Assembly: GCF_900111015.1 (NCBI RefSeq)
Contig: NZ_FOFS01000006.1
Span: 151,179-215,178, forward strand
Length of the DNA: 64,000 nt
Source: Solimonas aquatica
GTDB taxonomy: Bacteria > Pseudomonadota > Gammaproteobacteria > Nevskiales > Nevskiaceae
Reading direction: 5' to 3'
Shown: positions 1-64,000 of the stretch, one piece after another
Position numbering within the stretch: position 1 is the first letter of the stretch
Layout: each line of letters opens with the position of its first letter
Notes under the pieces: model-generated
Told to the model about the DNA's origin: nothing
What the model saw: only the letters and a program-made list of their open reading frames with translations
The model's database searches: none
Program-made: the position numbers and the translations under genes

Positions 1-108
1 CCGAGCATCGCGAAACGCATCATGAGCTGCTGCCATCCATGGCGCGACGGTCATTCTTGATTGAACCCCGGCCCGACCCTCTGAGGCCGCGCACGCGACA
101 TGGCCGGT
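1..108. other. Window edge, no gene assigned
   Basis: I cannot assign a gene to this first stretch. On the minus strand an ATG at 54 or a double ATG at 23 could open a reading frame that runs off the left edge, but too few codons are present to recognise a product and no convincing ribosome binding site precedes either. Confidence 0.3.
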
Positions 109-453
109 TCACTTCTTGCCGTCGCCACCAAAGGTGTAGAACGGCAGCGGCGTGACCTTGGATGAACCCGAACCACCCTCGCCTTCGACGATGCGCGAGG
201 GACCCTGCTTGTTCACCTCGTCGATACGGACCACGGCGTGCACCGGCACGTAGAAGCGTTCCACACCGGCAAACTCCTGCTTGAGCTTTTCCTCGCTGGT
301 GTCCACCACCAGGGTGCTCTGCTCGCCGAACACCAGCTTGCCGATCTCCACGAAACCCAGCATCGCGCCATGGCTGACCTCGCGGGCATAGATCTCGTAC
401 ACCTGTCCCTTGTTCATGAAGCTGACGCGATACAGACGCTTGGGGGCCGCCAT
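109..453 (-). CDS. DUF1820 family protein
   Basis: A 114-residue protein of unknown function. The opening MAAPKRLYRVSFMNKGQVYEIYA, the VGFVEIGKLVFGE-like core (here MLGFVEIGKLVFGEQST) and the length fit the DUF1820 family, which is common in gammaproteobacteria. No signal peptide or membrane segment is visible, so it is probably a small soluble cytoplasmic protein. The C-terminal 25 residues are Gly/Ser rich and probably disordered. It lies downstream of the TetR gene on the same strand, about 130 bp away, with no obvious terminator between them. No catalytic motif is apparent and no function can be assigned. Confidence 0.8.
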   Translation of the reverse strand: MAAPKRLYRVSFMNKGQVYEIYAREVSHGAMLGFVEIGKLVFGEQSTLVVDTSEEKLKQEFAGVERFYVPVHAVVRIDEVNKQGPSRIVEGEGGSGSSKVTPLPFYTFGGDGKK

Positions 454-582
454 GGAAAAACCTTCACCGGAAAGAGACTGACCGGCATTCTAAGAGCCGT
501 CGCGGCTCACAAACAACGCGCCCATCCTGGATGAAAGATTCACGAACAGGCACAAAAGGGCACCGCGCTTCCACAAGCTGCT

Positions 583-1257
583 TCACGCGGTTTTGCGCTT
601 CGGCGTTCTTTGCGTCTTTGCGTGATGCTTGCCGCTCCCGCCCGCATCCAGCGGCGCGCCCACGGCGCGGGCGCAGAACTCGACGATCTCCGCCACCAGC
701 CTGGCATCACCGGCACCGCGCCGCGTCTGCGTTGCGGTGGGCCGCACCAGGGCCTCGGTGTAGGCGCCGACGATGCAGGCCGCGCTCACATCCAGGGCCT
801 GCGCCGGAAACTCGCCCCTGGCGATGCCCTCGCGCAACACGCGCTTGAAGACATTGCCGAACTGCTGACGGCAGAGGATACGCGCGGCGTCGACCTCGGC
901 ATCGGCCGGCTCGGCGATGAAGGCATACGCCAGATGCGGGCCTTCCAGCGCGCGCTCGGCAAAGGAGCGCACCGCCGCACGCAGGCGCTGCGCGGCACTG
1001 CCCTCGCCGTCGACGATGGCATCGAGTATCGCCACCTCGTTGCGGACTGCGTCGTTGAGCACTTCGACGAACAGCTCCGCCTTGGACGGGAAATAGCGAT
1101 ACAGGGCGCCGGTGGACAAACCCGCCTGTGCCGCCACCGCGTTGATCGAGGCTTCGCGCAAGCCGCCGGCGCCAATCAGCTTGCGCGCTGCGCGCACGAT
1201 GCGCTCGCGGTTGTCCGCGAGCCGCTCCTGCATCAGCGCCGAGCGTTTATAGGCCAT
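583..1257 (-). CDS. TetR/AcrR family transcriptional regulator
   Basis: A 224-residue TetR-family repressor. The N-terminal helix-turn-helix spans about residues 15-62 and includes the family signature AGLSTGALYRYFPSKAEL. The remaining alpha-helical part would form the ligand-binding and dimerisation domain, with a basic tail (about residues 205-224) that looks disordered. It is divergent from the leucine/isovalerate operon starting at 1399, and the 141-bp gap carries an inverted repeat at 1280-1295. Local autorepression and control of the acyl-CoA operon is therefore the likely role, possibly through an acyl-CoA ligand. The ligand is inference. Many liu clusters use the MerR-type LiuR instead. 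Confidence 0.85.
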   Translation of the reverse strand: MAYKRSALMQERLADNRERIVRAARKLIGAGGLREASINAVAAQAGLSTGALYRYFPSKAELFVEVLNDAVRNEVAILDAIVDGEGSAAQRLRAAVRSFAERALEGPHLAYAFIAEPADAEVDAARILCRQQFGNVFKRVLREGIARGEFPAQALDVSAACIVGAYTEALVRPTATQTRRGAGDARLVAEIVEFCARAVGAPLDAGGSGKHHAKTQRTPKRKTA

Positions 1258-1279
1258 GAACTGAACATCCTTTAAATTT

Positions 1280-1295
1280 GTGAAAGTCTATTCAC
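1280..1295. promoter_or_regulatory. Candidate TetR operator
   Basis: An inverted repeat GTGAA-N6-TTCAC lies between the divergent TetR and liuA starts, inside an AT-rich stretch that is unusual for this GC-rich sequence. Position and symmetry suit a TetR dimer. No footprint-like support exists beyond this. Confidence 0.45.
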
Positions 1296-1398
1296 TTTTG
1301 TTGCCGGCGGCCCTAGAATGCCGCTCGTCATCTTCCCTCGAATTCTAGAGCCGGCGACGCCGCAACCGCCAACGCTGCGCCGGCAAGGAGAGCCGTCC

Positions 1399-2565
1399 AT
1401 GTCGTTTGCCGCATCCATGAACTTCGCCCTGGGCGAGGAAATCGATCTGCTGCGTGAGACCGTCCGCCAGTTCGCACAGCGCGAGATCGCACCGCTGGCC
1501 GCGCAGATCGACAGCAGCAATCAGTTCCCGCTGCCGCTGTGGCGCAAGCTGGGTGAACTGGGCGTGCTGGGCCTGACCGTCGAAGAGGACTACGGCGGCA
1601 CCAATCTGGGCTATCTGGCGCACGTGGTGGCCGTGGAGGAAATCTCCCGCGCCTCGGGCTCGGTGGGCCTGTCCTACGGCGCGCACTCCAATCTCTGCGT
1701 CAATCAGCTGCGCAAGAACGGCAACGAGGCACAGAAGCGCAAGTATCTGCCCAGGCTGATCAGCGGCGAGCACATCGGCGCGCTGGCGATGAGCGAGCCG
1801 GGCGCCGGTTCCGACGTGGTGAGCATGAAGCTGCGCGCCGACAAGAAGGGCGACCGCTATGTGCTCAACGGCAACAAGATGTGGATCACCAACGGCCCCG
1901 ATGCCGACACCCTGATCGTCTACGCCAAGACCGATCCGGCGGCCGGCCCGCGCGGCATCACCGCCTTCATCATCGAAAAAGGCTTCAAGGGTTTCTCCAT
2001 GGCGCAGAAGCTGGACAAGCTGGGCATGCGCGGTTCCAACACCTGCGAGCTGGTGTTCGCCGACTGCGAGGTGCCGGAGGAAAACGTGCTGGGCGCGGTG
2101 GGGCGCGGCGTCAATGTGCTGATGTCCGGCCTGGACTTCGAGCGCGTGGTGCTCTCCGGCGGTCCGCTGGGCCTGATGCAGGCCTGCCTGGATATCGCCG
2201 TGCCGTATGTGCATGAGCGCAAGCAGTTCGGTCAGGCCATCGGCGAGTTCCAGCTGATGCAGGGCAAGCTCGCCGACATGTACGTGGGCCTGTCGGTGTG
2301 CCGCTCCTATGTCTACGCGGTGGCCAAGGCCTGCGACCGTGGCGAAACCACGCGCAAGGACGCCGCCGGCGCGATTCTCTACTCCGCCGAGAAAGCCACC
2401 TGGATGGCGGGACAGGCGATCCAGATCCTGGGCGGCAATGGCTACATCAACGATTACGCCACCGGCCGCCTGTGGCGCGACGCCAAGCTCTACGAGATCG
2501 GCGCCGGCACCTCGGAAATCCGCCGCATGCTGATCGGCCGCGAACTGTTCAACGAGACGCGCTGA
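1399..2565 (+). CDS. liuA: Isovaleryl-CoA dehydrogenase
   Basis: A 388-residue flavin acyl-CoA dehydrogenase, predicted to oxidise isovaleryl-CoA to 3-methylcrotonyl-CoA in leucine catabolism. All family segments are visible: the N-terminal helical domain, [15 protein letters not shown] and [19 protein letters not shown] in the middle beta domain, and [20 protein letters not shown] then [19 protein letters not shown] at the C terminus. The start at 1399 is chosen because AAGGAGA lies about 9 bp upstream and the protein then begins like its relatives; an earlier in-frame ATG at 1318 adds a non-conserved leader. The stop is one base before the liuB ATG, so the genes are co-transcribed. The identity as IVD rather than another short-chain enzyme rests largely on the carboxylase neighbours. 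Confidence 0.92.
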
Positions 2566-2566
2566 C

Positions 2567-4174
<1,608 letters not shown>

Positions 4175-4185
4175 GAGACGCCGCC

Positions 4186-6177
<1,992 letters not shown>

Positions 6178-6213
6178 AACGGCAGGGCCTGCCCCGCTGC
6201 GGACAGGCCCTGC
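6178..6213 (-). terminator. Rho-independent terminator for the ompW gene
   Basis: A 10-bp perfect stem (6182-6191 with 6204-6213, loop of 12) lies between the convergent liuD and ompW genes. Read on the minus strand it is followed by TTTTATT, so it terminates the ompW transcript. On the plus strand the hairpin could also slow liuD transcription but lacks a T tract. Confidence 0.75.
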
Positions 6214-6221
6214 AGACCCCG

Positions 6222-6833
6222 CTACAGCCAGAAACCCAGACCCAGATTGATCAGGAAGCCCTGATACTTCAGCTTGTCGTCCAGGGCGTGGTTGGCGCCC
6301 ACCGAGACGTCGCTGTCGAATTTCAGATACCGCACGTCGGCATTGAGCGTCTGGCCACCGGCCAGATTCATGTTGGCACCGACCTGCCCCACGAGGCCCA
6401 CGCTGTTATCCACCTTCACGTGCAGCGAGTCGAGGCTGCCGGTCTCGTCGTGGAAAAAATTGTAGTTGAGGCCCGCGCCCACGTAGGGACGGATCGCGCT
6501 GCCGGCCGAGCCAAAATGAAACTGCCCCACCAGCATCGGCGGCACCAGGCCGACCGAACCCAGGGACGCCCCGGCCGACTTCACTTCCGGCGTCACGAAG
6601 GCCGCCAGCAGATTCACGCCGATGGCCGGCGTCACGAAGTAAGTGGCATCCACTTCCACCGCCGGCTGATCGCCCACATCGAGATCCAGCGGACCATCGG
6701 ACTTGGCATCCGATACCAGATAAGCGACACCGGCATGCAGCAACAGCTTGGAGTCCGCTGCCTGCACCGCGCCTGCACCGATCATGGTCACCGCCCCGAA
6801 AATTCCCGCACACAGCCGCTTGTGCTCAAGCAT
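6222..6833 (-). CDS. OmpW family outer-membrane beta-barrel protein (copy 1)
   Basis: A 203-residue OmpW-type eight-stranded porin. It begins with a signal peptide (about residues 1-26, ending AGAVQA), continues with alternating beta strands such as LLLHAGVAYLVSDAKSDGP and PPMLVGQFHF, and ends NLGLGFWL, the aromatic outer-membrane sorting end. I start at 6833 rather than the ATG at 6848 because GGAGAGAG sits just upstream of 6833 and would lie inside the longer form. About 20 of 180 mature residues differ from the copy at 7884-8504. A sigma-54 core and an upstream element shared with the hupS(2a) promoter precede it, so it is probably co-regulated with the hydrogenase. The substrate is unknown; OmpW proteins are linked to uptake of small hydrophobic compounds. 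Confidence 0.87.
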   Translation of the reverse strand: MLEHKRLCAGIFGAVTMIGAGAVQAADSKLLLHAGVAYLVSDAKSDGPLDLDVGDQPAVEVDATYFVTPAIGVNLLAAFVTPEVKSAGASLGSVGLVPPMLVGQFHFGSAGSAIRPYVGAGLNYNFFHDETGSLDSLHVKVDNSVGLVGQVGANMNLAGGQTLNADVRYLKFDSDVSVGANHALDDKLKYQGFLINLGLGFWL

Positions 6834-6909
6834 GCGCTCTCTCTCCATCGTTCGATTTGGATTTATGGCTCGCGGACTGCGCCTTGCGCGCGCCGCGCGG
6901 CCTGTATGA

Positions 6910-6924
6910 GCAAGGCCGATGCCA
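6910..6924 (-). promoter_or_regulatory. Sigma-54 (-24/-12) promoter of ompW copy 1
   Basis: On the minus strand the sequence reads TGGCAT-N5-TTGC, matching the RpoN consensus TGGCAC-N5-TTGC, about 75 bp upstream of the chosen ompW start. The surrounding bases are almost the same as those of the hupS(2a) promoter at 11846-11860. Two NtrC-type activators are encoded in the same island. Confidence 0.75.
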
Positions 6925-7031
6925 TCGCCATCGAAATTTCTTTATGAAGCAAATTCAGCCGGATACGTCTCAAGGCCGATGGCGTGTGCGCCATCAGGCG
7001 GAAACCGGCTTTGCGTCAGCGACGGCGCTGC

Positions 7032-7048
7032 GCAAAGCAGGCTTGCAG
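7032..7048 (-). promoter_or_regulatory. Candidate activator-binding site upstream of ompW copy 1
   Basis: The 17-mer GCAAAGCAGGCTTGCAG differs at one base from the element at 11965-11981 upstream of hupS(2a). Both lie 105-108 bp upstream of their -24 elements, the usual position for an NtrC-family enhancer site. Binding by the HoxA/HupR-like regulators is inference. Confidence 0.55.
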
Positions 7049-7080
7049 CAACGAGGACTGCAGCGTGAGGTCCGCGCGCT

Positions 7081-7407
7081 TCAGGCCGCGCGACGTGCGG
7101 GCTCCGGCATGCACAAGGCGGCCTGCGTCGAATCCCAATGCACCGGCAAGGATTGCGGCTCGTCGCGCTCGGCATAGCCGTGCTCGCGAAAGAATTCCTG
7201 AGCATGCAGCACGCGATCACCGGCGGCGTTGCGCTGCTTGAGCAGCAGCCCGCCCGCTTCCGGCAGCAAAGGCAGGAGCAGCACATAAGGTTCGCGGCGC
7301 AGCAGGGCCACCGCGCCGAGCTGCGGCAGATAACGCTGGCACAAGGCGGCGCTCAGATAGAGATTGCCGGCGCGCACCAGCACCTGCAGCATCTCAGGCG
7401 CCGGCAT
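7081..7407 (-). CDS. Conserved-looking small protein in the group 2a hydrogenase operon
   Basis: A 108-residue protein I do not recognise. The first 60 residues are hydrophobic and strand-rich (for example VALLRREPYVLLLPLLPEAG), followed by a charged segment with EFFREHGYAERDE and a tail ending MPEPARRAA. No signal peptide is evident and there is no cofactor motif; the two cysteines are isolated. It overlaps the end of the hupW protease gene by 14 bp, so translation is coupled, and it is the last gene of the group 2a hydrogenase unit. A role in maturation or assembly of that hydrogenase is plausible from position only. Confidence 0.65.
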   Translation of the reverse strand: MPAPEMLQVLVRAGNLYLSAALCQRYLPQLGAVALLRREPYVLLLPLLPEAGGLLLKQRNAAGDRVLHAQEFFREHGYAERDEPQSLPVHWDSTQAALCMPEPARRAA

Positions 7408-7867
7408 ACGCCGCGATCTCCCGCTCGATCATCGCCACCACTTTCAAGCCCGCCACCTTCACGGGTTCTGAAATCTGCACGCCCAGCTCCAGACAGGCGG
7501 ACTCGATCAGATAGACGCTGACTTCCTGCGGGAAGGCTTCACGGAAGATGCGCCGGCCCGCGTACAAGGCATGGTCCCAGCGAAAGTCGTGCAGGCTGTA
7601 ACCAGGCTCCGGATGCCCGCTCAACTCCTCGCCCGGCACCTGGAACACCGCACCCGGCTCGGCGCCGCTGCGCGCGGCATCGACGATGATCAGGCGATGC
7701 GCACCACGGGCCTGGAACATCACGTCCATACCGCCGGTGCCGGCATCGAAGATCCGCACCCGTTGGCGAAAATCGTCGCGCAGGCGCGTTTGCAGCGCCT
7801 GCGCGACCAGAACGCCGATGCCGTCATCACAGCGATTGAGATTGCCGCAACCGATGATGGTCAGCAT
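7394..7867 (-). CDS. hupW: Group 2a [NiFe]-hydrogenase maturation endopeptidase
   Basis: A 157-residue M52-family protease that removes the C-terminal extension of the hydrogenase large subunit after nickel insertion. The N terminus MLTIIGCGNLNRCDDGIG has the family GxGN...DDG motif. The following FDAGTGGMDVMFQ and LIIVDAARSGAEPGAVF, and LHDFRWDHAL further on, resemble cyanobacterial HupW rather than HupD/HyaD. The start at 7867 is preferred because the protein then begins at the conserved strand; an ATG five codons upstream exists. The gene follows ompW copy 2 by 16 bp. A separate HupD-type protease for the group 1d enzyme lies at 20453-21130, consistent with one protease per hydrogenase. 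Confidence 0.88.
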   Translation of the reverse strand: MLTIIGCGNLNRCDDGIGVLVAQALQTRLRDDFRQRVRIFDAGTGGMDVMFQARGAHRLIIVDAARSGAEPGAVFQVPGEELSGHPEPGYSLHDFRWDHALYAGRRIFREAFPQEVSVYLIESACLELGVQISEPVKVAGLKVVAMIEREIAAYAGA

Positions 7868-7883
7868 CGCCCGTCTCAACACC

Positions 7884-8504
7884 TTACAACCAGAAACCCA
7901 GGCCCAGGTTGATCAGGAAGCCCTGATACTTGAGCTTGTCGTTCAGCGCCTGATTGGCCCCCACCGTCACGTCGCTGTCGAACTTCAGATAGCGCACATC
8001 GGCGTTCAGCGTCAGGCCTCGGGACAGATTCATGTTGGCGCCGACCTGCCCCACGAGACCGATGCTGTCATCGACCTTCACGCGCAGCGAGTCGAGGCTG
8101 CCGGTCTTGTCGTGGAAAAGGTTGTAGTTGATGCCGGCGCCCAGGTAGGGACGGATCGGACTGCCGGCGGAACCAAAATGGAACTGCCCCACCAGCATCG
8201 GCGGCACCAGCCCGATCGACCCCAAGGATGCGCCCGCAGACTTCACTTCCGGCGTCACGAAGGCCGCCAGCAGGTTCACACCGATGGCCGGCGTCACGAA
8301 GTAAGTGGCGTCCATTTCCAGCGCCGGCTGATCGCCCACGTCCAGATCCAGCGGACCATCGGACTTGGCATCCGACACCAGGTAGCCGATCCCGGCGTGC
8401 AGCAGCAGATGGGAATCCGCCGCCTGCGCCAGCCCGCCGCCGCCCAGCGCCAGCGTTGCCAGCGCCGCCACCAGACCCGTCCTGCACTTGTGCTGTATGT
8501 TCAC
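7884..8504 (-). CDS. OmpW family outer-membrane beta-barrel protein (copy 2)
   Basis: A 206-residue OmpW porin close in sequence to the copy at 6222-6833: identical blocks include DATYFVTPAIGVNLLAAF and DKLKYQGFLINLGLGFWL. The signal peptides differ more than the mature barrels. The start is a GTG at 8504, with AGGAGAG on the minus strand a few bases upstream. It sits inside the group 2a hydrogenase operon, between the HiPIP-like gene and hupW (16 bp to hupW), so it should be expressed with the hydrogenase. A MITE-like repeat begins 55 bp upstream and may have separated it from the hupSL message. The role in H2 metabolism is unknown. Confidence 0.87.
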   Translation of the reverse strand: MNIQHKCRTGLVAALATLALGGGGLAQAADSHLLLHAGIGYLVSDAKSDGPLDLDVGDQPALEMDATYFVTPAIGVNLLAAFVTPEVKSAGASLGSIGLVPPMLVGQFHFGSAGSPIRPYLGAGINYNLFHDKTGSLDSLRVKVDDSIGLVGQVGANMNLSRGLTLNADVRYLKFDSDVTVGANQALNDKLKYQGFLINLGLGFWL

Positions 8505-8559
8505 TGACTCTCCTCTTCGATGTGTTTTTGCGCCGCGCCATGCGAGGCGCGTGAGGCTT

Positions 8560-8725
8560 CTAGTGTCGTGAGTCAGAAATTCGCATGCGAATTCGCCGGT
8601 CTTTTTCGCGTCTGGCGGCGTTGCGCCTCCTCGCCATAGTCACCACTATGCCTCGTCGGCGTGCCTTGCCAGCCACGAAAAATCCTCGGCGACTTCATCA
8701 AGGAACTTCTGACTCACGACACTAG
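8560..8725. mobile_element. MITE-like element with 19-bp perfect terminal inverted repeats
   Basis: The sequence CTAGTGTCGTGAGTCAGAA at 8560-8578 is repeated perfectly inverted at 8707-8725. The 166-bp unit is an imperfect long palindrome around a central ATAGT-N4-ACTAT-type hairpin near 8636-8650. CTAG at both ends could be a 4-bp target duplication, although CTAG is itself palindromic. There is no coding capacity. It lies between the HiPIP-like gene (stop at 8733) and the ompW copy 2 start, and would fold into a very stable RNA that could attenuate transcription. Confidence 0.75.
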
Positions 8726-8732
8726 CCCTGTT

Positions 8733-9047
8733 TCAGATTCGCCAGAGCCGGCACCACCAGTCGGGCTCGACCGGCAAGGCCAGCTCCGGCAGATCGCACC
8801 ACTTGCGATGCACCAGGTAATACATGCACTCCTGGCAACGCATGCGGTCCTCGCCATAGGGACTGTTGGTAAACCCTGAAAGCACCAGCTTGGCTTTCAG
8901 ATCCTTGGCATCGATATCGCGCAGCTGGGTGAGCAACTGGCCAAACTGTGTGTCGTTTTCCGGAAAGGGCTCCGTCTGGGTTTGCAGACCGTCGGCCAGC
9001 ATCCGGCCGATCTTCTCGCGCAACTTCTGCTCCTGATCGCTGTGCAT
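8733..9047 (-). CDS. Small four-cysteine, HiPIP-like protein of the group 2a hydrogenase operon
   Basis: A 104-residue protein with a helical, charged N-terminal half (about residues 1-55) and a C-terminal cysteine module. Cys71, Cys74, Cys84 and Cys99 form C-x2-C-x9-C-x14-C and the protein ends WWCRLWRI. This spacing, with aromatic residues around the last cysteine, resembles high-potential iron-sulfur proteins. A [4Fe-4S] electron carrier for the hydrogenase is therefore the best guess; a zinc or other metal site is the alternative. No signal peptide is visible, which fits a cytoplasmic partner. The gene follows hupL(2a) by 84 bp on the same strand. Confidence 0.72.
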   Translation of the reverse strand: MHSDQEQKLREKIGRMLADGLQTQTEPFPENDTQFGQLLTQLRDIDAKDLKAKLVLSGFTNSPYGEDRMRCQECMYYLVHRKWCDLPELALPVEPDWWCRLWRI

Positions 9048-9131
9048 GCCTGAATCCTTTGTCCCGCGCGCTCAAAAACGGGCGACAACCGCAGCGCCCG
9101 CAGGCGCCGCGGCTGTCGCATCAGACCCGAC

Positions 9132-10727
9132 TCAGGCGGTGCGAAAGCGCGCCAGCTCCTTGCCGGTCTTGCGGTCGTGTGCATGCACCGTGCACACCAG
9201 ACAGGAGTCGAAGGAGCGCGCGACATGGCCCACTTCGACCGGGTCGCTGGTATCGGCGATGGGGGTGCCGACCAGCGCTTCCTCGATGGGACCGCGCGCC
9301 TGCGCGCCGTCGCGCGGTCCGACGTTCCAGGTGGTCGGCGCGATGATCTGGTAGTTCTTGATCTTGCCGTTCTGCACATCGATCCAGTGACAGAGTGCAC
9401 CGCGGATCGCTTCCGTCGCACCCCAGCCGCGGCCATCGCGCTCCTTGGGCTTGATGTACCAGGGATCGTTGAGGCGGAATTCGCGCAGGCAGTGCTCGGC
9501 CTGACGGTAGAGCTTGATGGTTTCGTGCATGCGCGCGATCTGCCGCAGGTGCAGGTTGGGCCCGCCCATCTTCTTGTACATGTCCAGCACCAGACCGTCG
9601 TAGTGCTGCCAGGATTCGCCATGGCGGCCACCGGCGATCAGCTGGCGCGCGAACGGCCCCGCCTCCAGTCGGCCGACATCGGTGTGGCGCACGCTGGTGG
9701 CCCAGGAATACTTGCCGGCGTGATCGATGTCGTTCTTCTGCACCGGCCGCGTGGTACGGTCGAAGGGATGCACATCGGCGCCGCCCTCGTCATACCAGGC
9801 ATGCGTGGTGTTCTCGCGCAGGAACTTCTGATCCATCAGCACGTGGGTGTCGGTGGCACCGTCGTAGACACCGCTCTTCATGATCAGCGCGGCGTTGCGG
9901 CTGTCGATGGTCGGCTTCTGGTACTTGTCCTCGTGCGGCAGATAACCCCAGGACACGTACTTGCCGACGCCGCCGCCGTACTGGTGCAGACCGACATCCA
10001 GGCCCATGCGCCAGTAGAAGCCCAGATCGGAATTGGCATGCTCGGGACGTTCATCGAGCCAGACCATGAAGTCATCGTAGGTCTTGATCTGCTCGTAGCG
10101 CTCCAGGCTGCAGCCCAGCCAGATCGACTCCAGCCAGTTCTTCTTGAAGTACTCCAGCAGCGACCAGGCGCGCGTGATGTCGGTGAGCGTCGGCGCGCAC
10201 ATCACGCCGCCCGGCACCATGTACGAGGAATGCGGCCACTGTCCGCCCAGCAGCGCGTAGATCTCCACCGGCTTGCCGGAGATGGTGACGCCGGCCTCGT
10301 AAGAACTGCCGGTGAACGGCGCGAAGCGCTTCACCGCTTCTTCGTAGAACGGGCTGTTGCGATACTTCTTGTTGGTGAGGTCGATCGCATACAGACCGTA
10401 GAAGTAGCGCGGCTGGCTCTGGATCGATTCCACCAGCTGCCCGAGATTGCGCGCCAGAATCGCATTGCGCGGCACCTCGGTCTGCCAGGCGGTATCCAGA
10501 GCCCAGGCCGCGCAAGTCAGATGCGAAGCCCCGCAGATGCCGCAGGCGCGCGGCGTGACCACCAGTCCGGCCTGCGGGTCCTTGTCACGCAGGATGATTT
10601 CAAAGCCACGGAACAGTTCCGCCTGCGTCCAGGCGTTGGTGACGACGCCGTTCTCGATATCGACACGAACATCCAGATCGCCTTCCACACGCCCGACGGG
10701 CGAGATGTCCAGGGTTTGCACTGCCAT
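9132..10727 (-). CDS. hupL: [NiFe]-hydrogenase large subunit, group 2a
   Basis: A 531-residue catalytic large subunit. The N-terminal nickel ligands are in RACGICGASHL (Cys62, Cys65) and the C-terminal pair in DSCLVCTVH (Cys509, Cys512). The last 16 residues after His515 are the extension removed on maturation. The opening (MAVQTLDISPVGRVEGDLDV), the Ser in place of Pro before the second cysteine pair, and the exact length match cyanobacterial HupL, placing it in group 2a with mycobacterial Huc. The enzyme should oxidise H2 in the cytoplasm; several group 2a enzymes oxidise H2 at atmospheric levels. It is 46 bp downstream of its small subunit and has its own HupW-type protease nearby. Confidence 0.95.
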   Translation of the reverse strand: MAVQTLDISPVGRVEGDLDVRVDIENGVVTNAWTQAELFRGFEIILRDKDPQAGLVVTPRACGICGASHLTCAAWALDTAWQTEVPRNAILARNLGQLVESIQSQPRYFYGLYAIDLTNKKYRNSPFYEEAVKRFAPFTGSSYEAGVTISGKPVEIYALLGGQWPHSSYMVPGGVMCAPTLTDITRAWSLLEYFKKNWLESIWLGCSLERYEQIKTYDDFMVWLDERPEHANSDLGFYWRMGLDVGLHQYGGGVGKYVSWGYLPHEDKYQKPTIDSRNAALIMKSGVYDGATDTHVLMDQKFLRENTTHAWYDEGGADVHPFDRTTRPVQKNDIDHAGKYSWATSVRHTDVGRLEAGPFARQLIAGGRHGESWQHYDGLVLDMYKKMGGPNLHLRQIARMHETIKLYRQAEHCLREFRLNDPWYIKPKERDGRGWGATEAIRGALCHWIDVQNGKIKNYQIIAPTTWNVGPRDGAQARGPIEEALVGTPIADTSDPVEVGHVARSFDSCLVCTVHAHDRKTGKELARFRTA

Positions 10728-10773
10728 GTCATTCTCCTCACGCTATCCCGAGTAATCGTTTTGTGATGCGGCT

Positions 10774-11736
10774 TCAAACCACGAACAGATCTTCTTCCGC
10801 CCACTTCGGTGCCGCGTTCTTCGCCGCACCGGTCAGGGCGATGTAGCCCTTCTTGTCCACGCCCTTGGGCAAGTCCTTGGGCACGCCCATCACGGTCTGG
10901 GTCTTGAACACCGTGCCCGGCGCCAGATCGAAGAACGGGAACTCCGGCTCCGTGCAGCCCATGCAGGGCATGCCGGCGCGGGTCTTGGAGGATTGACGGT
11001 TCCAGAGAATGCGATTGCAGGGCGAGTGCGTCATCGGTCCGCGGCAGCCCAGGTCGTAGAACAGGCAGCCTTTGCGCTGTCCGAATTCCGTGGCGGAGAC
11101 CTTGTAGGCGAAGTGCATGTTGCGGGTGCAGCCGGTCTGCGTGAAGCTCTGGAAGAAGGTCTTCGGCCGCTGCAGATCATCCAGCGCCAGATCGCCGCCG
11201 CGTCCCGTCGCCACCGCCACCACGATCTGGCTGATCCAGTCCGGATGCGCAGGGCAGCCCGGCACATTGATCACCGGCAGACCGGCCTTGGACTTGTAGC
11301 CGGCGCCCAGGAAGCCGCCTTGCGCGCGCTTGAGAAACTGCAGGCCTTGCGAGTCGGAAGGATTCGGTGCGGTGGCAGGAATGCCGCCCCAGGTGGCGCA
11401 ATCGCCGATCGCCACGGTATAGCCGGCGGCGGCGGACAGCTCTTTCACCCACTGCTTCATCGGCCGGCCGGCGAAGCGGTTCCACTCGCCGGTGCCATTG
11501 GGCGCGTTCACCACCGTACCTTCGAAGACAAAGATATCCAGCGCAATCGCGCCGGATACGCAGTCGCGCAGCAGCTTCTGAAGATTGTCGCCGAGTTCCA
11601 CACCCAGCGAGGGATGCCAGAGAATGTTGATACCGAAGTCAGTGACCAGATCGCAGGCGCTGGGTTCTTCGGCATTGAGGAACGACATGGTGTTGCCGGA
11701 ACAAGCACCGCCCTGCAGCCAGAGCAGATTTGCCAT
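10774..11736 (-). CDS. hupS: [NiFe]-hydrogenase small subunit, group 2a
   Basis: A 320-residue iron-sulfur small subunit, the length of cyanobacterial HupS. It starts directly with MANLLWLQGGACSGNTMSF and has no Tat signal and no C-terminal anchor, so it is cytoplasmic. Cluster ligand regions include GDCATWGG, VPGCPAHPDW and GCTEPEFPFFD. The proximal site has a single cysteine in GGACSGN instead of the C-x2-C of group 1 enzymes. I chose the ATG at 11736, which has GAGGAG 8 bp upstream; a longer frame to 11817 adds non-conserved residues. A sigma-54 promoter lies about 110 bp upstream. Confidence 0.95.
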   Translation of the reverse strand: MANLLWLQGGACSGNTMSFLNAEEPSACDLVTDFGINILWHPSLGVELGDNLQKLLRDCVSGAIALDIFVFEGTVVNAPNGTGEWNRFAGRPMKQWVKELSAAAGYTVAIGDCATWGGIPATAPNPSDSQGLQFLKRAQGGFLGAGYKSKAGLPVINVPGCPAHPDWISQIVVAVATGRGGDLALDDLQRPKTFFQSFTQTGCTRNMHFAYKVSATEFGQRKGCLFYDLGCRGPMTHSPCNRILWNRQSSKTRAGMPCMGCTEPEFPFFDLAPGTVFKTQTVMGVPKDLPKGVDKKGYIALTGAAKNAAPKWAEEDLFVV

Positions 11737-11845
11737 TGCGTATTTCTCCTCACATCGTGATGTCTTTATCGACCGCGCATCCCGATCTGCAGACTCGACG
11801 CCGCTTCTTGCGAGCAATGCAGCCGGGTACCTGGCCAGGAGAGGA

Positions 11846-11860
11846 GCAAGGCCAATGCCA
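11846..11860 (-). promoter_or_regulatory. Sigma-54 (-24/-12) promoter of the group 2a hydrogenase operon
   Basis: The minus strand reads TGGCAT-N5-TTGC, with GG and GC at the required 10-base spacing, about 110 bp upstream of the hupS(2a) start. The core and flanks nearly match the ompW promoter at 6910-6924. An AT-rich block lies just upstream (about 11872-11884). Confidence 0.78.
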
Positions 11861-11961
11861 ATGCGAGTCGTTCTTTTTTATTTAGCGATTTCAGCTGCGT
11901 AGCGAATCGCTTCGCAGAAATTCGACGATCGGCATGTAAAGCTGCTTAGCAAATGCTCGGA

Positions 11962-11982
11962 CCTGCAAAGCAAGCTTGCAGG
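11962..11982 (-). promoter_or_regulatory. Candidate enhancer (activator) site of the group 2a hydrogenase operon
   Basis: A 7-bp perfect inverted repeat, CCTGCAA-N7-TTGCAGG, contains GCAAAGCAAGCTTGCAG, the 17-mer repeated with one change at 7032-7048. It lies about 105 bp upstream of the -24 box, suitable for an NtrC-type activator looped to sigma-54 polymerase. The remainder of the 423-bp gap between hupS(2a) and the zinc-ribbon gene shows no gene; a short CTGCG/CGCAG hairpin sits near 11889-11911. Confidence 0.6.
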
Positions 11983-12159
11983 TTTTGTAAGCTTCACGGG
12001 ATCAAGATCCGCAGCGCAGACACGGTCGCGCACGCCCGGCACATGGACGTGCGAGCACAGATCAGACGCTTCTACGCGCCTGGTTTTTCGGGAGTGCGGA
12101 AAGCCGCGTCTTTATCGAAGCAAACACTCAGCACCGAGCGTTTGCATCAGCCTGCCAGC

Positions 12160-12396
12160 TCAGCCGTTGCGGTTGCCGCAGACCGGACATTGCGCTTCGA
12201 GGGTGTAGCCAAACCAGATGCCCTGGCAGCGGCTGCACCAGTGGCCATTGGTCTGCTCGGCGCTCAAACCCAGCTGCCGCGCCAGAGGCGTGATGCCCAG
12301 ATCCTTGAAGCCACCGGGCGTGGCCGGCGGCCGGGTCCGCGACTGCGGAAACGTCCTTACCTTGTTGCCGTCCTGCTGCGGATCGTCGCGAGTCAT
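12160..12396 (-). CDS. Small zinc-ribbon protein of the hydrogenase regulator operon
   Basis: A 78-residue protein. The N-terminal 40 residues are polar and proline-rich, then a four-cysteine knuckle follows: HWCSRCQGIWFG and, 15 residues on, QCPVCGN, which ends the protein. This is a rubredoxin-like or zinc-ribbon fold; only one short module is present, so zinc is more likely than iron. Its start overlaps the stop of the upstream NtrC-type regulator by four bases (ATGA), so it is translated with it. It could be a DNA- or protein-binding accessory of the regulators or a metallochaperone for hydrogenase maturation; sequence alone does not decide. Confidence 0.75.
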   Translation of the reverse strand: MTRDDPQQDGNKVRTFPQSRTRPPATPGGFKDLGITPLARQLGLSAEQTNGHWCSRCQGIWFGYTLEAQCPVCGNRNG

Positions 12397-13865
12397 GAGC
12401 CACCGCCTTCCATCTGCCGTTCATCGAGCTGATAGCGCTTGATCTTGTTGGCCAGGCCCACGCGCGACAGGCCCAGCTCGCGCGCGGCGCGGCTGTGGTT
12501 CCACTTGTGCCGCAACAGCGATTGCGTCACCAGCTCCGCTTCCAGCGACTCGACCTTCTGCTTGAGCGTCTCCTTGCCGCGCAGAAATACTGCGGCGGAG
12601 GTTTCCTTGTTCGGCGCCAGACGCACGAACTCCGGCGACATATGCCGCACCGACAGAAACTCCCCCTCTTCCGCCAGCGCCACCATGCGCCGCACCTCGT
12701 TCTCCAGCTCGCGCACATTGCCGGGAAAAGGATGCGCCTTGAGCCGCCGCATCACTTCCTGCGAGATGCCGGCGATCTTGCGACCGATGGCTTCGGCATA
12801 TTTTTCGGCGGCGTATTCGGCCAGCACCGGGATGTCATCGGGACGTTCACGCAGCGGCGGAATGTCCACCTCGAAACCACGCAGGCGGAAATACAGGTCC
12901 TGGCGGAACTTGCCCTGCTGGACCAGCTCTTTCAGCGGCCGGTTGGAGGCGGCGATGATGCGCACATTGCAGTGGCGGGTGTCGTTGGTGCCCAGCGGCT
13001 TGACCTCGCCTTCCTGCAGGAAGCGCAGCAGGCTGACCTGGAAGGACGGCGAGACCTCGGAGATTTCATCCAGGAACACCGTGCCGCCGTCGGCAGCCGG
13101 AAACAGGCCGAGGCGATCACCGATGGCGCCGGTGAAGGAGCCGCGCTTGTGTCCGAACAGCTCCGAGTGCAGCAGCTCGTCCGGCAGCGCGCCGCAGTTC
13201 TGCGCCAGGAAGGGATAGTCGCTGCGCTGGCTGAAGAAATGCACGGCGCGCGCCATCAGTTCCTTGCCGGTGCCGGTCTCGCCGTGAATCAGCACCGGCA
13301 GATCGGTGACCGCCGCCTTGCGCGCCAGATTGCAGGCCTGCGCCATGCCGTCGCTGGCGAAAATCAGGCGGTCGAAGCGATAGGTTTCCTGCAGCAGCTT
13401 GACGATGCCCTCGGTTTCGCGGCGCAGCACATCGTCGGCAAACTTCAGCTCGCGGCTCAGCAGGCGATGGCGCCGCGCCAGCTCGCGGCCTTCCAGCGCA
13501 CGCTTGACGATCAGCAGCAGATGATCGGGCTGCCAGGGCTTGGCCACGAACTGGTAGACCGCCGCCTCGTTGATCGAGCGGATCATGTCTTCCGGCTCGG
13601 AATAGCCGGTGATGAGGATGCGCAGCACCTCGGGATGGGAGATGCGGGTGCGTGCGAAGAAGTCCACGCCGCTCATGTCCGGCATGCGCTGGTCACTGAG
13701 AATCAGATCGACCGGATGCTTGCCCAGCAGACTCAGGGCCTCGCTGCCGGAGGCAGCGGAAAGGACTTCGTATTGCTCCTGGAGACAGCGCACCAGCGCG
13801 GCCCGCACCTGTGGCTCGTCATCGACGACGAGCAGCAATCCCCCCAGGCCAGGATGCGCGTTCAC
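12393..13865 (-). CDS. NtrC-family response regulator, HoxA/HupR type (copy 2)
   Basis: A 490-residue sigma-54 activator. The receiver domain (about 1-125) has VVDDEP, the phospho-acceptor Asp58 in LSDQRMPD and Lys109. The AAA+ domain has Walker A HGETGTGKE (about 194-202), the sigma-54 contact loop GSFTGA (242-247) and Walker B GTVFLDE. The C-terminal Fis-type helix-turn-helix includes SRAARELGLSRVGLANKIKRY. The start is a GTG at 13865. HoxA and HupR are the hydrogenase regulators of this shape. No hydrogen-sensing hydrogenase or histidine kinase is present in the window. Its likely targets are the two sigma-54 promoters at 11846 and 6910. Confidence 0.88.
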   Translation of the reverse strand: MNAHPGLGGLLLVVDDEPQVRAALVRCLQEQYEVLSAASGSEALSLLGKHPVDLILSDQRMPDMSGVDFFARTRISHPEVLRILITGYSEPEDMIRSINEAAVYQFVAKPWQPDHLLLIVKRALEGRELARRHRLLSRELKFADDVLRRETEGIVKLLQETYRFDRLIFASDGMAQACNLARKAAVTDLPVLIHGETGTGKELMARAVHFFSQRSDYPFLAQNCGALPDELLHSELFGHKRGSFTGAIGDRLGLFPAADGGTVFLDEISEVSPSFQVSLLRFLQEGEVKPLGTNDTRHCNVRIIAASNRPLKELVQQGKFRQDLYFRLRGFEVDIPPLRERPDDIPVLAEYAAEKYAEAIGRKIAGISQEVMRRLKAHPFPGNVRELENEVRRMVALAEEGEFLSVRHMSPEFVRLAPNKETSAAVFLRGKETLKQKVESLEAELVTQSLLRHKWNHSRAARELGLSRVGLANKIKRYQLDERQMEGGGS

Positions 13866-13961
13866 GATGCTTGCCTTTTCAGTTTGTATATTTGCTTAGC
13901 ACACTAGCACGCCGACGCATGAAGTCAATCGCGTCAGCCTGCCGCCCCACCCCGGGGAAAA

Positions 13962-15439
<1,478 letters not shown>

Positions 15440-15455
<16 letters not shown>

Positions 15456-16339
15456 TGCAGGTTCGTGAAGTCCTGTGCCGAAGCGGCGGCCTGTTGCCGG
15501 GCCTGGGCCGCGGCGCGTTCACGCTCCTGTGCCAGCCAGTCCAGCCAGCCCTCGAAGCCTTCGCGGCTGCGCGCCGACACCCGCAGCACCTGAATGCGCG
15601 GATTCACCTGCCGCGCGTAGGCGATGCAGCGCTCGACATCGAAATCCAGATGCGGCAGCAGATCCACCTTGTTGATGATCATCAGCCTGGCGGCGGCGAA
15701 CATGTCCGGATACTTGAGCGGCTTGTCCTCGCCTTCGGTGACCGAAAGGATGGCGACCTTGGCGGCCTCGCCCAGATCCCACATCGCGGGGCAGACCAGA
15801 TTGCCCACGTTCTCCACGAACAGGACGCCCTCGTCCAGCGCCGGCAGGCGCGCCAAGGCCTGCCCCACCATCTCGGCGTCCAGATGGCAGCCCTTGCCGG
15901 TGTTGACCTGAATCGCCGGCGCACCGGTGGCACGGATACGATCCGCGTCGTGGCTGGTCTGCTGATCGCCTTCGATCACCGCCACCGGCAGCTGCGGCGC
16001 GCGTTCGCGCAGGGCATTGATGGTGGCGCACAGCAGCGTGGTCTTGCCCGAGCCGGGGCTGGACACCAGGTTCAGCGCCAGCACGCGCTGCGCCGCCAGC
16101 TGCGCGCGATTGCGGTCGGCAAGCTTCTGATTGGCGCCCAGCACATCGGCTTCGATACGGATCGCACGCGAGGCGCTCATGCCCGGCACCGAGACGCGCG
16201 CGCTGCCGGCACCGTAATGCAGATCACCGCAGGCGGATACCGCAGGACTCGCGCTGCGCACGGGCTCCTGCGCTTGAAGATGAGGCGGCGGAGCCAGACG
16301 CGCATTACCGTCACCGGAGCAACCACAGACGACACACAT
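15440..16339 (-). CDS. hypB: Hydrogenase nickel incorporation GTPase HypB
   Basis: A 299-residue GTPase that delivers nickel to the hydrogenase large subunit with HypA. It starts MCVVCGC, the high-affinity nickel-binding CxxCGC motif seen in E. coli-type HypB. The G domain has the P-loop [11 protein letters not shown], the HLDAEMV and [10 protein letters not shown] metal-site region, and NKVDLLPH for guanine recognition. The histidine-rich stretch found in rhizobial HypB is absent. The start at 16339 is fixed by the motif and by AGGAGAG upstream. hypA lies 160 bp upstream on the same strand. hypC, D, E and F are not in the window. Confidence 0.93.
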
Positions 16340-16498
16340 AGCTCTCTCTCCTGTTTTCCTTATCCCCCGTCCCGCAATCAATCCGGAACGACGCACCGCA
16401 ATTCACGCCAGCACAGGCGACCGCGATGATCCGCCAGCCAGGGCCGGGATTTCACGCGCCGCCGCTCACGTCGCCGCGAGGCGGCGAACAGCAGCCGC

Positions 16499-16861
16499 TC
16501 AGAGCGACTCGCTCACCAGATCATCGACTATCAATTCACGCAGCCGCAGCTCGCTGCCCGCCAGCGGCTGCAGATGCCGGCCGCCACAGCGCGGACAGTC
16601 ATCCAGACGCGAGCTGATTTCAACCGACTGCGCGCAATCCAGACACCAGGCACTGGCCGGCAGCTCCTGGATCTCGATCTGCGCGTCCTGCAGCACCGTA
16701 CCCGCACGCAGCGCCTCCAGCGCGAAGCGCAGCGCCGCCAGGTCCACGCCCGCGAGCGCGCCCACATCCACGGTGATGGCCCGCAGGCGCACGGGCGGCT
16801 GCGCGCGCAAGGTGTCTTCAACCAGCTGCAGCACTCCGCCCGCCAGACTCATCTCATGCAT
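16499..16861 (-). CDS. hypA: Hydrogenase maturation nickel metallochaperone HypA
   Basis: A 120-residue HypA/HybF protein. The N terminus MHEMSLAGGVLQLVE provides the nickel ligand His2. The zinc site is formed by Cys73/Cys76 (WCLDC) and Cys89/Cys92 (CPRCGG). It works with HypB in nickel insertion. It lies between hupK and hypB. The 160 bp between hypA and hypB hold no recognisable gene or promoter. Confidence 0.93.
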   Translation of the reverse strand: MHEMSLAGGVLQLVEDTLRAQPPVRLRAITVDVGALAGVDLAALRFALEALRAGTVLQDAQIEIQELPASAWCLDCAQSVEISSRLDDCPRCGGRHLQPLAGSELRLRELIVDDLVSESL

Positions 16862-16897
16862 GCTCTGCTCTCCATGCGCCGGCTGACAAGGCCTTGC

Positions 16898-17959
16898 TCA
16901 TGCCGCGTCCTTTTGCGTCTGCACTTCGAACTCGATGCAGGGATCATACGCCAGCGCCAGCAGGGTTCCGCCACGCCGATCGCTGGCGGCGCCCTGCCGC
17001 GCGAAGGCGGCCGTGAAGGCGCCGCGCGGATGAAAATTCCATTCCGTGGGCGCAATCACGCGGTACAGCCCGACCCGTTCGGCACCGTCCAGAGTCAGCG
17101 CGTGAATCAGCATGCCGCGTGCGGTGTCCACGCAGGCCATGCCGCGTCCGGCGCCGAGATTCAGGGCGCGCACCCGCAGCAGCGGCTCGTCGAGCAACAG
17201 CAGCGCGATTTCCTCCAGGCGATCCAGCAGGCGCGCGTGGACATCACCGGCGCGTGGCCGGCCGATGCGCTGCAGACGCGGCGAACAGCCGGTCTCGCGG
17301 GCGCGCCCGGCAAACTCCGGTGTCAGCACGAAATCGGCGCGCGCCAGCGCGGCCTCGGCAATGCGCCGCAGGTCCGCAGGCGAACGCAGCGCCTCCAGGC
17401 TGGGCACCCGCGTCAGCTGCAGGGTTTGCGCGAGGTCGGCCACCGCCCGCAGACAGCGCGCCGGCAGACTGGCGGCCTGCGCCAGCCATTGATCCAGCTG
17501 GTGCTCGCGACGACGCTGCACCCACTCGCGCGCCGGCATGCCGTACAGCTCGTGCGGCAGCACTTCCTGCAGCCCCGCGACGCCGTGCTGACGCAGCTGT
17601 GCCAGCACGCGCAGCTCTTCGGGCGCAGCGTGATGCCCCAGCAGATGCCGCGGCCAGTCCAGCCAGAGATGCCGAAGATGCTCGCTCAGCGCCTGCTGCT
17701 GCAGCTCGCGCAGCGCGGCCGCGTCGCTGCGGCGCGGCGTCTCGCCGCGCGCCGCCGCCAGCGCCAGACGCGCGGCCATTTCATGCGCGCCACCGCACAG
17801 CGCATAGAGCCGACCCGCCAGCTTGGGCACCGAATCCGCGGGCATGCCCTGGAACAAGGCCTGTGCAAACAGCGGCCGCGCATCGATCCGCTCCGGGGCC
17901 ACGCCCGCGCGCAGCCGCAGGCGTCCGGCCAGCGGCAGCAGGGGCTGCGCGGCGGTCAT
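16898..17959 (-). CDS. hupK: Hydrogenase accessory protein HupK/HoxV-like
   Basis: A 353-residue protein distantly related to the hydrogenase large subunit but lacking its cysteine pairs: the C-terminal region has APTEWNFHPRGAF and ends near YDPCIEFEVQ, where true large subunits have DPCxxC. HupK/HoxV acts as a scaffold for assembly of the Fe(CN)2CO cofactor before transfer to the large subunit. The ATG at 17959 overlaps the hupJ stop by four bases. A longer frame to 18115 runs through hupJ in another frame and is not used. It is the least conserved hup gene here, but position and the large-subunit-like end support the call. Confidence 0.82.
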   Translation of the reverse strand: MTAAQPLLPLAGRLRLRAGVAPERIDARPLFAQALFQGMPADSVPKLAGRLYALCGGAHEMAARLALAAARGETPRRSDAAALRELQQQALSEHLRHLWLDWPRHLLGHHAAPEELRVLAQLRQHGVAGLQEVLPHELYGMPAREWVQRRREHQLDQWLAQAASLPARCLRAVADLAQTLQLTRVPSLEALRSPADLRRIAEAALARADFVLTPEFAGRARETGCSPRLQRIGRPRAGDVHARLLDRLEEIALLLLDEPLLRVRALNLGAGRGMACVDTARGMLIHALTLDGAERVGLYRVIAPTEWNFHPRGAFTAAFARQGAASDRRGGTLLALAYDPCIEFEVQTQKDAA

Positions 17960-18441
17960 GGCCGTGTCGCCACGCCACCGCCGAGCAGCAGGCGGCGACG
18001 CGATGGCTGTTCGATCTCTTCCTGCGGCTGGCGCAGACAACGCAGCACTTCCAGCGCCACCGCACGCGCCACTTCCTGCGCGGAGAATTCGAAAACCGGT
18101 GAATACAGCGAGCACATCTCGTAAGCGCCGAACGCCGGCTCATGCGCGCCGATGAAGCTGTAGTGCTCAGCGCCCAGCTCATGCAGGCGCGAGGCGCCCG
18201 GCGCGGCCAGAACGGACTCGTCCTGTGCCAGATAGATCAGATTCATGCACCAGGGCGTGAGCAGGATGCCCAGCACAGCATCCTCGTCAGCGCCGGAGCA
18301 TGGCGCGAAGCCGATGGCCTCGACCTGCAGGGCCGGATTGAGCAGGGGCATGCCGGCCATGCGCGTCGCGGCGATCTCGCGAAACACGTTCGCCAGTTCC
18401 TCGCCGCGCCGCGCCAGCTCAGCAGGCCCTGGACGATTCAT
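17956..18441 (-). CDS. hupJ: [NiFe]-hydrogenase assembly chaperone HupJ (HybE family)
   Basis: A 161-residue HupJ/HoxT/HybE-type protein. The features seen are the N-terminal helix with LANVFREIA, the central GILLTPWCMNLIYLA, and FEFSAQEVARAVALEVL near the C terminus. HybE-family proteins bind the Tat signal or precursor of the hydrogenase small subunit and help coordinate export with assembly. Its ATG at 18441 overlaps the rubredoxin gene stop by four bases, and its stop overlaps hupK, so the block is translationally coupled. Confidence 0.85.
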   Translation of the reverse strand: MNRPGPAELARRGEELANVFREIAATRMAGMPLLNPALQVEAIGFAPCSGADEDAVLGILLTPWCMNLIYLAQDESVLAAPGASRLHELGAEHYSFIGAHEPAFGAYEMCSLYSPVFEFSAQEVARAVALEVLRCLRQPQEEIEQPSRRRLLLGGGVATRP

Positions 18442-18674
18442 GCGGCGGGCTCGTCCAGCACCATGAACTGCGCCGCGTCGCCATCGCACTGCGGACAACG
18501 CCAGTGCGATGGCAGCGCAGTGAACGGCGTGCCCGGCTGGATCTGCCAGACCGGATCGCCCTGCTGCGGATCGTAGACCCACCAGCAGATCTTGCACTCC
18601 AGCCGCGCGTCATCCGGCAGGCGGGCGGCGTCGCCCAGATAGGAGCCTTCGAAGCGTGCTTGCGGCGTGCTCAT
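18438..18674 (-). CDS. hupI: Hydrogenase-associated rubredoxin HupI
   Basis: A 78-residue rubredoxin. Iron ligands are in LECKICWWVYDPQQGDP and HWRCPQCDG, the C-x2-C pairs of the fold. The conserved acidic YDP is present and the aromatic core residues are visible. HupI/HoxR-type rubredoxins are needed for O2-tolerant hydrogenase maturation under oxic conditions. I use the ATG at 18674 because the upstream extension to 18704 is not conserved in style. It lies 10 bp after hupH and overlaps hupJ. Confidence 0.92.
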   Translation of the reverse strand: MSTPQARFEGSYLGDAARLPDDARLECKICWWVYDPQQGDPVWQIQPGTPFTALPSHWRCPQCDGDAAQFMVLDEPAA

Positions 18675-18684
18675 GTCGAAGCGT

Positions 18685-19590
18685 TCAGTGCGTGCTGCCC
18701 GCAACCCACTCCAGCACCTCGGCGAAGCGCTCGGCGGAATCGCTCAGATCCTCGGGCGCCGCACGCACCGCTTCCGGCATCGAGGTGATTTCGATGGTGT
18801 CGAGAATCACCGCGTCCTGCGAGTTGTAGTACACCACGCGCCAGCACTGCGGCAGTTGCGTGCTGCTGACACGGCAGTTGCCGTAACCGCGCGAAAGGAT
18901 GTTGACGCCGGCAACGCCCAGGCGCTCATCCAGATACGCGATGTCCTGCGGCGACAGCGGCAGCAGCGTGAGATTGATGACATGCACCGGCATGCCGGGC
19001 TGCCAGCGCTGCGACTTCTCCAGAACCTCGGTGAGAATCGCCGGTGCGTTCATGACCATCGGCGGCAGATTCTGCGCCGAGGGCGGCGTCAGGCTCAGAT
19101 CCTGGGTCGGTCGCGCGCGCTCTGCCAGCAGGGCCGGCGCGGCGGCGATCTCCACGTAGTCGCGCAGCAGGCGCTGCTGCGCATCGAATTCCGCCACGCG
19201 CCAGATGCCGGCGAACAGCGATTCCTGCACCTTCACCGGCGCCTCGCCGTCGATACGGGCACCGACCTCGCCCTCACCGAGCACCTGGTTGACCAGGCGC
19301 CGGTTGGCTTCATCCAGATCGCTCAGATCAACGCGCTCGCAGACCGAAGCCATGGCTTCGGGCGGCACCGCCAGGGCACGCTGCACTGCGGCGGCCACAG
19401 CACGTAGCGCTGCCTGTGCCTGATGCAGTTCACCGATCTGCTCACGCTCGGGCAGGATCGGTGACTGATAGGTGTTCATGCCCTTGGGCATGCTCATGTA
19501 CTGCAGCTCTTCCTCCTCGGACTGGCTGCCCGGACCAATGGTGCGGACAGGAATCGGAAAGGGCTTGGTGCCAGGGCTGTTGCTGTTCAT
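18685..19590 (-). CDS. hupH: Hydrogenase expression/formation protein HupH (HoxQ/HyaF family)
   Basis: A 301-residue HupH/HyaF protein. Recognisable parts are FPIPVRTIGPGSQ with the acidic stretch EEEELQYMSMPKGM near the N terminus, the middle VHVINLTLLPLSPQDIAYLD, and the C-terminal ILSRGYGNCRVSSTQLPQCW and VVYYNSQDAVILDTIEI. HupH acts in maturation of the membrane-bound hydrogenase small subunit, mainly under oxygen. AAGGA lies upstream of the start. It follows hupG by 32 bp. Confidence 0.93.
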   Translation of the reverse strand: MNSNSPGTKPFPIPVRTIGPGSQSEEEELQYMSMPKGMNTYQSPILPEREQIGELHQAQAALRAVAAAVQRALAVPPEAMASVCERVDLSDLDEANRRLVNQVLGEGEVGARIDGEAPVKVQESLFAGIWRVAEFDAQQRLLRDYVEIAAAPALLAERARPTQDLSLTPPSAQNLPPMVMNAPAILTEVLEKSQRWQPGMPVHVINLTLLPLSPQDIAYLDERLGVAGVNILSRGYGNCRVSSTQLPQCWRVVYYNSQDAVILDTIEITSMPEAVRAAPEDLSDSAERFAEVLEWVAGSTH

Positions 19591-19622
19591 GCGTATTAGG
19601 GTCCTTGATTACGGCTGGAGAC

Positions 19623-20111
19623 TCAGTTCACCGTCGCGGCGCGGGCGGGCATGGCAATGGAGGGCGGGCGCGTGGGCGGCGCCTGCAAGGCGGCGCGCGC
19701 CTCGTTCAGGAACACGTCCCAGTCGCGCATGCCGGGAATGGTGGCGACGTACTGGCCGTCGCGCAGAAAGACCAGCGAAGGACGACGCAGCGCGCCGAAG
19801 CGATCCCCCACGGCGAACTCGTCGCCACGCGCCACGACGCCGACACGGAAGCGCGACGTTCCGCCTTCGCTCAATGCACTGCGCAACTCCGGCAGCACCA
19901 CCGCGACATCGATGCACTCCGGAAACTTCACCGGATCACTCCAGATCAGCAGCGCGGCATCGCCGGGCTGTGCGAGAAACTCGGCGAGCGTGGCGGTGCT
20001 GACCCAGCAGCAGTTCTCACTTTCGGCCAGACGTTGCATCGCCGCCGGCAACAGCGGGGCCTGGTGGTTGGCCGTCGATGCAAACATCGCGGAGTTGTCA
20101 TTGAGGTTCAT
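19623..20111 (-). CDS. hupG: Hydrogenase small-subunit chaperone HupG (HoxO/HyaE family)
   Basis: A 162-residue protein with the thioredoxin-like fold of HyaE/HoxO/HupG: the strand ALLIWSDP, then ECIDVAVVLPEL, RFRVGVVARGDE and RPSLVFLRDGQYVATIPGMRDW. The thioredoxin CxxC is absent, as expected for this family. It binds the small-subunit precursor with its Tat signal and works with HupH. AGGAGAGAG precedes the ATG. The C-terminal 20 residues are Pro/Ala-rich and probably flexible. Confidence 0.9.
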   Translation of the reverse strand: MNLNDNSAMFASTANHQAPLLPAAMQRLAESENCCWVSTATLAEFLAQPGDAALLIWSDPVKFPECIDVAVVLPELRSALSEGGTSRFRVGVVARGDEFAVGDRFGALRRPSLVFLRDGQYVATIPGMRDWDVFLNEARAALQAPPTRPPSIAMPARAATVN

Positions 20112-20132
20112 AAATTTCTCTCTCCTGTGTAT

Positions 20133-20453
20133 TTAGTGTTTGGCGGATTCCGCCGCACCGGTCAGCGCAGCCAGCGAGCCGGCGTCCATGGCCGAAGGCA
20201 AGGAAAAGGGTGGCGCGGCTGACGAGTGCTCGCCATGCAGGGCCGCCTGCAGCAGATCCAGCGCCGCCTCGATTTCAGCGGCGCGCGCCGCATCCAGCCG
20301 CTCGATGGCCGAATCGAGAAACACCAGCACCTGCTCGCCGACCGGCACCTCGCCGACGAGCGCCATCCGCACGCGACGACGTTCGCCGCGACCTTCGCAC
20401 TCGGCCATGCCATCGGCGCTGCTGAGCACGCGCATGGGAATACCGACGCACAT
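20133..20453 (-). CDS. hupF: HypC/HupF-family hydrogenase chaperone
   Basis: A 106-residue HypC-family protein starting MCVGIPM, where Cys2 carries the iron cofactor intermediate. The body has EVPVGEQVLVFLDSAIERLD, and a Ser/Ala-rich C-terminal extension (about 75-106) typical of HupF/HoxL over HypC. HupF protects the large subunit during maturation in air. Its ATG overlaps the hupD stop (TGATG). A separate hypC for general cofactor assembly would be expected elsewhere. Confidence 0.92.
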   Translation of the reverse strand: MCVGIPMRVLSSADGMAECEGRGERRRVRMALVGEVPVGEQVLVFLDSAIERLDAARAAEIEAALDLLQAALHGEHSSAAPPFSLPSAMDAGSLAALTGAAESAKH

Positions 20454-21130
20454 CAGCGGCTCTCCTCGGGACTGACCAGAAAGCGGTCATCGCCCACGCG
20501 ACAGGCCACCTCGGCGCTGGGACGCTCCTGCTCGTAGCGCGTCATGGCCAGATACGGCGGCGTCACCGCCTCCTCCAGGGCCAGCGGCGTCTGTCGCGGC
20601 GTGACCTTGCAGCCCCATTGCTGCAATGCCTCCACGCCCATGGCCAGCGCTCGCGGCATCGCCGCACGCACCACATCGCGCAGGCTGCCGCCGTAGTCCT
20701 CCAGTTCTTCAGGCTGACAGCCGACCAGCACCACGCTCTCCGGGAAATGGCCGGTGAGCTGGGCCAGCGCCAGCACCTCCTGAAAACCGGTCTGATGCAG
20801 GCTCATCTTCTTGGCGCCCAGATACTGCGGCACTTCCTCATCACGGATCAGCCGCAGCGTGCCGGGCTCCAGGCCATAGTCGATGGCATCAAAGATCAGC
20901 AGACGACGCGCGGCCTGCACGTGATGAATCAGATACAGGCCTTGCGTGCCGCCATCGATGATCTGCACCGACGGCGAAAACTCATAATCGCGTTGCAGGG
21001 CTTCGACGCAGCGCACGCCAAAGCCCTCGTCGGCCCACAGCAAATTGCCAATGCCCAGCACGATGATGTCATCATCGCCACGGGCCTCGTTACAGTCGTT
21101 TTGGCGCTGATTCGGGATAGTCTCGGACAT
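20453..21130 (-). CDS. hupD: Hydrogenase maturation protease HupD (HyaD/HoxM family)
   Basis: A 225-residue M52 endopeptidase for the group 1d large subunit. The signature VLGIGNLLWADEGFGVR contains the first metal ligand (Glu of ADEG), IIDGGTQGLYLI has the second acidic residue, and KMSLHQTGFQEVLALA the histidine. A C-terminal extension of about 35 residues beyond the usual fold ends VGDDRFLVSPEESR. The first 18 residues are polar and could be a non-conserved leader. It cuts after the DPCLACSTH motif of the large subunit at 22259-24112. Confidence 0.93.
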   Translation of the reverse strand: MSETIPNQRQNDCNEARGDDDIIVLGIGNLLWADEGFGVRCVEALQRDYEFSPSVQIIDGGTQGLYLIHHVQAARRLLIFDAIDYGLEPGTLRLIRDEEVPQYLGAKKMSLHQTGFQEVLALAQLTGHFPESVVLVGCQPEELEDYGGSLRDVVRAAMPRALAMGVEALQQWGCKVTPRQTPLALEEAVTPPYLAMTRYEQERPSAEVACRVGDDRFLVSPEESR

Positions 21131-21165
21131 GTTCTCGACTTCAGGCTAAGGAGATAGCGCAGCGA

Positions 21166-21477
21166 TCAGCTGCGCGCGGACTGCAGACGGCGGGTCGCCA
21201 GAAAAGCGTCGTGTTGCGCCTGCAGCACCAGCCAGAACTGCGCGTCGGCACCGAAATGCAGCGCGCAGCGCGCGGCGGTGTCCGGCGTGAGTGCGCGACG
21301 ACCGCGCACCACCTCATGCAGTCGGCGCCGGGAAACACCGAGGCGGCTCGCCGCCTCGGTCTGGTTCATTCCCAAAGGCACCAGAAACAACTTCTCCAGC
21401 AGATGGCCCGGATGAACCGGCGTACGCGTGGGCACGCCGGTCCGGTGATGACGTTGGGGAAGTTGCGGCTTCATCAT
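21166..21477 (-). CDS. HigA-like helix-turn-helix protein inside the hydrogenase operon
   Basis: A 103-residue XRE-type protein of the HigA/VapI antitoxin family. PTRTPVHPGHLL is the family lead-in, followed by MNQTEAASRLGVSRRRLHEVVRGRRALTPDTAARCALHFG, the DNA-binding helices, then AQFWLVLQAQHD. No HigB toxin gene lies next to it; the neighbours are hupC (10 bp upstream) and hupD (35 bp downstream), all on the same strand. It therefore looks like an orphan antitoxin-type regulator captured in the operon. Whether it binds operon DNA or controls a toxin elsewhere cannot be told. Confidence 0.85.
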   Translation of the reverse strand: MMKPQLPQRHHRTGVPTRTPVHPGHLLEKLFLVPLGMNQTEAASRLGVSRRRLHEVVRGRRALTPDTAARCALHFGADAQFWLVLQAQHDAFLATRRLQSARS

Positions 21478-21486
21478 GATGACAGC

Positions 21487-22218
21487 TCAGTCCTTGAAGG
21501 TGCGGTAACCCGAAACCATGGTGCTGATGATGCTTTGACGCCCCATGATGTCTTCACGCACCGCAGCGTAGACGTGGAAGATCACGAAGCAGCCGATCAC
21601 CCACATGCCCAGGTGATGCACGGTGTGCACGTCCTGAGGCTGGCCCAGCAGCGGCACCACCCAGCCGAACAGGCGGTCGGCCCAGGAGCCGGCCTGCAGG
21701 CCTTCGCCGTATAGCGCGAAGCCGGTGAACACCATCACCAGCGCAGTGAGGAAGAACACGAAGAACATCACGAAGCGCGCCAGCGGGTTGTGGCCCACAT
21801 AACGGCTCGGTCGCGGCGCCAGGAACAGATACCAGCGCAGCATCAGGCCCAGTTCGCGCCAGTAAGCACCGGTGAACACCGGCACCGTGAACAGCTCGCG
21901 AGCGTGATGATTGCCGGCAAAGGCCCAGTAGATGCGACCCAGCAAGCCCACCGCGAACACATACGCCGAAGCGAAGTGCGCGAAGCGGATGTAACCCATG
22001 ATGAAGTGGCTGCTGGCCTCGCCGCCCACGGAGGGCAGCGGCGAGCCGATCAGATAGCCGGTGATGCACAGCACGACGATGGCCAGGGCATTGAGCCAGT
22101 GCCACAACCGCACCGGCGCCTCGTACACGTACACCGACTTGACGCTTCGGCCGTGTTCAACGGCCGACTCGTCAGTACCAGTGGCATCAGCCAGCGATGC
22201 CGAAGAGGTAGCGTTCAT
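21487..22218 (-). CDS. hupC: Ni/Fe-hydrogenase b-type cytochrome subunit
   Basis: A 243-residue HupC/HyaC/HoxZ membrane cytochrome b. It has four hydrophobic segments, starting with VYEAPVRLWHWLNALAIVVL (a heme histidine is in LWHW) and continuing through HFIMGYIRFAHFASAYVFAV, PLARFVMFFVFFLTALVMVF and HHLGMWVIGCFVIFHVYAAV, which carry further histidines. It takes electrons from the small subunit and reduces the quinone pool, anchoring the enzyme to the periplasmic face of the membrane. It is 40 bp downstream of hupL(1d). Confidence 0.95.
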   Translation of the reverse strand: MNATSSASLADATGTDESAVEHGRSVKSVYVYEAPVRLWHWLNALAIVVLCITGYLIGSPLPSVGGEASSHFIMGYIRFAHFASAYVFAVGLLGRIYWAFAGNHHARELFTVPVFTGAYWRELGLMLRWYLFLAPRPSRYVGHNPLARFVMFFVFFLTALVMVFTGFALYGEGLQAGSWADRLFGWVVPLLGQPQDVHTVHHLGMWVIGCFVIFHVYAAVREDIMGRQSIISTMVSGYRTFKD

Positions 22219-22258
22219 GCGTTTCTCCCCATTGTTTTGGATATCAACAGCACGCGCC

Positions 22259-24112
22259 TCAGCGTACCTTGACCGTGGTCAATTCCTTGCCGTCTTCGCT
22301 CATGACGTGCGTGGAACAAGCCAGGCAGGGATCGAAGGAGTGCAGGGTGCGCAGAATCTCCACCGGCTGTTCCGGATTGACCATCGGCGTGTTCATCAGC
22401 GAGGCCTCGAAAGCACCGATCTGACCCTTGGTGTCACGCGGGCTGCCGTTCCAGGTGGTGGGCACCACGCACTGGTAGTTTTCGATCTTGCCGTCCTTGA
22501 TCTTGACCCAATGTCCGAGCATGCCGCGCGGCGCCGCCACGGTACCCACGCCCTTGGCCTCGGACGGCCAGGTGCTCGGGTCCCACTTCTCGACATTGGC
22601 GGTGGCGCGGTCTCCGGCGCGGATGTTGGCGACCAGTTCGTTCCAGTCGTCCAGCATCATCTCGCCGCAATACTGGCCTTCCAGCGCGCGGGCGAGCGTG
22701 CGGCCGATGGTGGTCGGCAGCAGCTGCTTGACGGTGTAGGAGGTCTCGGGAATGCCCAGCGCCTTGGGAATCGCGCTGTTGATCATCATCGCCGAGAAAT
22801 CGACCTGCTCCTTGACGCGCTGGCAGTACTTGTTGCCCTTCGTGGCGTGTGCATAGCCCAGGATGTAGCGGGACAGCGGCCCCACTTCCATGGCATGACC
22901 GCGCCAGCGCGGCGACTTGATCCAGGAGTACTTCGCGCTTTCGTCGATGTTCTCGATGTTGGTGCGCGAACCCTTGGTCTTGGAACCCAGCTCGTAGTTC
23001 GGCTCGGTGACGCCATCCCAGGGATGCAGGCCCTTGGATTCGTCGGCGTATTTGTACCAGCTATGCGCCACGAACTCCTGCACCTGTTCCGGATCACGCG
23101 GATCGATCGGATGGATCTCGTCCCAGTTGCCATCGATGATGGCGCCGCCGGGCAGCTGGCAGGTGCTGTGATCGTAGGCGACCTTCTCATAGGTGCCGTA
23201 GTCGCTGACGTTGGTGGCCGACAGGCCGCCGCCGTACAGCCAGCCGGCCTGCTTGTACAGGGTGCCGATCGCCAGCACGTCCGGAATGTAGACGTTCTTG
23301 TTGAACTCGATGATCTCGTCGATGCGCGCCTTGACGAAATTCAGGCGCTCCATGTTGATCGGCGCGCCCGCTGCCATGTCGCCGTCGAGATTGATGGCGC
23401 ACGGCACACCGCCGACCAGATAATTCGGATGCGGGTTCTTGCCGCCGAAGATGGTGTGGATCTTCACCCAGTCCTTCTGCAGGTCCAGGGCTTCCAGATA
23501 GTGCGTCACCGCCATCAGATTGGCTTCGGGCGGCAGCACATAAGCCTTGCTGCCCCAGTAGCCGTTCATGAACGGACCCAGCTGACCGCTTTCCACGAAC
23601 TTCTTCAGGCGGTTCTGCACATCGCGGAAATAGCCCGGCGAGGACAGCGGATGGCTGGGCGAGACCAGCTGCTGCAGCTCGGAGGTCTTCTTCGGATCGG
23701 CCTTCAGCGCGGAAACCACGTCGACCCAGTCCAGGGCGTGCAGGTGGTAGAAGTGCACCGCGTGGTCGTGCACCTGCAGCGTCTTGGCCATCATCTCGCG
23801 GATCAGATGCGCATTCTTCGGAATCTTGATGCCGAGCGCATCCTCCACCGCACGCACCGAGGTCAGCGCGTGGCAACCCGTGCACACGCCGCAGATGCGT
23901 TCGACGAAGGCCCAGGCGTCGCGCGGATCGCGACCCTTGAGAATCACTTCCAGGCCGCGCCACATGGTGCCGGTGGACACCGCGTTGCGGATCACATTGT
24001 TGGAATCAACGTTCACCTCGCAGCGCATATGACCTTCGATGCGCGTGACCGGATCCACCACGATGCGACGACCGCTGTCGTCGAGTTTGAAACCCTGTGT
24101 TTCGTATCCCAT
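22259..24112 (-). CDS. hupL: [NiFe]-hydrogenase large subunit, group 1d
   Basis: A 617-residue catalytic subunit close in form to E. coli HyaB and Cupriavidus HoxG. Nickel ligands lie in [15 protein letters not shown] and DPCLACSTH (Cys596, Cys599). The 15 residues after His602 are the maturation extension cleaved by Hup[14 protein letters not shown] and the [15 protein letters not shown] region are typical of group 1d. No export signal is present, because it is carried out with the Tat-exported small subunit. The enzyme oxidises H2 in the periplasm and passes electrons to the cytochrome b encoded next. Confidence 0.97.
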
Positions 24113-24152
24113 GACTTATCTGTTCTCTCTAAGAGTAGGAAGTAGGCGCGCT

Positions 24153-25226
24153 TCAAGCCTTGGGCTTGTCCGAGCGCTCGGCCGCACGCTTGAGCGCGCT
24201 AACGGCGGCATGCGCCGCAACCGCGGCACCCACCGCACCGACGGCAGCGCCGCCCACCTTGTCGGCATTGCTTTCGATGCCGAACTGGTGGATGTCGGTG
24301 AGACGGTCGTAGAACGAACCCTTGTCCCAGAAACCTTCCTCGGAACAGCCGATGCAGCCGTGACCGGCCTGAATCGGGAAACTCGTGCCCTCGTTCCAGC
24401 GCGTGGTCGAGCAGGCGTTGTAAGTGGTCGGGCCCTTGCAGCCGACCTTGTACAGGCAGTAACCCTTGCGCGCGTTCTCGTCGTCGAAACTCTCGACGAA
24501 CTGGCCGGCGTCGAAATGCGGACGGCGGTAGCACTTGTCGTGAATGCGCTGGCTGTAGAACATCTTCGGACGGCCCTGGCGGTCCAGCTCGGGGATGCGG
24601 TCGAAGGTCAGCATGTAGGTGATCACGCCGGTCATCACTTCGGCGATCGGCGGGCAGCCCGGCACCTTGATGATCGGCTTGTCGCTGATCACCTTGTGCA
24701 CCGGCGTGGCCTGCGTGGGATTCGGGCGCGCGGCCTGCACGCAGCCCCAGGAGGCGCAGGAGCCCCAGGAAATGATCGCCTTGCAGTCGGCGGCGACACG
24801 CTTGAGCTGATCGACGAAGGGCTTGCCGCCGATGATGCAGCTCATGCCATCCTGGTTGAGCGGCGGGTTGCCCTCGACCGCCAGGATGTAGTTGCCCTTG
24901 TACTTGGTCATGATCTCGTCGAGGATCGCCTCGGCCTGGTGACCGGCGGCGGCCATCAGCGTGTCGTCATAGTCCAGCGAGATCATCGACAGCACCGCAT
25001 CCTTGGCCAGCGGGTGGGCGGAGCGGATGAAGGATTCCGAGCAGCAGGTGCATTCCAGGCCATGCAGCCAGAGCACCGGCGTGCGCGGCTTGGTTTCCAT
25101 GGCGTTGGCAATCTGCGGCACAAAACTCGGTCCAAGGCCGAGCGAGGTGGCGGTCAGGGAGCAGAATTTCAGAAAGCTGCGCCGCGTGATGCCCTGGCGA
25201 CGCATTACCTCATAAAAGGTTTCCAA
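24153..25226 (-). CDS. hupS: [NiFe]-hydrogenase small subunit, group 1d (O2-tolerant type)
   Basis: A 357-residue small subunit. A Tat signal (TRRSFLKF, residues 14-21) ends at about residue 42 after IANA. The proximal cluster motif [10 protein letters not shown] gives Cys59, 61 and 62, and GSCASWGC gives Cys157 and 162. In mature numbering these are 17, 19, 20, 115 and 120, so both extra cysteines (19 and 120) of O2-tolerant hydrogenases are present. A C-terminal hydrophobic anchor (about 325-345) precedes a basic tail. The start is a TTG at 25226 with GAGGAG 7 bp upstream; the [11 protein letters not shown] beginning matches HyaA-type proteins and supports this unusual start. Confidence 0.96.
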
Positions 25227-25308
25227 CGTGCTTCTCCTCGGTTGGTTTGTTTTGGCCTACTGTCGTTGGCCGGGTGGACTGCCAATGACACTTCCCGGGC
25301 CAACAATG

Positions 25309-25323
25309 GCAATTAACAGGCCA
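25309..25323 (-). promoter_or_regulatory. Candidate sigma-54 promoter of the group 1d operon
   Basis: The minus strand reads TGGCCT-N5-TTGC about 83 bp upstream of the hupS(1d) start. GG and GC spacing is right, but two bases of the -24 half deviate from consensus. I did not find the 17-bp upstream element shared by the two other sigma-54 promoters. The rest of the 272-bp gap up to the hemerythrin gene holds no gene. Confidence 0.5.
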
Positions 25324-25498
25324 GCCTCTCGGAGCCCCGGAATATCGATATAAGTTGATGTTTTCTTTTCAGAAAGAGAATGGACGCCGGCGCTGCTCCT
25401 GCCGGCCTGCGGTAACACGATTGCCACCCCAACAGCCGCACCGGTCAGCTTGTTTCCACCCCTTTGCGGATGGACTGCCGAACGGTGCGGCATGAGGA

Positions 25499-25936
25499 TC
25501 AATCGCGCAGGGCGCCGCCGCGCCGCTGGCTCAAAAAGAGGTGGAATTCGGCGTCCGGACCGGCCAGATGTTCCATGAAGCTGGTCTTGAGCAGACCTTC
25601 GGTCTCACGGACGGCGGGTTCGTCCGCATTGCGCACGCGCAGCAGCAGCTCGGCGATGCGCGCCATGAGGCGGTCGTGCTCCTGACGATGCGCGGCCAGC
25701 CCCGGGTACTGCAGGCGCTCCATCAGGGCTTCCTCTTCCTTGCGGTGCACGCGCTCGTAGTCGGAAACCTGCTTGAGCAGCGCAATCAGCTCCCGGCGCG
25801 AATTGCCCTGCCCGACGGCCAGCGCATAGTGATCGATGAACGAGAGCAACTGCTGGTGCTCCTCGCTGTTTCTGGCAAGGCCGTTCATGGGGTCGCTTGC
25901 AACGCTGTCAGGGTGTTCTAGGCGCATGAAGGCCAT
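25499..25936 (-). CDS. Hemerythrin domain protein
   Basis: A 145-residue single-domain bacteriohemerythrin. The di-iron ligands are visible in order: His near EEHQQLLSFIDHY, H-x3-E in HRKEEEALM, the pair in AHRQEHDRLM, and H-x4-D in EHLAGPD. Such proteins bind O2 reversibly, or NO, and store, carry or sense it. It lies immediately upstream of the O2-tolerant hydrogenase operon on the same strand, separated by the candidate promoter, and is divergent from a TetR gene. A link with oxygen protection of the hydrogenase is a guess from position. An internal ATG (PMNGLARN) could be the true start. Confidence 0.87.
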   Translation of the reverse strand: MAFMRLEHPDSVASDPMNGLARNSEEHQQLLSFIDHYALAVGQGNSRRELIALLKQVSDYERVHRKEEEALMERLQYPGLAAHRQEHDRLMARIAELLLRVRNADEPAVRETEGLLKTSFMEHLAGPDAEFHLFLSQRRGGALRD

Positions 25937-26068
25937 ACCCTGCCGAATGCCTGGCGGTCAGGGCATTGATCCAGGTCAATACCGGCCACCGTGACATCGC
26001 GCCAGGATTCCCCGGTCTGCTTCGCCGGCGCCGTTACTGATCAACAATGTTGCGCAGCTGCGCCTGGG

Positions 26069-26785
26069 ATGGATTACACTTCGCCGCTGATCGGCTTAGG
26101 GGAAGGCGCCTTGGAAGGTGACAAGTTCGCGAGCAAGAAAAAGGGTCGTCGCAAACGCGATCCGGACGGCACGCGGATCGCCATCCTGGAAGCCGCCGGC
26201 ATCCTGCTGGCCAAGGATGGTCCCGAGGGCGTCAGCGTATCCCAGGTGGCCAAGCTGGCCAAGGTCAACCGCGGCACCGCCTACCAGCATTTCCAGACCC
26301 GCGAGCAGCTGCTCGACGCCACCACCGCCTGGGTCAGCCAGCGCCTGACCGAGGAAGTGTTCGGCAGCCGCGCCGAGCAGAGCGGCCTGCTGGCCGCACA
26401 GGACGTGATCGATCACCTGGTCGGCTTTGCGATGGAGAATCCCGAACTCGGCCGCGTCTGGCTGTTCGAGATGCTCACCTCCAACCGCCCCGCCAACGAT
26501 GCCTTCTGGAAGCAGTTCAACACCCGCCTGGAAGATTTCGCCAAGTCCGAGTACGCCCAGCCCGGCATCGATTGCGAAGTCCATTCGGTACTGATCCTGA
26601 CCAGCACCCTGCTCTGGCCGGTGTGGGTGCGCGCCCACGCGCGCAGCGCCAAGGATCGTCAGCAGATGGCCAAGCGTTTCTCCGCGGAAATGCTGCGCAT
26701 GAGCCTCAACGGCATCATGCGTCCGGAAAAGTTTGCCCAGCTCACCGCCGCCTCGAAGAAGCTGACGCCGCCGCGCGAAGGCTGA
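26069..26785 (+). CDS. TetR/AcrR family transcriptional regulator
   Basis: A TetR regulator of about 238 residues. After a basic segment (ASKKKGRRKRDPDGTR), the helix-turn-helix covers VSQVAKLAKVNRGTAYQHFQTREQLL. The remaining helical domain has no recognisable ligand signature. The start is uncertain: an ATG at 25991, the ATG at 26069 used here, and a TTG at 26111 preceded by GGGGAAGG are all in frame, and the TTG gives the best ribosome site. It is divergent from the hemerythrin gene and lies 400 bp upstream of a TonB receptor gene. Either could be its target. Confidence 0.78.
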   Translation: MDYTSPLIGLGEGALEGDKFASKKKGRRKRDPDGTRIAILEAAGILLAKDGPEGVSVSQVAKLAKVNRGTAYQHFQTREQLLDATTAWVSQRLTEEVFGSRAEQSGLLAAQDVIDHLVGFAMENPELGRVWLFEMLTSNRPANDAFWKQFNTRLEDFAKSEYAQPGIDCEVHSVLILTSTLLWPVWVRAHARSAKDRQQMAKRFSAEMLRMSLNGIMRPEKFAQLTAASKKLTPPREG

Positions 26786-27187
26786 GGCCGGCGCGGCGCG
26801 CCACCCTGCGGCGGTCCCCGCCGGTTTCCGGGCCGCAGCCCGGCAGCAGCGCTGGCCCAGCCGCGCGCGCCGCCACATTTCCCGGCTAGCAGCAGCGGAA
26901 AAATTTAACTTCCCGCGACAAAAAACATCCCGCTGATGACAGCGGCAAGGGCCCGGCGTTTCACCCGCTGAATCTGGCCATGGCGCCGCCTGGATGTCTT
27001 GATTTCGACATCGAATTCGCTTTTGAAAAGACAGCCGGCTCGGCCAAGCTGCCGGCCAGAGAGAGAAGCCGCGAAGCGCGGCACCGGCCCCGCTCCGAAG
27101 CAATGCCCTTCCGCGTCCCGCAAAGGACCGCGGTCGCGATGCATCACGAACGACATGCAAGTTCGACTATAACGGAGGATGAAAGTG
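26786..27187. other. Non-coding leader region before the TonB receptor
   Basis: About 400 bp without a convincing gene. A short CCGGGC/GCCCGG hairpin near 26840 may end the TetR transcript. The middle (about 26900-27035) is relatively AT-rich and probably holds the receptor promoter, but no clear -35/-10 pair can be named. Confidence 0.5.
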
Positions 27188-29725
27188 ATGAAGCAGAAAC
27201 TGTATCGGTCCACTTTTTGTACCGCGATGGTGCTGGGATCGGGATCGGCCTTGCCGGCTCACGCGCAGGATGCTGCCGAGGCCGCGGCGCAAGCGCCAGC
27301 CGCAGCCGAAGCGGCGCCGGTGGCGGGCGCGGAAATTGAAGAGGTTCTGGTGACCGCCCGCCGCATTCAGGAGCGGCTGCAGGACGTGCCGATCTCCATG
27401 ACGGTTTTCGATCAGAGCCAGCTGACCGACCGCAACGTGAGCAGCGCCCGCGACCTCGCCGGCTACACGCCTTCCCTGCAGGCCAACCCGCGCTTCGGCA
27501 CCGACAGCACCTCGCTGGCGATCCGCGGCTTCAGCCAGGAGCTGCGCACCACTGCCTCCGTGGGCATGTACTTCGCCGATGTGGTCTCGCCTCGCGGCGG
27601 CGGCAACACCCCTGGCGGCGATGGCGCCGGTCCCGGTGCTTTCTTCGACCTGCAGAACGTGCAGGTGCTCAAAGGCCCGCAGGGCACGCTGTTCGGCCGC
27701 AACACCACCGGCGGCGCGGTGCTGCTGGTGCCCAGGAAACCGGGCGCGCAGTTCGAAGGCTATGTCGAGCAGTCGCTGGGTGATGACAACCTGGCGCACA
27801 CCACGGCGATCGTGAACGTGCCGGTCAATGACCGCATCCGCTTGCGCCTGGGCGTGGACCGCAATCGCCGTGACGGCTATCTGAAGAATATCTCCGGGGT
27901 CGGTCCCAAGGACTTCGCCGACCTCGACTACACCGCCGGCCGCGCCAGCCTGGTGGTGGACCTCGCACCCAGGCTGGAGAACTACACGATTCTCTCGGCC
28001 AGCCTGTCCGACACCAACGGCCAGCTGCCGCGGATCTTCGCATTCAATCCCGCCAGCGGACTGTCCGTCATTCCGGTCTTCAATGGTGCGGTCAGCGACC
28101 AGCTGGCGCGCGAGCAGGCCGCAGACAAGTATGCGGTGGAAAACGACGATCCCAATGCGCGGGTGACCAATCGCAGCCTGCAGGGCATCAACACCACCAC
28201 CTGGACGATCAACGACGGCCTGACGCTGAAGAACATCGCCAGCTACGCGCAGCTCAAGATCGACAACAACAACAATACCTACGGCACCAATCTGCTGATC
28301 CCCAGCACCGTCACGGTGTCCAATGGTCAGGGCGGCACCGTCACCGTGCCGACCGGCGCCTACGCCGGCATCCCGTTCTCGCTGTTTCCGAACAACACGC
28401 CCAAGGGCCTGCACTCCATCGACCAGTGGACGGCCACCGAGGAAGTCCAGCTGCTGGGCCACACCAGCGACAATCGCATCAACTGGCAGACCGGCTTCTA
28501 TTACGAGGCCAGCCGCGAACTCCATCCCAATGGTTCGTCCTCTTCGCTGCTCAACAACTGCAGCGACTACCAGAACCAGGTCTGCTCCGATCCGATTGGC
28601 GACTTTGTCAGCCAGCTGCAAAGACAGCAGCCGGGAACCACACTGGTCGGCAGTCTGGGCTGGCAGGTCGGCGGCATCGAGTACCGCAACATCGGCATCT
28701 ACGGCCAGGCCGACTTCAAGCTGAGCGAGGCGCTGAAACTCACCGCCGGCCTGCGCTACACCAAGGACCAGTCCACCGGCTGGGCGGAGATGGCACGCTG
28801 GCGCTTCGCGGGCAGCAACGACACGCCGACCCTGGACTGCACCGACCGGCAAGGCACGATCGTCAGCAGCACCTCCGTGTGCCGCAATGACCAGAAAAAG
28901 GACAGCAGCGCACCGACCTGGCTGCTGGGCGCGGACTACAAGCTGCAGCCGGACTGGATGCTGTACGGCAAGTATGCGCGCGGCTATCGCATGGGCAGCG
29001 TCATTCCCTATGCCGTGCCCGGCTATCGCACCTTCGATCCGGAGCAGGTCGACTCCTTCGAACTCGGTTCCAAGACCTCGTTCGACGGCGCGATCCGCGG
29101 CAATTTCAACGTCTCGCTGTTCTACAACAAGCTGAAGGATCAGCAGCTGCAGTACGGCTTCAGAAGCGTGGACAACTCCGTGGCCGGCAATGCCTCCATC
29201 ATCAACGCCGGTGCCTCGCGCACCTATGGCGCGGAAGTGGAATCCGTGCTGCTGCCGGTCAAGGCCCTGCGCCTGTCGCTGAGCTACGCTTATCTCAACA
29301 CCAAGCTGGAAAAGATCGACGACTTCACGGCGCCCGGCTTCGTCGCGCAGCCTCCCGCTGCGGAAGGTGAGCCCCTGCCCTACACCACCAAACACAAGCT
29401 CAGCGCCACCGCGGCCTACACCCTGCCGCTGGATGCCAGCCTGGGCGCGGTCACTGCCAGCACCACCTACACCTATCAGAGCGACATGTTCGTGAGCTCC
29501 AGCACCAACGGCCCCAATGGCACGGTGCCCAGCTATGGTCTGTTCAATCTGAATCTGTCCTGGGACGGCGTGGGCGGCAAGCCGGTGGATATCGCCTTCT
29601 TTGCCACCAACCTGCTCGACCAGTACTACCGCGCCTCCGTGATCGATTCCTGGCAGCAGGGCATTTCCACGCAGATTCTCGGCGAGCCGCGCATGCTCGG
29701 CGGCCGCGTGCGCCTGAGCTTCTGA
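27188..29725 (+). CDS. TonB-dependent outer-membrane receptor
   Basis: An 845-residue receptor for energised import across the outer membrane. The signal peptide ends LPAHAQ, then an Ala/Glu-rich spacer leads to the TonB-box-like EIEEVLVTARR. The plug includes VQVLKGPQGTLFGRNTTGG. The beta barrel ends GGRVRLSF with terminal Phe. The start at 27188 is preferred over the ATG at 27179 because the GGAGG box directly abuts the first ATG. The substrate is not evident. The sequence style (VLVTARRIQERLQDVPISM) is that of the large receptor family expanded in sphingomonads and Nevskiales for hydrophobic or aromatic nutrients. A strong terminator follows. Confidence 0.9.
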   Translation: MKQKLYRSTFCTAMVLGSGSALPAHAQDAAEAAAQAPAAAEAAPVAGAEIEEVLVTARRIQERLQDVPISMTVFDQSQLTDRNVSSARDLAGYTPSLQANPRFGTDSTSLAIRGFSQELRTTASVGMYFADVVSPRGGGNTPGGDGAGPGAFFDLQNVQVLKGPQGTLFGRNTTGGAVLLVPRKPGAQFEGYVEQSLGDDNLAHTTAIVNVPVNDRIRLRLGVDRNRRDGYLKNISGVGPKDFADLDYTAGRASLVVDLAPRLENYTILSASLSDTNGQLPRIFAFNPASGLSVIPVFNGAVSDQLAREQAADKYAVENDDPNARVTNRSLQGINTTTWTINDGLTLKNIASYAQLKIDNNNNTYGTNLLIPSTVTVSNGQGGTVTVPTGAYAGIPFSLFPNNTPKGLHSIDQWTATEEVQLLGHTSDNRINWQTGFYYEASRELHPNGSSSSLLNNCSDYQNQVCSDPIGDFVSQLQRQQPGTTLVGSLGWQVGGIEYRNIGIYGQADFKLSEALKLTAGLRYTKDQSTGWAEMARWRFAGSNDTPTLDCTDRQGTIVSSTSVCRNDQKKDSSAPTWLLGADYKLQPDWMLYGKYARGYRMGSVIPYAVPGYRTFDPEQVDSFELGSKTSFDGAIRGNFNVSLFYNKLKDQQLQYGFRSVDNSVAGNASIINAGASRTYGAEVESVLLPVKALRLSLSYAYLNTKLEKIDDFTAPGFVAQPPAAEGEPLPYTTKHKLSATAAYTLPLDASLGAVTASTTYTYQSDMFVSSSTNGPNGTVPSYGLFNLNLSWDGVGGKPVDIAFFATNLLDQYYRASVIDSWQQGISTQILGEPRMLGGRVRLSF

Positions 29726-29772
29726 GCAGCGACGGGGCGGACGCCTGAAGCGGCGCTCGCCCTGGCCGGCAC

Positions 29773-29808
29773 CCTGGCAGCCGTCACCGCGAGGTGACGG
29801 CTGCCAGG
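29773..29808. terminator. Bidirectional terminator hairpin
   Basis: A perfect 16-bp stem with a GCGA loop (29773-29788 with 29793-29808) lies between the converging TonB receptor and VOC genes. There is no strong T tract on either side, but position and stem length indicate a shared terminator. Confidence 0.7.
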
Positions 29809-29838
29809 ATGAGACAACACCCGCTTTGCCTCACCCTG

Positions 29839-30300
29839 CTAAGGGCCACCCATCGCTTTCCAGCGCTCCGGCACCATCCAGGTGTATTCCAGGTAGTGAC
29901 CGAGAAACTCGCGGGCATCCAGATAGAGGAATTTGAGCAGCTCGCTGCCGCCTTCCAGCACCACCGGATAGCGCGCCCGGGCCACGCGCGCGCGAAAACC
30001 TTCCCAGTCCGGCACGCGCATGCAGATGTGATGAAGGCGCAGGCTGTGGTCGGCGGGCAGCGCCTCGCAATAAACCGAATTCGGTCCGCAGACCGGCTGG
30101 ATCAGCTCGTACTGCAGCTTGCCCACCCAGATGAAGGCCAGGCGCGAAACCAGCGCACCCTCGCCCTGCGGCGTGCGCACCTGCACCGACGCCTCGAAGC
30201 TGCGCACGCTGCCGATACCGGCGCGCGTTTGAAACGCCGCGATGGCCTTGTCGATGTCGCGGGTGATGTAGCCGTTTTGAAAATGCTCGCCTTCCAGCAT
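29839..30300 (-). CDS. VOC (glyoxalase/dioxygenase fold) family protein
   Basis: A 153-residue protein with two beta-alpha-beta-beta-beta modules of the vicinal-oxygen-chelate fold: FQNGYITRDIDKAIAAFQ starts module 1 and LRLHHICMRVPDWEGFRARV module 2, with the C-terminal GHYLEYTWM. The His of HHICMRV is a candidate metal ligand. The first module begins with Gln-Asn-Gly where many relatives have His, so the metal site may be incomplete. It starts 191 bp from the divergent small gene at 30492. The function is unknown; it may be an isomerase, lyase or ring-cleavage enzyme of the neighbouring catabolic genes. Confidence 0.8.
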   Translation of the reverse strand: MLEGEHFQNGYITRDIDKAIAAFQTRAGIGSVRSFEASVQVRTPQGEGALVSRLAFIWVGKLQYELIQPVCGPNSVYCEALPADHSLRLHHICMRVPDWEGFRARVARARYPVVLEGGSELLKFLYLDAREFLGHYLEYTWMVPERWKAMGGP

Positions 30301-30491
30301 TGCGTCTCTCCGTCTTCAAGCCCCCAGCTTGGCGCAGGCGCCGGTGCGGCAAAAGCGCGGCACGCGTCGCGAAACGGACCTTGTGTCGAACGCGGGTCAT
30401 TGCGGCACGGCAGCGCCGGCGCCGCCGCCTAGAATGCCGAGGCAAGCATCGCGCGCCGGCAAATGCCAGAGCCCTCAGCCAGGAGCTGCCC

Positions 30492-30704
30492 ATGAGTTTC
30501 CCTTTGCAAGGCCGGGAACTGATTCCGCGTCACAGCGTCATCGCCGGCAGCCGCTGTGATGGCCTGGGCAGCGGCGCGCCGCACGCGCATGTCCACCCCG
30601 CCAGCGGCGAGATCAGCACCGGGCTGCGTCATGTGCTGATCGATGCCGCGCAGAAATTCCGCCGTTGCGGCGGCTGGGCCGACCAGCTGCAGGGCGCAAA
30701 GTGA
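30492..30704 (+). CDS. Small protein of unknown function, coupled to a CMD-family gene
   Basis: A 70-residue protein with no match I recognise. It has a histidine cluster (GAPHAHVHP), then ISTGLRHVLIDAAQKFRRCGGW with a possible helix. AGGAG lies 6 bp before the ATG, and the TGA stop overlaps a GTG start of the next gene (GTGA), so it appears to be translated and coupled. It might be a remnant of a larger protein or a small metal-binding partner. Confidence 0.55.
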   Translation: MSFPLQGRELIPRHSVIAGSRCDGLGSGAPHAHVHPASGEISTGLRHVLIDAAQKFRRCGGWADQLQGAK

Positions 30705-31486
30705 GCGGCCCACTCGATCCGCAGCAGCGCGCGCAGCAAGGCGCCGCCCTGCAGGCACAGCTGCTCGCCACGCCGGCGACGGCGCCGGCCACACCGCTGC
30801 AGGCCGCGACGCGCGACTTCGTGTTCGGCGAGATCTGGTCGCGGCCCGGCCTGGACCGGCGCGCGCGCTATCTGATTGCGATCTGCAGCGCCGCCTGCGA
30901 GCCGGCCTCTGCCGAGATCATCGAACAGTATCTGCGCGGCGCGCTGCAGTCGCAGGCGCTCACGCTCGCCGAGCTGCGCGAAGCGGCGCTGCACTTCGCC
31001 GCCTATGCCGGCTGGTCACGCGGCATGAGCCTGGACGCGGCGCTGACGCGTGTGGCCGGGCAGCTGGGCCTGACGCCCGCCGGGTACGCGCCGATCCAGA
31101 CGCAGCCCTGCAGTGCCGAGGCGCGCCATGCCGCCGGCAGCGCGAGCTTCATCGAAGCGATGCGTTTCAATGCGCCGCCACCGGGCGTGCCCTTTTTCGA
31201 GATCGGCATCGTCGGCTTCTTGTTCGGCGAGATCTGGTCGCGGCCTGGCCTGGACCAGCGCGCGCGACGCTGGATCACCCTGGTGGCAGCGGCAGATTCC
31301 GCTTCCACGGCGCCGATCCGCACCCACAGCTGGGCAGCCATGGCCAGCGGCAATGCCAGCGTGGCGGAAATGAACGAATTCGTTTTCCAGTACGCCATAC
31401 ACGGCGGCTGGCCCAAGGCCTCGGTGATGCAGACCACGGTGCTGCAGATGGCCGAACGCGTCGCCAAGGGGCTTTCCTACGACTGA
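30701..31486 (+). CDS. Two-domain carboxymuconolactone decarboxylase (CMD/AhpD) family protein
   Basis: A 261-residue protein made of two similar halves. The signature FVFGEIWSRPGLDRRARYL (about residues 40-58) is nearly repeated as FLFGEIWSRPGLDQRARRW (about 173-191), each followed by a helical AAAxxxW/HAxxG-type segment (AAYAGWSRGMS and YAIHGGWPKAS). The AhpD redox CxxC is absent, so it is more like the decarboxylase branch or a gamma-carboxymuconolactone-like catabolic enzyme. The start is the GTG at 30701 overlapping the stop of the 70-residue gene. Single-domain CMD proteins usually trimerise as hexamers; the fusion probably forms a trimer of fused pairs. Confidence 0.78.
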   Translation: MSGPLDPQQRAQQGAALQAQLLATPATAPATPLQAATRDFVFGEIWSRPGLDRRARYLIAICSAACEPASAEIIEQYLRGALQSQALTLAELREAALHFAAYAGWSRGMSLDAALTRVAGQLGLTPAGYAPIQTQPCSAEARHAAGSASFIEAMRFNAPPPGVPFFEIGIVGFLFGEIWSRPGLDQRARRWITLVAAADSASTAPIRTHSWAAMASGNASVAEMNEFVFQYAIHGGWPKASVMQTTVLQMAERVAKGLSYD

Positions 31487-31744
31487 TGCATCCTGGAGCG
31501 AGCATCCACGCCCAGCGCAAGCCCGATGCAGGCCATGGCCGCAGTCGGCGAGTTCGGCAGACTGCATGCGCTGTGCCCTGTCGCCGGCATCATCGTGTTC
31601 GCGCAGGCACAGGATGAGGAGCGCGGCCGGCTGCGAGCGCAGTGTCGCGGTCAAGCTCAAGACGCCCTTCTCCTCCACGCCGGCCGCGATTCCGCAACTG
31701 CTGAACGTGGACGGCTGCGCCGGGATTGCACGCGCCATGGCCTC

Positions 31745-32386
31745 TCAATGGCCTGTCGCGACCGCCAACTGCGCCGCAAAAGCCCGCTGGTAAGCAGGCC
31801 GCGCTTCGCCGCGCGCGACGTAAGCGGCCAGGGCCGGAAACTCGTCGAGCAGGCCGGAGGCTCGCAGTCTCAGCAGCACCGAGACCATCAGCAGATCACC
31901 GGCGCTGAAGTCCGCATCCAGCCACTCGCCATCGCCCAGGCTTGCGCTCAGCTGCCGCAGACGGACGCGCACGCGCTCGGCCACCAGCGGCAGACGTGCC
32001 TGCTGCCAGGGCGCGTCGCGCTCCAGCAGTCGCGCGTTCGCCAGTTCCAGAATCGGCGGCTCCACGGTGTTGAGTGCAGCGAACATCCAGCTGATGGCGC
32101 GGGCGCGCGCCTTGGCTTCGGCGGGCAGCAGACCGGCGTGCTGCTCGGCGAGGTGCAGCACGATGGCGCCGCTCTCGAACAAGACCAGCCCGCCTTCCTC
32201 GTAGGTGGGAATCTGGCCGAAGGGATGCAGGGCCAGATGCGCCGGTTCCTTCATCGCCTGGAATGACAGCAGGCGCACCTCATACGGACAGCCCACCTCC
32301 TCCAGAGCCCAGCGCAGGCGCGTGTCGCGCGCCAGTCCCTTGCCGCCGTCGGGGGAACGCTCGAAGGCGGTGATGACGATGCTCAT
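31745..32386 (-). CDS. Glutathione S-transferase family protein
   Basis: A 213-residue GST. The thioredoxin-like N-terminal domain (about 1-85) includes RLRWALEEVGCPYEVR, the cis-proline segment FGQIPTYEEGGLVLFES and AIVLHLAEQH. The all-helical C-terminal domain includes ADFSAGDLLMVSVLLRL. AGAGGAAG lies before the ATG. The substrate is unknown; the catabolic setting suggests isomerisation, thiolysis or detoxification of an aromatic intermediate. The 258 bp between it and the convergent CMD gene show no recognisable gene. Confidence 0.9.
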   Translation of the reverse strand: MSIVITAFERSPDGGKGLARDTRLRWALEEVGCPYEVRLLSFQAMKEPAHLALHPFGQIPTYEEGGLVLFESGAIVLHLAEQHAGLLPAEAKARARAISWMFAALNTVEPPILELANARLLERDAPWQQARLPLVAERVRVRLRQLSASLGDGEWLDADFSAGDLLMVSVLLRLRASGLLDEFPALAAYVARGEARPAYQRAFAAQLAVATGH

Positions 32387-32563
32387 GCTCGGCTTCCTCT
32401 GGAATTTGTCGGCATCTGCAGACTGCCTTGCCTCGACGCTTCACGATAGCAGGCCGCGCCGGGCGACGAGGCGCGCCAGCGCTACAATCCCGGCGCATTG
32501 CATCCGCCTCGCACCCGCCATCAGACAGCGTCTGGCGCCCAATCTCCCTACGGTCAAAGCCGC

Positions 32564-34120
32564 ATGCATCCCGACCTGCACCGCCCGCTCTACGTCCCGG
32601 AACTGCTGGTCAATGCCCTGAACCAGACGCCGGACCGGCCGCTGCTGCATCTGCTCGACGGCCGCAGCCTCAGCGTCGGCGAGGTGCGTGAGGCCAGCAG
32701 CCGTTATGTGCAGGCCCTGCGCAGCCTGGGCGTGGGACGCGGCACGCGCGTGGGCCTGCTGTCCAGCAACCGGCCGGAGGTACTGCTGGCGAACAATGCC
32801 GTGCAGCTGCTGGCGGCCGTCTACGTGCCCCTGCATCCGCTCGGTGGCCTGGCCGATCATGCGCATGTGATCACGGATGCGCAGGTGGACGTGCTGATCT
32901 TCGATGCGCAGCGCTATGGCCAGCGCGCGGCGGAACTCGCGCAGCAGGCGCCGCAGATGCGGCTGCTGAGTTTCGGCGCTTCGCCGCCGGCCATCGATCT
33001 CTGCGCGCTGGCCGATGGCTTTGCGCCGCGGCCGCTGCTGGCACCACAGGTGCAGGCCACGGACTGGATCCGCCTGGGTTATTCCGGCGGCACCACGGGC
33101 AAGCCCAAGAGCCTGGCCAGTTCGCAGCGCACCGGGCTGGCCACGGTGTCGATCATGATGGCGGAATGGGAATGGCCCTCGCCGCCGCGCGTGCTGTCCT
33201 GCACACCGCTGTCGCACGCCGGCGCGGCGATGTTTCTGCCCACGCTGATGCGCGGCGGCAGCATGCTGGTGCTGCCGGGCTTCGAGCCGGTGGCGGTGAT
33301 GCAGGCCATCCAGGATCACCGCCTCAACTGCATGATGCTGGTGCCGACCATGATCTATGCGCTGCTGGATCATCCGCGCTTCGGCGAGTTCGATCTCTCC
33401 AGCCTGGAGACGGTGTTCTACGGCGCCTCGGCGATTGCACCGGCACGCCTGAAGGAAGCCATCGAGAAAATCGGCCCGGTGTTCTCGCAGTTCTACGGCC
33501 AGGCCGAGGCGCCGATGTGCGTCACCGTGCTGCGCAAGGCCGAACACGATGTGAACGATCTGCGCCGTCTGGCCAGCTGCGGACGGCCGGTGCCCTGGGT
33601 ACAGGTGGCGCTGCTGGATGCGGATCATCAGCCGGTGCCCGATGGCGAGCCCGGCGAGATCTGCGTGCGCGGGCCGCTGGTGATGGATGGTTACCGCGAC
33701 AATCCCGAACTGAGCGCGCAGGCCTTCGCCGGCGGCTGGCTGCATTCGGGCGATGTGGCGGTGCGCGATCCGGGCGGCTTCCTGCGCATCGTGGATCGCG
33801 TGAAGGACATGATCGTCAGCGGCGGCTTCAACATTTATCCGCGCGAGCTGGAAGACATCCTCTGCGAGCATCCGGCGGTATCGCAGGCCGCCGTGATCGG
33901 CGTGCCGCATGCCAAATGGGGCGAGGCGGTGACGGCGCTGGTGGTGCTGCGCTCAGGCCAAAGCGTGAGCGGCGATGAACTCAGCGCCCTGGTCGCGGCA
34001 CGCAAGGGCGCATTCCAGGCGCCGAAGCGGGTGGAGTTCCTGGACAGCATTCCGCAGACGGCGGTAGGCAAGCCGGACAAGAAAGCGCTGCGCGCGAGGT
34101 ATGCCGTCAGCCCGGCGTAG
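32564..34120 (+). CDS. AMP-forming acyl-CoA synthetase
   Basis: A 518-residue ANL-superfamily ligase that activates a carboxylic acid to its CoA thioester. The P-loop is YSGGTTGKPKS, the A5 region has FYGQAEAPM, A7 is HSGDVAVRD, A8 has RIVDRVKDMIVSGGFNIYPRELED, and the catalytic lysine lies in AVGKPDKKAL near the C terminus. Length and motifs fit medium/long-chain or aromatic acid ligases; the acid cannot be read from sequence. I use the ATG at 32564, where the fold begins; the ATG at 32498 adds a non-conserved leader. It stands alone between GST and the hydrolase gene. Confidence 0.9.
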   Translation: MHPDLHRPLYVPELLVNALNQTPDRPLLHLLDGRSLSVGEVREASSRYVQALRSLGVGRGTRVGLLSSNRPEVLLANNAVQLLAAVYVPLHPLGGLADHAHVITDAQVDVLIFDAQRYGQRAAELAQQAPQMRLLSFGASPPAIDLCALADGFAPRPLLAPQVQATDWIRLGYSGGTTGKPKSLASSQRTGLATVSIMMAEWEWPSPPRVLSCTPLSHAGAAMFLPTLMRGGSMLVLPGFEPVAVMQAIQDHRLNCMMLVPTMIYALLDHPRFGEFDLSSLETVFYGASAIAPARLKEAIEKIGPVFSQFYGQAEAPMCVTVLRKAEHDVNDLRRLASCGRPVPWVQVALLDADHQPVPDGEPGEICVRGPLVMDGYRDNPELSAQAFAGGWLHSGDVAVRDPGGFLRIVDRVKDMIVSGGFNIYPRELEDILCEHPAVSQAAVIGVPHAKWGEAVTALVVLRSGQSVSGDELSALVAARKGAFQAPKRVEFLDSIPQTAVGKPDKKALRARYAVSPA

Positions 34121-34158
34121 CGCCGAATCATGCCGGCGCTACGCTACGAGCAACCCGC

Positions 34159-35124
34159 TCAGCGCGGCTGCAGACGTCGCCCCAGAAACTCCAGGATCAC
34201 CGCGCCGATCTCGCGGCCATGGGTTTCCAGCGCGAAGTGGCCCGTATCATAGAAATGCACTTCGGCTTTGGGGTTGTCGCGCTTGAAGGCTTCCGCACCC
34301 GGCGGCAGAAAGAAGGGATCGTGCAGACCCCACACCGCCAGCAGCGGCGGCTGGTGTTCGCGAAAGTAAGCCTGGAAGCGTGGATACAGCGCCACATTGC
34401 TGGCGTAGTCCAGGAACAGATCGAGCTGCACCTCGTCATTGCCCGGACGCGCCAGCAGGGCCGAGTCCAGTGCGTAGGATTCGGGCGCCAGCAGACTCGC
34501 ATCCGACACACCATAGCTGTACTGCCACTGCACGGATTCCGGCTTGAGGAAGTCGCGCAAAGCCGCGCGATGCGCTGCCGTGGGCTCACGCCAGTAAGCC
34601 TGAATCGGATTCCAACCTTCGCTCAAGCCTTCCTCGTAGGCATTACCGTTCTGCGAGATGATGGCGCTGATGCGCTCTGGATGCGCCAGCGCCAGACGCA
34701 GGCCCACCGGCGCGCCGTAGTCGAAGACATAGATCGCGTAGCGCGTGAGCCCGGCGCGCTCGGTGAAGCCATCGATCACCTTCGCCAGATTGTCGAAGCG
34801 ATACGCAAAATGCAGCTGCGCCGGCACCTGCGTGAAACCGAAACCCGGCAGATCAGGCGCCACCACGTGATAGCGCAGCGCCAGCTGCGGGATCAGCTCG
34901 CGGAACATGTGGGAGGAGGTGGGGAACCCGTGCAGCAGCAGGATCGTGGGGGCCTTGGCATCGCCGGCTTCACGATAGGCGATCCGGATGCCATCGACCT
35001 CCAGCTGACGGTAGTGCACCGGCGCCGAAGCTGACGTTGGCGCGGCACTCATGGCGACGGGCAGCAAGGCGCTGGCGGCGAGCGCCAGGCCGGCACCGAG
35101 GCGCTGGGAGGTACTGCTGTTCAT
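34159..35124 (-). CDS. Exported alpha/beta hydrolase (epoxide hydrolase/dehalogenase-like)
   Basis: A 321-residue hydrolase with a signal peptide (about residues 1-26, hydrophobic AGLALAASALLPVAMS). The fold shows LLLHGFPTSSHMFRELIPQL with the oxyanion HG, the nucleophile elbow VFDYGAPVGLRLA carrying Asp rather than Ser, an acid in GLHDPFF, and the catalytic His in DTGHFALETH. An Asp nucleophile is the mark of epoxide hydrolases and haloalkane dehalogenases. The tryptophan next to the nucleophile (HDWG in those families) is replaced by Tyr (FDYG). It is divergent from a LysR gene, its probable regulator. Confidence 0.87.
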   Translation of the reverse strand: MNSSTSQRLGAGLALAASALLPVAMSAAPTSASAPVHYRQLEVDGIRIAYREAGDAKAPTILLLHGFPTSSHMFRELIPQLALRYHVVAPDLPGFGFTQVPAQLHFAYRFDNLAKVIDGFTERAGLTRYAIYVFDYGAPVGLRLALAHPERISAIISQNGNAYEEGLSEGWNPIQAYWREPTAAHRAALRDFLKPESVQWQYSYGVSDASLLAPESYALDSALLARPGNDEVQLDLFLDYASNVALYPRFQAYFREHQPPLLAVWGLHDPFFLPPGAEAFKRDNPKAEVHFYDTGHFALETHGREIGAVILEFLGRRLQPR

Positions 35125-35257
35125 GGACGACTCCTGATCGGGTTGTGGGTGTTGGCAGCGGCGGCACCGGTGCCGACCTCGGTGAAATTAGGCCCTTTCA
35201 TTAACATCGAGTAGACCGCAATATCGACAGGCATCCATCCATTTTTCGGAATAATTC

Positions 35258-36175
35258 ATGAATCGCCTGGAAGCGATGTCGGTGTTCACCGCCGTGGTGG
35301 AAGCCGGCAGCCTGTCCGCTGCGGGCCGCAGGCTGCACATGCCGCTGGCGACGGTAAGCCGCAAGCTCTCGGAGCTGGAGAAGCACATCGGCGCGCGCCT
35401 GCTGACGCGGTCCACACGCAAGCTCGATCTGACCGACAGCGGTCAGGCCTATCTGGCAGCCTGCCGTCATATCCTCGAACAAGTGGGCGAAGCCGAACGC
35501 GCGGCGGCAGGCGAATACCAGGCACCCAGGGGTGAACTGATCGTGGCCGCGCCGCTGGTGTTCGGGCGGCTGCACGTTCTGCCGCTGATCAGCGAGTTTC
35601 TGTGTGCCTATCCCGAGGTAAATGTGCGCCTGATGCTCAGCGATCGCGTCGTCAGCTTCTGGGACGAGCACGTGGACGCGGCGGTGCGCATCGGCGCGCT
35701 ACCCGACAGCACGCTGGTGGCGACGCGGGTGGGTAGTGTGCGCAGCGTGGTCTGCGCAAGCCCCGCTTATCTCAGGACTCGCGGCACACCAAGACGCCCG
35801 AGCGATCTGACACGACACAGCTGCATCAGCTTCACGCTGTTTTCAGCGCCACAGGACCACTGGGTGTTCGGCGGCGGCAAAGCCGCGATCAGCGTGCCGG
35901 TGCAGTCGCGCCTGAGTGTCAATACTGCGGAGGCGGCTGTCGATGCCGCCATTGCAGGCGTGGGTCTTGCGCGCTTGCTGTCGTATCAGGTGCAAGCGCC
36001 GGTGCTCGACAAGTCCCTGACCGTAGTGCTGCGCAAGTTCGAGGCAGCACCGTTACCCGTGCACCTGATTCACGGCCAGCAAAAGCCACTGCCTCTGAAG
36101 CTGCGCGCCTTTCTCGACTTCATGCGCCCTCACCTGATCACCAGACTGGAGGCCTTGAACAAGCTCAGCGCTTGA
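35258..36175 (+). CDS. LysR family transcriptional regulator
   Basis: A 305-residue LysR protein. The winged helix-turn-helix has MSVFTAVVEAGSLSAAGRRL and LATVSRKLSELEKHIGARLL. The effector-binding domain follows with PLVFGRLHVLPLISEFL and AVRIGALPDSTLVATRVG. It diverges from the exported hydrolase gene over a 133-bp AT-richer gap, a typical LysR-target arrangement, and its last 11 bp overlap the end of the convergent PQQ dehydrogenase gene. Confidence 0.92.
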   Translation: MNRLEAMSVFTAVVEAGSLSAAGRRLHMPLATVSRKLSELEKHIGARLLTRSTRKLDLTDSGQAYLAACRHILEQVGEAERAAAGEYQAPRGELIVAAPLVFGRLHVLPLISEFLCAYPEVNVRLMLSDRVVSFWDEHVDAAVRIGALPDSTLVATRVGSVRSVVCASPAYLRTRGTPRRPSDLTRHSCISFTLFSAPQDHWVFGGGKAAISVPVQSRLSVNTAEAAVDAAIAGVGLARLLSYQVQAPVLDKSLTVVLRKFEAAPLPVHLIHGQQKPLPLKLRAFLDFMRPHLITRLEALNKLSA

Positions 36176-38111
36176 GCTTGTACGCCACCACCGCGTCGCT
36201 GGTCTTGGAGCGGTACATGGTGTGGCCACCGGCCGTGATCACCACGTACTGCTCGCCGCCGGCTTCATAGCTGACCGGCACCGCCGTGCCCGCGGCCGGC
36301 AGCTCGCTCTGCCAGAGCACCTTGCCGGTTTTCAGATCGAAGGCGCGCAGCTGGTTGTCCAGCGTGTAGCCGATGAACACCAGACCGCCGGCGGTGAGCA
36401 GCGGGCCGCCCGCGCCGGGTGTGCCGAGATTGGCGTCGAACAGGCTCTTGGGCGGCTTCATGGGCATCATGGCTTCGATGCTGCCCAGCGGCACTTCCCA
36501 GACGATCTTGCGTTTCACCAGGTCCACGGCGGTGAGCGCGGCCCAGGGCGGCGCCGAACAGGGCGCACCCAGCACCGAGAGCAGCGGCTCCACGCGCGTG
36601 ACATAGGGTGCGCCCGCCACGGCGAAGTTCATCGCACCGCCGCTTTCAATCGCCTGCGAGGCGCCGAGCTTGGCCTTGGCGCGCGGAATCAGCGTGACGA
36701 TGGTGGGCACGCGATTGGAAGGCACCACCATGATGTGGCTGGCCGGGTCATAGGCGCCGCCGCCCCAGTTGGGACCGCCGCCCACCGAGGGCGAGAAGAT
36801 GGTGCCCTGCTCGCTGGGCGGGGTGAAGATGGTGCCGTAGCGATAGCCCTGTGCCTTGCGCTTGCACAACCATTTGTCGATGGGCGTGAAGCCCCAGACA
36901 TCCTCCGGCGAAAAACTCTGCGGCGTCAGCGTGGGCATGCCCACCGGAAATGGCTGCGTGGGCGCTGCCTTTTCGCCGCTCATGGTGCTCTGCGGCACGC
37001 TGCGTTCGGCGATCGGCTGCAGCGGTTCGCCGGTGGCGCGGTTGAACATGAAGATCAGGCCGGTCTTGTTGTTCTGCACCAGCGCCGGCACCACGCGGCC
37101 GTCGGGCTGCGGCAGATCGATCAGCAGCGGCTCGGACGGCGTGTCGTAATCGAAGATATTGTGATGCACGAACTGGAAATGCCAGACCACCTTGCCGGTG
37201 CTGCCCTGCAAGGCAACGATGGACGAGGTGTAGCGGTTGTCGCCGAGGCGATCACCGCCATAGAAATCACCGGAAGGGCTGGTGGTGGGCAGGTACACCA
37301 TGTCGAGCGCCTGATCCACCGCCATCGAAGACCAGACATTGCCGGCGCCGTGCTGCGCCGCCGAGCCCGGCGCCCAGCTGCCGGATGCCGGATCGCTGGC
37401 TTCACGCGGCACCGGATCGAAACGCCAGCGCAGCGCGCCGCTGCGCGCATCGAAAGCCTGCACGCGACCGCTGGGTGCGGCCACGCGCTGGTTGTCGGCC
37501 ACCGCCGAGCCCACCACCACCACATCACCCACTACCGCCGGATTGGACGCGGCCACCACTTCGCCACGGAAAAGCTCCGGCTTGTCCATCTGCATCTTCA
37601 CCACGCCCTGCTCGCCGAAGCCCTCGCAGCGGCGCCCGGTTCTGGCGTCGAGGGCGATCAGGCTGTAGTCGGTGGTGCCCAGGAAAATGCGCGAGGCGCA
37701 GGCCGCACCTGCTTCGGCACGCCGGTCCTGCCAGTGCGTGATGCCGCGGCATTTCTGCATGCCCACCTTCTGGCTCTTGGGATCGAACACCCAGCGCTGC
37801 TTGCCGGTCTGCGGATCCAGCGCAATCAGGCGGCGTGAAGTGGTGCAGACCACCAGATTGCCTTCGATCAGACTCGGCTGGTCTTCGAAGGCGATCAGCG
37901 CGTCCTTCACGTCCTTGGGCGGCGCCTCGCCAGTGTGGAACTCCCAGGCCTTCTGCAGCCGCGCCACGTTCTGCGTATTGATCTGCGCCAGCGGCGAATA
38001 CTTGGTGCCGAGCTGATGCGTGTCGGTATCGGCGGCGCCGGCCGCAAGGCTCAAGACCGCGAGCAAGAGGAAAAGACCGCAGCGGCGGCACATCGGGGAC
38101 AGGATGTTCAC
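36165..38111 (-). CDS. PQQ-dependent dehydrogenase, periplasmic or membrane-associated
   Basis: A 648-residue eight-bladed quinoprotein. A signal peptide (about 1-27, ending AAGAAD) directs it to the periplasm. Propeller docking motifs recur: PQTGKQRWVFDP, RSGALRWRFDP, STGKVVWHFQF and KTGKVLWQSELP. The blade segment HHNIFDYDTP is typical of the glucose/quinate-type branch. The five N-terminal membrane helices of glucose dehydrogenase are missing, so it is a soluble-domain-only member. It probably oxidises an alcohol, aldehyde or polyol and feeds the respiratory chain. No pqq biosynthesis genes are in the window. The substrate is unknown. Confidence 0.88.
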   Translation of the reverse strand: MNILSPMCRRCGLFLLLAVLSLAAGAADTDTHQLGTKYSPLAQINTQNVARLQKAWEFHTGEAPPKDVKDALIAFEDQPSLIEGNLVVCTTSRRLIALDPQTGKQRWVFDPKSQKVGMQKCRGITHWQDRRAEAGAACASRIFLGTTDYSLIALDARTGRRCEGFGEQGVVKMQMDKPELFRGEVVAASNPAVVGDVVVVGSAVADNQRVAAPSGRVQAFDARSGALRWRFDPVPREASDPASGSWAPGSAAQHGAGNVWSSMAVDQALDMVYLPTTSPSGDFYGGDRLGDNRYTSSIVALQGSTGKVVWHFQFVHHNIFDYDTPSEPLLIDLPQPDGRVVPALVQNNKTGLIFMFNRATGEPLQPIAERSVPQSTMSGEKAAPTQPFPVGMPTLTPQSFSPEDVWGFTPIDKWLCKRKAQGYRYGTIFTPPSEQGTIFSPSVGGGPNWGGGAYDPASHIMVVPSNRVPTIVTLIPRAKAKLGASQAIESGGAMNFAVAGAPYVTRVEPLLSVLGAPCSAPPWAALTAVDLVKRKIVWEVPLGSIEAMMPMKPPKSLFDANLGTPGAGGPLLTAGGLVFIGYTLDNQLRAFDLKTGKVLWQSELPAAGTAVPVSYEAGGEQYVVITAGGHTMYRSKTSDAVVAYKLKR

Positions 38112-38191
38112 AGGGATCTGGCTCTGGTTTTATTTTGCGTCAGAATGGTGACGCCAAAAGCCGGAGAGCGTCAAGCCGAGGCGCGAGAGCT

Positions 38192-38428
38192 TCAATTGCC
38201 GCCCGCCAGACCCAAGGCCGGACGGATCGGGCTGCCGGCATGAATCTGCTGCAGCTCCAGCAGATTGCCGTCCGGATCGTAGAAGTAGCAGGAGGTGCAG
38301 CGGCCCGGCGCGATGTGCTGCGGCGGCGAGATGCGATCCAGCCTGAGGCCCAGCAGATCGCGGTAGAAACGCACGAAGCGGTCCATGTCGGTGGTGGACA
38401 GCGAAACATGATGCAGCACACGAATCAT
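38192..38428 (-). CDS. Short VOC-family protein with an internal deletion
   Basis: A 78-residue protein that begins like a complete VOC enzyme (IRVLHHVSLSTTDMDRFV, FYRDLLG) and ends like one (PPQHIAPGRCTSCYFYDPDGN, LLELQQ) but lacks the middle. About 50-60 residues that should hold the end of module 1 and the beginning of module 2 are absent, in frame. The first metal His (HHVS) and the last Glu (LLELQ) remain, the second His is lost. It could be a dimerising half-barrel or a decaying gene. It lies 14 bp after the aldo-keto reductase gene on the same strand. The ATG at 38428 is used; a TTG at 38446 is possible. Confidence 0.72.
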   Translation of the reverse strand: MIRVLHHVSLSTTDMDRFVRFYRDLLGLRLDRISPPQHIAPGRCTSCYFYDPDGNLLELQQIHAGSPIRPALGLAGGN

Positions 38429-38442
38429 GGCGCAGCTCCGGT

Positions 38443-39381
<939 letters not shown>

Positions 39382-39390
39382 GATGCCGTC

Positions 39391-39826
39391 CTATTCGAAT
39401 CGGTAAAGGTGATACCGCACGCCTTCGCTCGTCGCCTGCCCGAGACCGAAGGCCTGAAGCGCATTGAGCCAGTCGTAGGCGCCGGCCGGGGGCGATGAAG
39501 CGCGCACCCACTTCCACGCGCGGCGCGCCATCACGCGGCGCACCACAGCCGCTGTACTGGCAGAGAATGTGCACGCCATCCTCGGTTTCCAGCACCAGGC
39601 GCACGTCCAGCAGCGCACGCGTGCCGCTGCGGATCAGCCAGTCACCACCGGCGGGCAGGACGCGGCCGCGCAGCTGCGGCCCGCTGAAGCAGCCGCCGCC
39701 AACCTCGAACACCGCGCGATCCCCCAGCGGCGTCTGCGCCAGCCTGCACAGCGGATGCGTCTGGATCGTCAGTGTCATCAGCAGGCGGATGCCGGGCAGC
39801 GCCGGCGGGCTTTGCTCGGTATTCAT
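39391..39826 (-). pseudogene. DUF3237 family gene, frameshifted
   Basis: Residues from one frame (PLCRLAQTPLGDRAVFEV, FSGPQLRGRVLPAGGDWLI, VLETEDGVHI) give the first two thirds of a DUF3237 protein up to ARFIAP. The expected ending (AYDWLNALQAFGLGQ, GVRYHLYRFE) continues in another frame. Removing one base from the run of five G at 39488-39492 (plus-strand bases) restores a single 144-residue protein, so there is a +1 frameshift. The ATG overlaps the stop of the upstream FAD dehydrogenase gene by four bases. Either the gene is newly broken, is decoded by frameshifting, or the homopolymer was misread. The function of DUF3237 proteins is unknown. Confidence 0.8.
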
Positions 39827-41523
39827 GGCGTGTGCCCGGCTTCGCGGGCCCGCTGCAGCGCATCCAGCGCCGCGACATAGCCCCAGACGAAGGACGGCCC
39901 GACGCTGGCACCCGGGCCGGGATAAGCAAGCCCCATCACCGAGGCCGTGGACACGCCGGTGGCATAAAGCCCTGCGATCACCGAACCGTCCTCGCGCAGC
40001 ACGCGCGAATGCTCATCGCAGACCACGCCGCCGTAAGTACCGACATCACCCGGCAGCACCGGCACCGCGTAGAACGGCGCCTGCGCGATGCGGCCCAGGG
40101 TTTCCGAAGGACGATGAAAGGGATCGCCCAGCCAGCGGTCGTACGCGCGCTCGCCGCGATGGAAGTCCTCGTCGCGGTTGTTCGCGACAAAGCCGTTGAA
40201 ACGGCTCACCGTGGCTTCCAGCATGGCGGCGTCCAGGTTGAGCTGCGCGGCCAGTGCGGCCAGCGTGTCGGCTTTTTTCAGATAGCCCGTGTCATACCAC
40301 TGCTGCGGCTTCCTGCTGCCGGGCATGGTGCCGGCGAGCATGTATTTGCGCAGGTACTGACTGTCGAAGATCGCCCAGCTGGGCACCGCCGGCACCTGGC
40401 GGTGGCGCGCCAGCATGCCCTGGCAATAGGCCATGTAGGAGCCGCCTTCGTTCATGTAGCGCTGACCGCTTTGATCGACGAGGATCGCGTGCGGCGCGGC
40501 GGTGAGCGCCTGCGCGCCTGGTTTGAATTCCTGCTGCTCGCTGCCGGGTGGATGCGTCTGCTGATTGCCGACGCGCGCCTGCATCTGCGCGATGGCGGCG
40601 CCGTGCCGCATCATCTCGCGGATCATCTCGCCGGTGTCACCGGGCGCGGCCATGGTCCATTGCACCGAGGTGCCGGGCGTGTACTGGTCGCGCATCGCCT
40701 GGTTGTGGGCAAAGCCGCCGGCATTGACCAGCACGCCCAGACGCGCGCCGATGCGCCAGGGTTGGCCGTCCTTCAGCGTCTGCACGCCGCAGACCGCGCC
40801 GTGCGCATCGAGCAGCAGCTCGCTCACCGGCGCGCTGCTGCGGATCTCCACGCCGGCACGCAGCGCCGCCTGCAGCATGCGGCCCTGCAGCGCCGCGCCG
40901 CCGGCCACCCACTGCTTGCCGCTGAGCCGCGCCCAGACCGCGCGCAGGATCAGCTTGAGCAGCAGCGCCTTCACCCGCCAGGATTGCTTGTAAGCCGGCA
41001 GCTCCAGCATCTCCTCCAGCGAGGCCGGCACCGGCGCCTGGATGAAGGTGGCGCGCAGGCGATGTTTCCACTCGCCCAGTTCATTGAGATCGAACAGCTG
41101 CGCCACCACCGCGCGCCCCGGCACCGAGCCGCCGGGCAGCTCGTCGTAGTAATCCGGCCATTCGCGCACGCGATCCAGCTTCACGCCCTGCTGCAGCAGA
41201 AACGCCACCATGCGCGGCGCCTGCTGCAGATACACGCGGCGCCGCAGCGGCGAGGCGCCGGGCGCATCGGCCTGCTCGCCCAGTACCGCATCCAGGTAGC
41301 GGCTGGCCTGCGCGAAGCTGTCGGGCACGCCGTCGCGCTTCATGAACGGGTTGTCCGGAATCCACATCACCCCGCCGGAACGCGCCGTGGTGCCGCCGAT
41401 CAGCTCGGTCTTTTCCAGTATCGCCACGCGCTGTCCGGCCTGACGCATCAGCAGCGCCGCACACATCGAGCCGCCACCACTGCCGACGACGACAAAGTCG
41501 AAGGTTTCGTCGAAGTCGCGCAT
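39823..41523 (-). CDS. FAD-dependent dehydrogenase, 3-ketosteroid-delta1-dehydrogenase/fumarate reductase family
   Basis: A 566-residue FAD_binding_2 flavoprotein. The dinucleotide motif VVVGSGGGSMCAALL with LEK is at the N terminus, followed by GGTTARSGGVMWIPDN, a mark of the KstD-like branch. The C-terminal FAD segment is YATGVSTASVMGLAYPGPGASV. GTYGGVVCDEHSRVL lies before it, where related enzymes have catalytic residues. It probably dehydrogenates a ring ketone. KstD itself acts on 3-ketosteroids; here the substrate is unproven, although the paired acyl-CoA dehydrogenases and ligase fit steroid-like or terpenoid breakdown. It is 51 bp downstream of the CoA ligase gene. Confidence 0.85.
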   Translation of the reverse strand: MRDFDETFDFVVVGSGGGSMCAALLMRQAGQRVAILEKTELIGGTTARSGGVMWIPDNPFMKRDGVPDSFAQASRYLDAVLGEQADAPGASPLRRRVYLQQAPRMVAFLLQQGVKLDRVREWPDYYDELPGGSVPGRAVVAQLFDLNELGEWKHRLRATFIQAPVPASLEEMLELPAYKQSWRVKALLLKLILRAVWARLSGKQWVAGGAALQGRMLQAALRAGVEIRSSAPVSELLLDAHGAVCGVQTLKDGQPWRIGARLGVLVNAGGFAHNQAMRDQYTPGTSVQWTMAAPGDTGEMIREMMRHGAAIAQMQARVGNQQTHPPGSEQQEFKPGAQALTAAPHAILVDQSGQRYMNEGGSYMAYCQGMLARHRQVPAVPSWAIFDSQYLRKYMLAGTMPGSRKPQQWYDTGYLKKADTLAALAAQLNLDAAMLEATVSRFNGFVANNRDEDFHRGERAYDRWLGDPFHRPSETLGRIAQAPFYAVPVLPGDVGTYGGVVCDEHSRVLREDGSVIAGLYATGVSTASVMGLAYPGPGASVGPSFVWGYVAALDALQRAREAGHTP

Positions 41524-41574
41524 GCGCCGCTCCCGGGAAATACGGCCGCTTTTTTGAAGGCCGGGAGGCGCGCC

Positions 41575-43284
41575 TCAGCCGGCGAGGCGCTGCGCGGCCA
41601 GGGCTCTCAGCTCGGCGAGCTTGACCTTGCCGTTGCCGGTGACCTGCACCTCTTCGTCGCGCAGAATCAGCACGCGACGCGGCACCTTGAAGCTGGCCAG
41701 CTTGTCTTTCAGAAAGTCGCGGATGGTGCTTTCTTCCAGGCGCGCATCGTCCTGCGGCACCACGCAGGACACCACCAGCTCGCCGAGCAGTCTGTCCGGC
41801 ACGCCCACGGTCTGCGCGCGCCGCACGCCGGGATAGCTGGACAGCAGCGCGTCGATTTCCAGCGGCGAGACATTGGCGCCGCCGGTGCGGATGATTTCGG
41901 TGAGGCGGCCTTCCCAGTACAGGCGGCCCTCTGCATCGACATAACCGCCGTCGCCGGTGCGGTAATAACCTTCCTCGTCGAAGCAGTCCTCGGCGCCCTT
42001 GCCCAGATAGCCGAGCATCAGCGTCGGGCCCTTGATGCAGATTTCGCCGCGCTCGCCGCGCGGACGCAGCGCACCGCTGTCCGGATCGATGATCTTGAGC
42101 GTGTTGCCCGGCAGCGGCACGCCGGCACTGCCCGCGTACTGCTCGGCCGGGGTGTCGGCGGAGTACGAGGTGTTGATGGTCATGGTCTCGCTGGTGCCGA
42201 AGGACATCGGCAGGCGCCAGTCGGTGTTCACCGTCGGATGCTCTTTCATCAGCTCCGAGTTGGTGACGTAGTGCAGGCTGGACAGATCAGCCGTGGCCCA
42301 GCCCGGGCACTCCTGCAGACGCGCCCACTGATGCGGACGGCCGGAGAGGAAGTTCACCTTCTCCACTTCCATCAGGTGCAGCGCCTGATCCGGCTCGAAG
42401 TAAGGCTGCAGCACCGCCGCACCGCCGGTGGACAGCGCCACGCCGACGATCATCGAGATATTGCCGGACCAGAAAAAACCATTGCCGGTCCAGCTGCGCA
42501 CCGCGCCCTTGACCGACATCACGCGCGGCCAGCGCCACCACTGGATGGCGAAGGCGCGCTGCGCATGCAGGATGCCCTTGGGCAGGCTGGTGGTGCCGGA
42601 GGAGAAGAACAGACCGCCGGCGTCCGAAGGCTTGACCAGATCGGCGCGCGCCTCGACCACCGCATCGGGGATGTCGCGGCCGCGCGCGAGAAACGCCGCC
42701 CAGGGCTCGAACACCTCGCCGGCGATCACCTCATCGCTGAGCGGATTGGTGACCGAGGGCAGACGCAGCAGATGACGCAGGAAGGGAAACTTCGCGGAGC
42801 GGATCTCGCCGGGCCTGGCCTGCAACAGCGCCGGCTCGATCTCGGCCAGGGCCGCGCCGAAATCCTTCTTCAGCACGCGGCCGTCGAAGGCCAGCACCGA
42901 GACGCCGGAGGCGCGCACCAGGTATTCCAGCTCCGCTGTGGTGGAGAAGGTGCTCAGCGCCACCGCCACACCGCCGGCCAGCGCGGTGCCGAACAGCATG
43001 GAGAGAAACTCCAGACGGTTGGTCATCAGGATGCCGACGCGGCTGTCCTTGCCCACGCCGCTGGCGATCAGGGCCTTGGCCACTTCCATCGACTTCGCCA
43101 TCAGCGTGTCGTAGCTCCAGCGCTCGACGCCGCCGTGCTGATGCATCACCAGCGCCTCGCGCGCGCCGTAGCGCTGCACCACCTCGCGCAGATAAGCGGG
43201 AATGGTCAGGGCGCCGATGCCCGGCTCTTCGCTCAGCGCAATGCCGTGCACCAGGGACAGGGAGGGCGTGGCTTGCATGCTCAT
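41575..43284 (-). CDS. AMP-forming acyl-CoA synthetase
   Basis: A 569-residue ANL ligase. The ATP loop is FSSGTTSLPKGIL; other motifs are TGDGGYVDAEGRLYWEGRL and IIRTGGANVSPLEID, and the catalytic lysine region is VTGNGKVKLAEL. It would convert a long-chain, steroid side-chain or aromatic acid to the CoA ester used by the hydratase and acyl-CoA dehydrogenases nearby. It starts one base after the end of the MaoC-type gene (43286), so both are in one unit with the KstD-like gene. Confidence 0.91.
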   Translation of the reverse strand: MSMQATPSLSLVHGIALSEEPGIGALTIPAYLREVVQRYGAREALVMHQHGGVERWSYDTLMAKSMEVAKALIASGVGKDSRVGILMTNRLEFLSMLFGTALAGGVAVALSTFSTTAELEYLVRASGVSVLAFDGRVLKKDFGAALAEIEPALLQARPGEIRSAKFPFLRHLLRLPSVTNPLSDEVIAGEVFEPWAAFLARGRDIPDAVVEARADLVKPSDAGGLFFSSGTTSLPKGILHAQRAFAIQWWRWPRVMSVKGAVRSWTGNGFFWSGNISMIVGVALSTGGAAVLQPYFEPDQALHLMEVEKVNFLSGRPHQWARLQECPGWATADLSSLHYVTNSELMKEHPTVNTDWRLPMSFGTSETMTINTSYSADTPAEQYAGSAGVPLPGNTLKIIDPDSGALRPRGERGEICIKGPTLMLGYLGKGAEDCFDEEGYYRTGDGGYVDAEGRLYWEGRLTEIIRTGGANVSPLEIDALLSSYPGVRRAQTVGVPDRLLGELVVSCVVPQDDARLEESTIRDFLKDKLASFKVPRRVLILRDEEVQVTGNGKVKLAELRALAAQRLAG

Positions 43285-43285
43285 C

Positions 43286-44479
43286 TCAGTACGGCAGCTG
43301 CACTTCCGCCGTGCCCTTGAGAATGGTCTCGCCGGTCTGCGTGCTCATCTTCACCTGCACCACCGCCACCGGGCAGCCGTAGGCGCTGCGGTCCTGCTTG
43401 TCCACCACTTCGCCGTCGATGTAGGTGATGTCACCTTCGAAGGCCGGGCTGCGGAACTGCGTGGTGGAATGCCAGATGAAACCGTTGTGGCCGGCCCAGT
43501 AGGCGACATAGTCCACATGCCAGGCGTTCATCGAAGCGCCGTAGCCGTACATGCCGCCCATGGCGATGTTCTCGGCCTTCTCCAGATTCAGATGCCCGCT
43601 GGAGGGGCCGTGATACAGGCCGTCACCCATGCGCGGATCGACCTTGCGCGCGTCGTGGTCATAGGTCATGTCGGAGGCAAAGCCGGCGTCTTCCTTGGCC
43701 GGATCGTAAACACCTTCCGGCACATTCCAGCGCCAGGTGCCCCAGATGTTCTGGCGGAAGGCGCGGTATTCAGTGACGAAGGTGGTGATGGTATGCGGGC
43801 CGATCACGCGGCGCGGCAGCTTGTCGCCCACCTTCACATCGCCATAGGCCGGCGACTTGCCTTCACGGTTGGACAGAATCCACTGGTAGCGCAGCTTCTG
43901 GATCTCGGCGAGTTCTTCCTTGGTCCAACGCTTGGGATTGGCCTTTTCCTTGCCATAGACCGCGCGCTTGGCGGCTTCCTCGCGCAGATAACGGATGGCC
44001 GTGGCGCGTTCGCGCGCGACCAGCACGCCGTTCTGGTTGCGATGCTCGGTGTCACCGCGCGTGAAGATGGTGGGACCGGCGAAGCTGGTGTCCTTGACGT
44101 CATAGCCGTCGAAGCGACGCTTCTGGAACAGCTTGTCGCCGGGACGGATCGGCGCGCCGAAGAACCACCATTCCTCGCCACCGAAGATCAGATGCGAGCC
44201 GGGAATCTTGCCGACGCAGGCCGGATGGCAGCCGTGGCCATAGTCCATGGCCACCGCGAAGGACTGCGGGGCGACGATGCCGCCGAACTGCGAGCGGGCC
44301 GCGAACTCCTGATCCCAGTGGATCGGATTGGCGTAGTCCATCGCCATCACCCAGCGACGGATGTCGGTGGCATTACACGGGTCCCAGAGCTCGGCAAAGA
44401 TCACCGGCTTGCCGACCCATTTGTCGAGATCGCTCAGGTCGAGCTGCACGGCCGCATCCGAGGTTTTGGTGTTGGACAT
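43286..44479 (-). CDS. MaoC-type (FAS1-like) enoyl-CoA hydratase/dehydratase, double hot-dog
   Basis: A 397-residue protein with two hot-dog domains. The N-terminal half has the hydratase motif AMDYANPIHWDQEFAARSQFG (Asp and His), then FGGIVAPQSFA and GGEEWWFFGAPIRPGD. The C-terminal half has AWHVDYVAYWAGHNGF and STTQFRSPAFEGDITYIDGEV. Similar two-domain hydratases act on 2-enoyl-CoA esters of bulky acids, including steroid side chains. I start at 44479 rather than two codons upstream. A terminator separates it from the upstream reductase gene. Confidence 0.85.
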   Translation of the reverse strand: MSNTKTSDAAVQLDLSDLDKWVGKPVIFAELWDPCNATDIRRWVMAMDYANPIHWDQEFAARSQFGGIVAPQSFAVAMDYGHGCHPACVGKIPGSHLIFGGEEWWFFGAPIRPGDKLFQKRRFDGYDVKDTSFAGPTIFTRGDTEHRNQNGVLVARERATAIRYLREEAAKRAVYGKEKANPKRWTKEELAEIQKLRYQWILSNREGKSPAYGDVKVGDKLPRRVIGPHTITTFVTEYRAFRQNIWGTWRWNVPEGVYDPAKEDAGFASDMTYDHDARKVDPRMGDGLYHGPSSGHLNLEKAENIAMGGMYGYGASMNAWHVDYVAYWAGHNGFIWHSTTQFRSPAFEGDITYIDGEVVDKQDRSAYGCPVAVVQVKMSTQTGETILKGTAEVQLPY

Positions 44480-44526
44480 GAACAAGCGTTCCTCTACGTG
44501 TATGAACGGTCGCGAGCGCGGGCCGT

Positions 44527-44558
44527 GAAAAATCCGCGGCCGCCCGCAGGCGGCCGCG
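44527..44558 (-). terminator. Rho-independent terminator after the acuI-like gene
   Basis: A 10-bp perfect G+C stem with a 4-base loop (44535-44544 with 44549-44558) follows the reductase gene on the minus strand and is trailed by GGATTTTTC. It should end that transcript before the MaoC-type gene. Confidence 0.8.
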
Positions 44559-44566
44559 TGCTGCGT

Positions 44567-45553
44567 TTAACGGTTGACGTTGACCACGACGCGACCGCGG
44601 ATCCTGCCGGCGATCAGCTCACCGGCCACGCCGATGGCTTCCTGCAGACCGATCTCGGTGCCGGCGATCAACGCCAGCGCCGCCGGATCCAGATCCTTGG
44701 CCAGACGCGCCCAGGCCGGCAGGCGACGCGCGCGCGGCGCCATCACCGAGTCGATGCCCAGCAGCGCCACGCCGCGCAGGATGAAGGGCGCCACCGAGGC
44801 CGGGAAATCCATGCCCTGCGCCAGACCGCAGGCCGCCACGGCGCCGCCGTAACGGGTCTGCGCGCAGGCATTGACCAGGGTGTGGCTGCCCACGGAATCG
44901 ACCACGCCGGCCCAGCGTTCCTTCTGCAGCGGCTTGCCGGCGGCCGAGAGTTCGTTGCGGTCGATGATGGTGCTGGCGCCCAGCTTCTGCAGGTACTCGC
45001 CTTCGCTGGCCTTGCCGGTGGCGGCCGCCACCTTGAAGCCGGCCTTGGCCAGCAGCGCCACGGCCACGCTGCCCACGCCGCCGGTGGCGCCGGTGACCAG
45101 CACCTCGCCGGCTTCCGGCTTGACGCCGAAGTTGACCAGCGCTTCCACGCACAGCGCGGCGGTGTAACCGGCGGTGCCGATGGCCATGGCCTGTCGCGCG
45201 GTGAAGGCGCTGGGCAGCTTCACCAGCCAGTCGCCCTTCAGACGCGCCTTCTGCGCCAGACCGCCCCAGTGACCCTCACCCACGCCCCAGCCATTGAGCA
45301 CCACGCGATCACCCACGGCGAACTCGGCGTGGCTGCTCTGCGTGACCACGCCGGCGAGGTCGATGCCGGGCACCATCGGGAACTTGCGCACCACCGGCGA
45401 CTTGCCGGTGATGGCCAGGCCGTCCTTGTAGTTCAGCGTCGAGTATTCGACGTCGATGCTGACATCGCCTTCCGGCAGCTGCGCCTCGTCGATCTGGGAA
45501 AGCGCGACGGTCTGGCCTTTTTCATCCTTGGAGATCAACACTGCAGAGAACAT
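44567..45553 (-). CDS. acuI: Zinc-free MDR oxidoreductase, acrylyl-CoA reductase (AcuI/YhdH) type
   Basis: A 328-residue medium-chain reductase. [18 protein letters not shown] and [12 protein letters not shown] are hallmarks of the AcuI/YhdH branch. The Rossmann motif is [21 protein letters not shown]. Catalytic zinc cysteines are lacking. AcuI reduces acrylyl-CoA to propionyl-CoA with NADPH; relatives reduce other 2-enoyl-CoA esters. The ATG at 45553 has AAGGA 8 bp upstream; another ATG two codons earlier is too close to that site. It stands alone between terminators. It may serve C3 end products of the pathway. Confidence 0.88.
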
Positions 45554-45857
45554 GGGCATGGTCCTTGAGAAAGACTCGAAATACGAAATGGGTGTTGAGC
45601 GGAGCAGGACTTTTTGATCAAGCCCCCGAAATACCTTGCGGTCGCAGCCCTCAGATCCATTCAGGGGATTGAACGCCGCATTCCTCTTCTTGAGCGCCTG
45701 CGGCCGTGACACGCGCAAGGCCGCCGCAGCATACCGCTTTTAAAAATTCTAGCCCCCGCCACCCCAGCCTATCCCGGCATCATCTGCGAGCCCTTCGACA
45801 TTTGGCGCATCCGTGCAGCGCCGGCGGTAGATGCCGACGCTGCACGCCGCCACCTGC
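45554..45857. other. Intergenic region with hairpin
   Basis: No gene seen in about 300 bp. A strong imperfect hairpin (GTGCAGCG/CGCTGCAC with an inner CGGC/GCCG) at 45813-45845 directly follows the stop of the TonB receptor on the minus strand and probably ends its transcript, though without a T tract. The promoter of the acuI-like gene should lie around 45600-45760, where AT-rich bases (near 45740) occur. Confidence 0.5.
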
Positions 45858-48326
45858 TTACGGCGCCTTCGGCCGCAGGGTCAGGCGCAGCCAGACTTCG
45901 CGACCCGGTTCCGGGGTGCAGGCCAGCTCGTCGACACCCGCCGAACCGTGGTTGGCACCGCCGGTGTTCTGGCCGCCGAGCAGCACGCCATTGGCGAGAT
46001 TGCCGTTGATGCAGGCACCGGTGACGATCTTGTTGCCCAGATTGTTGCCGATCAGCGCCAGCTCCCAGCCTTCGTTCGGACCGCGCAGCGCGAGGCTGGC
46101 GCTGGTCTTGAAATAGGCATCCTGAATCATGTCGCGGCGCAGCAGGGCATTGGTGTAGTACTTCGAGGAATACAGCGTGCTGGTGGCGACGCTCAGCGTG
46201 GTGCCGCGGCTCAGCGGACGCTCGTACTCGAAGCCGAAATTGGCCGACCAGTCCGGCGCGCGCAGCAGCTCGCGGCCGGACAGATCCTGCGCGGTAAACA
46301 GCGGCGCACCTGTGCCTGGATCGATATGCGTGGGATCGGGATCCGGAATCAGATTGCAGCCTTCGGAAATGGTCTGTCCGCCCCAGCACTGCGCATTGTC
46401 GAAGCGGTCGTAGCGCGCGTGGTTGTAGTTCAGCGCTGCGTTGAGGCGCAGGCCGCTGATCAGCAGCGGCACATAGCTGGCGTCCATGTCCAGGCCATAG
46501 ACCTTGGCGGACGCCGCATTCAGCGTGCGGATGGCAATCTGGCCGGTGGTGGTGTCGGTCTCGTTGGCACCGACCTGCAGATCGCTGTAGCGATACTGAT
46601 AGGCCGCGACATTCAGGCTCAGGCGGTGGTCGAAGAAGCGCGACTTGATGCCGGCCTCCACGCCCTTGACCTCTTCGTCGCCGAACGAACTCTTGCCACC
46701 CGCTGCGATCATCTGCACGGTGTCGAAGGAGCCGGACTTGTAGGCCTGCTTGTAGGAGCCGAACAGCGTGAAGGTATCCGTCGGCGTGTAGGTGGCGGTG
46801 AATTCCGGCGAGACGTTGTTGGAATCCAGCTTCGGATCGCCGAGCGCAGTACGCACCGGGCTGCCGGTGATCTGGTTGACCTGCGTCTGCTTGCGCGTCT
46901 CCTGGGTCCAGCGCAGACCGCCGGCCAGCTCCAGCGTGGGAATCGCGCGCCACAGCAACTGACCGAAGGCCGAGGTGGATTCGATGTCGATCAGGTGATA
47001 GCCCTTCTGCAGCTGCGCGTAAGCGGAGCCGAAGATCGCGGTATTGCCCAGCAGGTTATTGGTGTTCTTCATGCGGCCGTCCTGATAGAAGCCGCCCAGC
47101 ATGAAATTGAGCGGCCCCGAGAAGGACGAGCTCAGACGCAGTTCCTGCGTGAAGTCCTCGCGCGTGAAGTCGGTGTCGGCCACCACGGCAGGGCCGGCGG
47201 CCGTGGCGTCGGTGCCGTTGATCATCACCGACTGGAAGGTGGAGAACAGGCCGCTCACCGAGCTCAGACGCAGCTCGTTCGTCAGATCGTAGTCCAGCTG
47301 CAGCGAACCGAACTGCTGCGAGACATGGCTGAAAGGCACGCCGTTGTTGCGGATGCCGATGAAGGCCGCCGGGTCCATGTCCACCAGCCGCAGATGCCGG
47401 TTCCAGCGGCAATCCTCACCGCCCAGAAACGGCACGCCAGCCGGCGCGCCGGTGCCATCGGGGCAGGACTTGTACTGCTGCCCGCCGCCGTCGCCCTCGA
47501 TATCCAGGCCGGTCAGGTTGGCCTTGAGCTGCGCCTGGAACCTGTCCAGCGGCTTCCACACCGCCGTGCCGCGCAGCAGCCATTCCTGCTTCGGCGCGAA
47601 GTCGCGATATCGGGGATCGCGCCCGCCCAGGCCCGGAACAGCCTCGGCATCATTGCGGAAGAAACCCTGCGAGCGCGAGAACATCGAAGCCAGACGCAGG
47701 CCCAGGGTCTCGCTCACCGGACCGGAGAGGATCAGCTCGCCGCGCTTGTCCTGCGCTTCGAATTCATAGCCGCCACGCAGCAGCATCTCGAAGGCATTGC
47801 CGGGATTGGCGCTGCGCACCGAGATCACGCCGCCGGGGCTGCTCTTGCCATAGAACAAGGCCTGCGGGCCCTTCAGCACTTCGATCTGCTGCGCATCGAA
47901 CATCGCCGACTTGTAGGCAGTGCCCTGCGTCATCTGCACGCCATCCATGTTCAGCGACACCGACTGATCGATGGTCGGATTGAGCGTGCCGGTGCCGATG
48001 CCGCGCAGCGAGACCTGGGTGCCGATCGAGGCAGTGTTGGTGCCCAGCAGCAGGCCGGGCACGCGCTCGGACACCGAATAGAGGCTGTTGGTGGCGAACT
48101 GCGTGAGCTGATCCTCGGAGAGTGCGGTGGCCACCACCGGCACCTTGAGAATCGACTCCTGTCGCTTTCGGGCGGTCACCACGACCTCCTCCAGCCAGGG
48201 AGAAGTAGGCGTTTCAGCCGCAGCGGCGGGCGTCTCGGCGGCTGTTTCAGTCTGTGCGCGCAAGGGTGCGGCCTGCAGCAGCAAGGCCACTGCCAGCACA
48301 GGCAAGGATGCGTATCGCTTGCTCAT
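45858..48326 (-). CDS. TonB-dependent outer-membrane receptor
   Basis: An 822-residue receptor. The signal peptide (about 1-25) ends PLRAQ. The TonB-box-like LEEVVVTARKRQES leads to the plug with IEVLKGPQALFYGKSSPGG. The barrel is rich in aromatic strand ends; the terminal strand is EVWLRLTLRPKAP. The start at 48326 has AGGAGAG 6 bp upstream; the longer frame to 48467 is not supported. It lies upstream of the ligase/KstD-like genes and downstream of the acyl-CoA dehydrogenase pair, so it is a candidate importer for the substrate of this island. Confidence 0.9.
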   Translation of the reverse strand: MSKRYASLPVLAVALLLQAAPLRAQTETAAETPAAAAETPTSPWLEEVVVTARKRQESILKVPVVATALSEDQLTQFATNSLYSVSERVPGLLLGTNTASIGTQVSLRGIGTGTLNPTIDQSVSLNMDGVQMTQGTAYKSAMFDAQQIEVLKGPQALFYGKSSPGGVISVRSANPGNAFEMLLRGGYEFEAQDKRGELILSGPVSETLGLRLASMFSRSQGFFRNDAEAVPGLGGRDPRYRDFAPKQEWLLRGTAVWKPLDRFQAQLKANLTGLDIEGDGGGQQYKSCPDGTGAPAGVPFLGGEDCRWNRHLRLVDMDPAAFIGIRNNGVPFSHVSQQFGSLQLDYDLTNELRLSSVSGLFSTFQSVMINGTDATAAGPAVVADTDFTREDFTQELRLSSSFSGPLNFMLGGFYQDGRMKNTNNLLGNTAIFGSAYAQLQKGYHLIDIESTSAFGQLLWRAIPTLELAGGLRWTQETRKQTQVNQITGSPVRTALGDPKLDSNNVSPEFTATYTPTDTFTLFGSYKQAYKSGSFDTVQMIAAGGKSSFGDEEVKGVEAGIKSRFFDHRLSLNVAAYQYRYSDLQVGANETDTTTGQIAIRTLNAASAKVYGLDMDASYVPLLISGLRLNAALNYNHARYDRFDNAQCWGGQTISEGCNLIPDPDPTHIDPGTGAPLFTAQDLSGRELLRAPDWSANFGFEYERPLSRGTTLSVATSTLYSSKYYTNALLRRDMIQDAYFKTSASLALRGPNEGWELALIGNNLGNKIVTGACINGNLANGVLLGGQNTGGANHGSAGVDELACTPEPGREVWLRLTLRPKAP

Positions 48327-48579
48327 CGTCTCTCCTCTTCCTTCGTCGCCACGCCGGAAACGGCGTTTCGCGTTTTTTGTTGCGTCTGTCGCTGCGCATT
48401 GCGCAGCCGACGCTGTTGGAATCAAGGTTAGACAGAGCGCCGCGCGGGCGACAATGCACTGCAGCACGCTGCGATGCGCTCAAAGCCCCGCAATCAAGTG
48501 AGATTTCGCGTAGCGGCAAGTTGCATCAGAAGCCCTGCCGGCGATGACCGGCGTGATGATGCAGGCTGCTGTCAGCGGC

Positions 48580-48609
48580 GGGCGCCGGGCGAAACCTCAC
48601 CCGGCGCCC
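48580..48609. terminator. Hairpin between the acyl-CoA dehydrogenase and TonB receptor genes
   Basis: A 10-bp stem GGGCGCCGGG/CCCGGCGCCC with a 10-base loop lies 5 bp beyond the stop of the minus-strand acyl-CoA dehydrogenase gene. It lacks a T tract on the minus strand. The remaining part of the 287-bp gap to the TonB receptor start holds no gene. Confidence 0.6.
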
Positions 48610-48613
48610 TTCT

Positions 48614-49660
48614 TCAGCAGGCGGCGATGAAAGCCCCGGCGATATCGCATGCCGCCTGCGCCGCCGGCAGACCCAGCTGCTCATCGAGCAGGGCGCGCTT
48701 CAGGAAACGATGGCAGGCGTGCTCGGAGGTCATGCCGATGCCGCCATGCAGCTGCAGTGCCTCTTCGGCCACGCGCGCGTAGACGCTGCAAGCCAGCTGC
48801 CTGGCGGTCTTGGCGGCAAGCTCGCCATCGGGCTCGGCCAGCCGCGTCTCGTAGCGGCTCACGGTATCGGCCAGCTGCGCTTCGGCGGCGACACTGAGTG
48901 CGCAGAGATCCGCGCAGCGATGCTTGAGCGCCTGGAACAGCGCCAGCGGACGGCCGAACTGACGACGCGTCTGCAGATACTCGACCGTCATCGTCAAGGC
49001 GGCGGCGGCGCCACCCACGGCGTCGGCGGCCAGGCTCAGCTCGCGCAGGCTGCGCAGACGACGGCACAGCAGCTGCGCTGCCTCGCCCTGCGCCAGCAGC
49101 AGCGCCGGGTCCAGCGGCACGTCCTGCAACTGCGCCTCGAACAGACGCCGGCTGGGATCCCAGGTGTTGCGCGCGCGCAGGCTCAGGCCCGGCTGCCGCG
49201 TGGGCACCAGCGCCACACAGCGGTCGTCCTGGCTGCTCAGCAGCAGATGCGTGGCACGATCCGCCGACTCCAGCGCGGCGACGCCGCCGGTCAGCAGCAG
49301 ACGGCTGCCGTCGCGGCGCAGGTCCAGATGCGAAGCCGCCATGGGCGCGGCCACATACTCGGCAGCAGTGAAACGTTCCAGAAAGCTCTGGCGCTGCGCG
49401 AACTCGGCATGCTGTACGGCGTCGATGGCCAGCAGCGCGCTGGCGTACGGTGCGGCGGCAAGACCACGACCCAGCTCGGTATGGAAGGCCACCGCGCCGG
49501 CCAGGCCCTGCTCCAGTCCACCGTCGTCCTCGGGCAGCGCCACCAGCAGCCAGCCGAGTTCCACCAGCAGCGGCCAGGTCTGGTTCTCATCAGCAGCCAG
49601 GCCCAGCTTGCCCAGCACCTGCCGCGCGCTATCGCGCAGCTCGTTCAACGCCTGGCTCAT
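48614..49660 (-). CDS. Acyl-CoA dehydrogenase, small partner subunit
   Basis: A 348-residue acyl-CoA dehydrogenase-fold protein, shorter and more divergent than its neighbour. The C-terminal domain is recognisable by ALTMTVEYLQTRRQFGRPL, FQALKHRCADL and EALQLHGGIGMTSEHACHRFLKRA. The middle FAD/substrate loop (usually with SEPxAGSD) is poorly conserved. Its ATG overlaps the stop of the larger partner by four bases. Adjacent pairs like this form alpha2-beta2 enzymes in steroid and bile-acid side-chain degradation, where one subunit lacks full catalytic residues. Confidence 0.87.
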   Translation of the reverse strand: MSQALNELRDSARQVLGKLGLAADENQTWPLLVELGWLLVALPEDDGGLEQGLAGAVAFHTELGRGLAAAPYASALLAIDAVQHAEFAQRQSFLERFTAAEYVAAPMAASHLDLRRDGSRLLLTGGVAALESADRATHLLLSSQDDRCVALVPTRQPGLSLRARNTWDPSRRLFEAQLQDVPLDPALLLAQGEAAQLLCRRLRSLRELSLAADAVGGAAAALTMTVEYLQTRRQFGRPLALFQALKHRCADLCALSVAAEAQLADTVSRYETRLAEPDGELAAKTARQLACSVYARVAEEALQLHGGIGMTSEHACHRFLKRALLDEQLGLPAAQAACDIAGAFIAAC

Positions 49661-50862
49661 GAGCGTTCACCGCTCAGTTGCCAGTTGCGCGGCTCGCGCG
49701 GCATGCGCAGCAGACGCTCGGAAATGATGTTGCGCTGGACTTCATCGCTACCACCGGCGATCGACCAGTTGTAGGAGTTCATGAAGTCCACCGGCCAGTT
49801 GCCGGTTTCCTGTCCGCCGCCGCGCGTGAAGTCTTCCTGAAACTGCGCCGACAGTCCGCCGCAGCGCATGCCCAGCGACACGAACTCGCGCAACACGCGC
49901 GAGTAGTAGAGCTTGACCACGGAGGCATCGCCCGGCGCTTCCTCACCGGAAATGCGCTTGAGCAGATAGCGGTCGGCCAGCGCGCAGGCCGCGTGCACCT
50001 TGGGAATCAGCTCGCCGAGTTCGCGACGGCGCGCGCCATCGTCGATCAGGCCCTGCTCGCGCATGGTGGCGACGATGCGCGGCAGCGCGTAGCGCATGCG
50101 CTGCGTCAGCTCCACCAGCGTCAGGCCGCGCTCGGAGGACAGCGTGGACTGCGCCACCGCCCAGCCTTCACCATCGGCACCGATGCGGTTCTCCACCGGA
50201 ATCTCGACATCGTCGAAGAAGATTTCCGCAAACTCGTCGTCGCCGGTGATCTGTGCGATGGGCCGCACCGAAACACCCTTGCTGCGCAGATCGAGCAGGA
50301 AGTACGACAAACCGCCCTGCGGCGGATCGGACTTGCCGCTGCGCGCCAGTAGCAGGCAGCGGTCGGCGTACTGCGCCATCGTCGACCAGGTCTTCTGGCC
50401 ATTGATCACGTAGCGGTCGCCCTTGCGCTCCGCGCGGGTCTTGAGTGAAGCCAGATCCGAGCCGGCATTGGGTTCGGAAAAGCCCTGGCACCAGACCTCG
50501 CCCTTGAGGATGCGCGGCAGGTACAGCTGCTTCTGCTCCTGCGTGCCCCATTCGAGAATGGTGCAGGCGGCGTGATACAGCGAGACAAAATACAGAATCA
50601 GGCGCGGCGCGTCGGCGCGGGCCACTTCTTCATAAATGATTTTCTGCTCGGCCAGCGGGCGTCCGCCGCCGGGCCAGCCCTGCGGCCAGTGCGGCGTGGC
50701 GTAGCCGGCGGCCGCCAGCTTGTAGAACCATTCGCGCTGTGCGCGCACGAAAGCTTCCTGATCGCAGCCGGTCATGGCCTTGCGCCACTGGCGCGGCAGA
50801 TGCTCGTGCAGCCAGGAGCGGACCTCCATGCGCAGCGCGTCCGCGGTGTTGTCAGGCTTCAT
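49657..50862 (-). CDS. Acyl-CoA dehydrogenase, large partner subunit
   Basis: A 401-residue acyl-CoA dehydrogenase. The flavin-contact segment GFSEPNAGSDLASLKTRAE and GQKTWSTMAQYADRCLLLAR are intact. The C-terminal segment is YNWSIAGGSDEVQRNIISERLLRMPREP, typical of the FadE-type branch acting on bulky acyl-CoAs. The ATG at 50862 has GGAGACAGGG upstream; a longer frame to 50937 is not supported. It is 19 bp downstream of the Rieske ferredoxin gene and overlaps the small acyl-CoA dehydrogenase gene. Confidence 0.92.
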   Translation of the reverse strand: MKPDNTADALRMEVRSWLHEHLPRQWRKAMTGCDQEAFVRAQREWFYKLAAAGYATPHWPQGWPGGGRPLAEQKIIYEEVARADAPRLILYFVSLYHAACTILEWGTQEQKQLYLPRILKGEVWCQGFSEPNAGSDLASLKTRAERKGDRYVINGQKTWSTMAQYADRCLLLARSGKSDPPQGGLSYFLLDLRSKGVSVRPIAQITGDDEFAEIFFDDVEIPVENRIGADGEGWAVAQSTLSSERGLTLVELTQRMRYALPRIVATMREQGLIDDGARRRELGELIPKVHAACALADRYLLKRISGEEAPGDASVVKLYYSRVLREFVSLGMRCGGLSAQFQEDFTRGGGQETGNWPVDFMNSYNWSIAGGSDEVQRNIISERLLRMPREPRNWQLSGERS

Positions 50863-50881
50863 CCCTGTCTCCGTGTTCTGC

Positions 50882-51217
50882 TCAGCCACCGGACGGCGGC
50901 GCGGCCTCGACCAGCACCTCGATCCAATCTTCGACAATGCGCAGCGGATACGTCACCACCGGCTCGGTGGCGGGCAGATTCATGGCCTTGCCGGTGGCGA
51001 GTTCGAAGCGCGCACCGTGGAAAGGACAGGCGATCCAGCCCTGCCCCAGGCGCCCGCGCTCCAGCGGCCGCTCGGCGTGCGAGCAACGGTTGGCAATGGC
51101 GTAGAAGTTGTTGTTGACATGGCAGATCACGATCGCCTTGCCTTCCACCTCCACCACCTTCCTGCCACCCGAGGGAATCTCGGTGCTCTTCACCACACGC
51201 GCGTAGGAACTCGACAC
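50882..51217 (-). CDS. Rieske [2Fe-2S] ferredoxin
   Basis: A small Rieske ferredoxin of about 111 residues. The cluster ligands are in CSHAERPLERG and WIACPFHGARFEL (C-x-H then C-x2-H). It is likely to pass electrons from a reductase to the ring hydroxylase encoded at 51453-52847. The start is uncertain: a GTG at 51217 gives a normal length, while an ATG at 51280 adds a non-conserved lead; neither has a strong ribosome site. The 235 bp between it and the oxygenase gene hold nothing recognisable. No ferredoxin reductase gene is nearby. Confidence 0.87.
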   Translation of the reverse strand: MSSSYARVVKSTEIPSGGRKVVEVEGKAIVICHVNNNFYAIANRCSHAERPLERGRLGQGWIACPFHGARFELATGKAMNLPATEPVVTYPLRIVEDWIEVLVEAAPPSGG

Positions 51218-51452
51218 GATTGCTGACCCGTTTTGCGGATGATCTGCGCTGAAGCAGTATGGGAGGAAAGCCGGCGGCAAGAATTGATGTCCGGCGACAA
51301 GTCGCTGGCCTCAGACTCTTCCGGCATTTTTCGTCCCTGGCCGACACCGCACGCAGGCGGCCTGCTCAGCACTCAAACAACGGACGGGCACCGCAGCCTC
51401 GGCAGCATTGCGCATCGGCTGCGGCGTCCGCCGCAACACACTTCTGAAAACT

Positions 51453-52847
51453 TCAGGCCTTGCGGCCGACGTACTTGTCCACCGTCTGCTCGAAGTGACG
51501 GATGCGGATTTCCTGGTAGTTGCCCAGGGTGAGACCGTTCTTGGCGCTGGCTTCCAGACCTTCCTGCTGCAGCACCAGATTGTCGGTGTCCTGATCGAGA
51601 ATGCCGCCGAAGCCCGGGTCCATGCCCGCCGCTTCCTTGAAGGACTGATGGTCTTCCAGACGGATCGCCTCGGCCGGCATCGGACGGCTGCCGTCCACCG
51701 GCACCGGACGCAGGAACAGCACCTCGTAAAGGCATTTGCGATGATCGCGCGGGTCCGGACGGAAGCGGTAGACCATCGGCAGCGAGATGCCGGGGAACAG
51801 GAAGGTGTTGGGGAACACCGTGTACGAGAAGCAGTCCAGCAGCTCCGAATCCGAAACCTTGGACAGGTCGGTGTTGGTGGCCTTCTCGAACATGCCGCGG
51901 AACATCTCGGCCATCACCGCGCGCGCGCTGCCGCCGTCCTTGACCGTGAGCTTGGTGTCGCCCAGGGCGCTGCTGTCGCCGAGCGTGAACTGGTTGAGGA
52001 TGTCCTGCTCGCTGATCTTGCCGTACAGATGCGGGCTGACCACGCCCAGCGTGGAGATGAAGCGGTCCACGTGCTCGCCGTAGACGTCGTACTGCGAGTT
52101 GGCATCGCCATTGGACGGCGCCACCTGCGGGTGCGTCTCGATGACGTGATACGCCTCCTGGAAGGCCTCGATGGCGAGCTTCCAGTTGCAGGGCAGACGC
52201 TTGGCGACGTGCAGGTACACGTAGCGGTTTTCCAGCTTCCAGGCCTTGATGTGCGCCAGCGCCTCGGGGCCCAGGTACTCGGCCAGGCTTGGCGCCTTGG
52301 CGTCCATGTTGATGAACACGAAGCCGCCCAGGGTTTCCACGCGCGCCTGCGGCAGCGCGAAGTCCTTGGACTTCACATGCGGGAAGTCCCAGTGGCAGAC
52401 GGTTTCCTTGTGCGAGCCGTCGAGGTTCCAGCTCCAGCCGTGGAAGCTGCAGCGGAATTCATCGGTGCTGCCCTCGGTGCCCGAGGCGCGCAGCTTGGTG
52501 CCGCGATGCAGACAGGCGTTGTAGTAGGCGCGGATCTCGGTGTCGGTGACGCGGGTGATGATGAAGGAGTACGGCCCCAGGTCGTAGACGTGGTAGTCGC
52601 CGACATTGGGGATGTGCTCTTCGCGGCAGGCGAACTGCCAGGTCTTCTTCCACAGCGTCTCGAACTCCAGCTTGGCGAACGCCGGATCGATGTAGCGGTT
52701 CTTGGGAATGTCCGCGTCGCCGAGGAACTGGTAGGACTCGGAACGGACCCAGCCGGGCGCCGTCACCTTGTCGGCGGCGATGATGTCCTGGGTGCTCGGC
52801 GCGCCCGGGCAGCGGGCCTGGCCTTTGTCGAGAGTGTCGGTGCTCAT
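51453..52847 (-). CDS. Rieske non-heme iron oxygenase, alpha subunit
   Basis: A 464-residue ring-hydroxylating oxygenase alpha subunit. The Rieske ligands are in ACLHRGTKL and RCSFHGWSWNLDG. The mononuclear iron site is in FQEAYHVIETHPQV (H-x4-H). No beta subunit gene follows, so it is probably an alpha3 type. The opening residues after the start (KVTAPGWVRSESYQFLGD) suit the oxygenases of sphingomonads and Nevskiales acting on aromatic or steroid-like compounds. It is 55 bp from the amidohydrolase gene on the same strand. Confidence 0.92.
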   Translation of the reverse strand: MSTDTLDKGQARCPGAPSTQDIIAADKVTAPGWVRSESYQFLGDADIPKNRYIDPAFAKLEFETLWKKTWQFACREEHIPNVGDYHVYDLGPYSFIITRVTDTEIRAYYNACLHRGTKLRASGTEGSTDEFRCSFHGWSWNLDGSHKETVCHWDFPHVKSKDFALPQARVETLGGFVFINMDAKAPSLAEYLGPEALAHIKAWKLENRYVYLHVAKRLPCNWKLAIEAFQEAYHVIETHPQVAPSNGDANSQYDVYGEHVDRFISTLGVVSPHLYGKISEQDILNQFTLGDSSALGDTKLTVKDGGSARAVMAEMFRGMFEKATNTDLSKVSDSELLDCFSYTVFPNTFLFPGISLPMVYRFRPDPRDHRKCLYEVLFLRPVPVDGSRPMPAEAIRLEDHQSFKEAAGMDPGFGGILDQDTDNLVLQQEGLEASAKNGLTLGNYQEIRIRHFEQTVDKYVGRKA

Positions 52848-52902
52848 GGGCGTTTCTCCAGCTCGATTCGTATGCTTGAAAGTCTTGCGGGGCCGCGCGT
52901 GC

Positions 52903-54156
52903 TCAGCGAGCGCTGCCCTGGTTCTTGTACAGCTGGCCGTCCTTCATGATCAGCGGCATGCGCTCGGGCTTGAGCAGGATCGACAGATCGCTGAGCGGAT
53001 CGCCGTCGATCAGCAGCAGGTCGGCCAGATAGCCGTCCTTGATCAGGCCCAGCCGGTCTTCGCCGCGGCTCATCGCCAGACCGCCGTTGTAGGTGGCGCA
53101 GCGCAGGGCTTCGGCCGGGGTGTAGCCGTAGTAGTCCACGAAGAACTGCAGATCGCGGGCATTGGTGCCGTTCTTGCTCCAGGCAAAGCCGTAGTCACCG
53201 CCGATCAGATGCCGGATGCCGCGCTTGCGCAGCGCCGTGTGGGTCTGCACCGAGGCTTCCAGCAGCGCCGGAATGCCCATGTAGCCGCCGACTTCGGCCG
53301 TGAGGCCGATGGCCGCCGCCTCGTTCTTGACGATGGTGTGGAACAGGCTGACCGTGGGCACCACGAACACGCGGTCCTTGGCTTCCTCGAACAGGTCGAG
53401 GGTTTTCTCGTCGCTGTACTCGCAGTGGAACAGCATATCGACGCCGGCCTTGAGGCAGGCCTGGGTGCCGGCGATGCTGCGTGTGTGCGCGTTGACCTTG
53501 CGTCCGTAGGCGTGCGCGGTTTCCACGGCCATGAGGATCTCCTCATAGGCCATCGGCGTGGTGTGGGCCGGCGTGTTGGGATAGAAGGGATCGCCGGAGA
53601 CGTCGAGCTTGATGTTGTCGCAGCCTTCGCGGCAGCACAGGCGCACGGCCTTGCGCATCTCTTCCGGGCCGTCGACGATGATCGAAGGCCCCTTGCGCGG
53701 ATTGTGCAGCTTGCTCTCGTCGCCCATGCCGCCGGTGACGGAAATCTCCAGCGAGCCGGCGCGGATGCGCGGACCCGGCAGGCGGCCGGCGTCCACTTCA
53801 TTGCGCACCGCCACGCCCAGGCGCAGCTTGGCTTCCGAAGCGCCCCAGGCGCTGGTGAAGCCGGCATCGAGCAGGGACTTGGCGACGCGCGCGGTGAGCA
53901 GGGTGTGCTCTTCCGGCGGCGGCGTGATGAGGTCTTCGGTGGCGGTGACCGCTTCGAAGGACAGATGCGCGTGACCCTCGGTCATGCCCGGCATGAGGAA
54001 CTTGTTCCTGCCGTCGATCAGTTGCGCGCCCTCGGCATTGAGGCGGCTGCGCGACACGGTGCGGATGCGATTGCCTTCGACCAGCACATCGGCTTCGAAG
54101 GGCGCAGCGCCGCTACCGTCGAAGACGCGGGCTTGGGAAATCAGAATTTTCGACAT
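52903..54156 (-). CDS. Amidohydrolase family metal-dependent hydrolase
   Basis: A 417-residue TIM-barrel amidohydrolase of the imidazolonepropionase/prolidase-like class. The metal sites are visible as GHAHLS (HxH), NIKLDVSGD (bridging Lys), VNAHTRS and FHCEYS (His) and GGDYGFAW (Asp). The beta sandwich flanks are present at both ends (LVEGNRIRTVS and YLADLLLIDGDPLSD). It hydrolyses an amide, lactone or cyclic C-N bond of unknown substrate. It starts 194 bp from the divergent VOC gene at 54350. Confidence 0.9.
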   Translation of the reverse strand: MSKILISQARVFDGSGAAPFEADVLVEGNRIRTVSRSRLNAEGAQLIDGRNKFLMPGMTEGHAHLSFEAVTATEDLITPPPEEHTLLTARVAKSLLDAGFTSAWGASEAKLRLGVAVRNEVDAGRLPGPRIRAGSLEISVTGGMGDESKLHNPRKGPSIIVDGPEEMRKAVRLCCREGCDNIKLDVSGDPFYPNTPAHTTPMAYEEILMAVETAHAYGRKVNAHTRSIAGTQACLKAGVDMLFHCEYSDEKTLDLFEEAKDRVFVVPTVSLFHTIVKNEAAAIGLTAEVGGYMGIPALLEASVQTHTALRKRGIRHLIGGDYGFAWSKNGTNARDLQFFVDYYGYTPAEALRCATYNGGLAMSRGEDRLGLIKDGYLADLLLIDGDPLSDLSILLKPERMPLIMKDGQLYKNQGSAR

Positions 54157-54349
54157 GGGAGCAGGCTCCTCCAGTTCTTTCGCTGGCGATGACCGGAATT
54201 ATGCCCAGCGCTCCCGCGCCCCCGAATGACCACACAGGCATGCCATCTTGCCTCCCCTGGCTAGGGCCTTCTGCCTCGCGAAGGCGGCTGGCTAGACTCC
54301 GGGCTGATTCTGTAACTCGATGATTTTCATCCCGGCGGAGGAGAAAAAT

Positions 54350-54826
54350 ATGATCAGAGGCATTCATCACGTCGCCATCCACGTGCGCGACATGAACAAG
54401 ATGGTGAAGTTCTACAGGGAAGCCTTCGGCTTCGAAGTGGTGGGCGAACCCTTCGAATGGGAGAACAGCGAGTTCATCGACAAGATCGTCGATGTGCCGG
54501 GCTCGGCGGCGCGGGGCGCCATGCTGCGCGCCGGCACCTGCTACCTGGAGATGTTCCAGTACAAGGCGCCGGCGCCGGATGTCACCAGGCCGCTGAATCC
54601 CTACGACAAGGGCTATACGCATTTTTGCGTGGACGCCACCGACATCGAACACGAGTACACCCGGCTCAAGGGCCTGGGCATGAGTTTCAGCCAGCCGGCG
54701 CCGATCGACGTGGGCCATGTGAAGTCGATCTACGGCCGCGATCCGGAAGGCAATCTGATCGAAGTGCAGCAGACCGCGCCGCACTGCGAGTTCGGCATGG
54801 AAAAGCTGCCGCCGCGCGCACGCTGA
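54350..54826 (+). CDS. VOC family protein (glyoxalase/dioxygenase fold)
   Basis: A 158-residue two-module VOC protein. IRGIHHVAIHVRDMNKMVKF begins module 1 with a metal His, and MLRAGTCYLEMFQYK carries the Glu. GYTHFCVDATDIEHEYTRL starts module 2 with the second His, and GRDPEGNLIEVQQ the last Glu. All four ligands of the family are therefore present. GGAGGAG lies before the ATG at 54350. Its complete form contrasts with the deleted VOC gene at 38192. It could be an epimerase, lyase or ring-opening enzyme. Confidence 0.9.
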   Translation: MIRGIHHVAIHVRDMNKMVKFYREAFGFEVVGEPFEWENSEFIDKIVDVPGSAARGAMLRAGTCYLEMFQYKAPAPDVTRPLNPYDKGYTHFCVDATDIEHEYTRLKGLGMSFSQPAPIDVGHVKSIYGRDPEGNLIEVQQTAPHCEFGMEKLPPRAR

Positions 54827-54861
54827 ACAAGGCGCTTCAGGCCGGCGCCGCACCAGGACCA

Positions 54862-54887
54862 GACCGGCTCGGCTGCCCGAGCCGGTC
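54862..54887 (+). terminator. Rho-independent-type terminator after the VOC gene
   Basis: An 11-bp perfect stem with a 4-base loop (54862-54872 with 54877-54887) is followed on the plus strand by TTCTGCGTTTG. It lies 36 bp after the VOC stop. The rest of the gap to 55041 holds no gene. Confidence 0.75.
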
Positions 54888-55041
54888 TTCTGCGTTTGTC
54901 TGCACCGGACAGCGGTTTTGATCGCACCCCCAGCGCGCGATCTGCGCGCCGGCACGCGTGGCAGACTGTCCAGCGCTCGCTTTTCCGGCGAGGCCGGAGG
55001 CTCGTGTCCACCGGCTCCATTTCTGTACAGCGATTTTCCCG

Positions 55042-58000
55042 ATGACCAAGTCCGTAACCACCCTCGACGACAAATACCTGCAGGCCGGCGGACGGGTCTT
55101 CATGAATTCCAACCAGGCGCTGGTGCGTCTGCCCCTGGATCAGGCACGCCGCGACCGCGCCGCCGGCCTGAAAACTGCCGGCTACATCTCCGGCTACCGC
55201 GGCTCGCCGCTGGGCGTGTACGACTCCAATCTCTGGGGCGCACAGAAGCTGCTGGACGAGCACAACATCCGCTTCCGCGCCGGCCTCAATGAAGAACTGG
55301 CGGTGAGCGCCATCCGCGGCACGCAGGAACTGCAGTGGTTCGGCAAGTCCGAATTCGAAGGCGTGTTCGGCCTCTGGTACGGCAAGGGCATCGGCGTGGA
55401 CCGCGCCTGCGAATCGCTCAAGCTCGGCAACTTCGAAGGCGCTTCGGCCAAGGGCGGCTTCCTGGCGGTGGCCGGCGACGATCACGGCGGCAAGTCCTCG
55501 GACAGCGCGCATCAGTCCGAGCACACCCTGATTGCCGCGATGCTGCCGGTGCTGTATCCGGCGACCATCGGCGAGATCATCGAGTTCGGCCTGTTGGGCT
55601 GGGCGATGTCGCGCTACAGCGGCTGCTACGTGGGTCTGAAGACCATCACCGACACCCTGGACCTCTCGGGCACGGTGGAACTGCCGGACCCTTACCGCCG
55701 CTACGTGAATCCCGCCGACATCGAACTGCCGCCGGAAGGTTTGAACCTGCGTCCGAATCTGCCGCCGCTGGTGGAAGAGGACTGGCTGGTCAACAAGCGC
55801 CTGCCGGCCGCCACCGCGTTCGCGCGCGCCAACGGCATCGACCGCACGATCTTCGACGGCGAGCGCCGCACGCTGAGCATCATCAGCGCCGGCAAGGCTT
55901 ATCTCGACGTGCGCCAGGCACTCTCCGACCTGGGCCTGGATGAAGACACCTGCGCGCGTCTGGGCCTGCGCCTGCACAAGCCCGGCCTGATCTGGCCCAT
56001 GGACCCGCAGGGCATCCGCAACTTCGCGCGCGGCAGCCAGGCGGTGCTGGTGATCGAAGAAAAGCGTCCGGTGATGGAAGACCAGATCGCGCGCGCGCTG
56101 TACACGCTCGATGCCGCCGAGCGCCCGGCCCTGGCCGGCAAGCAGGACCTGCAGGGCGCGCCGCTGCTGTCCAGCGTCGGCGAGCTGAGCGTGCCGCAGG
56201 CGCGTCGCGCCATCGCCACCCTGCTCGATCAGCTGGGCCTGCACGACGCGCGCGTGGCCGCGCAGCTGGCGCAGTATCGCGAGCTGGAGTCGCGCGCGCT
56301 GAGCCTGGGCTCCGGCACCGTGCGCCCCGCCTATTTCTGCTCGGGCTGCCCGCACAACACCAGCACGCGTCTGCCGGAAGGCTCGCGCGCCATGGGCGGC
56401 ATCGGTTGCCACGGCCTGGCCGCCGTGGTCATGGATCGCCAGACCATGCAGTTCATGCCCATGGGTCATGAGGGCTCGCCCTGGGTCTCGGTGAGCCAGT
56501 TCGTCGACACCCCGCACATGTTCCAGAACATGGGCGACGGCACCTACTCGCATTCCGGCGTGCTGGCGATCCGCGCCTCGGTCGCGGCCAAGGCCAATAT
56601 CACCTACAAGGTGCTGTACAACGATGCCGTGGCCATGACCGGCGGCCAGCCGGTGGAGCAGAGCATCACGCCGGTGGACATGGTGCGCCAGCTGCTCTCC
56701 GAGGGCGTGCGGCCGGTGTACCTGGTCTCCGATCATCCGGAGCAGTACGACCAGCGCCAGATGCCGGCCAACTCCGGCCTGCGCCATCGCGACGAACTCG
56801 ATGCCCTGCAGCGCGAGCTGCGCGAACTCAAGGGCGTGTCCGGCATCGTCTACGAACAGACCTGCGCCACCGAGAAACGCCGCCGCCGCAAGCGCGGCCT
56901 GACGGCCGATCCCGATCAGCGCATCTTCATCAATCCGGATGTCTGCGAAGGCTGCGGCGACTGCTCGGTGCAGTCCAACTGCATCAGCATCGAACCGCTG
57001 GAAACCGAGTTCGGCCGCAAGCGCAAGATCGACCAGTCCACCTGCAACAAGGACTACAGCTGCATCAAGGGCTTCTGCCCTTCGTTCGTGAGCGTCACGG
57101 GCGCCAAGATCGTGGCGCGCAGCAGCGGCGATCCGCAGCGGCTGCAGGCGCTGATCGCGGCGCTGCCGGCGCCGCCGCTCGCGGCCATGGACGCGCGCGG
57201 CTACAACATCCTGGTCGGCGGCATCGGCGGCACCGGCGTGCTGACCATCGGCGCGCTGCTGGGCATGGCCGCGCACCTCGACCACAAGGGCTGCACGGTG
57301 CTGGACATGACCGGCATGGCGCAGAAGGGCGGCGCGGTGACCAGCCATATCCGCCTCGGCCCCACGCCGGCCGGCATCTACACCTCGCGACTGTCGGAAG
57401 GCATGACCGATCTGATGCTCGCCTGCGACCTGATCGTCGGCTCCGGCGCCGGCGTGCTCAAGACCATCAAGCCCGGCCACACGGCGGCGATCCTCAACCG
57501 CGACGTCGCGCCCACCGGCGATTTCCAGTCGAACAAGAACATCGATCTGGGCGAAGCCAGGATGCGCAGCGCGATCATGGCCGCCATCGACGGCGGCCCG
57601 GTGTTCGAGGTGCATGCCAGCCGGCTCGCCACCCAGCTCACCGGCGACAGCATCGGCACCAATGTCTTCATGCTCGGCTATGCCGCGCAAAAAGGCCTGC
57701 TGCCGCTGTCCGTGCCGGCGATCCAGGAAGCGATCCGCCTCAACGGCACGTTCGTGGAAGGCAATCTGCGCACCTTCGCGCTGGGCCGGCTCGCCGCGCA
57801 CGATCCCGAGGCCCTGGCCGCAGAACTGCAGAGCAGCGCCGAACAGATCGTGCCGCTGGAAACCGTGGACGATGTGCTGGCCAGCCGCATGCGTCTGCTC
57901 ACGGCTTATCAGAACGCGCCGTACGCGCAGCGCTACCACGACTTCATCAGCCGCGTGCGCCAGCGCGTGGCCGCGCTCAAGCTGCCCGAAGGCGAGCGCT

Positions 58001-58527
58001 TCGTGCGCGAGGTGGCGCTGACCCTGGCGCGGCTGATGGCCTACAAGGACGAGTACGAGGTGGCGCGCCTGTACACCGACGGCACCTTCATGCGCCGCAT
58101 CCACGCGCAGTTCGGCGGCGACTTCAAGCTGGACTTCCATCTCGCTCCGCCCATGCTGCCGGGCCACGACGCTTCCGGCCGCCCGAAGAAGCGCCGCTTC
58201 GGCGGCTGGTGGACGTATCCGCTGTTCCGTCTGCTGGCGCCGCTGAAGGTGCTGCGCGGCACGCCCTTCGATCCCATCGGCTACTTCCCGGAGCGGCGCC
58301 TGGAGCGCCAGCTGATCGAGCGCTACCGCGCGCTGATCGAACAAGTGCTCGCCAAGCTCGACGCCGCGCGCCTGCCGGCGGCCATCGAACTGGCGCGCGC
58401 CGCCAGCGAGATCCGCGGCTACGGTCCGGTGAAGCTGGCCGCCCTGGCCGCCTACGAGACGCGCCTGCAGACGCTGCTCGCGGCCTTCGAACAGCCCACC
58501 GCGCCACCGCACTACCGCGCCGCCTGA
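55042..58527 (+). CDS. Indolepyruvate ferredoxin oxidoreductase, fused subunits
   Basis: A 1161-residue fused 2-oxoacid oxidoreductase. The N-terminal pyruvate-oxidoreductase domains include GYISGYRGSPLGVYD and AVAGDDHGGKSS. TPP-domain motifs follow (GGIGCHGLAAVVMDR and GDGTYSHSG). A ferredoxin-type segment has CEGCGDCSVQSNC from about residue 635, then CNKDYSCIKGFCPS. The gamma domain is NILVGGIGGTGVLTIGALLG (about 722-741), and a C-terminal DUF6537-type domain follows. It decarboxylates an aryl-2-oxoacid to the acyl-CoA, reducing ferredoxin. The aerobic, fused form is typical of proteobacteria. I chose the ATG at 55042, where the conserved sequence begins. Confidence 0.93.
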   Translation: MTKSVTTLDDKYLQAGGRVFMNSNQALVRLPLDQARRDRAAGLKTAGYISGYRGSPLGVYDSNLWGAQKLLDEHNIRFRAGLNEELAVSAIRGTQELQWFGKSEFEGVFGLWYGKGIGVDRACESLKLGNFEGASAKGGFLAVAGDDHGGKSSDSAHQSEHTLIAAMLPVLYPATIGEIIEFGLLGWAMSRYSGCYVGLKTITDTLDLSGTVELPDPYRRYVNPADIELPPEGLNLRPNLPPLVEEDWLVNKRLPAATAFARANGIDRTIFDGERRTLSIISAGKAYLDVRQALSDLGLDEDTCARLGLRLHKPGLIWPMDPQGIRNFARGSQAVLVIEEKRPVMEDQIARALYTLDAAERPALAGKQDLQGAPLLSSVGELSVPQARRAIATLLDQLGLHDARVAAQLAQYRELESRALSLGSGTVRPAYFCSGCPHNTSTRLPEGSRAMGGIGCHGLAAVVMDRQTMQFMPMGHEGSPWVSVSQFVDTPHMFQNMGDGTYSHSGVLAIRASVAAKANITYKVLYNDAVAMTGGQPVEQSITPVDMVRQLLSEGVRPVYLVSDHPEQYDQRQMPANSGLRHRDELDALQRELRELKGVSGIVYEQTCATEKRRRRKRGLTADPDQRIFINPDVCEGCGDCSVQSNCISIEPLETEFGRKRKIDQSTCNKDYSCIKGFCPSFVSVTGAKIVARSSGDPQRLQALIAALPAPPLAAMDARGYNILVGGIGGTGVLTIGALLGMAAHLDHKGCTVLDMTGMAQKGGAVTSHIRLGPTPAGIYTSRLSEGMTDLMLACDLIVGSGAGVLKTIKPGHTAAILNRDVAPTGDFQSNKNIDLGEARMRSAIMAAIDGGPVFEVHASRLATQLTGDSIGTNVFMLGYAAQKGLLPLSVPAIQEAIRLNGTFVEGNLRTFALGRLAAHDPEALAAELQSSAEQIVPLETVDDVLASRMRLLTAYQNAPYAQRYHDFISRVRQRVAALKLPEGERFVREVALTLARLMAYKDEYEVARLYTDGTFMRRIHAQFGGDFKLDFHLAPPMLPGHDASGRPKKRRFGGWWTYPLFRLLAPLKVLRGTPFDPIGYFPERRLERQLIERYRALIEQVLAKLDAARLPAAIELARAASEIRGYGPVKLAALAAYETRLQTLLAAFEQPTAPPHYRAA

Positions 58528-58589
58528 GGCGGCGCTGCCAGGCGCCGCCCCGCAATCTTCACCGACTCATCTTCTTCAAGGATCAGAGC

Positions 58590-59351
58590 ATGCAACTCAA
58601 GGACATCGCCGCCGTGATCACCGGCGGCAGCTCGGGCCTCGGCGCCGCCACCGCGGAACTGCTGGCCAGCCAGGGCGCGCGCGTCACCCTCTTCGACATG
58701 AACGAGGAGGCCGGCCAGGCGCAGGCGGCCCGGATCGGCGGCCTGTTCAAGAAGGTGAATGTCACCGATGCCGCCAGCGTCGCCGAGGCCCTCGACGCCG
58801 CGCAGGAAAAGCATGGCGTGGCGCGTGTGCTGGTGAACTGCGCCGGCATCGTGATCGGCGCCAGGACCGTGGGTCGTGAAGCCACGCCGCATCCGCTCGA
58901 TCAGTTCCGCAAGGTGATCGAGGTGAACCTGATCGGCAGCTTCAACTGCATCGCGCAGTTCGCGGCGCGCCTGTCCAGGGCCGAGCCCCTGGGCGAGGAG
59001 CGCGGCGTGATCGTCAACACCGCCAGCGTCGCCGCCTTCGACGGCCAGATCGGCCAGGCCGCCTACGCCGCCTCCAAGGGCGGCGTGGTGGGCATGACCC
59101 TGCCCATCGCCCGCGATCTGGCGCAGTCCGGCATCCGCGTGGTGACCATCGCGCCCGGCATCTTCTGGACGCCGATGATGGCCGGCATGCCCAAGGACGT
59201 GCAGGACTCGCTGGGCAAGCAGGTGCCCTTCCCCTCGCGTCTGGGCAAGCCCGAGGAATACGCGCAGATGGTGCAGAGCATCGTGAACAACCCCATGCTC
59301 AACGGCGAAACCATACGTTTGGATGGCGCCATCCGCATGCCGCCGCGCTGA
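58590..59351 (+). CDS. SDR oxidoreductase, 3-hydroxyacyl-CoA dehydrogenase (HSD10) type
   Basis: A 253-residue short-chain dehydrogenase. NAD motif [20 protein letters not shown]-equivalent NCAGIVIG, catalytic Ser in [10 protein letters not shown] and YAASKGG (Y-x3-K). The stretch [15 protein letters not shown] and the overall length match the HSD17B10-like branch that oxidises 3-hydroxyacyl-CoAs, including branched ones. It starts 62 bp after the oxidoreductase gene and is followed 37 bp later by the NMO-like gene, apparently one operon. A longer frame running back into the previous gene is not used. Confidence 0.92.
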
Positions 59352-59382
59352 ACTGCGCCGCACTTTTCTGCCAGGACTTTAA

Positions 59383-60366
<984 letters not shown>

Positions 60367-60402
60367 ACGCTTGCGGGTGGCGATGCGCCACCTGCCGTAT
60401 CA

Positions 60403-60436
60403 GCGCCGGACGCCGCTGCGTCCGGCGCCTTGTTTT
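60403..60436 (+). terminator. Rho-independent terminator after the NMO-like gene
   Basis: An 11-bp perfect stem (60403-60413 with 60418-60428, loop CGCT) is followed by CTTGTTTTT. A second, smaller hairpin (GGTGGCG/CGCCACC at 60376-60392) lies just before it. Confidence 0.85.
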
Positions 60437-60516
60437 TGGCGCCCGCAATGAGACGCCGTTCAAATGGCGCAAAGCGACGCGCCGTTTTGCGTGATCCCCG
60501 TCGCTAACATGGGACG

Positions 60517-61026
60517 ATGCCCCATGCTGACCCGATCTCCCTCGCCACAGGCTGCTTCTTCCTGACAGTTGCGCTGCTGCAGCGGCCCGAGCCCTCGCTG
60601 CTCATGCATATCGACACGCTGCGCGAAGCCCTGGTGCGGGCGCGGGATGTCGGGGTCTACCACGTCGAAGCCATTGCCGTGCTGCCCGACCATCTGCATG
60701 GCCTGTTCTCGCTGCCGCCCGATGCGGAAGCGGCCGAGGCACGCTGGCAGCGCATCAAGGCCGCCATCCTGCAGGGCCTGCCCGGCGATGCCGATCCGCG
60801 CCGGCCCAGCGCCATCTGCCAGTACCAGCTGCGTGAGCACGCGATCCGCGACCCCAGTGATTTCCAGCGCCTGATCGACTACATCCACTTCAATCCGGTC
60901 AAGCACGCGCTGGCCGCGCGCGCCGCCGACTGGCCGCATTCCACCTTCAAGCTGCACCTGGCGCGCGGCGCCTACAGCGCCGACTGGCAGGCCTGCGCGC
61001 AGGTGCGCGCGATGAATCTGGAGTGA
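60517..61026 (+). CDS. REP-associated tyrosine transposase (RAYT)-like protein, degenerate
   Basis: A 169-residue Y1 transposase-family protein. The HUH-type metal site is in VLPDHLHGLFSLPP, and the catalytic Tyr in RLIDYIHFNPVKHAL, followed by AADWPHSTFKLHLARGAY, a RAYT signature. The WQxRFWEH box that precedes the Tyr in most RAYTs is altered (AICQYQLREH) and the basic linker before it is shortened. RAYTs mobilise REP palindromes; I see no clear REP pair at its ends. It may be a decaying or domesticated copy. It faces the DUF3228 gene 10 bp away. Confidence 0.82.
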   Translation: MPHADPISLATGCFFLTVALLQRPEPSLLMHIDTLREALVRARDVGVYHVEAIAVLPDHLHGLFSLPPDAEAAEARWQRIKAAILQGLPGDADPRRPSAICQYQLREHAIRDPSDFQRLIDYIHFNPVKHALAARAADWPHSTFKLHLARGAYSADWQACAQVRAMNLE

Positions 61027-61036
61027 GCCGGCCGGC

Positions 61037-61591
61037 TCAACGCCAGTTGGCGTTGCACTCCCAGAATGCCACGCTGCGCCGGTAAGCCTCGCGATCCAGG
61101 GCCACGCCGGAGCCGCCTTCTTCCACGCCCAGGGCATTGCGCAGCATGGTGATCGGCGCCATCGGAATCTCTTCCGGCTCGGCGGTGTACAAGCAGCCGA
61201 CCACGCCCCAGTCGGCCTTGATCTTCTCGCCCTCTTTCGCCAGCTGCTCGCGGCTGTAGAGGATGGCGATCAGGTAACGGGCCACCGGCGCCTGCACGCC
61301 CTCGAACCAGCGCACCAGCACCGGCAGCTCGGCGGGATTGCGCGCCTCGTAGGCGCTGCGCAGCAGATGGCGGTTGTCCGCGGTGATCGGCACCGTGAGG
61401 CAGCGCGTGGTGGTCCAGTTGCGATGCACCTGCAGCTTGCAGAACGGCGCATAGCCGTCGAGCACTTTCAGCGGCGCCTGCGTGTTGAGATGGCGCTCGA
61501 ATTCTTCCGCGCTGCAATCCTGGATGGTGTTGGCACGCGGCTGCTTGGGAAACAGCCGGCCGCGGGCAAAGGGCGTGAGAACGATGGACAC
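61037..61591 (-). CDS. DUF3228 family protein
   Basis: A 184-residue soluble protein that fits the DUF3228 family. Recognisable parts are IVLTPFARGRLFPKQP, NTIQDCSAEEFERHL, ARYLIAILYSREQLAKEGE and ADWGVVGCLYTAEPEEIPMAPITMLRNALG. The catalytic function is unknown. No export or membrane signal is seen. It appears as a single gene between the RAYT gene and the operon that ends at 61649. Confidence 0.75.
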   Translation of the reverse strand: MSIVLTPFARGRLFPKQPRANTIQDCSAEEFERHLNTQAPLKVLDGYAPFCKLQVHRNWTTTRCLTVPITADNRHLLRSAYEARNPAELPVLVRWFEGVQAPVARYLIAILYSREQLAKEGEKIKADWGVVGCLYTAEPEEIPMAPITMLRNALGVEEGGSGVALDREAYRRSVAFWECNANWR

Positions 61592-61648
61592 GGTTGCGAA
61601 GCGATGAGCAAAAGGGCCGCTACGCTAACACTTCCCGCGCCGGCTTCG

Positions 61649-61981
61649 TCAGGCCTGCAGGCGCGGCCCGCAGACCTCGTAGACCGAGGCAATCACGCCG
61701 GCGGTGTCGATGGCCTCGCTCATCTGCAGGCCGCCGCCGGCGGCCGCATCGCGCAGCTGCTGCAGCAGGCCCGGCAGATCCTCGGTTTCCAGCTCGTAGA
61801 TTGCGGCGTAGGGATGCGCGGAGGCCTCGACCAGATTGTGTGCCAGACGCAGGCGCTGCGCGGCGACGAAGCCGGGCAGGCGCAGCACCTCGGGCAGATG
61901 CACTTGCTGGTACCAGTGGTTGTACTCGGCTTCGCGACCGGGCACCGGTGCGCTCAGCACCACCATCCTGTATTGCGCCAT
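61649..61981 (-). CDS. Small dimeric alpha/beta-barrel protein (DUF4286-like)
   Basis: A 110-residue protein of the ferredoxin-like dimeric barrel type: YRMVVLSAPVPGREAEYNHWY with HLPEVLRLPGFVAAQRLRL is typical of EthD/DUF4286-like catabolic proteins. YAAIYELETEDLPGLLQQL is the second half. The start at 61981 has AGGAG upstream. It is the last gene of a four-gene minus-strand set (SDR, SnoaL-like, phosphotransferase, this). The function is unknown; relatives occur in aromatic and polyketide pathways. Confidence 0.77.
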   Translation of the reverse strand: MAQYRMVVLSAPVPGREAEYNHWYQQVHLPEVLRLPGFVAAQRLRLAHNLVEASAHPYAAIYELETEDLPGLLQQLRDAAAGGGLQMSEAIDTAGVIASVYEVCGPRLQA

Positions 61982-61994
61982 CTTGCGCTCCTCT

Positions 61995-63293
61995 TCAATG
62001 CTGCTGCGGCCGCGCGCCGCGCTGAAATGCGCCCAGCACCGCGCCGAAGTCGCGGCTCTGCCAGAGATGCAGCAGGGTGCTGAGCATGCGCAGCTGCGTG
62101 CGCGGCGCCTCCTGCCGCAGCAAGCGCGCATCCTGCGGACCTTGCAGCGCGCCCAGTTCCGGCAGCAGGGCTTTCAGATAGGCCGGCGCATCGAGCAGCC
62201 AGTTCATGCCCATGAAGGCGGCGTACAGATACAGCGGCTGGCGCAGCGCGGCGAGCGTGAGCCGCGCCCCGCCGCTGCGCGCGTACTCGTCCACGAAAGT
62301 CTCCAGCAGCTCGTCCTCGTGCGCGTCCCAGAACGCCGGCGGCGCGGCGCTGAGCGCGCCCCACAGCGCCATGGCCAGATGCATCCGCCCGACGCAGCCC
62401 CAGTCCATGAGGCCGCAGTGCAGCGCGCCGTGCTCGCGCCAGAACCAGGCATTGTCGATGTTGGCGTTCCAGTGGCAGAGCGCGATGGCCGGCGCATCGT
62501 CCTGCAGGGCCTTCTTGATCGCGCCTTCCGCGGCGGCGAACTGCGCCACTTCCTCGCGCAGGCGCGCGATGAAGGCCGGCGCGCGGATGTTCTGGGCCAG
62601 CAGCTGCGGACCGTCCTGCGCGAACTGCGCATAACGGTCCACGCGCCGCTGCAGCTGCGCGGCGCCGTAGGGCGCGCGCTCGCCCACCGAGAGCCGCGCC
62701 GGGTCGAAGGCAAACTCCCGGTTCACACGGGCTGGCAGCAGCCCGGCCTGCTGGGTGCCGGCCAGGCGCGCCAGGGCGACGAGGATGGCGCGGTAATGCG
62801 CCAGCGGCTCCGGCAACTGCTCGTCGAGACACTTCTGATACTGCGGCTCGATGCCCTGCGCGCCAAAGGCGATGCGCTGCGTGATCAGGATGCCGCTGCC
62901 GGAGGCCTGATGAAAATCCGCGAAGTGACAGACCGGCACCGCAATCGGAAACGCCGGTGCGCGCGACAGCTGCGCCAGACGCACTTCCGCTGCCATCTGG
63001 CTGCGGCCCTGATCGCGGATGGGATCGTCGAAGTCGCGCGAGAACTTCACGAACAGCGCCTCGTGCAAGCCCGGCTCGGGGCGCGCATAACGCAGCGCCA
63101 GCAGAAGCTTGCGGCCGGTGCTGCCGCCGGCACATTCCTGACACTGCGTGATTTCGCGCACGGCGTTGTCGGCAGCCAGCACGCCGCTGAGCTGGAAGGC
63201 GCGCGTGAGAAACGCCGCACCGGCTTCACGCAGGGTCTGCGCATCGGCGGGAAACTCCAGCCACAGCGCGTCGCCGCGAAACCAGGCACTCAT
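61995..63293 (-). CDS. Aminoglycoside phosphotransferase-like kinase fold protein
   Basis: A 432-residue protein with a kinase-like (APH) fold. The catalytic loop reads LCHWNANIDNAWFW, with Asp and Asn in the expected places although His-Gly-Asp is changed to His-Trp-Asn. The metal motif is LMDWGCVGRMHLAM. The N-terminal lobe has LLALRYARPEPGLHEALFVKFSRD with the ATP lysine. Such proteins in catabolic clusters resemble acyl-CoA or alcohol phosphotransferases rather than drug resistance enzymes. The substrate is unknown. It lies 13 bp from the DUF4286-like gene and 7 bp from the SnoaL gene. Confidence 0.8.
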   Translation of the reverse strand: MSAWFRGDALWLEFPADAQTLREAGAAFLTRAFQLSGVLAADNAVREITQCQECAGGSTGRKLLLALRYARPEPGLHEALFVKFSRDFDDPIRDQGRSQMAAEVRLAQLSRAPAFPIAVPVCHFADFHQASGSGILITQRIAFGAQGIEPQYQKCLDEQLPEPLAHYRAILVALARLAGTQQAGLLPARVNREFAFDPARLSVGERAPYGAAQLQRRVDRYAQFAQDGPQLLAQNIRAPAFIARLREEVAQFAAAEGAIKKALQDDAPAIALCHWNANIDNAWFWREHGALHCGLMDWGCVGRMHLAMALWGALSAAPPAFWDAHEDELLETFVDEYARSGGARLTLAALRQPLYLYAAFMGMNWLLDAPAYLKALLPELGALQGPQDARLLRQEAPRTQLRMLSTLLHLWQSRDFGAVLGAFQRGARPQQH

Positions 63294-63300
63294 GCGCGCC

Positions 63301-63732
63301 TCAGGCCTGCGGCGGCGGCTGCATCTCGACCAGCAGGCGCGTAAGCTTGAGCGCCGCGATGCGCCACTGCCCTTCGCGACGCACCCAGCGCTCGTGATAG
63401 TGACCGTAGCCGCTCATGCCCGCGCCATTGGCGAAGATCAGACGGTCCTGCAGCGCCCAGATCGCGCGCGCCTCGTCGCCCTCGATCTCGATTTCCGGCG
63501 CGTGGACCTGATGCACGGTGCGCGCCGATTCGATGGAAGCCCGCACCCGCGCCAGCGCCGCCTCGCGGCCCTGAATCACGGGAATGCCGGTGCCTTCGCT
63601 GATGTCGAGCTGATAGTCCTCGGTGAGCAGCGCCGCATAGGCCGGCCAGTTCTTGCTGTCCAGGTAACGGCACATGCGCGCCTTGGCTTCGCACAGCGCA
63701 AGATAGTCCCGCTGACGCTGCAGCTCGTTCAT
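63301..63732 (-). CDS. SnoaL-like / NTF2 fold protein
   Basis: A 143-residue protein with the cone-shaped NTF2/SnoaL fold: RMCRYLDSKNWPAYAALLTEDYQLD, then GREAALARVRASIE, ARAIWALQDRLIF, GHYHERWVRREGQWRIAALKLTRLL. Members are isomerases, dehydratases, cyclases or beta subunit-like proteins of oxygenases. The pocket residues Asp and His typical of ketosteroid isomerase cannot be confirmed. It lies between the SDR and phosphotransferase genes of the same operon. Confidence 0.85.
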   Translation of the reverse strand: MNELQRQRDYLALCEAKARMCRYLDSKNWPAYAALLTEDYQLDISEGTGIPVIQGREAALARVRASIESARTVHQVHAPEIEIEGDEARAIWALQDRLIFANGAGMSGYGHYHERWVRREGQWRIAALKLTRLLVEMQPPPQA

Positions 63733-63760
63733 CGGCTCATGCTCCTGAGGTTGATGGGGT

Positions 63761-64000
63761 TCAGCTCAGCGACCAGCCGCCATCCACGGCCAGCACCTGA
63801 TTGCTCACGCGCCCTGCGGCGGGCGTGGCGAAGTACAGCACCGCCGCGCCGATGTCGCTCGGCTCGCAGCGGCCCAGCGGCGGCGCGCGCCGCGCCGGAC
63901 CTTCGGCGGGCGGGCCCTTGGCGGCGATGGCGCCGGGCGTGATCACGCCGCCGGGCAGCACGGTGTTGACGGTGATGGCGTGCTCGGCGAGATCCAGGGC
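63761..64000 (-). CDS. Short-chain dehydrogenase/reductase, C-terminal part (truncated by window)
   Basis: Only the last 79 codons are in the window. Residues AEHAITVNTVLPGGVITPGA, EPSDIGAAVLYFATPAAGRVSNQVLAVDGGW are the conserved end of an SDR protein. The NAD-binding motif and catalytic Tyr lie beyond 64000. The gene appears to head the operon with SnoaL-like, phosphotransferase and DUF4286-like genes. Confidence 0.85.
   Translation of the reverse strand, partial: ALDLAEHAITVNTVLPGGVITPGAIAAKGPPAEGPARRAPPLGRCEPSDIGAAVLYFATPAAGRVSNQVLAVDGGWSLS

Follow-up and report, generated by a model that had tools for sequence, protein, structure and literature searches.

A palindrome and sigma-54 box shared by a group-2a-like hydrogenase operon and an OmpW gene in Solimonas aquatica suggest control by one adjacent regulator

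Introduction

In Solimonas aquatica, the genes of a [NiFe]-hydrogenase and a gene of the OmpW family stand behind promoters that look alike, which raises the question of whether both are switched on by the same regulator, and by which one. Enterobacterial OmpW is under FNR and stress control, and the hydrogenase regulator HupR recognises TTG-N5-CAA. HoxA of Cupriavidus necator and HupR of Rhodobacter capsulatus are NtrC-type regulators encoded beside hydrogenase genes, as is the case here, and are active when unphosphorylated in the cases studied (PMC10073562, PMC5133592). R. capsulatus HupR has a defective GAFTGA motif and depends on sigma-70 (PMC3162934). Scavenging of atmospheric H2 by group-2a hydrogenases is known from several bacterial groups (PMC7784904).

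We analysed 64,000 nucleotides of contig NZ_FOFS01000006.1 (positions 151,179 to 215,178; assembly GCF_900111015.1), here called the window. A preliminary description of this DNA had reported two matching sigma-54 boxes, each with a 17-mer about 100 bp upstream, and had proposed that both promoters answer to one of two adjacent HoxA/HupR-like regulators, forming an H2 regulon.

Results

Two matching promoters in the window

Both sigma-54 boxes were found on the minus strand (11860-11846 and 6924-6910) and read TGGCAY-N5-TTGC, with GG at -24 and GC at -12, 10 bp apart (Table 1). The 17-mers lie where they had been described (GCAAAGCAAGCTTGCAG at 11965-11981, GCAAAGCAGGCTTGCAG at 7032-7048) and are part of a palindrome TGCAAA-N5-TTTGCA, in the window CTGCAAGC(T/C)TGCTTTGC. 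Between the 15-bp palindrome GCAA-N7-TTGC and the first T of the -24 box lie 104 bp at hupS and 107 bp at OmpW1. A second, weaker palindrome accompanies the first at both promoters, and another lies at the regA start; the preliminary description had mentioned none of these, nor the second OmpW copy (7884-8504), which lacks a promoter of this type. Tandem palindromes about 70-150 bp upstream of a -24 box are the arrangement of NtrC-type upstream activating sequences, the second OmpW1 copy being weak. The earlier observation is thus correct, and the evidence for it is stronger than first stated.

Table 1. Features of the hydrogenase locus, in window coordinates
Feature	Position	Strand	Basis or remark
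OmpW1 (PF03922), under second composite promoter	6222..6848	-	Pfam
sigma-54 (-24/-12) box TGGCATCGGCCTTGC, OmpW1 promoter	6910..6924	-	sequence
OmpW1 upstream palindrome 2, weak	6998..7016		32 bp nearer box; 9.8 bits
OmpW1 upstream palindrome 1	7030..7048		14.5 bits
108-aa conserved protein, last gene ahead of OmpW1 promoter	7081..7407	-	no Pfam match
HupD-type maturation protease	7394..7882	-	Pfam
OmpW2, paralogue within hup operon	7884..8504	-	Pfam; no own palindrome or box found
104-aa conserved operon protein	8733..9047	-	no Pfam match
hupL, large subunit	9132..10727	-	Pfam
hupS, group-2a-like [NiFe]-hydrogenase small subunit	10774..11736	-	Pfam
sigma-54 (-24/-12) box TGGCATTGGCCTTGC, hupS promoter	11846..11860	-	sequence
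hupS upstream palindrome 2	11934..11952		29 bp nearer box; 15.6 bits
hupS upstream palindrome 1	11963..11981		minus strand CTGCAAGCTTGCTTTGCAG; 19.2 bits
small Cys-rich ORF between regA and hupS	12160..12396	-	similar frames by eye in G006, L018; no Pfam match
regA, receiver + AAA+ (GSFTGA) + Fis-type HTH regulator, proposed activator	12393..13865	-	Pfam, motif
palindrome immediately 5' of regA start	13884..13902		11.0 bits; same place in relatives
regB, second regulator, same architecture	13962..15455	-	Pfam

In the window alone, the count of two 17-mers at up to three mismatches was not significant (0.71 expected; 15 of 100 shuffles reached two), and the 22 boxes with at most one mismatch were at chance level (25.7 expected). 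The significance of the pair rests on the whole genome and on relatives. TGGCA-N6-TTGC occurs 48 times in the own genome (reversed control, 11), so that rarity is a property of the composite and not of the box by itself. When the 48 boxes were scanned for a palindrome at 60-130 bp with a matrix derived from 43 sites in 33 loci, all outside the genus, only hupS (19.2 bits) and OmpW1 (14.5 bits) carried one, the next best scoring 5.9 bits. The 16-bp core TGCAAGCNTGCTTTGC has eight matches at up to two mismatches in the 4.43 Mb genome, two for its reversed control; two of the eight are perfect, namely the hupS and OmpW1 sites, none has one mismatch and six have two. The 17-mer is thus not scattered at random across the genome, and matches to the core with zero or one mismatch are confined to these two promoters.

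The palindrome in related hydrogenase loci

The HupS of the group-2a-like hydrogenase in the window shares 88% identity with its counterparts in Acidithiobacillus (L005) and Nitrospira moscoviensis (L021). Genes of NHL and Rieske type occur alongside hup loci of this kind (cf. PMC7784904). Close HupS homologues were found in 5 of 398 genomes of a phylum sample and 4 of 369 of a class sample, the own genome being in both. Several later loci repeat earlier ones: L193, L194, L202, L203 and L209 have the DNA of L078, L055, L017, L073 and L012, respectively (99.98-100%), and L201 and L192 are nearly identical to earlier loci.

Across several phyla, the palindrome TGCAAA-N5-TTTGCA is found in group-2a-like loci 5' of hupS, at regA and 5' of a TPR gene. 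After deduplication there were 46 hupS promoters that have a box (the window and the same-genus genome G006 included). Of these, 14 contain exact GCAAA-N5-TTTGC and 16 contain GCAA-N7-TTGC; no word of either form exceeded two and four promoters, respectively, in 10 mononucleotide shuffles. Another inverted repeat, TGCC-N8-GGCA (15/46), was discarded because, judged from eight examples, it belongs to the coding region of the small Cys-rich ORF.

Of 54 loci that have regA in reach, 51 have a hupS site, against 1 of 11 without regA, counted over relatives that are not phylogenetically independent. The exceptions are L030 and L062, where regA and a box come without a hupS site reaching 12 bits, L022 (regA, neither box nor hupS site) and L002, which has a box and a weak site and no regA in the 10 kb examined.

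The GAFTGA-type motif of the regulator is tied to the box. It is intact in 42/42 loci with a box score of at least 16.2 and in 0/12 below, a cut set after viewing the data, with one altered-motif case at 16.0; with a cut of 17 the intact:altered counts are 38:0 above and 4:12 below. Thr/Ser is mentioned for that position in PMC3162934, so that one of the altered motifs, the GAFSGA of L031, may be functional; its reassignment gives 42:0 and 1:11. Most altered-motif loci belong to Rhodobacterales or lie near them. Loci absent from the matrix training set, and not near copies of its members, gave the same picture: L204 and L205 have an intact motif, a box and a site, and the similar L207 and L208 have GAFPGA and no box and retain the site.

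OmpW genes near hydrogenase loci

The name porin for OmpW follows from the Pfam family match, which is clear for all four hup-linked copies (96.7, 96.5, 108.7 and 128.8 bits; PF03922 gathering cut-off 24). In each of the three loci with a hup-linked OmpW (3/3), a composite promoter precedes it. The OmpW of G006 is 51% identical, lies in another neighbourhood directly 3' of regB and has the same kind of promoter. That of the Sphingomonadaceae locus L018 is 27% identical in the alignment and 32% by tblastn. OmpW near hup2a loci is rare: a profile search found none in the other hup2a loci among L001-L102, L190-L194 and L201-L209, and no further one turned up in the stretches examined from the phylum and class samples. 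Six of 17 hup2a plasmid records (three with flanks of 7-8 kb, three of 5 kb on either side) had none by profile or in the PLSDB gene lists, which are incomplete.

The OmpW1 promoter may have arisen as a duplicate of the hupS promoter and have captured an OmpW gene by chance, without a role for OmpW in hydrogen oxidation. Starting at the box and going upstream, the two align for about 50 bp with a score of 33, the best of 300 mononucleotide shuffles reaching 24; the OmpW1 17-mer is identical to that of the G006 hupS site, and the absence of OmpW from the other hup2a loci fits as well. However, the composite promoters of the G006 and L018 OmpW genes stand in other positions and, compared with the hupS promoter of the same locus, align no better than shuffles, which argues for repeated recruitment, and OmpW is duplicated within the hup operon of the window. 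We regard a chance capture as possible, if somewhat unlikely.

As to function, metal supply is a guess. In its simple form, the idea that OmpW replaces a lost nickel importer was rejected, because the own genome retains importer genes. Contig 15 has a CbiM-type operon together with a TonB-dependent receptor, and no palindrome there reaches 9 bits in the part examined; contig 11 has a NiCoT-like gene, identified by eye.

The regulator of the composite promoters

RegA has the domain architecture of the HoxA/HupR family, adjoins hydrogenase genes and carries the GAFTGA-type motif as GSFTGA. It is singled out by the co-occurrence with the palindrome, by the palindrome at its own start and by the link between GAFTGA motif and box. 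The proposal that one adjacent regulator drives both promoters is thus well supported by the sequence and can be narrowed to regA, which is likely the activator, via sigma-54. In the HoxA/HupR family, H2 controls activity by way of HoxBC/HupUV and a HoxJ/HupT kinase; regA may respond to H2 too, as the label H2 regulon supposes, and a hoxBC-like pair, named by eye, lies on contig 11 of the own genome. The phosphoacceptor column of the receiver is Glu in 20 of 54 relatives, and signalling of H2 via phosphorylation is therefore not to be assumed.

That HoxA-like regB, alone or with regA, acts at the two promoters is improbable. RegB shares the architecture and the GSFTGA motif, and OmpW follows it immediately in G006. 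A close relative of regB stands 5' of a hoxB-like gene (named by eye) in G004, G005, G007 and G008 of the same genus. Some group-1d promoters, presumably targets of regB, have related palindromes (GGAAA-N5-TTTCC in L108/L109), and three of the 12 scanned, from three other families (L114, L116 and L117), carry sites of 12.6-16.2 bits, the highest in L116, so that specificity versus regB is not clean. On the other hand, the group-1d promoter of the window reaches only 3.5 bits, the palindrome lies at the regA start in 29 of 53 loci, and in L001-L080 the regulators beside hupS are more similar to regA than to regB.

The group-1d promoters did not serve as a clean contrast for regB, as no operator emerged. 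The scan covered 12 of 29 places, leaving aside 15 less similar ones and L115 and L120 with short flanks; inverted repeats were sought in 11, without L109, a near copy of L108. ATGC-N9-GCAT, in 7/11 (shuffles 2-4), was dismissed as signal-peptide coding sequence because it always lies 76 bp before the match start.

Use of these sites by another enhancer-binding protein such as NtrC is very improbable: NtrC palindromes have the same 17-bp architecture, but their half-site differs (TGCACC-N5-GGTGCA), and the palindrome here follows the occurrence of regA and is found at 2 of the 48 own-genome boxes.

Discussion

We consider it quite probable that regA binds the palindrome and activates the sigma-54 promoters of the hupSL operon and OmpW1. 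As an NtrC-type enhancer-binding protein, regA would bind TGCAAA-N5-TTTGCA; dimers on the tandem sites 75-107 bp 5' of the -24 box would contact sigma-54 RNA polymerase at the two boxes, leading to transcription of the hupSL operon and OmpW1. Through the site at its start, regA would probably also control its own gene.

The arrangement would be a variant form of HoxA/HupR control. It differs in that regA would act on a group-2a-like enzyme and in that an OmpW gene is included, and its palindrome differs from the TTG-N5-CAA of HupR. Such control of OmpW would also be unlike that by FNR and stress in enterobacteria. The state of R. capsulatus HupR is resembled by 12 of the 54 relatives.

Our literature search found HupR control predicted for Acidithiobacillia and, in cyanobacteria, control by NtcA (PMC2661322), and no cross-phylum operator. 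In Acidithiobacillia, a one-component HupR stands beside group-2 hupSL, and a de novo motif was predicted 5' of hupSL (PMC12194929). Acidithiobacillus locus L005 has the palindrome site as well. That work is confined to Acidithiobacillia, and its available text names no OmpW target and no site at regA or the TPR gene. In Paraburkholderia in nodules, an OmpW gene was lower in an rpoN mutant; the available text draws no link to hydrogenase (PMC5979394).

More speculatively, and rather unlikely as a whole, the regA lineage might run group-2a hydrogenases in two simultaneous modes. At hupS and OmpW it would be a sigma-54 enhancer-binding protein; at its own gene and at the operon of TPR and maturation genes it would be a classical regulator of sigma-70-type promoters. 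Where GAFTGA has been lost, as in Rhodobacterales and others, hupS would shift to the latter mode. OmpW would then be a dedicated outer-membrane limb of the hydrogen regulon, perhaps a nickel or iron route, recruited independently in at least two lineages.

Loci that lack both the GAFTGA motif and the -24/-12 box amount to a natural experiment on an enhancer-binding protein switching polymerase, and the cross-phylum operator may allow hydrogen-response genes to be predicted in many genomes. In S. aquatica, one regulator seems to activate both a hydrogenase and an OmpW protein. The same wiring in a distant lineage, the Sphingomonadaceae, hints that H2 oxidation may need a change in the outer membrane.

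Palindromes and sigma-54 boxes in the S. aquatica genome

The preliminary description had placed a sigma-54 box with an upstream 17-mer before both hupS (11846-11860, minus strand) and OmpW1 (6910-6924, minus strand), and boxes and 17-mers were confirmed by direct reading. In the window alone, neither the 17-mer pattern nor the box pattern reached significance. We also searched the whole genome (GCF_900111015.1; 31 contigs, 4,427,055 bases), where the core TGCAAGCNTGCTTTGC with up to two mismatches occurs at eight places: the two reported ones match exactly, and the other six carry two mismatches. Its reversed control occurs at two. The 17-mer is not scattered at random, as with no or one mismatch the core is found only at the two reported places. 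The genome-wide box survey covered the form TGGCA-N6-TTGC, which occurs 48 times compared to 11 for the control. When the surroundings of all 48 boxes were scored with the palindrome matrix described below, the proposed composite motif was recovered at hupS and OmpW1 only (best sites at a gap of 60-130 bp, 19.2 and 14.5 bits), the remaining 46 boxes reaching at most 5.9 bits.

In 299,054 scanned strand-positions of this genome (the window, 46 of the 48 box regions and L101, a contig 11 locus), 14 reach 8 bits and eight reach 10 bits, each site being counted twice because the matrix is symmetric. Four sites have at least 10 bits, every one inside the window; one further site of 8-10 bits was present besides the two tabulated ones. 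The response-regulator gene of L101 that holds a palindrome lies downstream of hoxBC and adjoins a nitrate-sensor-like gene (names by eye). Window positions 26000-64000 hold, by eye, a degradation cluster of acyl-CoA and ketosteroid-dehydrogenase-like genes and TonB receptors, with no hydrogenase link visible.

Palindromes scored in the S. aquatica genome
Feature	Position	Score (bits)	Remark
Palindrome 1 of hupS	11963-11981	19.2	
Palindrome 2 of hupS	11934-11952	15.6	
Palindrome 1 of OmpW1	7030-7048	14.5	
Palindrome at regA	13884-13902	11.0	
Palindrome 2 of OmpW1	6998-7016	9.8	
Palindrome CTGCAAATCCGATTTGCCG	L101:6990-7008 (contig 11)	9.9	within response-regulator gene

Conservation of the palindrome in relatives

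HupS matches at 1e-60 were found in 16 of 194 genomes, with close HupS places in S. aquatica itself, G006 (same genus, 96%) and G145 (same class, 87%). Among the best 80 HupS loci listed (L001-L080, tblastn-confirmed), L082, L083 and the window, 53 of 83 promoters harbour, 40-160 bp ahead of the start, a -24/-12-like box that scores at least 17 on an ad hoc scale with a maximum of 19.7. After removal of seven near-duplicates, the 190 bp upstream of 46 boxes were searched for inverted repeats, with ten mononucleotide shuffles as control. GCAAA-N5-TTTGC was found in 14 and GCAA-N7-TTGC in 16 of these 46 hupS promoters (shuffle maxima for any word, 2 and 4, respectively), the latter in 38 when up to one mismatch was allowed. 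In 32 of the 38, best site and box are 80-95 or 103-110 bp apart, and many hupS promoters of relatives carry two palindrome copies, as in the window. TGCC-N8-GGCA was also enriched (15/46), but was rejected as an operator, the printed examples being coding sequence of the upstream small ORF.

The symmetric matrix (19 columns; 43 sites from 33 loci, window and G006 left out) is circular for the hupS sites of its 33 loci and non-circular for the window, G006, regA, TPR-gene and OmpW sites. Among the best 80 loci minus six near-duplicates, 54 of 73 have a site of at least 14 bits in the 330 bp before hupS. Such sites also occur about the regA start (-130 to +40; 29 of 53 loci) and about the end of the 108-aa gene (-40 to +130; 40 of 59 loci); a control stretch of 500 bp of hupL had none in 65 loci. 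With 200 matrices whose columns had been permuted, the means for these three conserved places were 0.6, 0.4 and 0.3 and the maxima 44, 23 and 33, the high maxima presumably due to near-identical permutations. A Bradyrhizobium locus has two strong palindromes at L032:3382-3436, centred on 3391 (26 bits) and 3427 (23 bits), far from both hupS and regA.

The gene following the third place encodes, by eye, a TPR protein in most loci; in S. aquatica (contig 11) a 22.5-bit site lies 108 bp before its start. Since a TTGACA/TAGACA-like element usually stands about 13-14 bp past this palindrome (by eye, printed lines) and boxes of at least 18 within 450 bp were confined to four listed loci (L005, L035, L038 and L041), the TPR-gene promoter looks like a sigma-70 type.

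OmpW genes and their promoters

When a three-sequence OmpW profile built from the window was run against six frames of L001-L102, the only matches outside the window were one G006 locus (L099/L097) and L018, a Sphingomonadaceae MAG; none was obtained in L190-L194 or L201-L209. In G006, OmpW is flanked by regB and hoxB, and a 17.9-bit site stands 77 bp away from TGGCATCGGTCTTGC. The L018 gene stands between regA and hupS; here the gap from TGGCACGATATTTGC to a 17-bit site is 89 bp, and ATG codons follow the start of the box at 94 and 115 bp. In L001-L102, L190-L194 and the window, every composite of site and box whose box scores 19 or more stands upstream of hupS or of those OmpW genes, several being assigned to hupS by position where the script had given another start codon; a few others have weaker boxes (17.2-18.7), for instance one at the L016 regA site and some on opposite strands. 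A search of 194 relatives at E up to 1e-25 gave this OmpW type twice in G000 and once each in G006 and G109. OmpW2, inside the hup operon, shares 81% identity with OmpW1; no composite promoter of the OmpW1 kind was found for it. Between OmpW2 and the 104-aa gene lie MITE-like 39-bp inverted repeats (8560-8725; 79% complementary, 88 bp apart).

At the hup2a cluster end of G006 (L099:18191 to L100:4685), a 19.3-bit palindrome with no sigma-54 box of 18 lies past the 108-aa gene and precedes genes for a TonB-dependent receptor, a DUF4198 protein, CbiM and CbiQ/CbiO-like proteins (last two by eye), a probable nickel or cobalt importer. This arrangement suggests metal supply as a theme. However, S. 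aquatica has importers at other places, which lack the palindrome. A role of OmpW in metal supply is rather unlikely.

Our literature search covered open-access papers (PMC), which limits any judgement of priority. For OmpW, hydrogenase and sigma-54 the entry matched was a fish-pathogen genome paper; passages of PMC9045368 and PMC5979394 (OmpW, nickel and hydrogenase) draw no OmpW-hydrogenase link. No title on HoxA binding sites concerned hydrogenase HoxA. Group-2a hydrogenases are treated in PMC7784904, and HupR control of group-2 hupSL is predicted for Acidithiobacillia by PMC12194929.

Regulator of the module

It had been proposed that one of the two adjacent HoxA/HupR-like regulators drives both promoters, and the following observations favour regA. 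Of 74 deduplicated loci among the best 80, 65 extend far enough upstream to judge its presence; a hupS site reaching 12 bits was found in 51 of 54 loci with regA in reach compared to 1 of 11 without (Fisher 1.7e-8, ignoring kinship of loci). Moreover, the 54 relatives compared divide at a box score of 16.2: the 42 at or above it all have an intact GAFTGA-type motif in regA, and the 12 below it all have an altered one (GAFPGA 7, GAIPGI 2, GAIPGV 1, GGFPGA 1 and GAFSGA 1). With a cut of 17, the ratio intact:altered is 38:0 above and 4:12 below. The hupS palindrome (at least 12 bits) is kept in all 12 relatives with an altered motif. Passages of PMC3162934 describe that GAFTGA changes, preferably Pro at position 4, abolish sigma-54 contact, and name R. 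capsulatus HupR as a sigma-70 dependent example; as they speak of Thr/Ser at that position, the GAFSGA of L031 may be functional.

Loci that lie outside the matrix set and are no near copies of its members behave alike: L204 and L205 have an intact motif, box and site, and L207 and L208, identical in every value, have GAFPGA, a best box of 15.0 and a retained site. Box and site are also present in L206 (81% to L034), whose regulator is cut by the contig end. L192-L194, L201-L203 and L209 (= L012) repeat earlier loci and were left out of the counts.

Upstream of the group-1d hupS of L108 and L109, a palindrome CTGGAAAT(C/A)CGCTTTCCAG, possibly a regB/HoxA site, is separated from a weak box by about 109 bp. 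In one MAFFT column of the 54 relatives, the regA phosphoacceptor is Glu in 20, Asp in 27, another residue in five and a gap in two; the window regA has Asp. These residues suggest that regA is kinase-free in many species.

The regulatory module common to the hupS and OmpW1 promoters is real and conserved, and its regulator is most likely regA acting with sigma-54.
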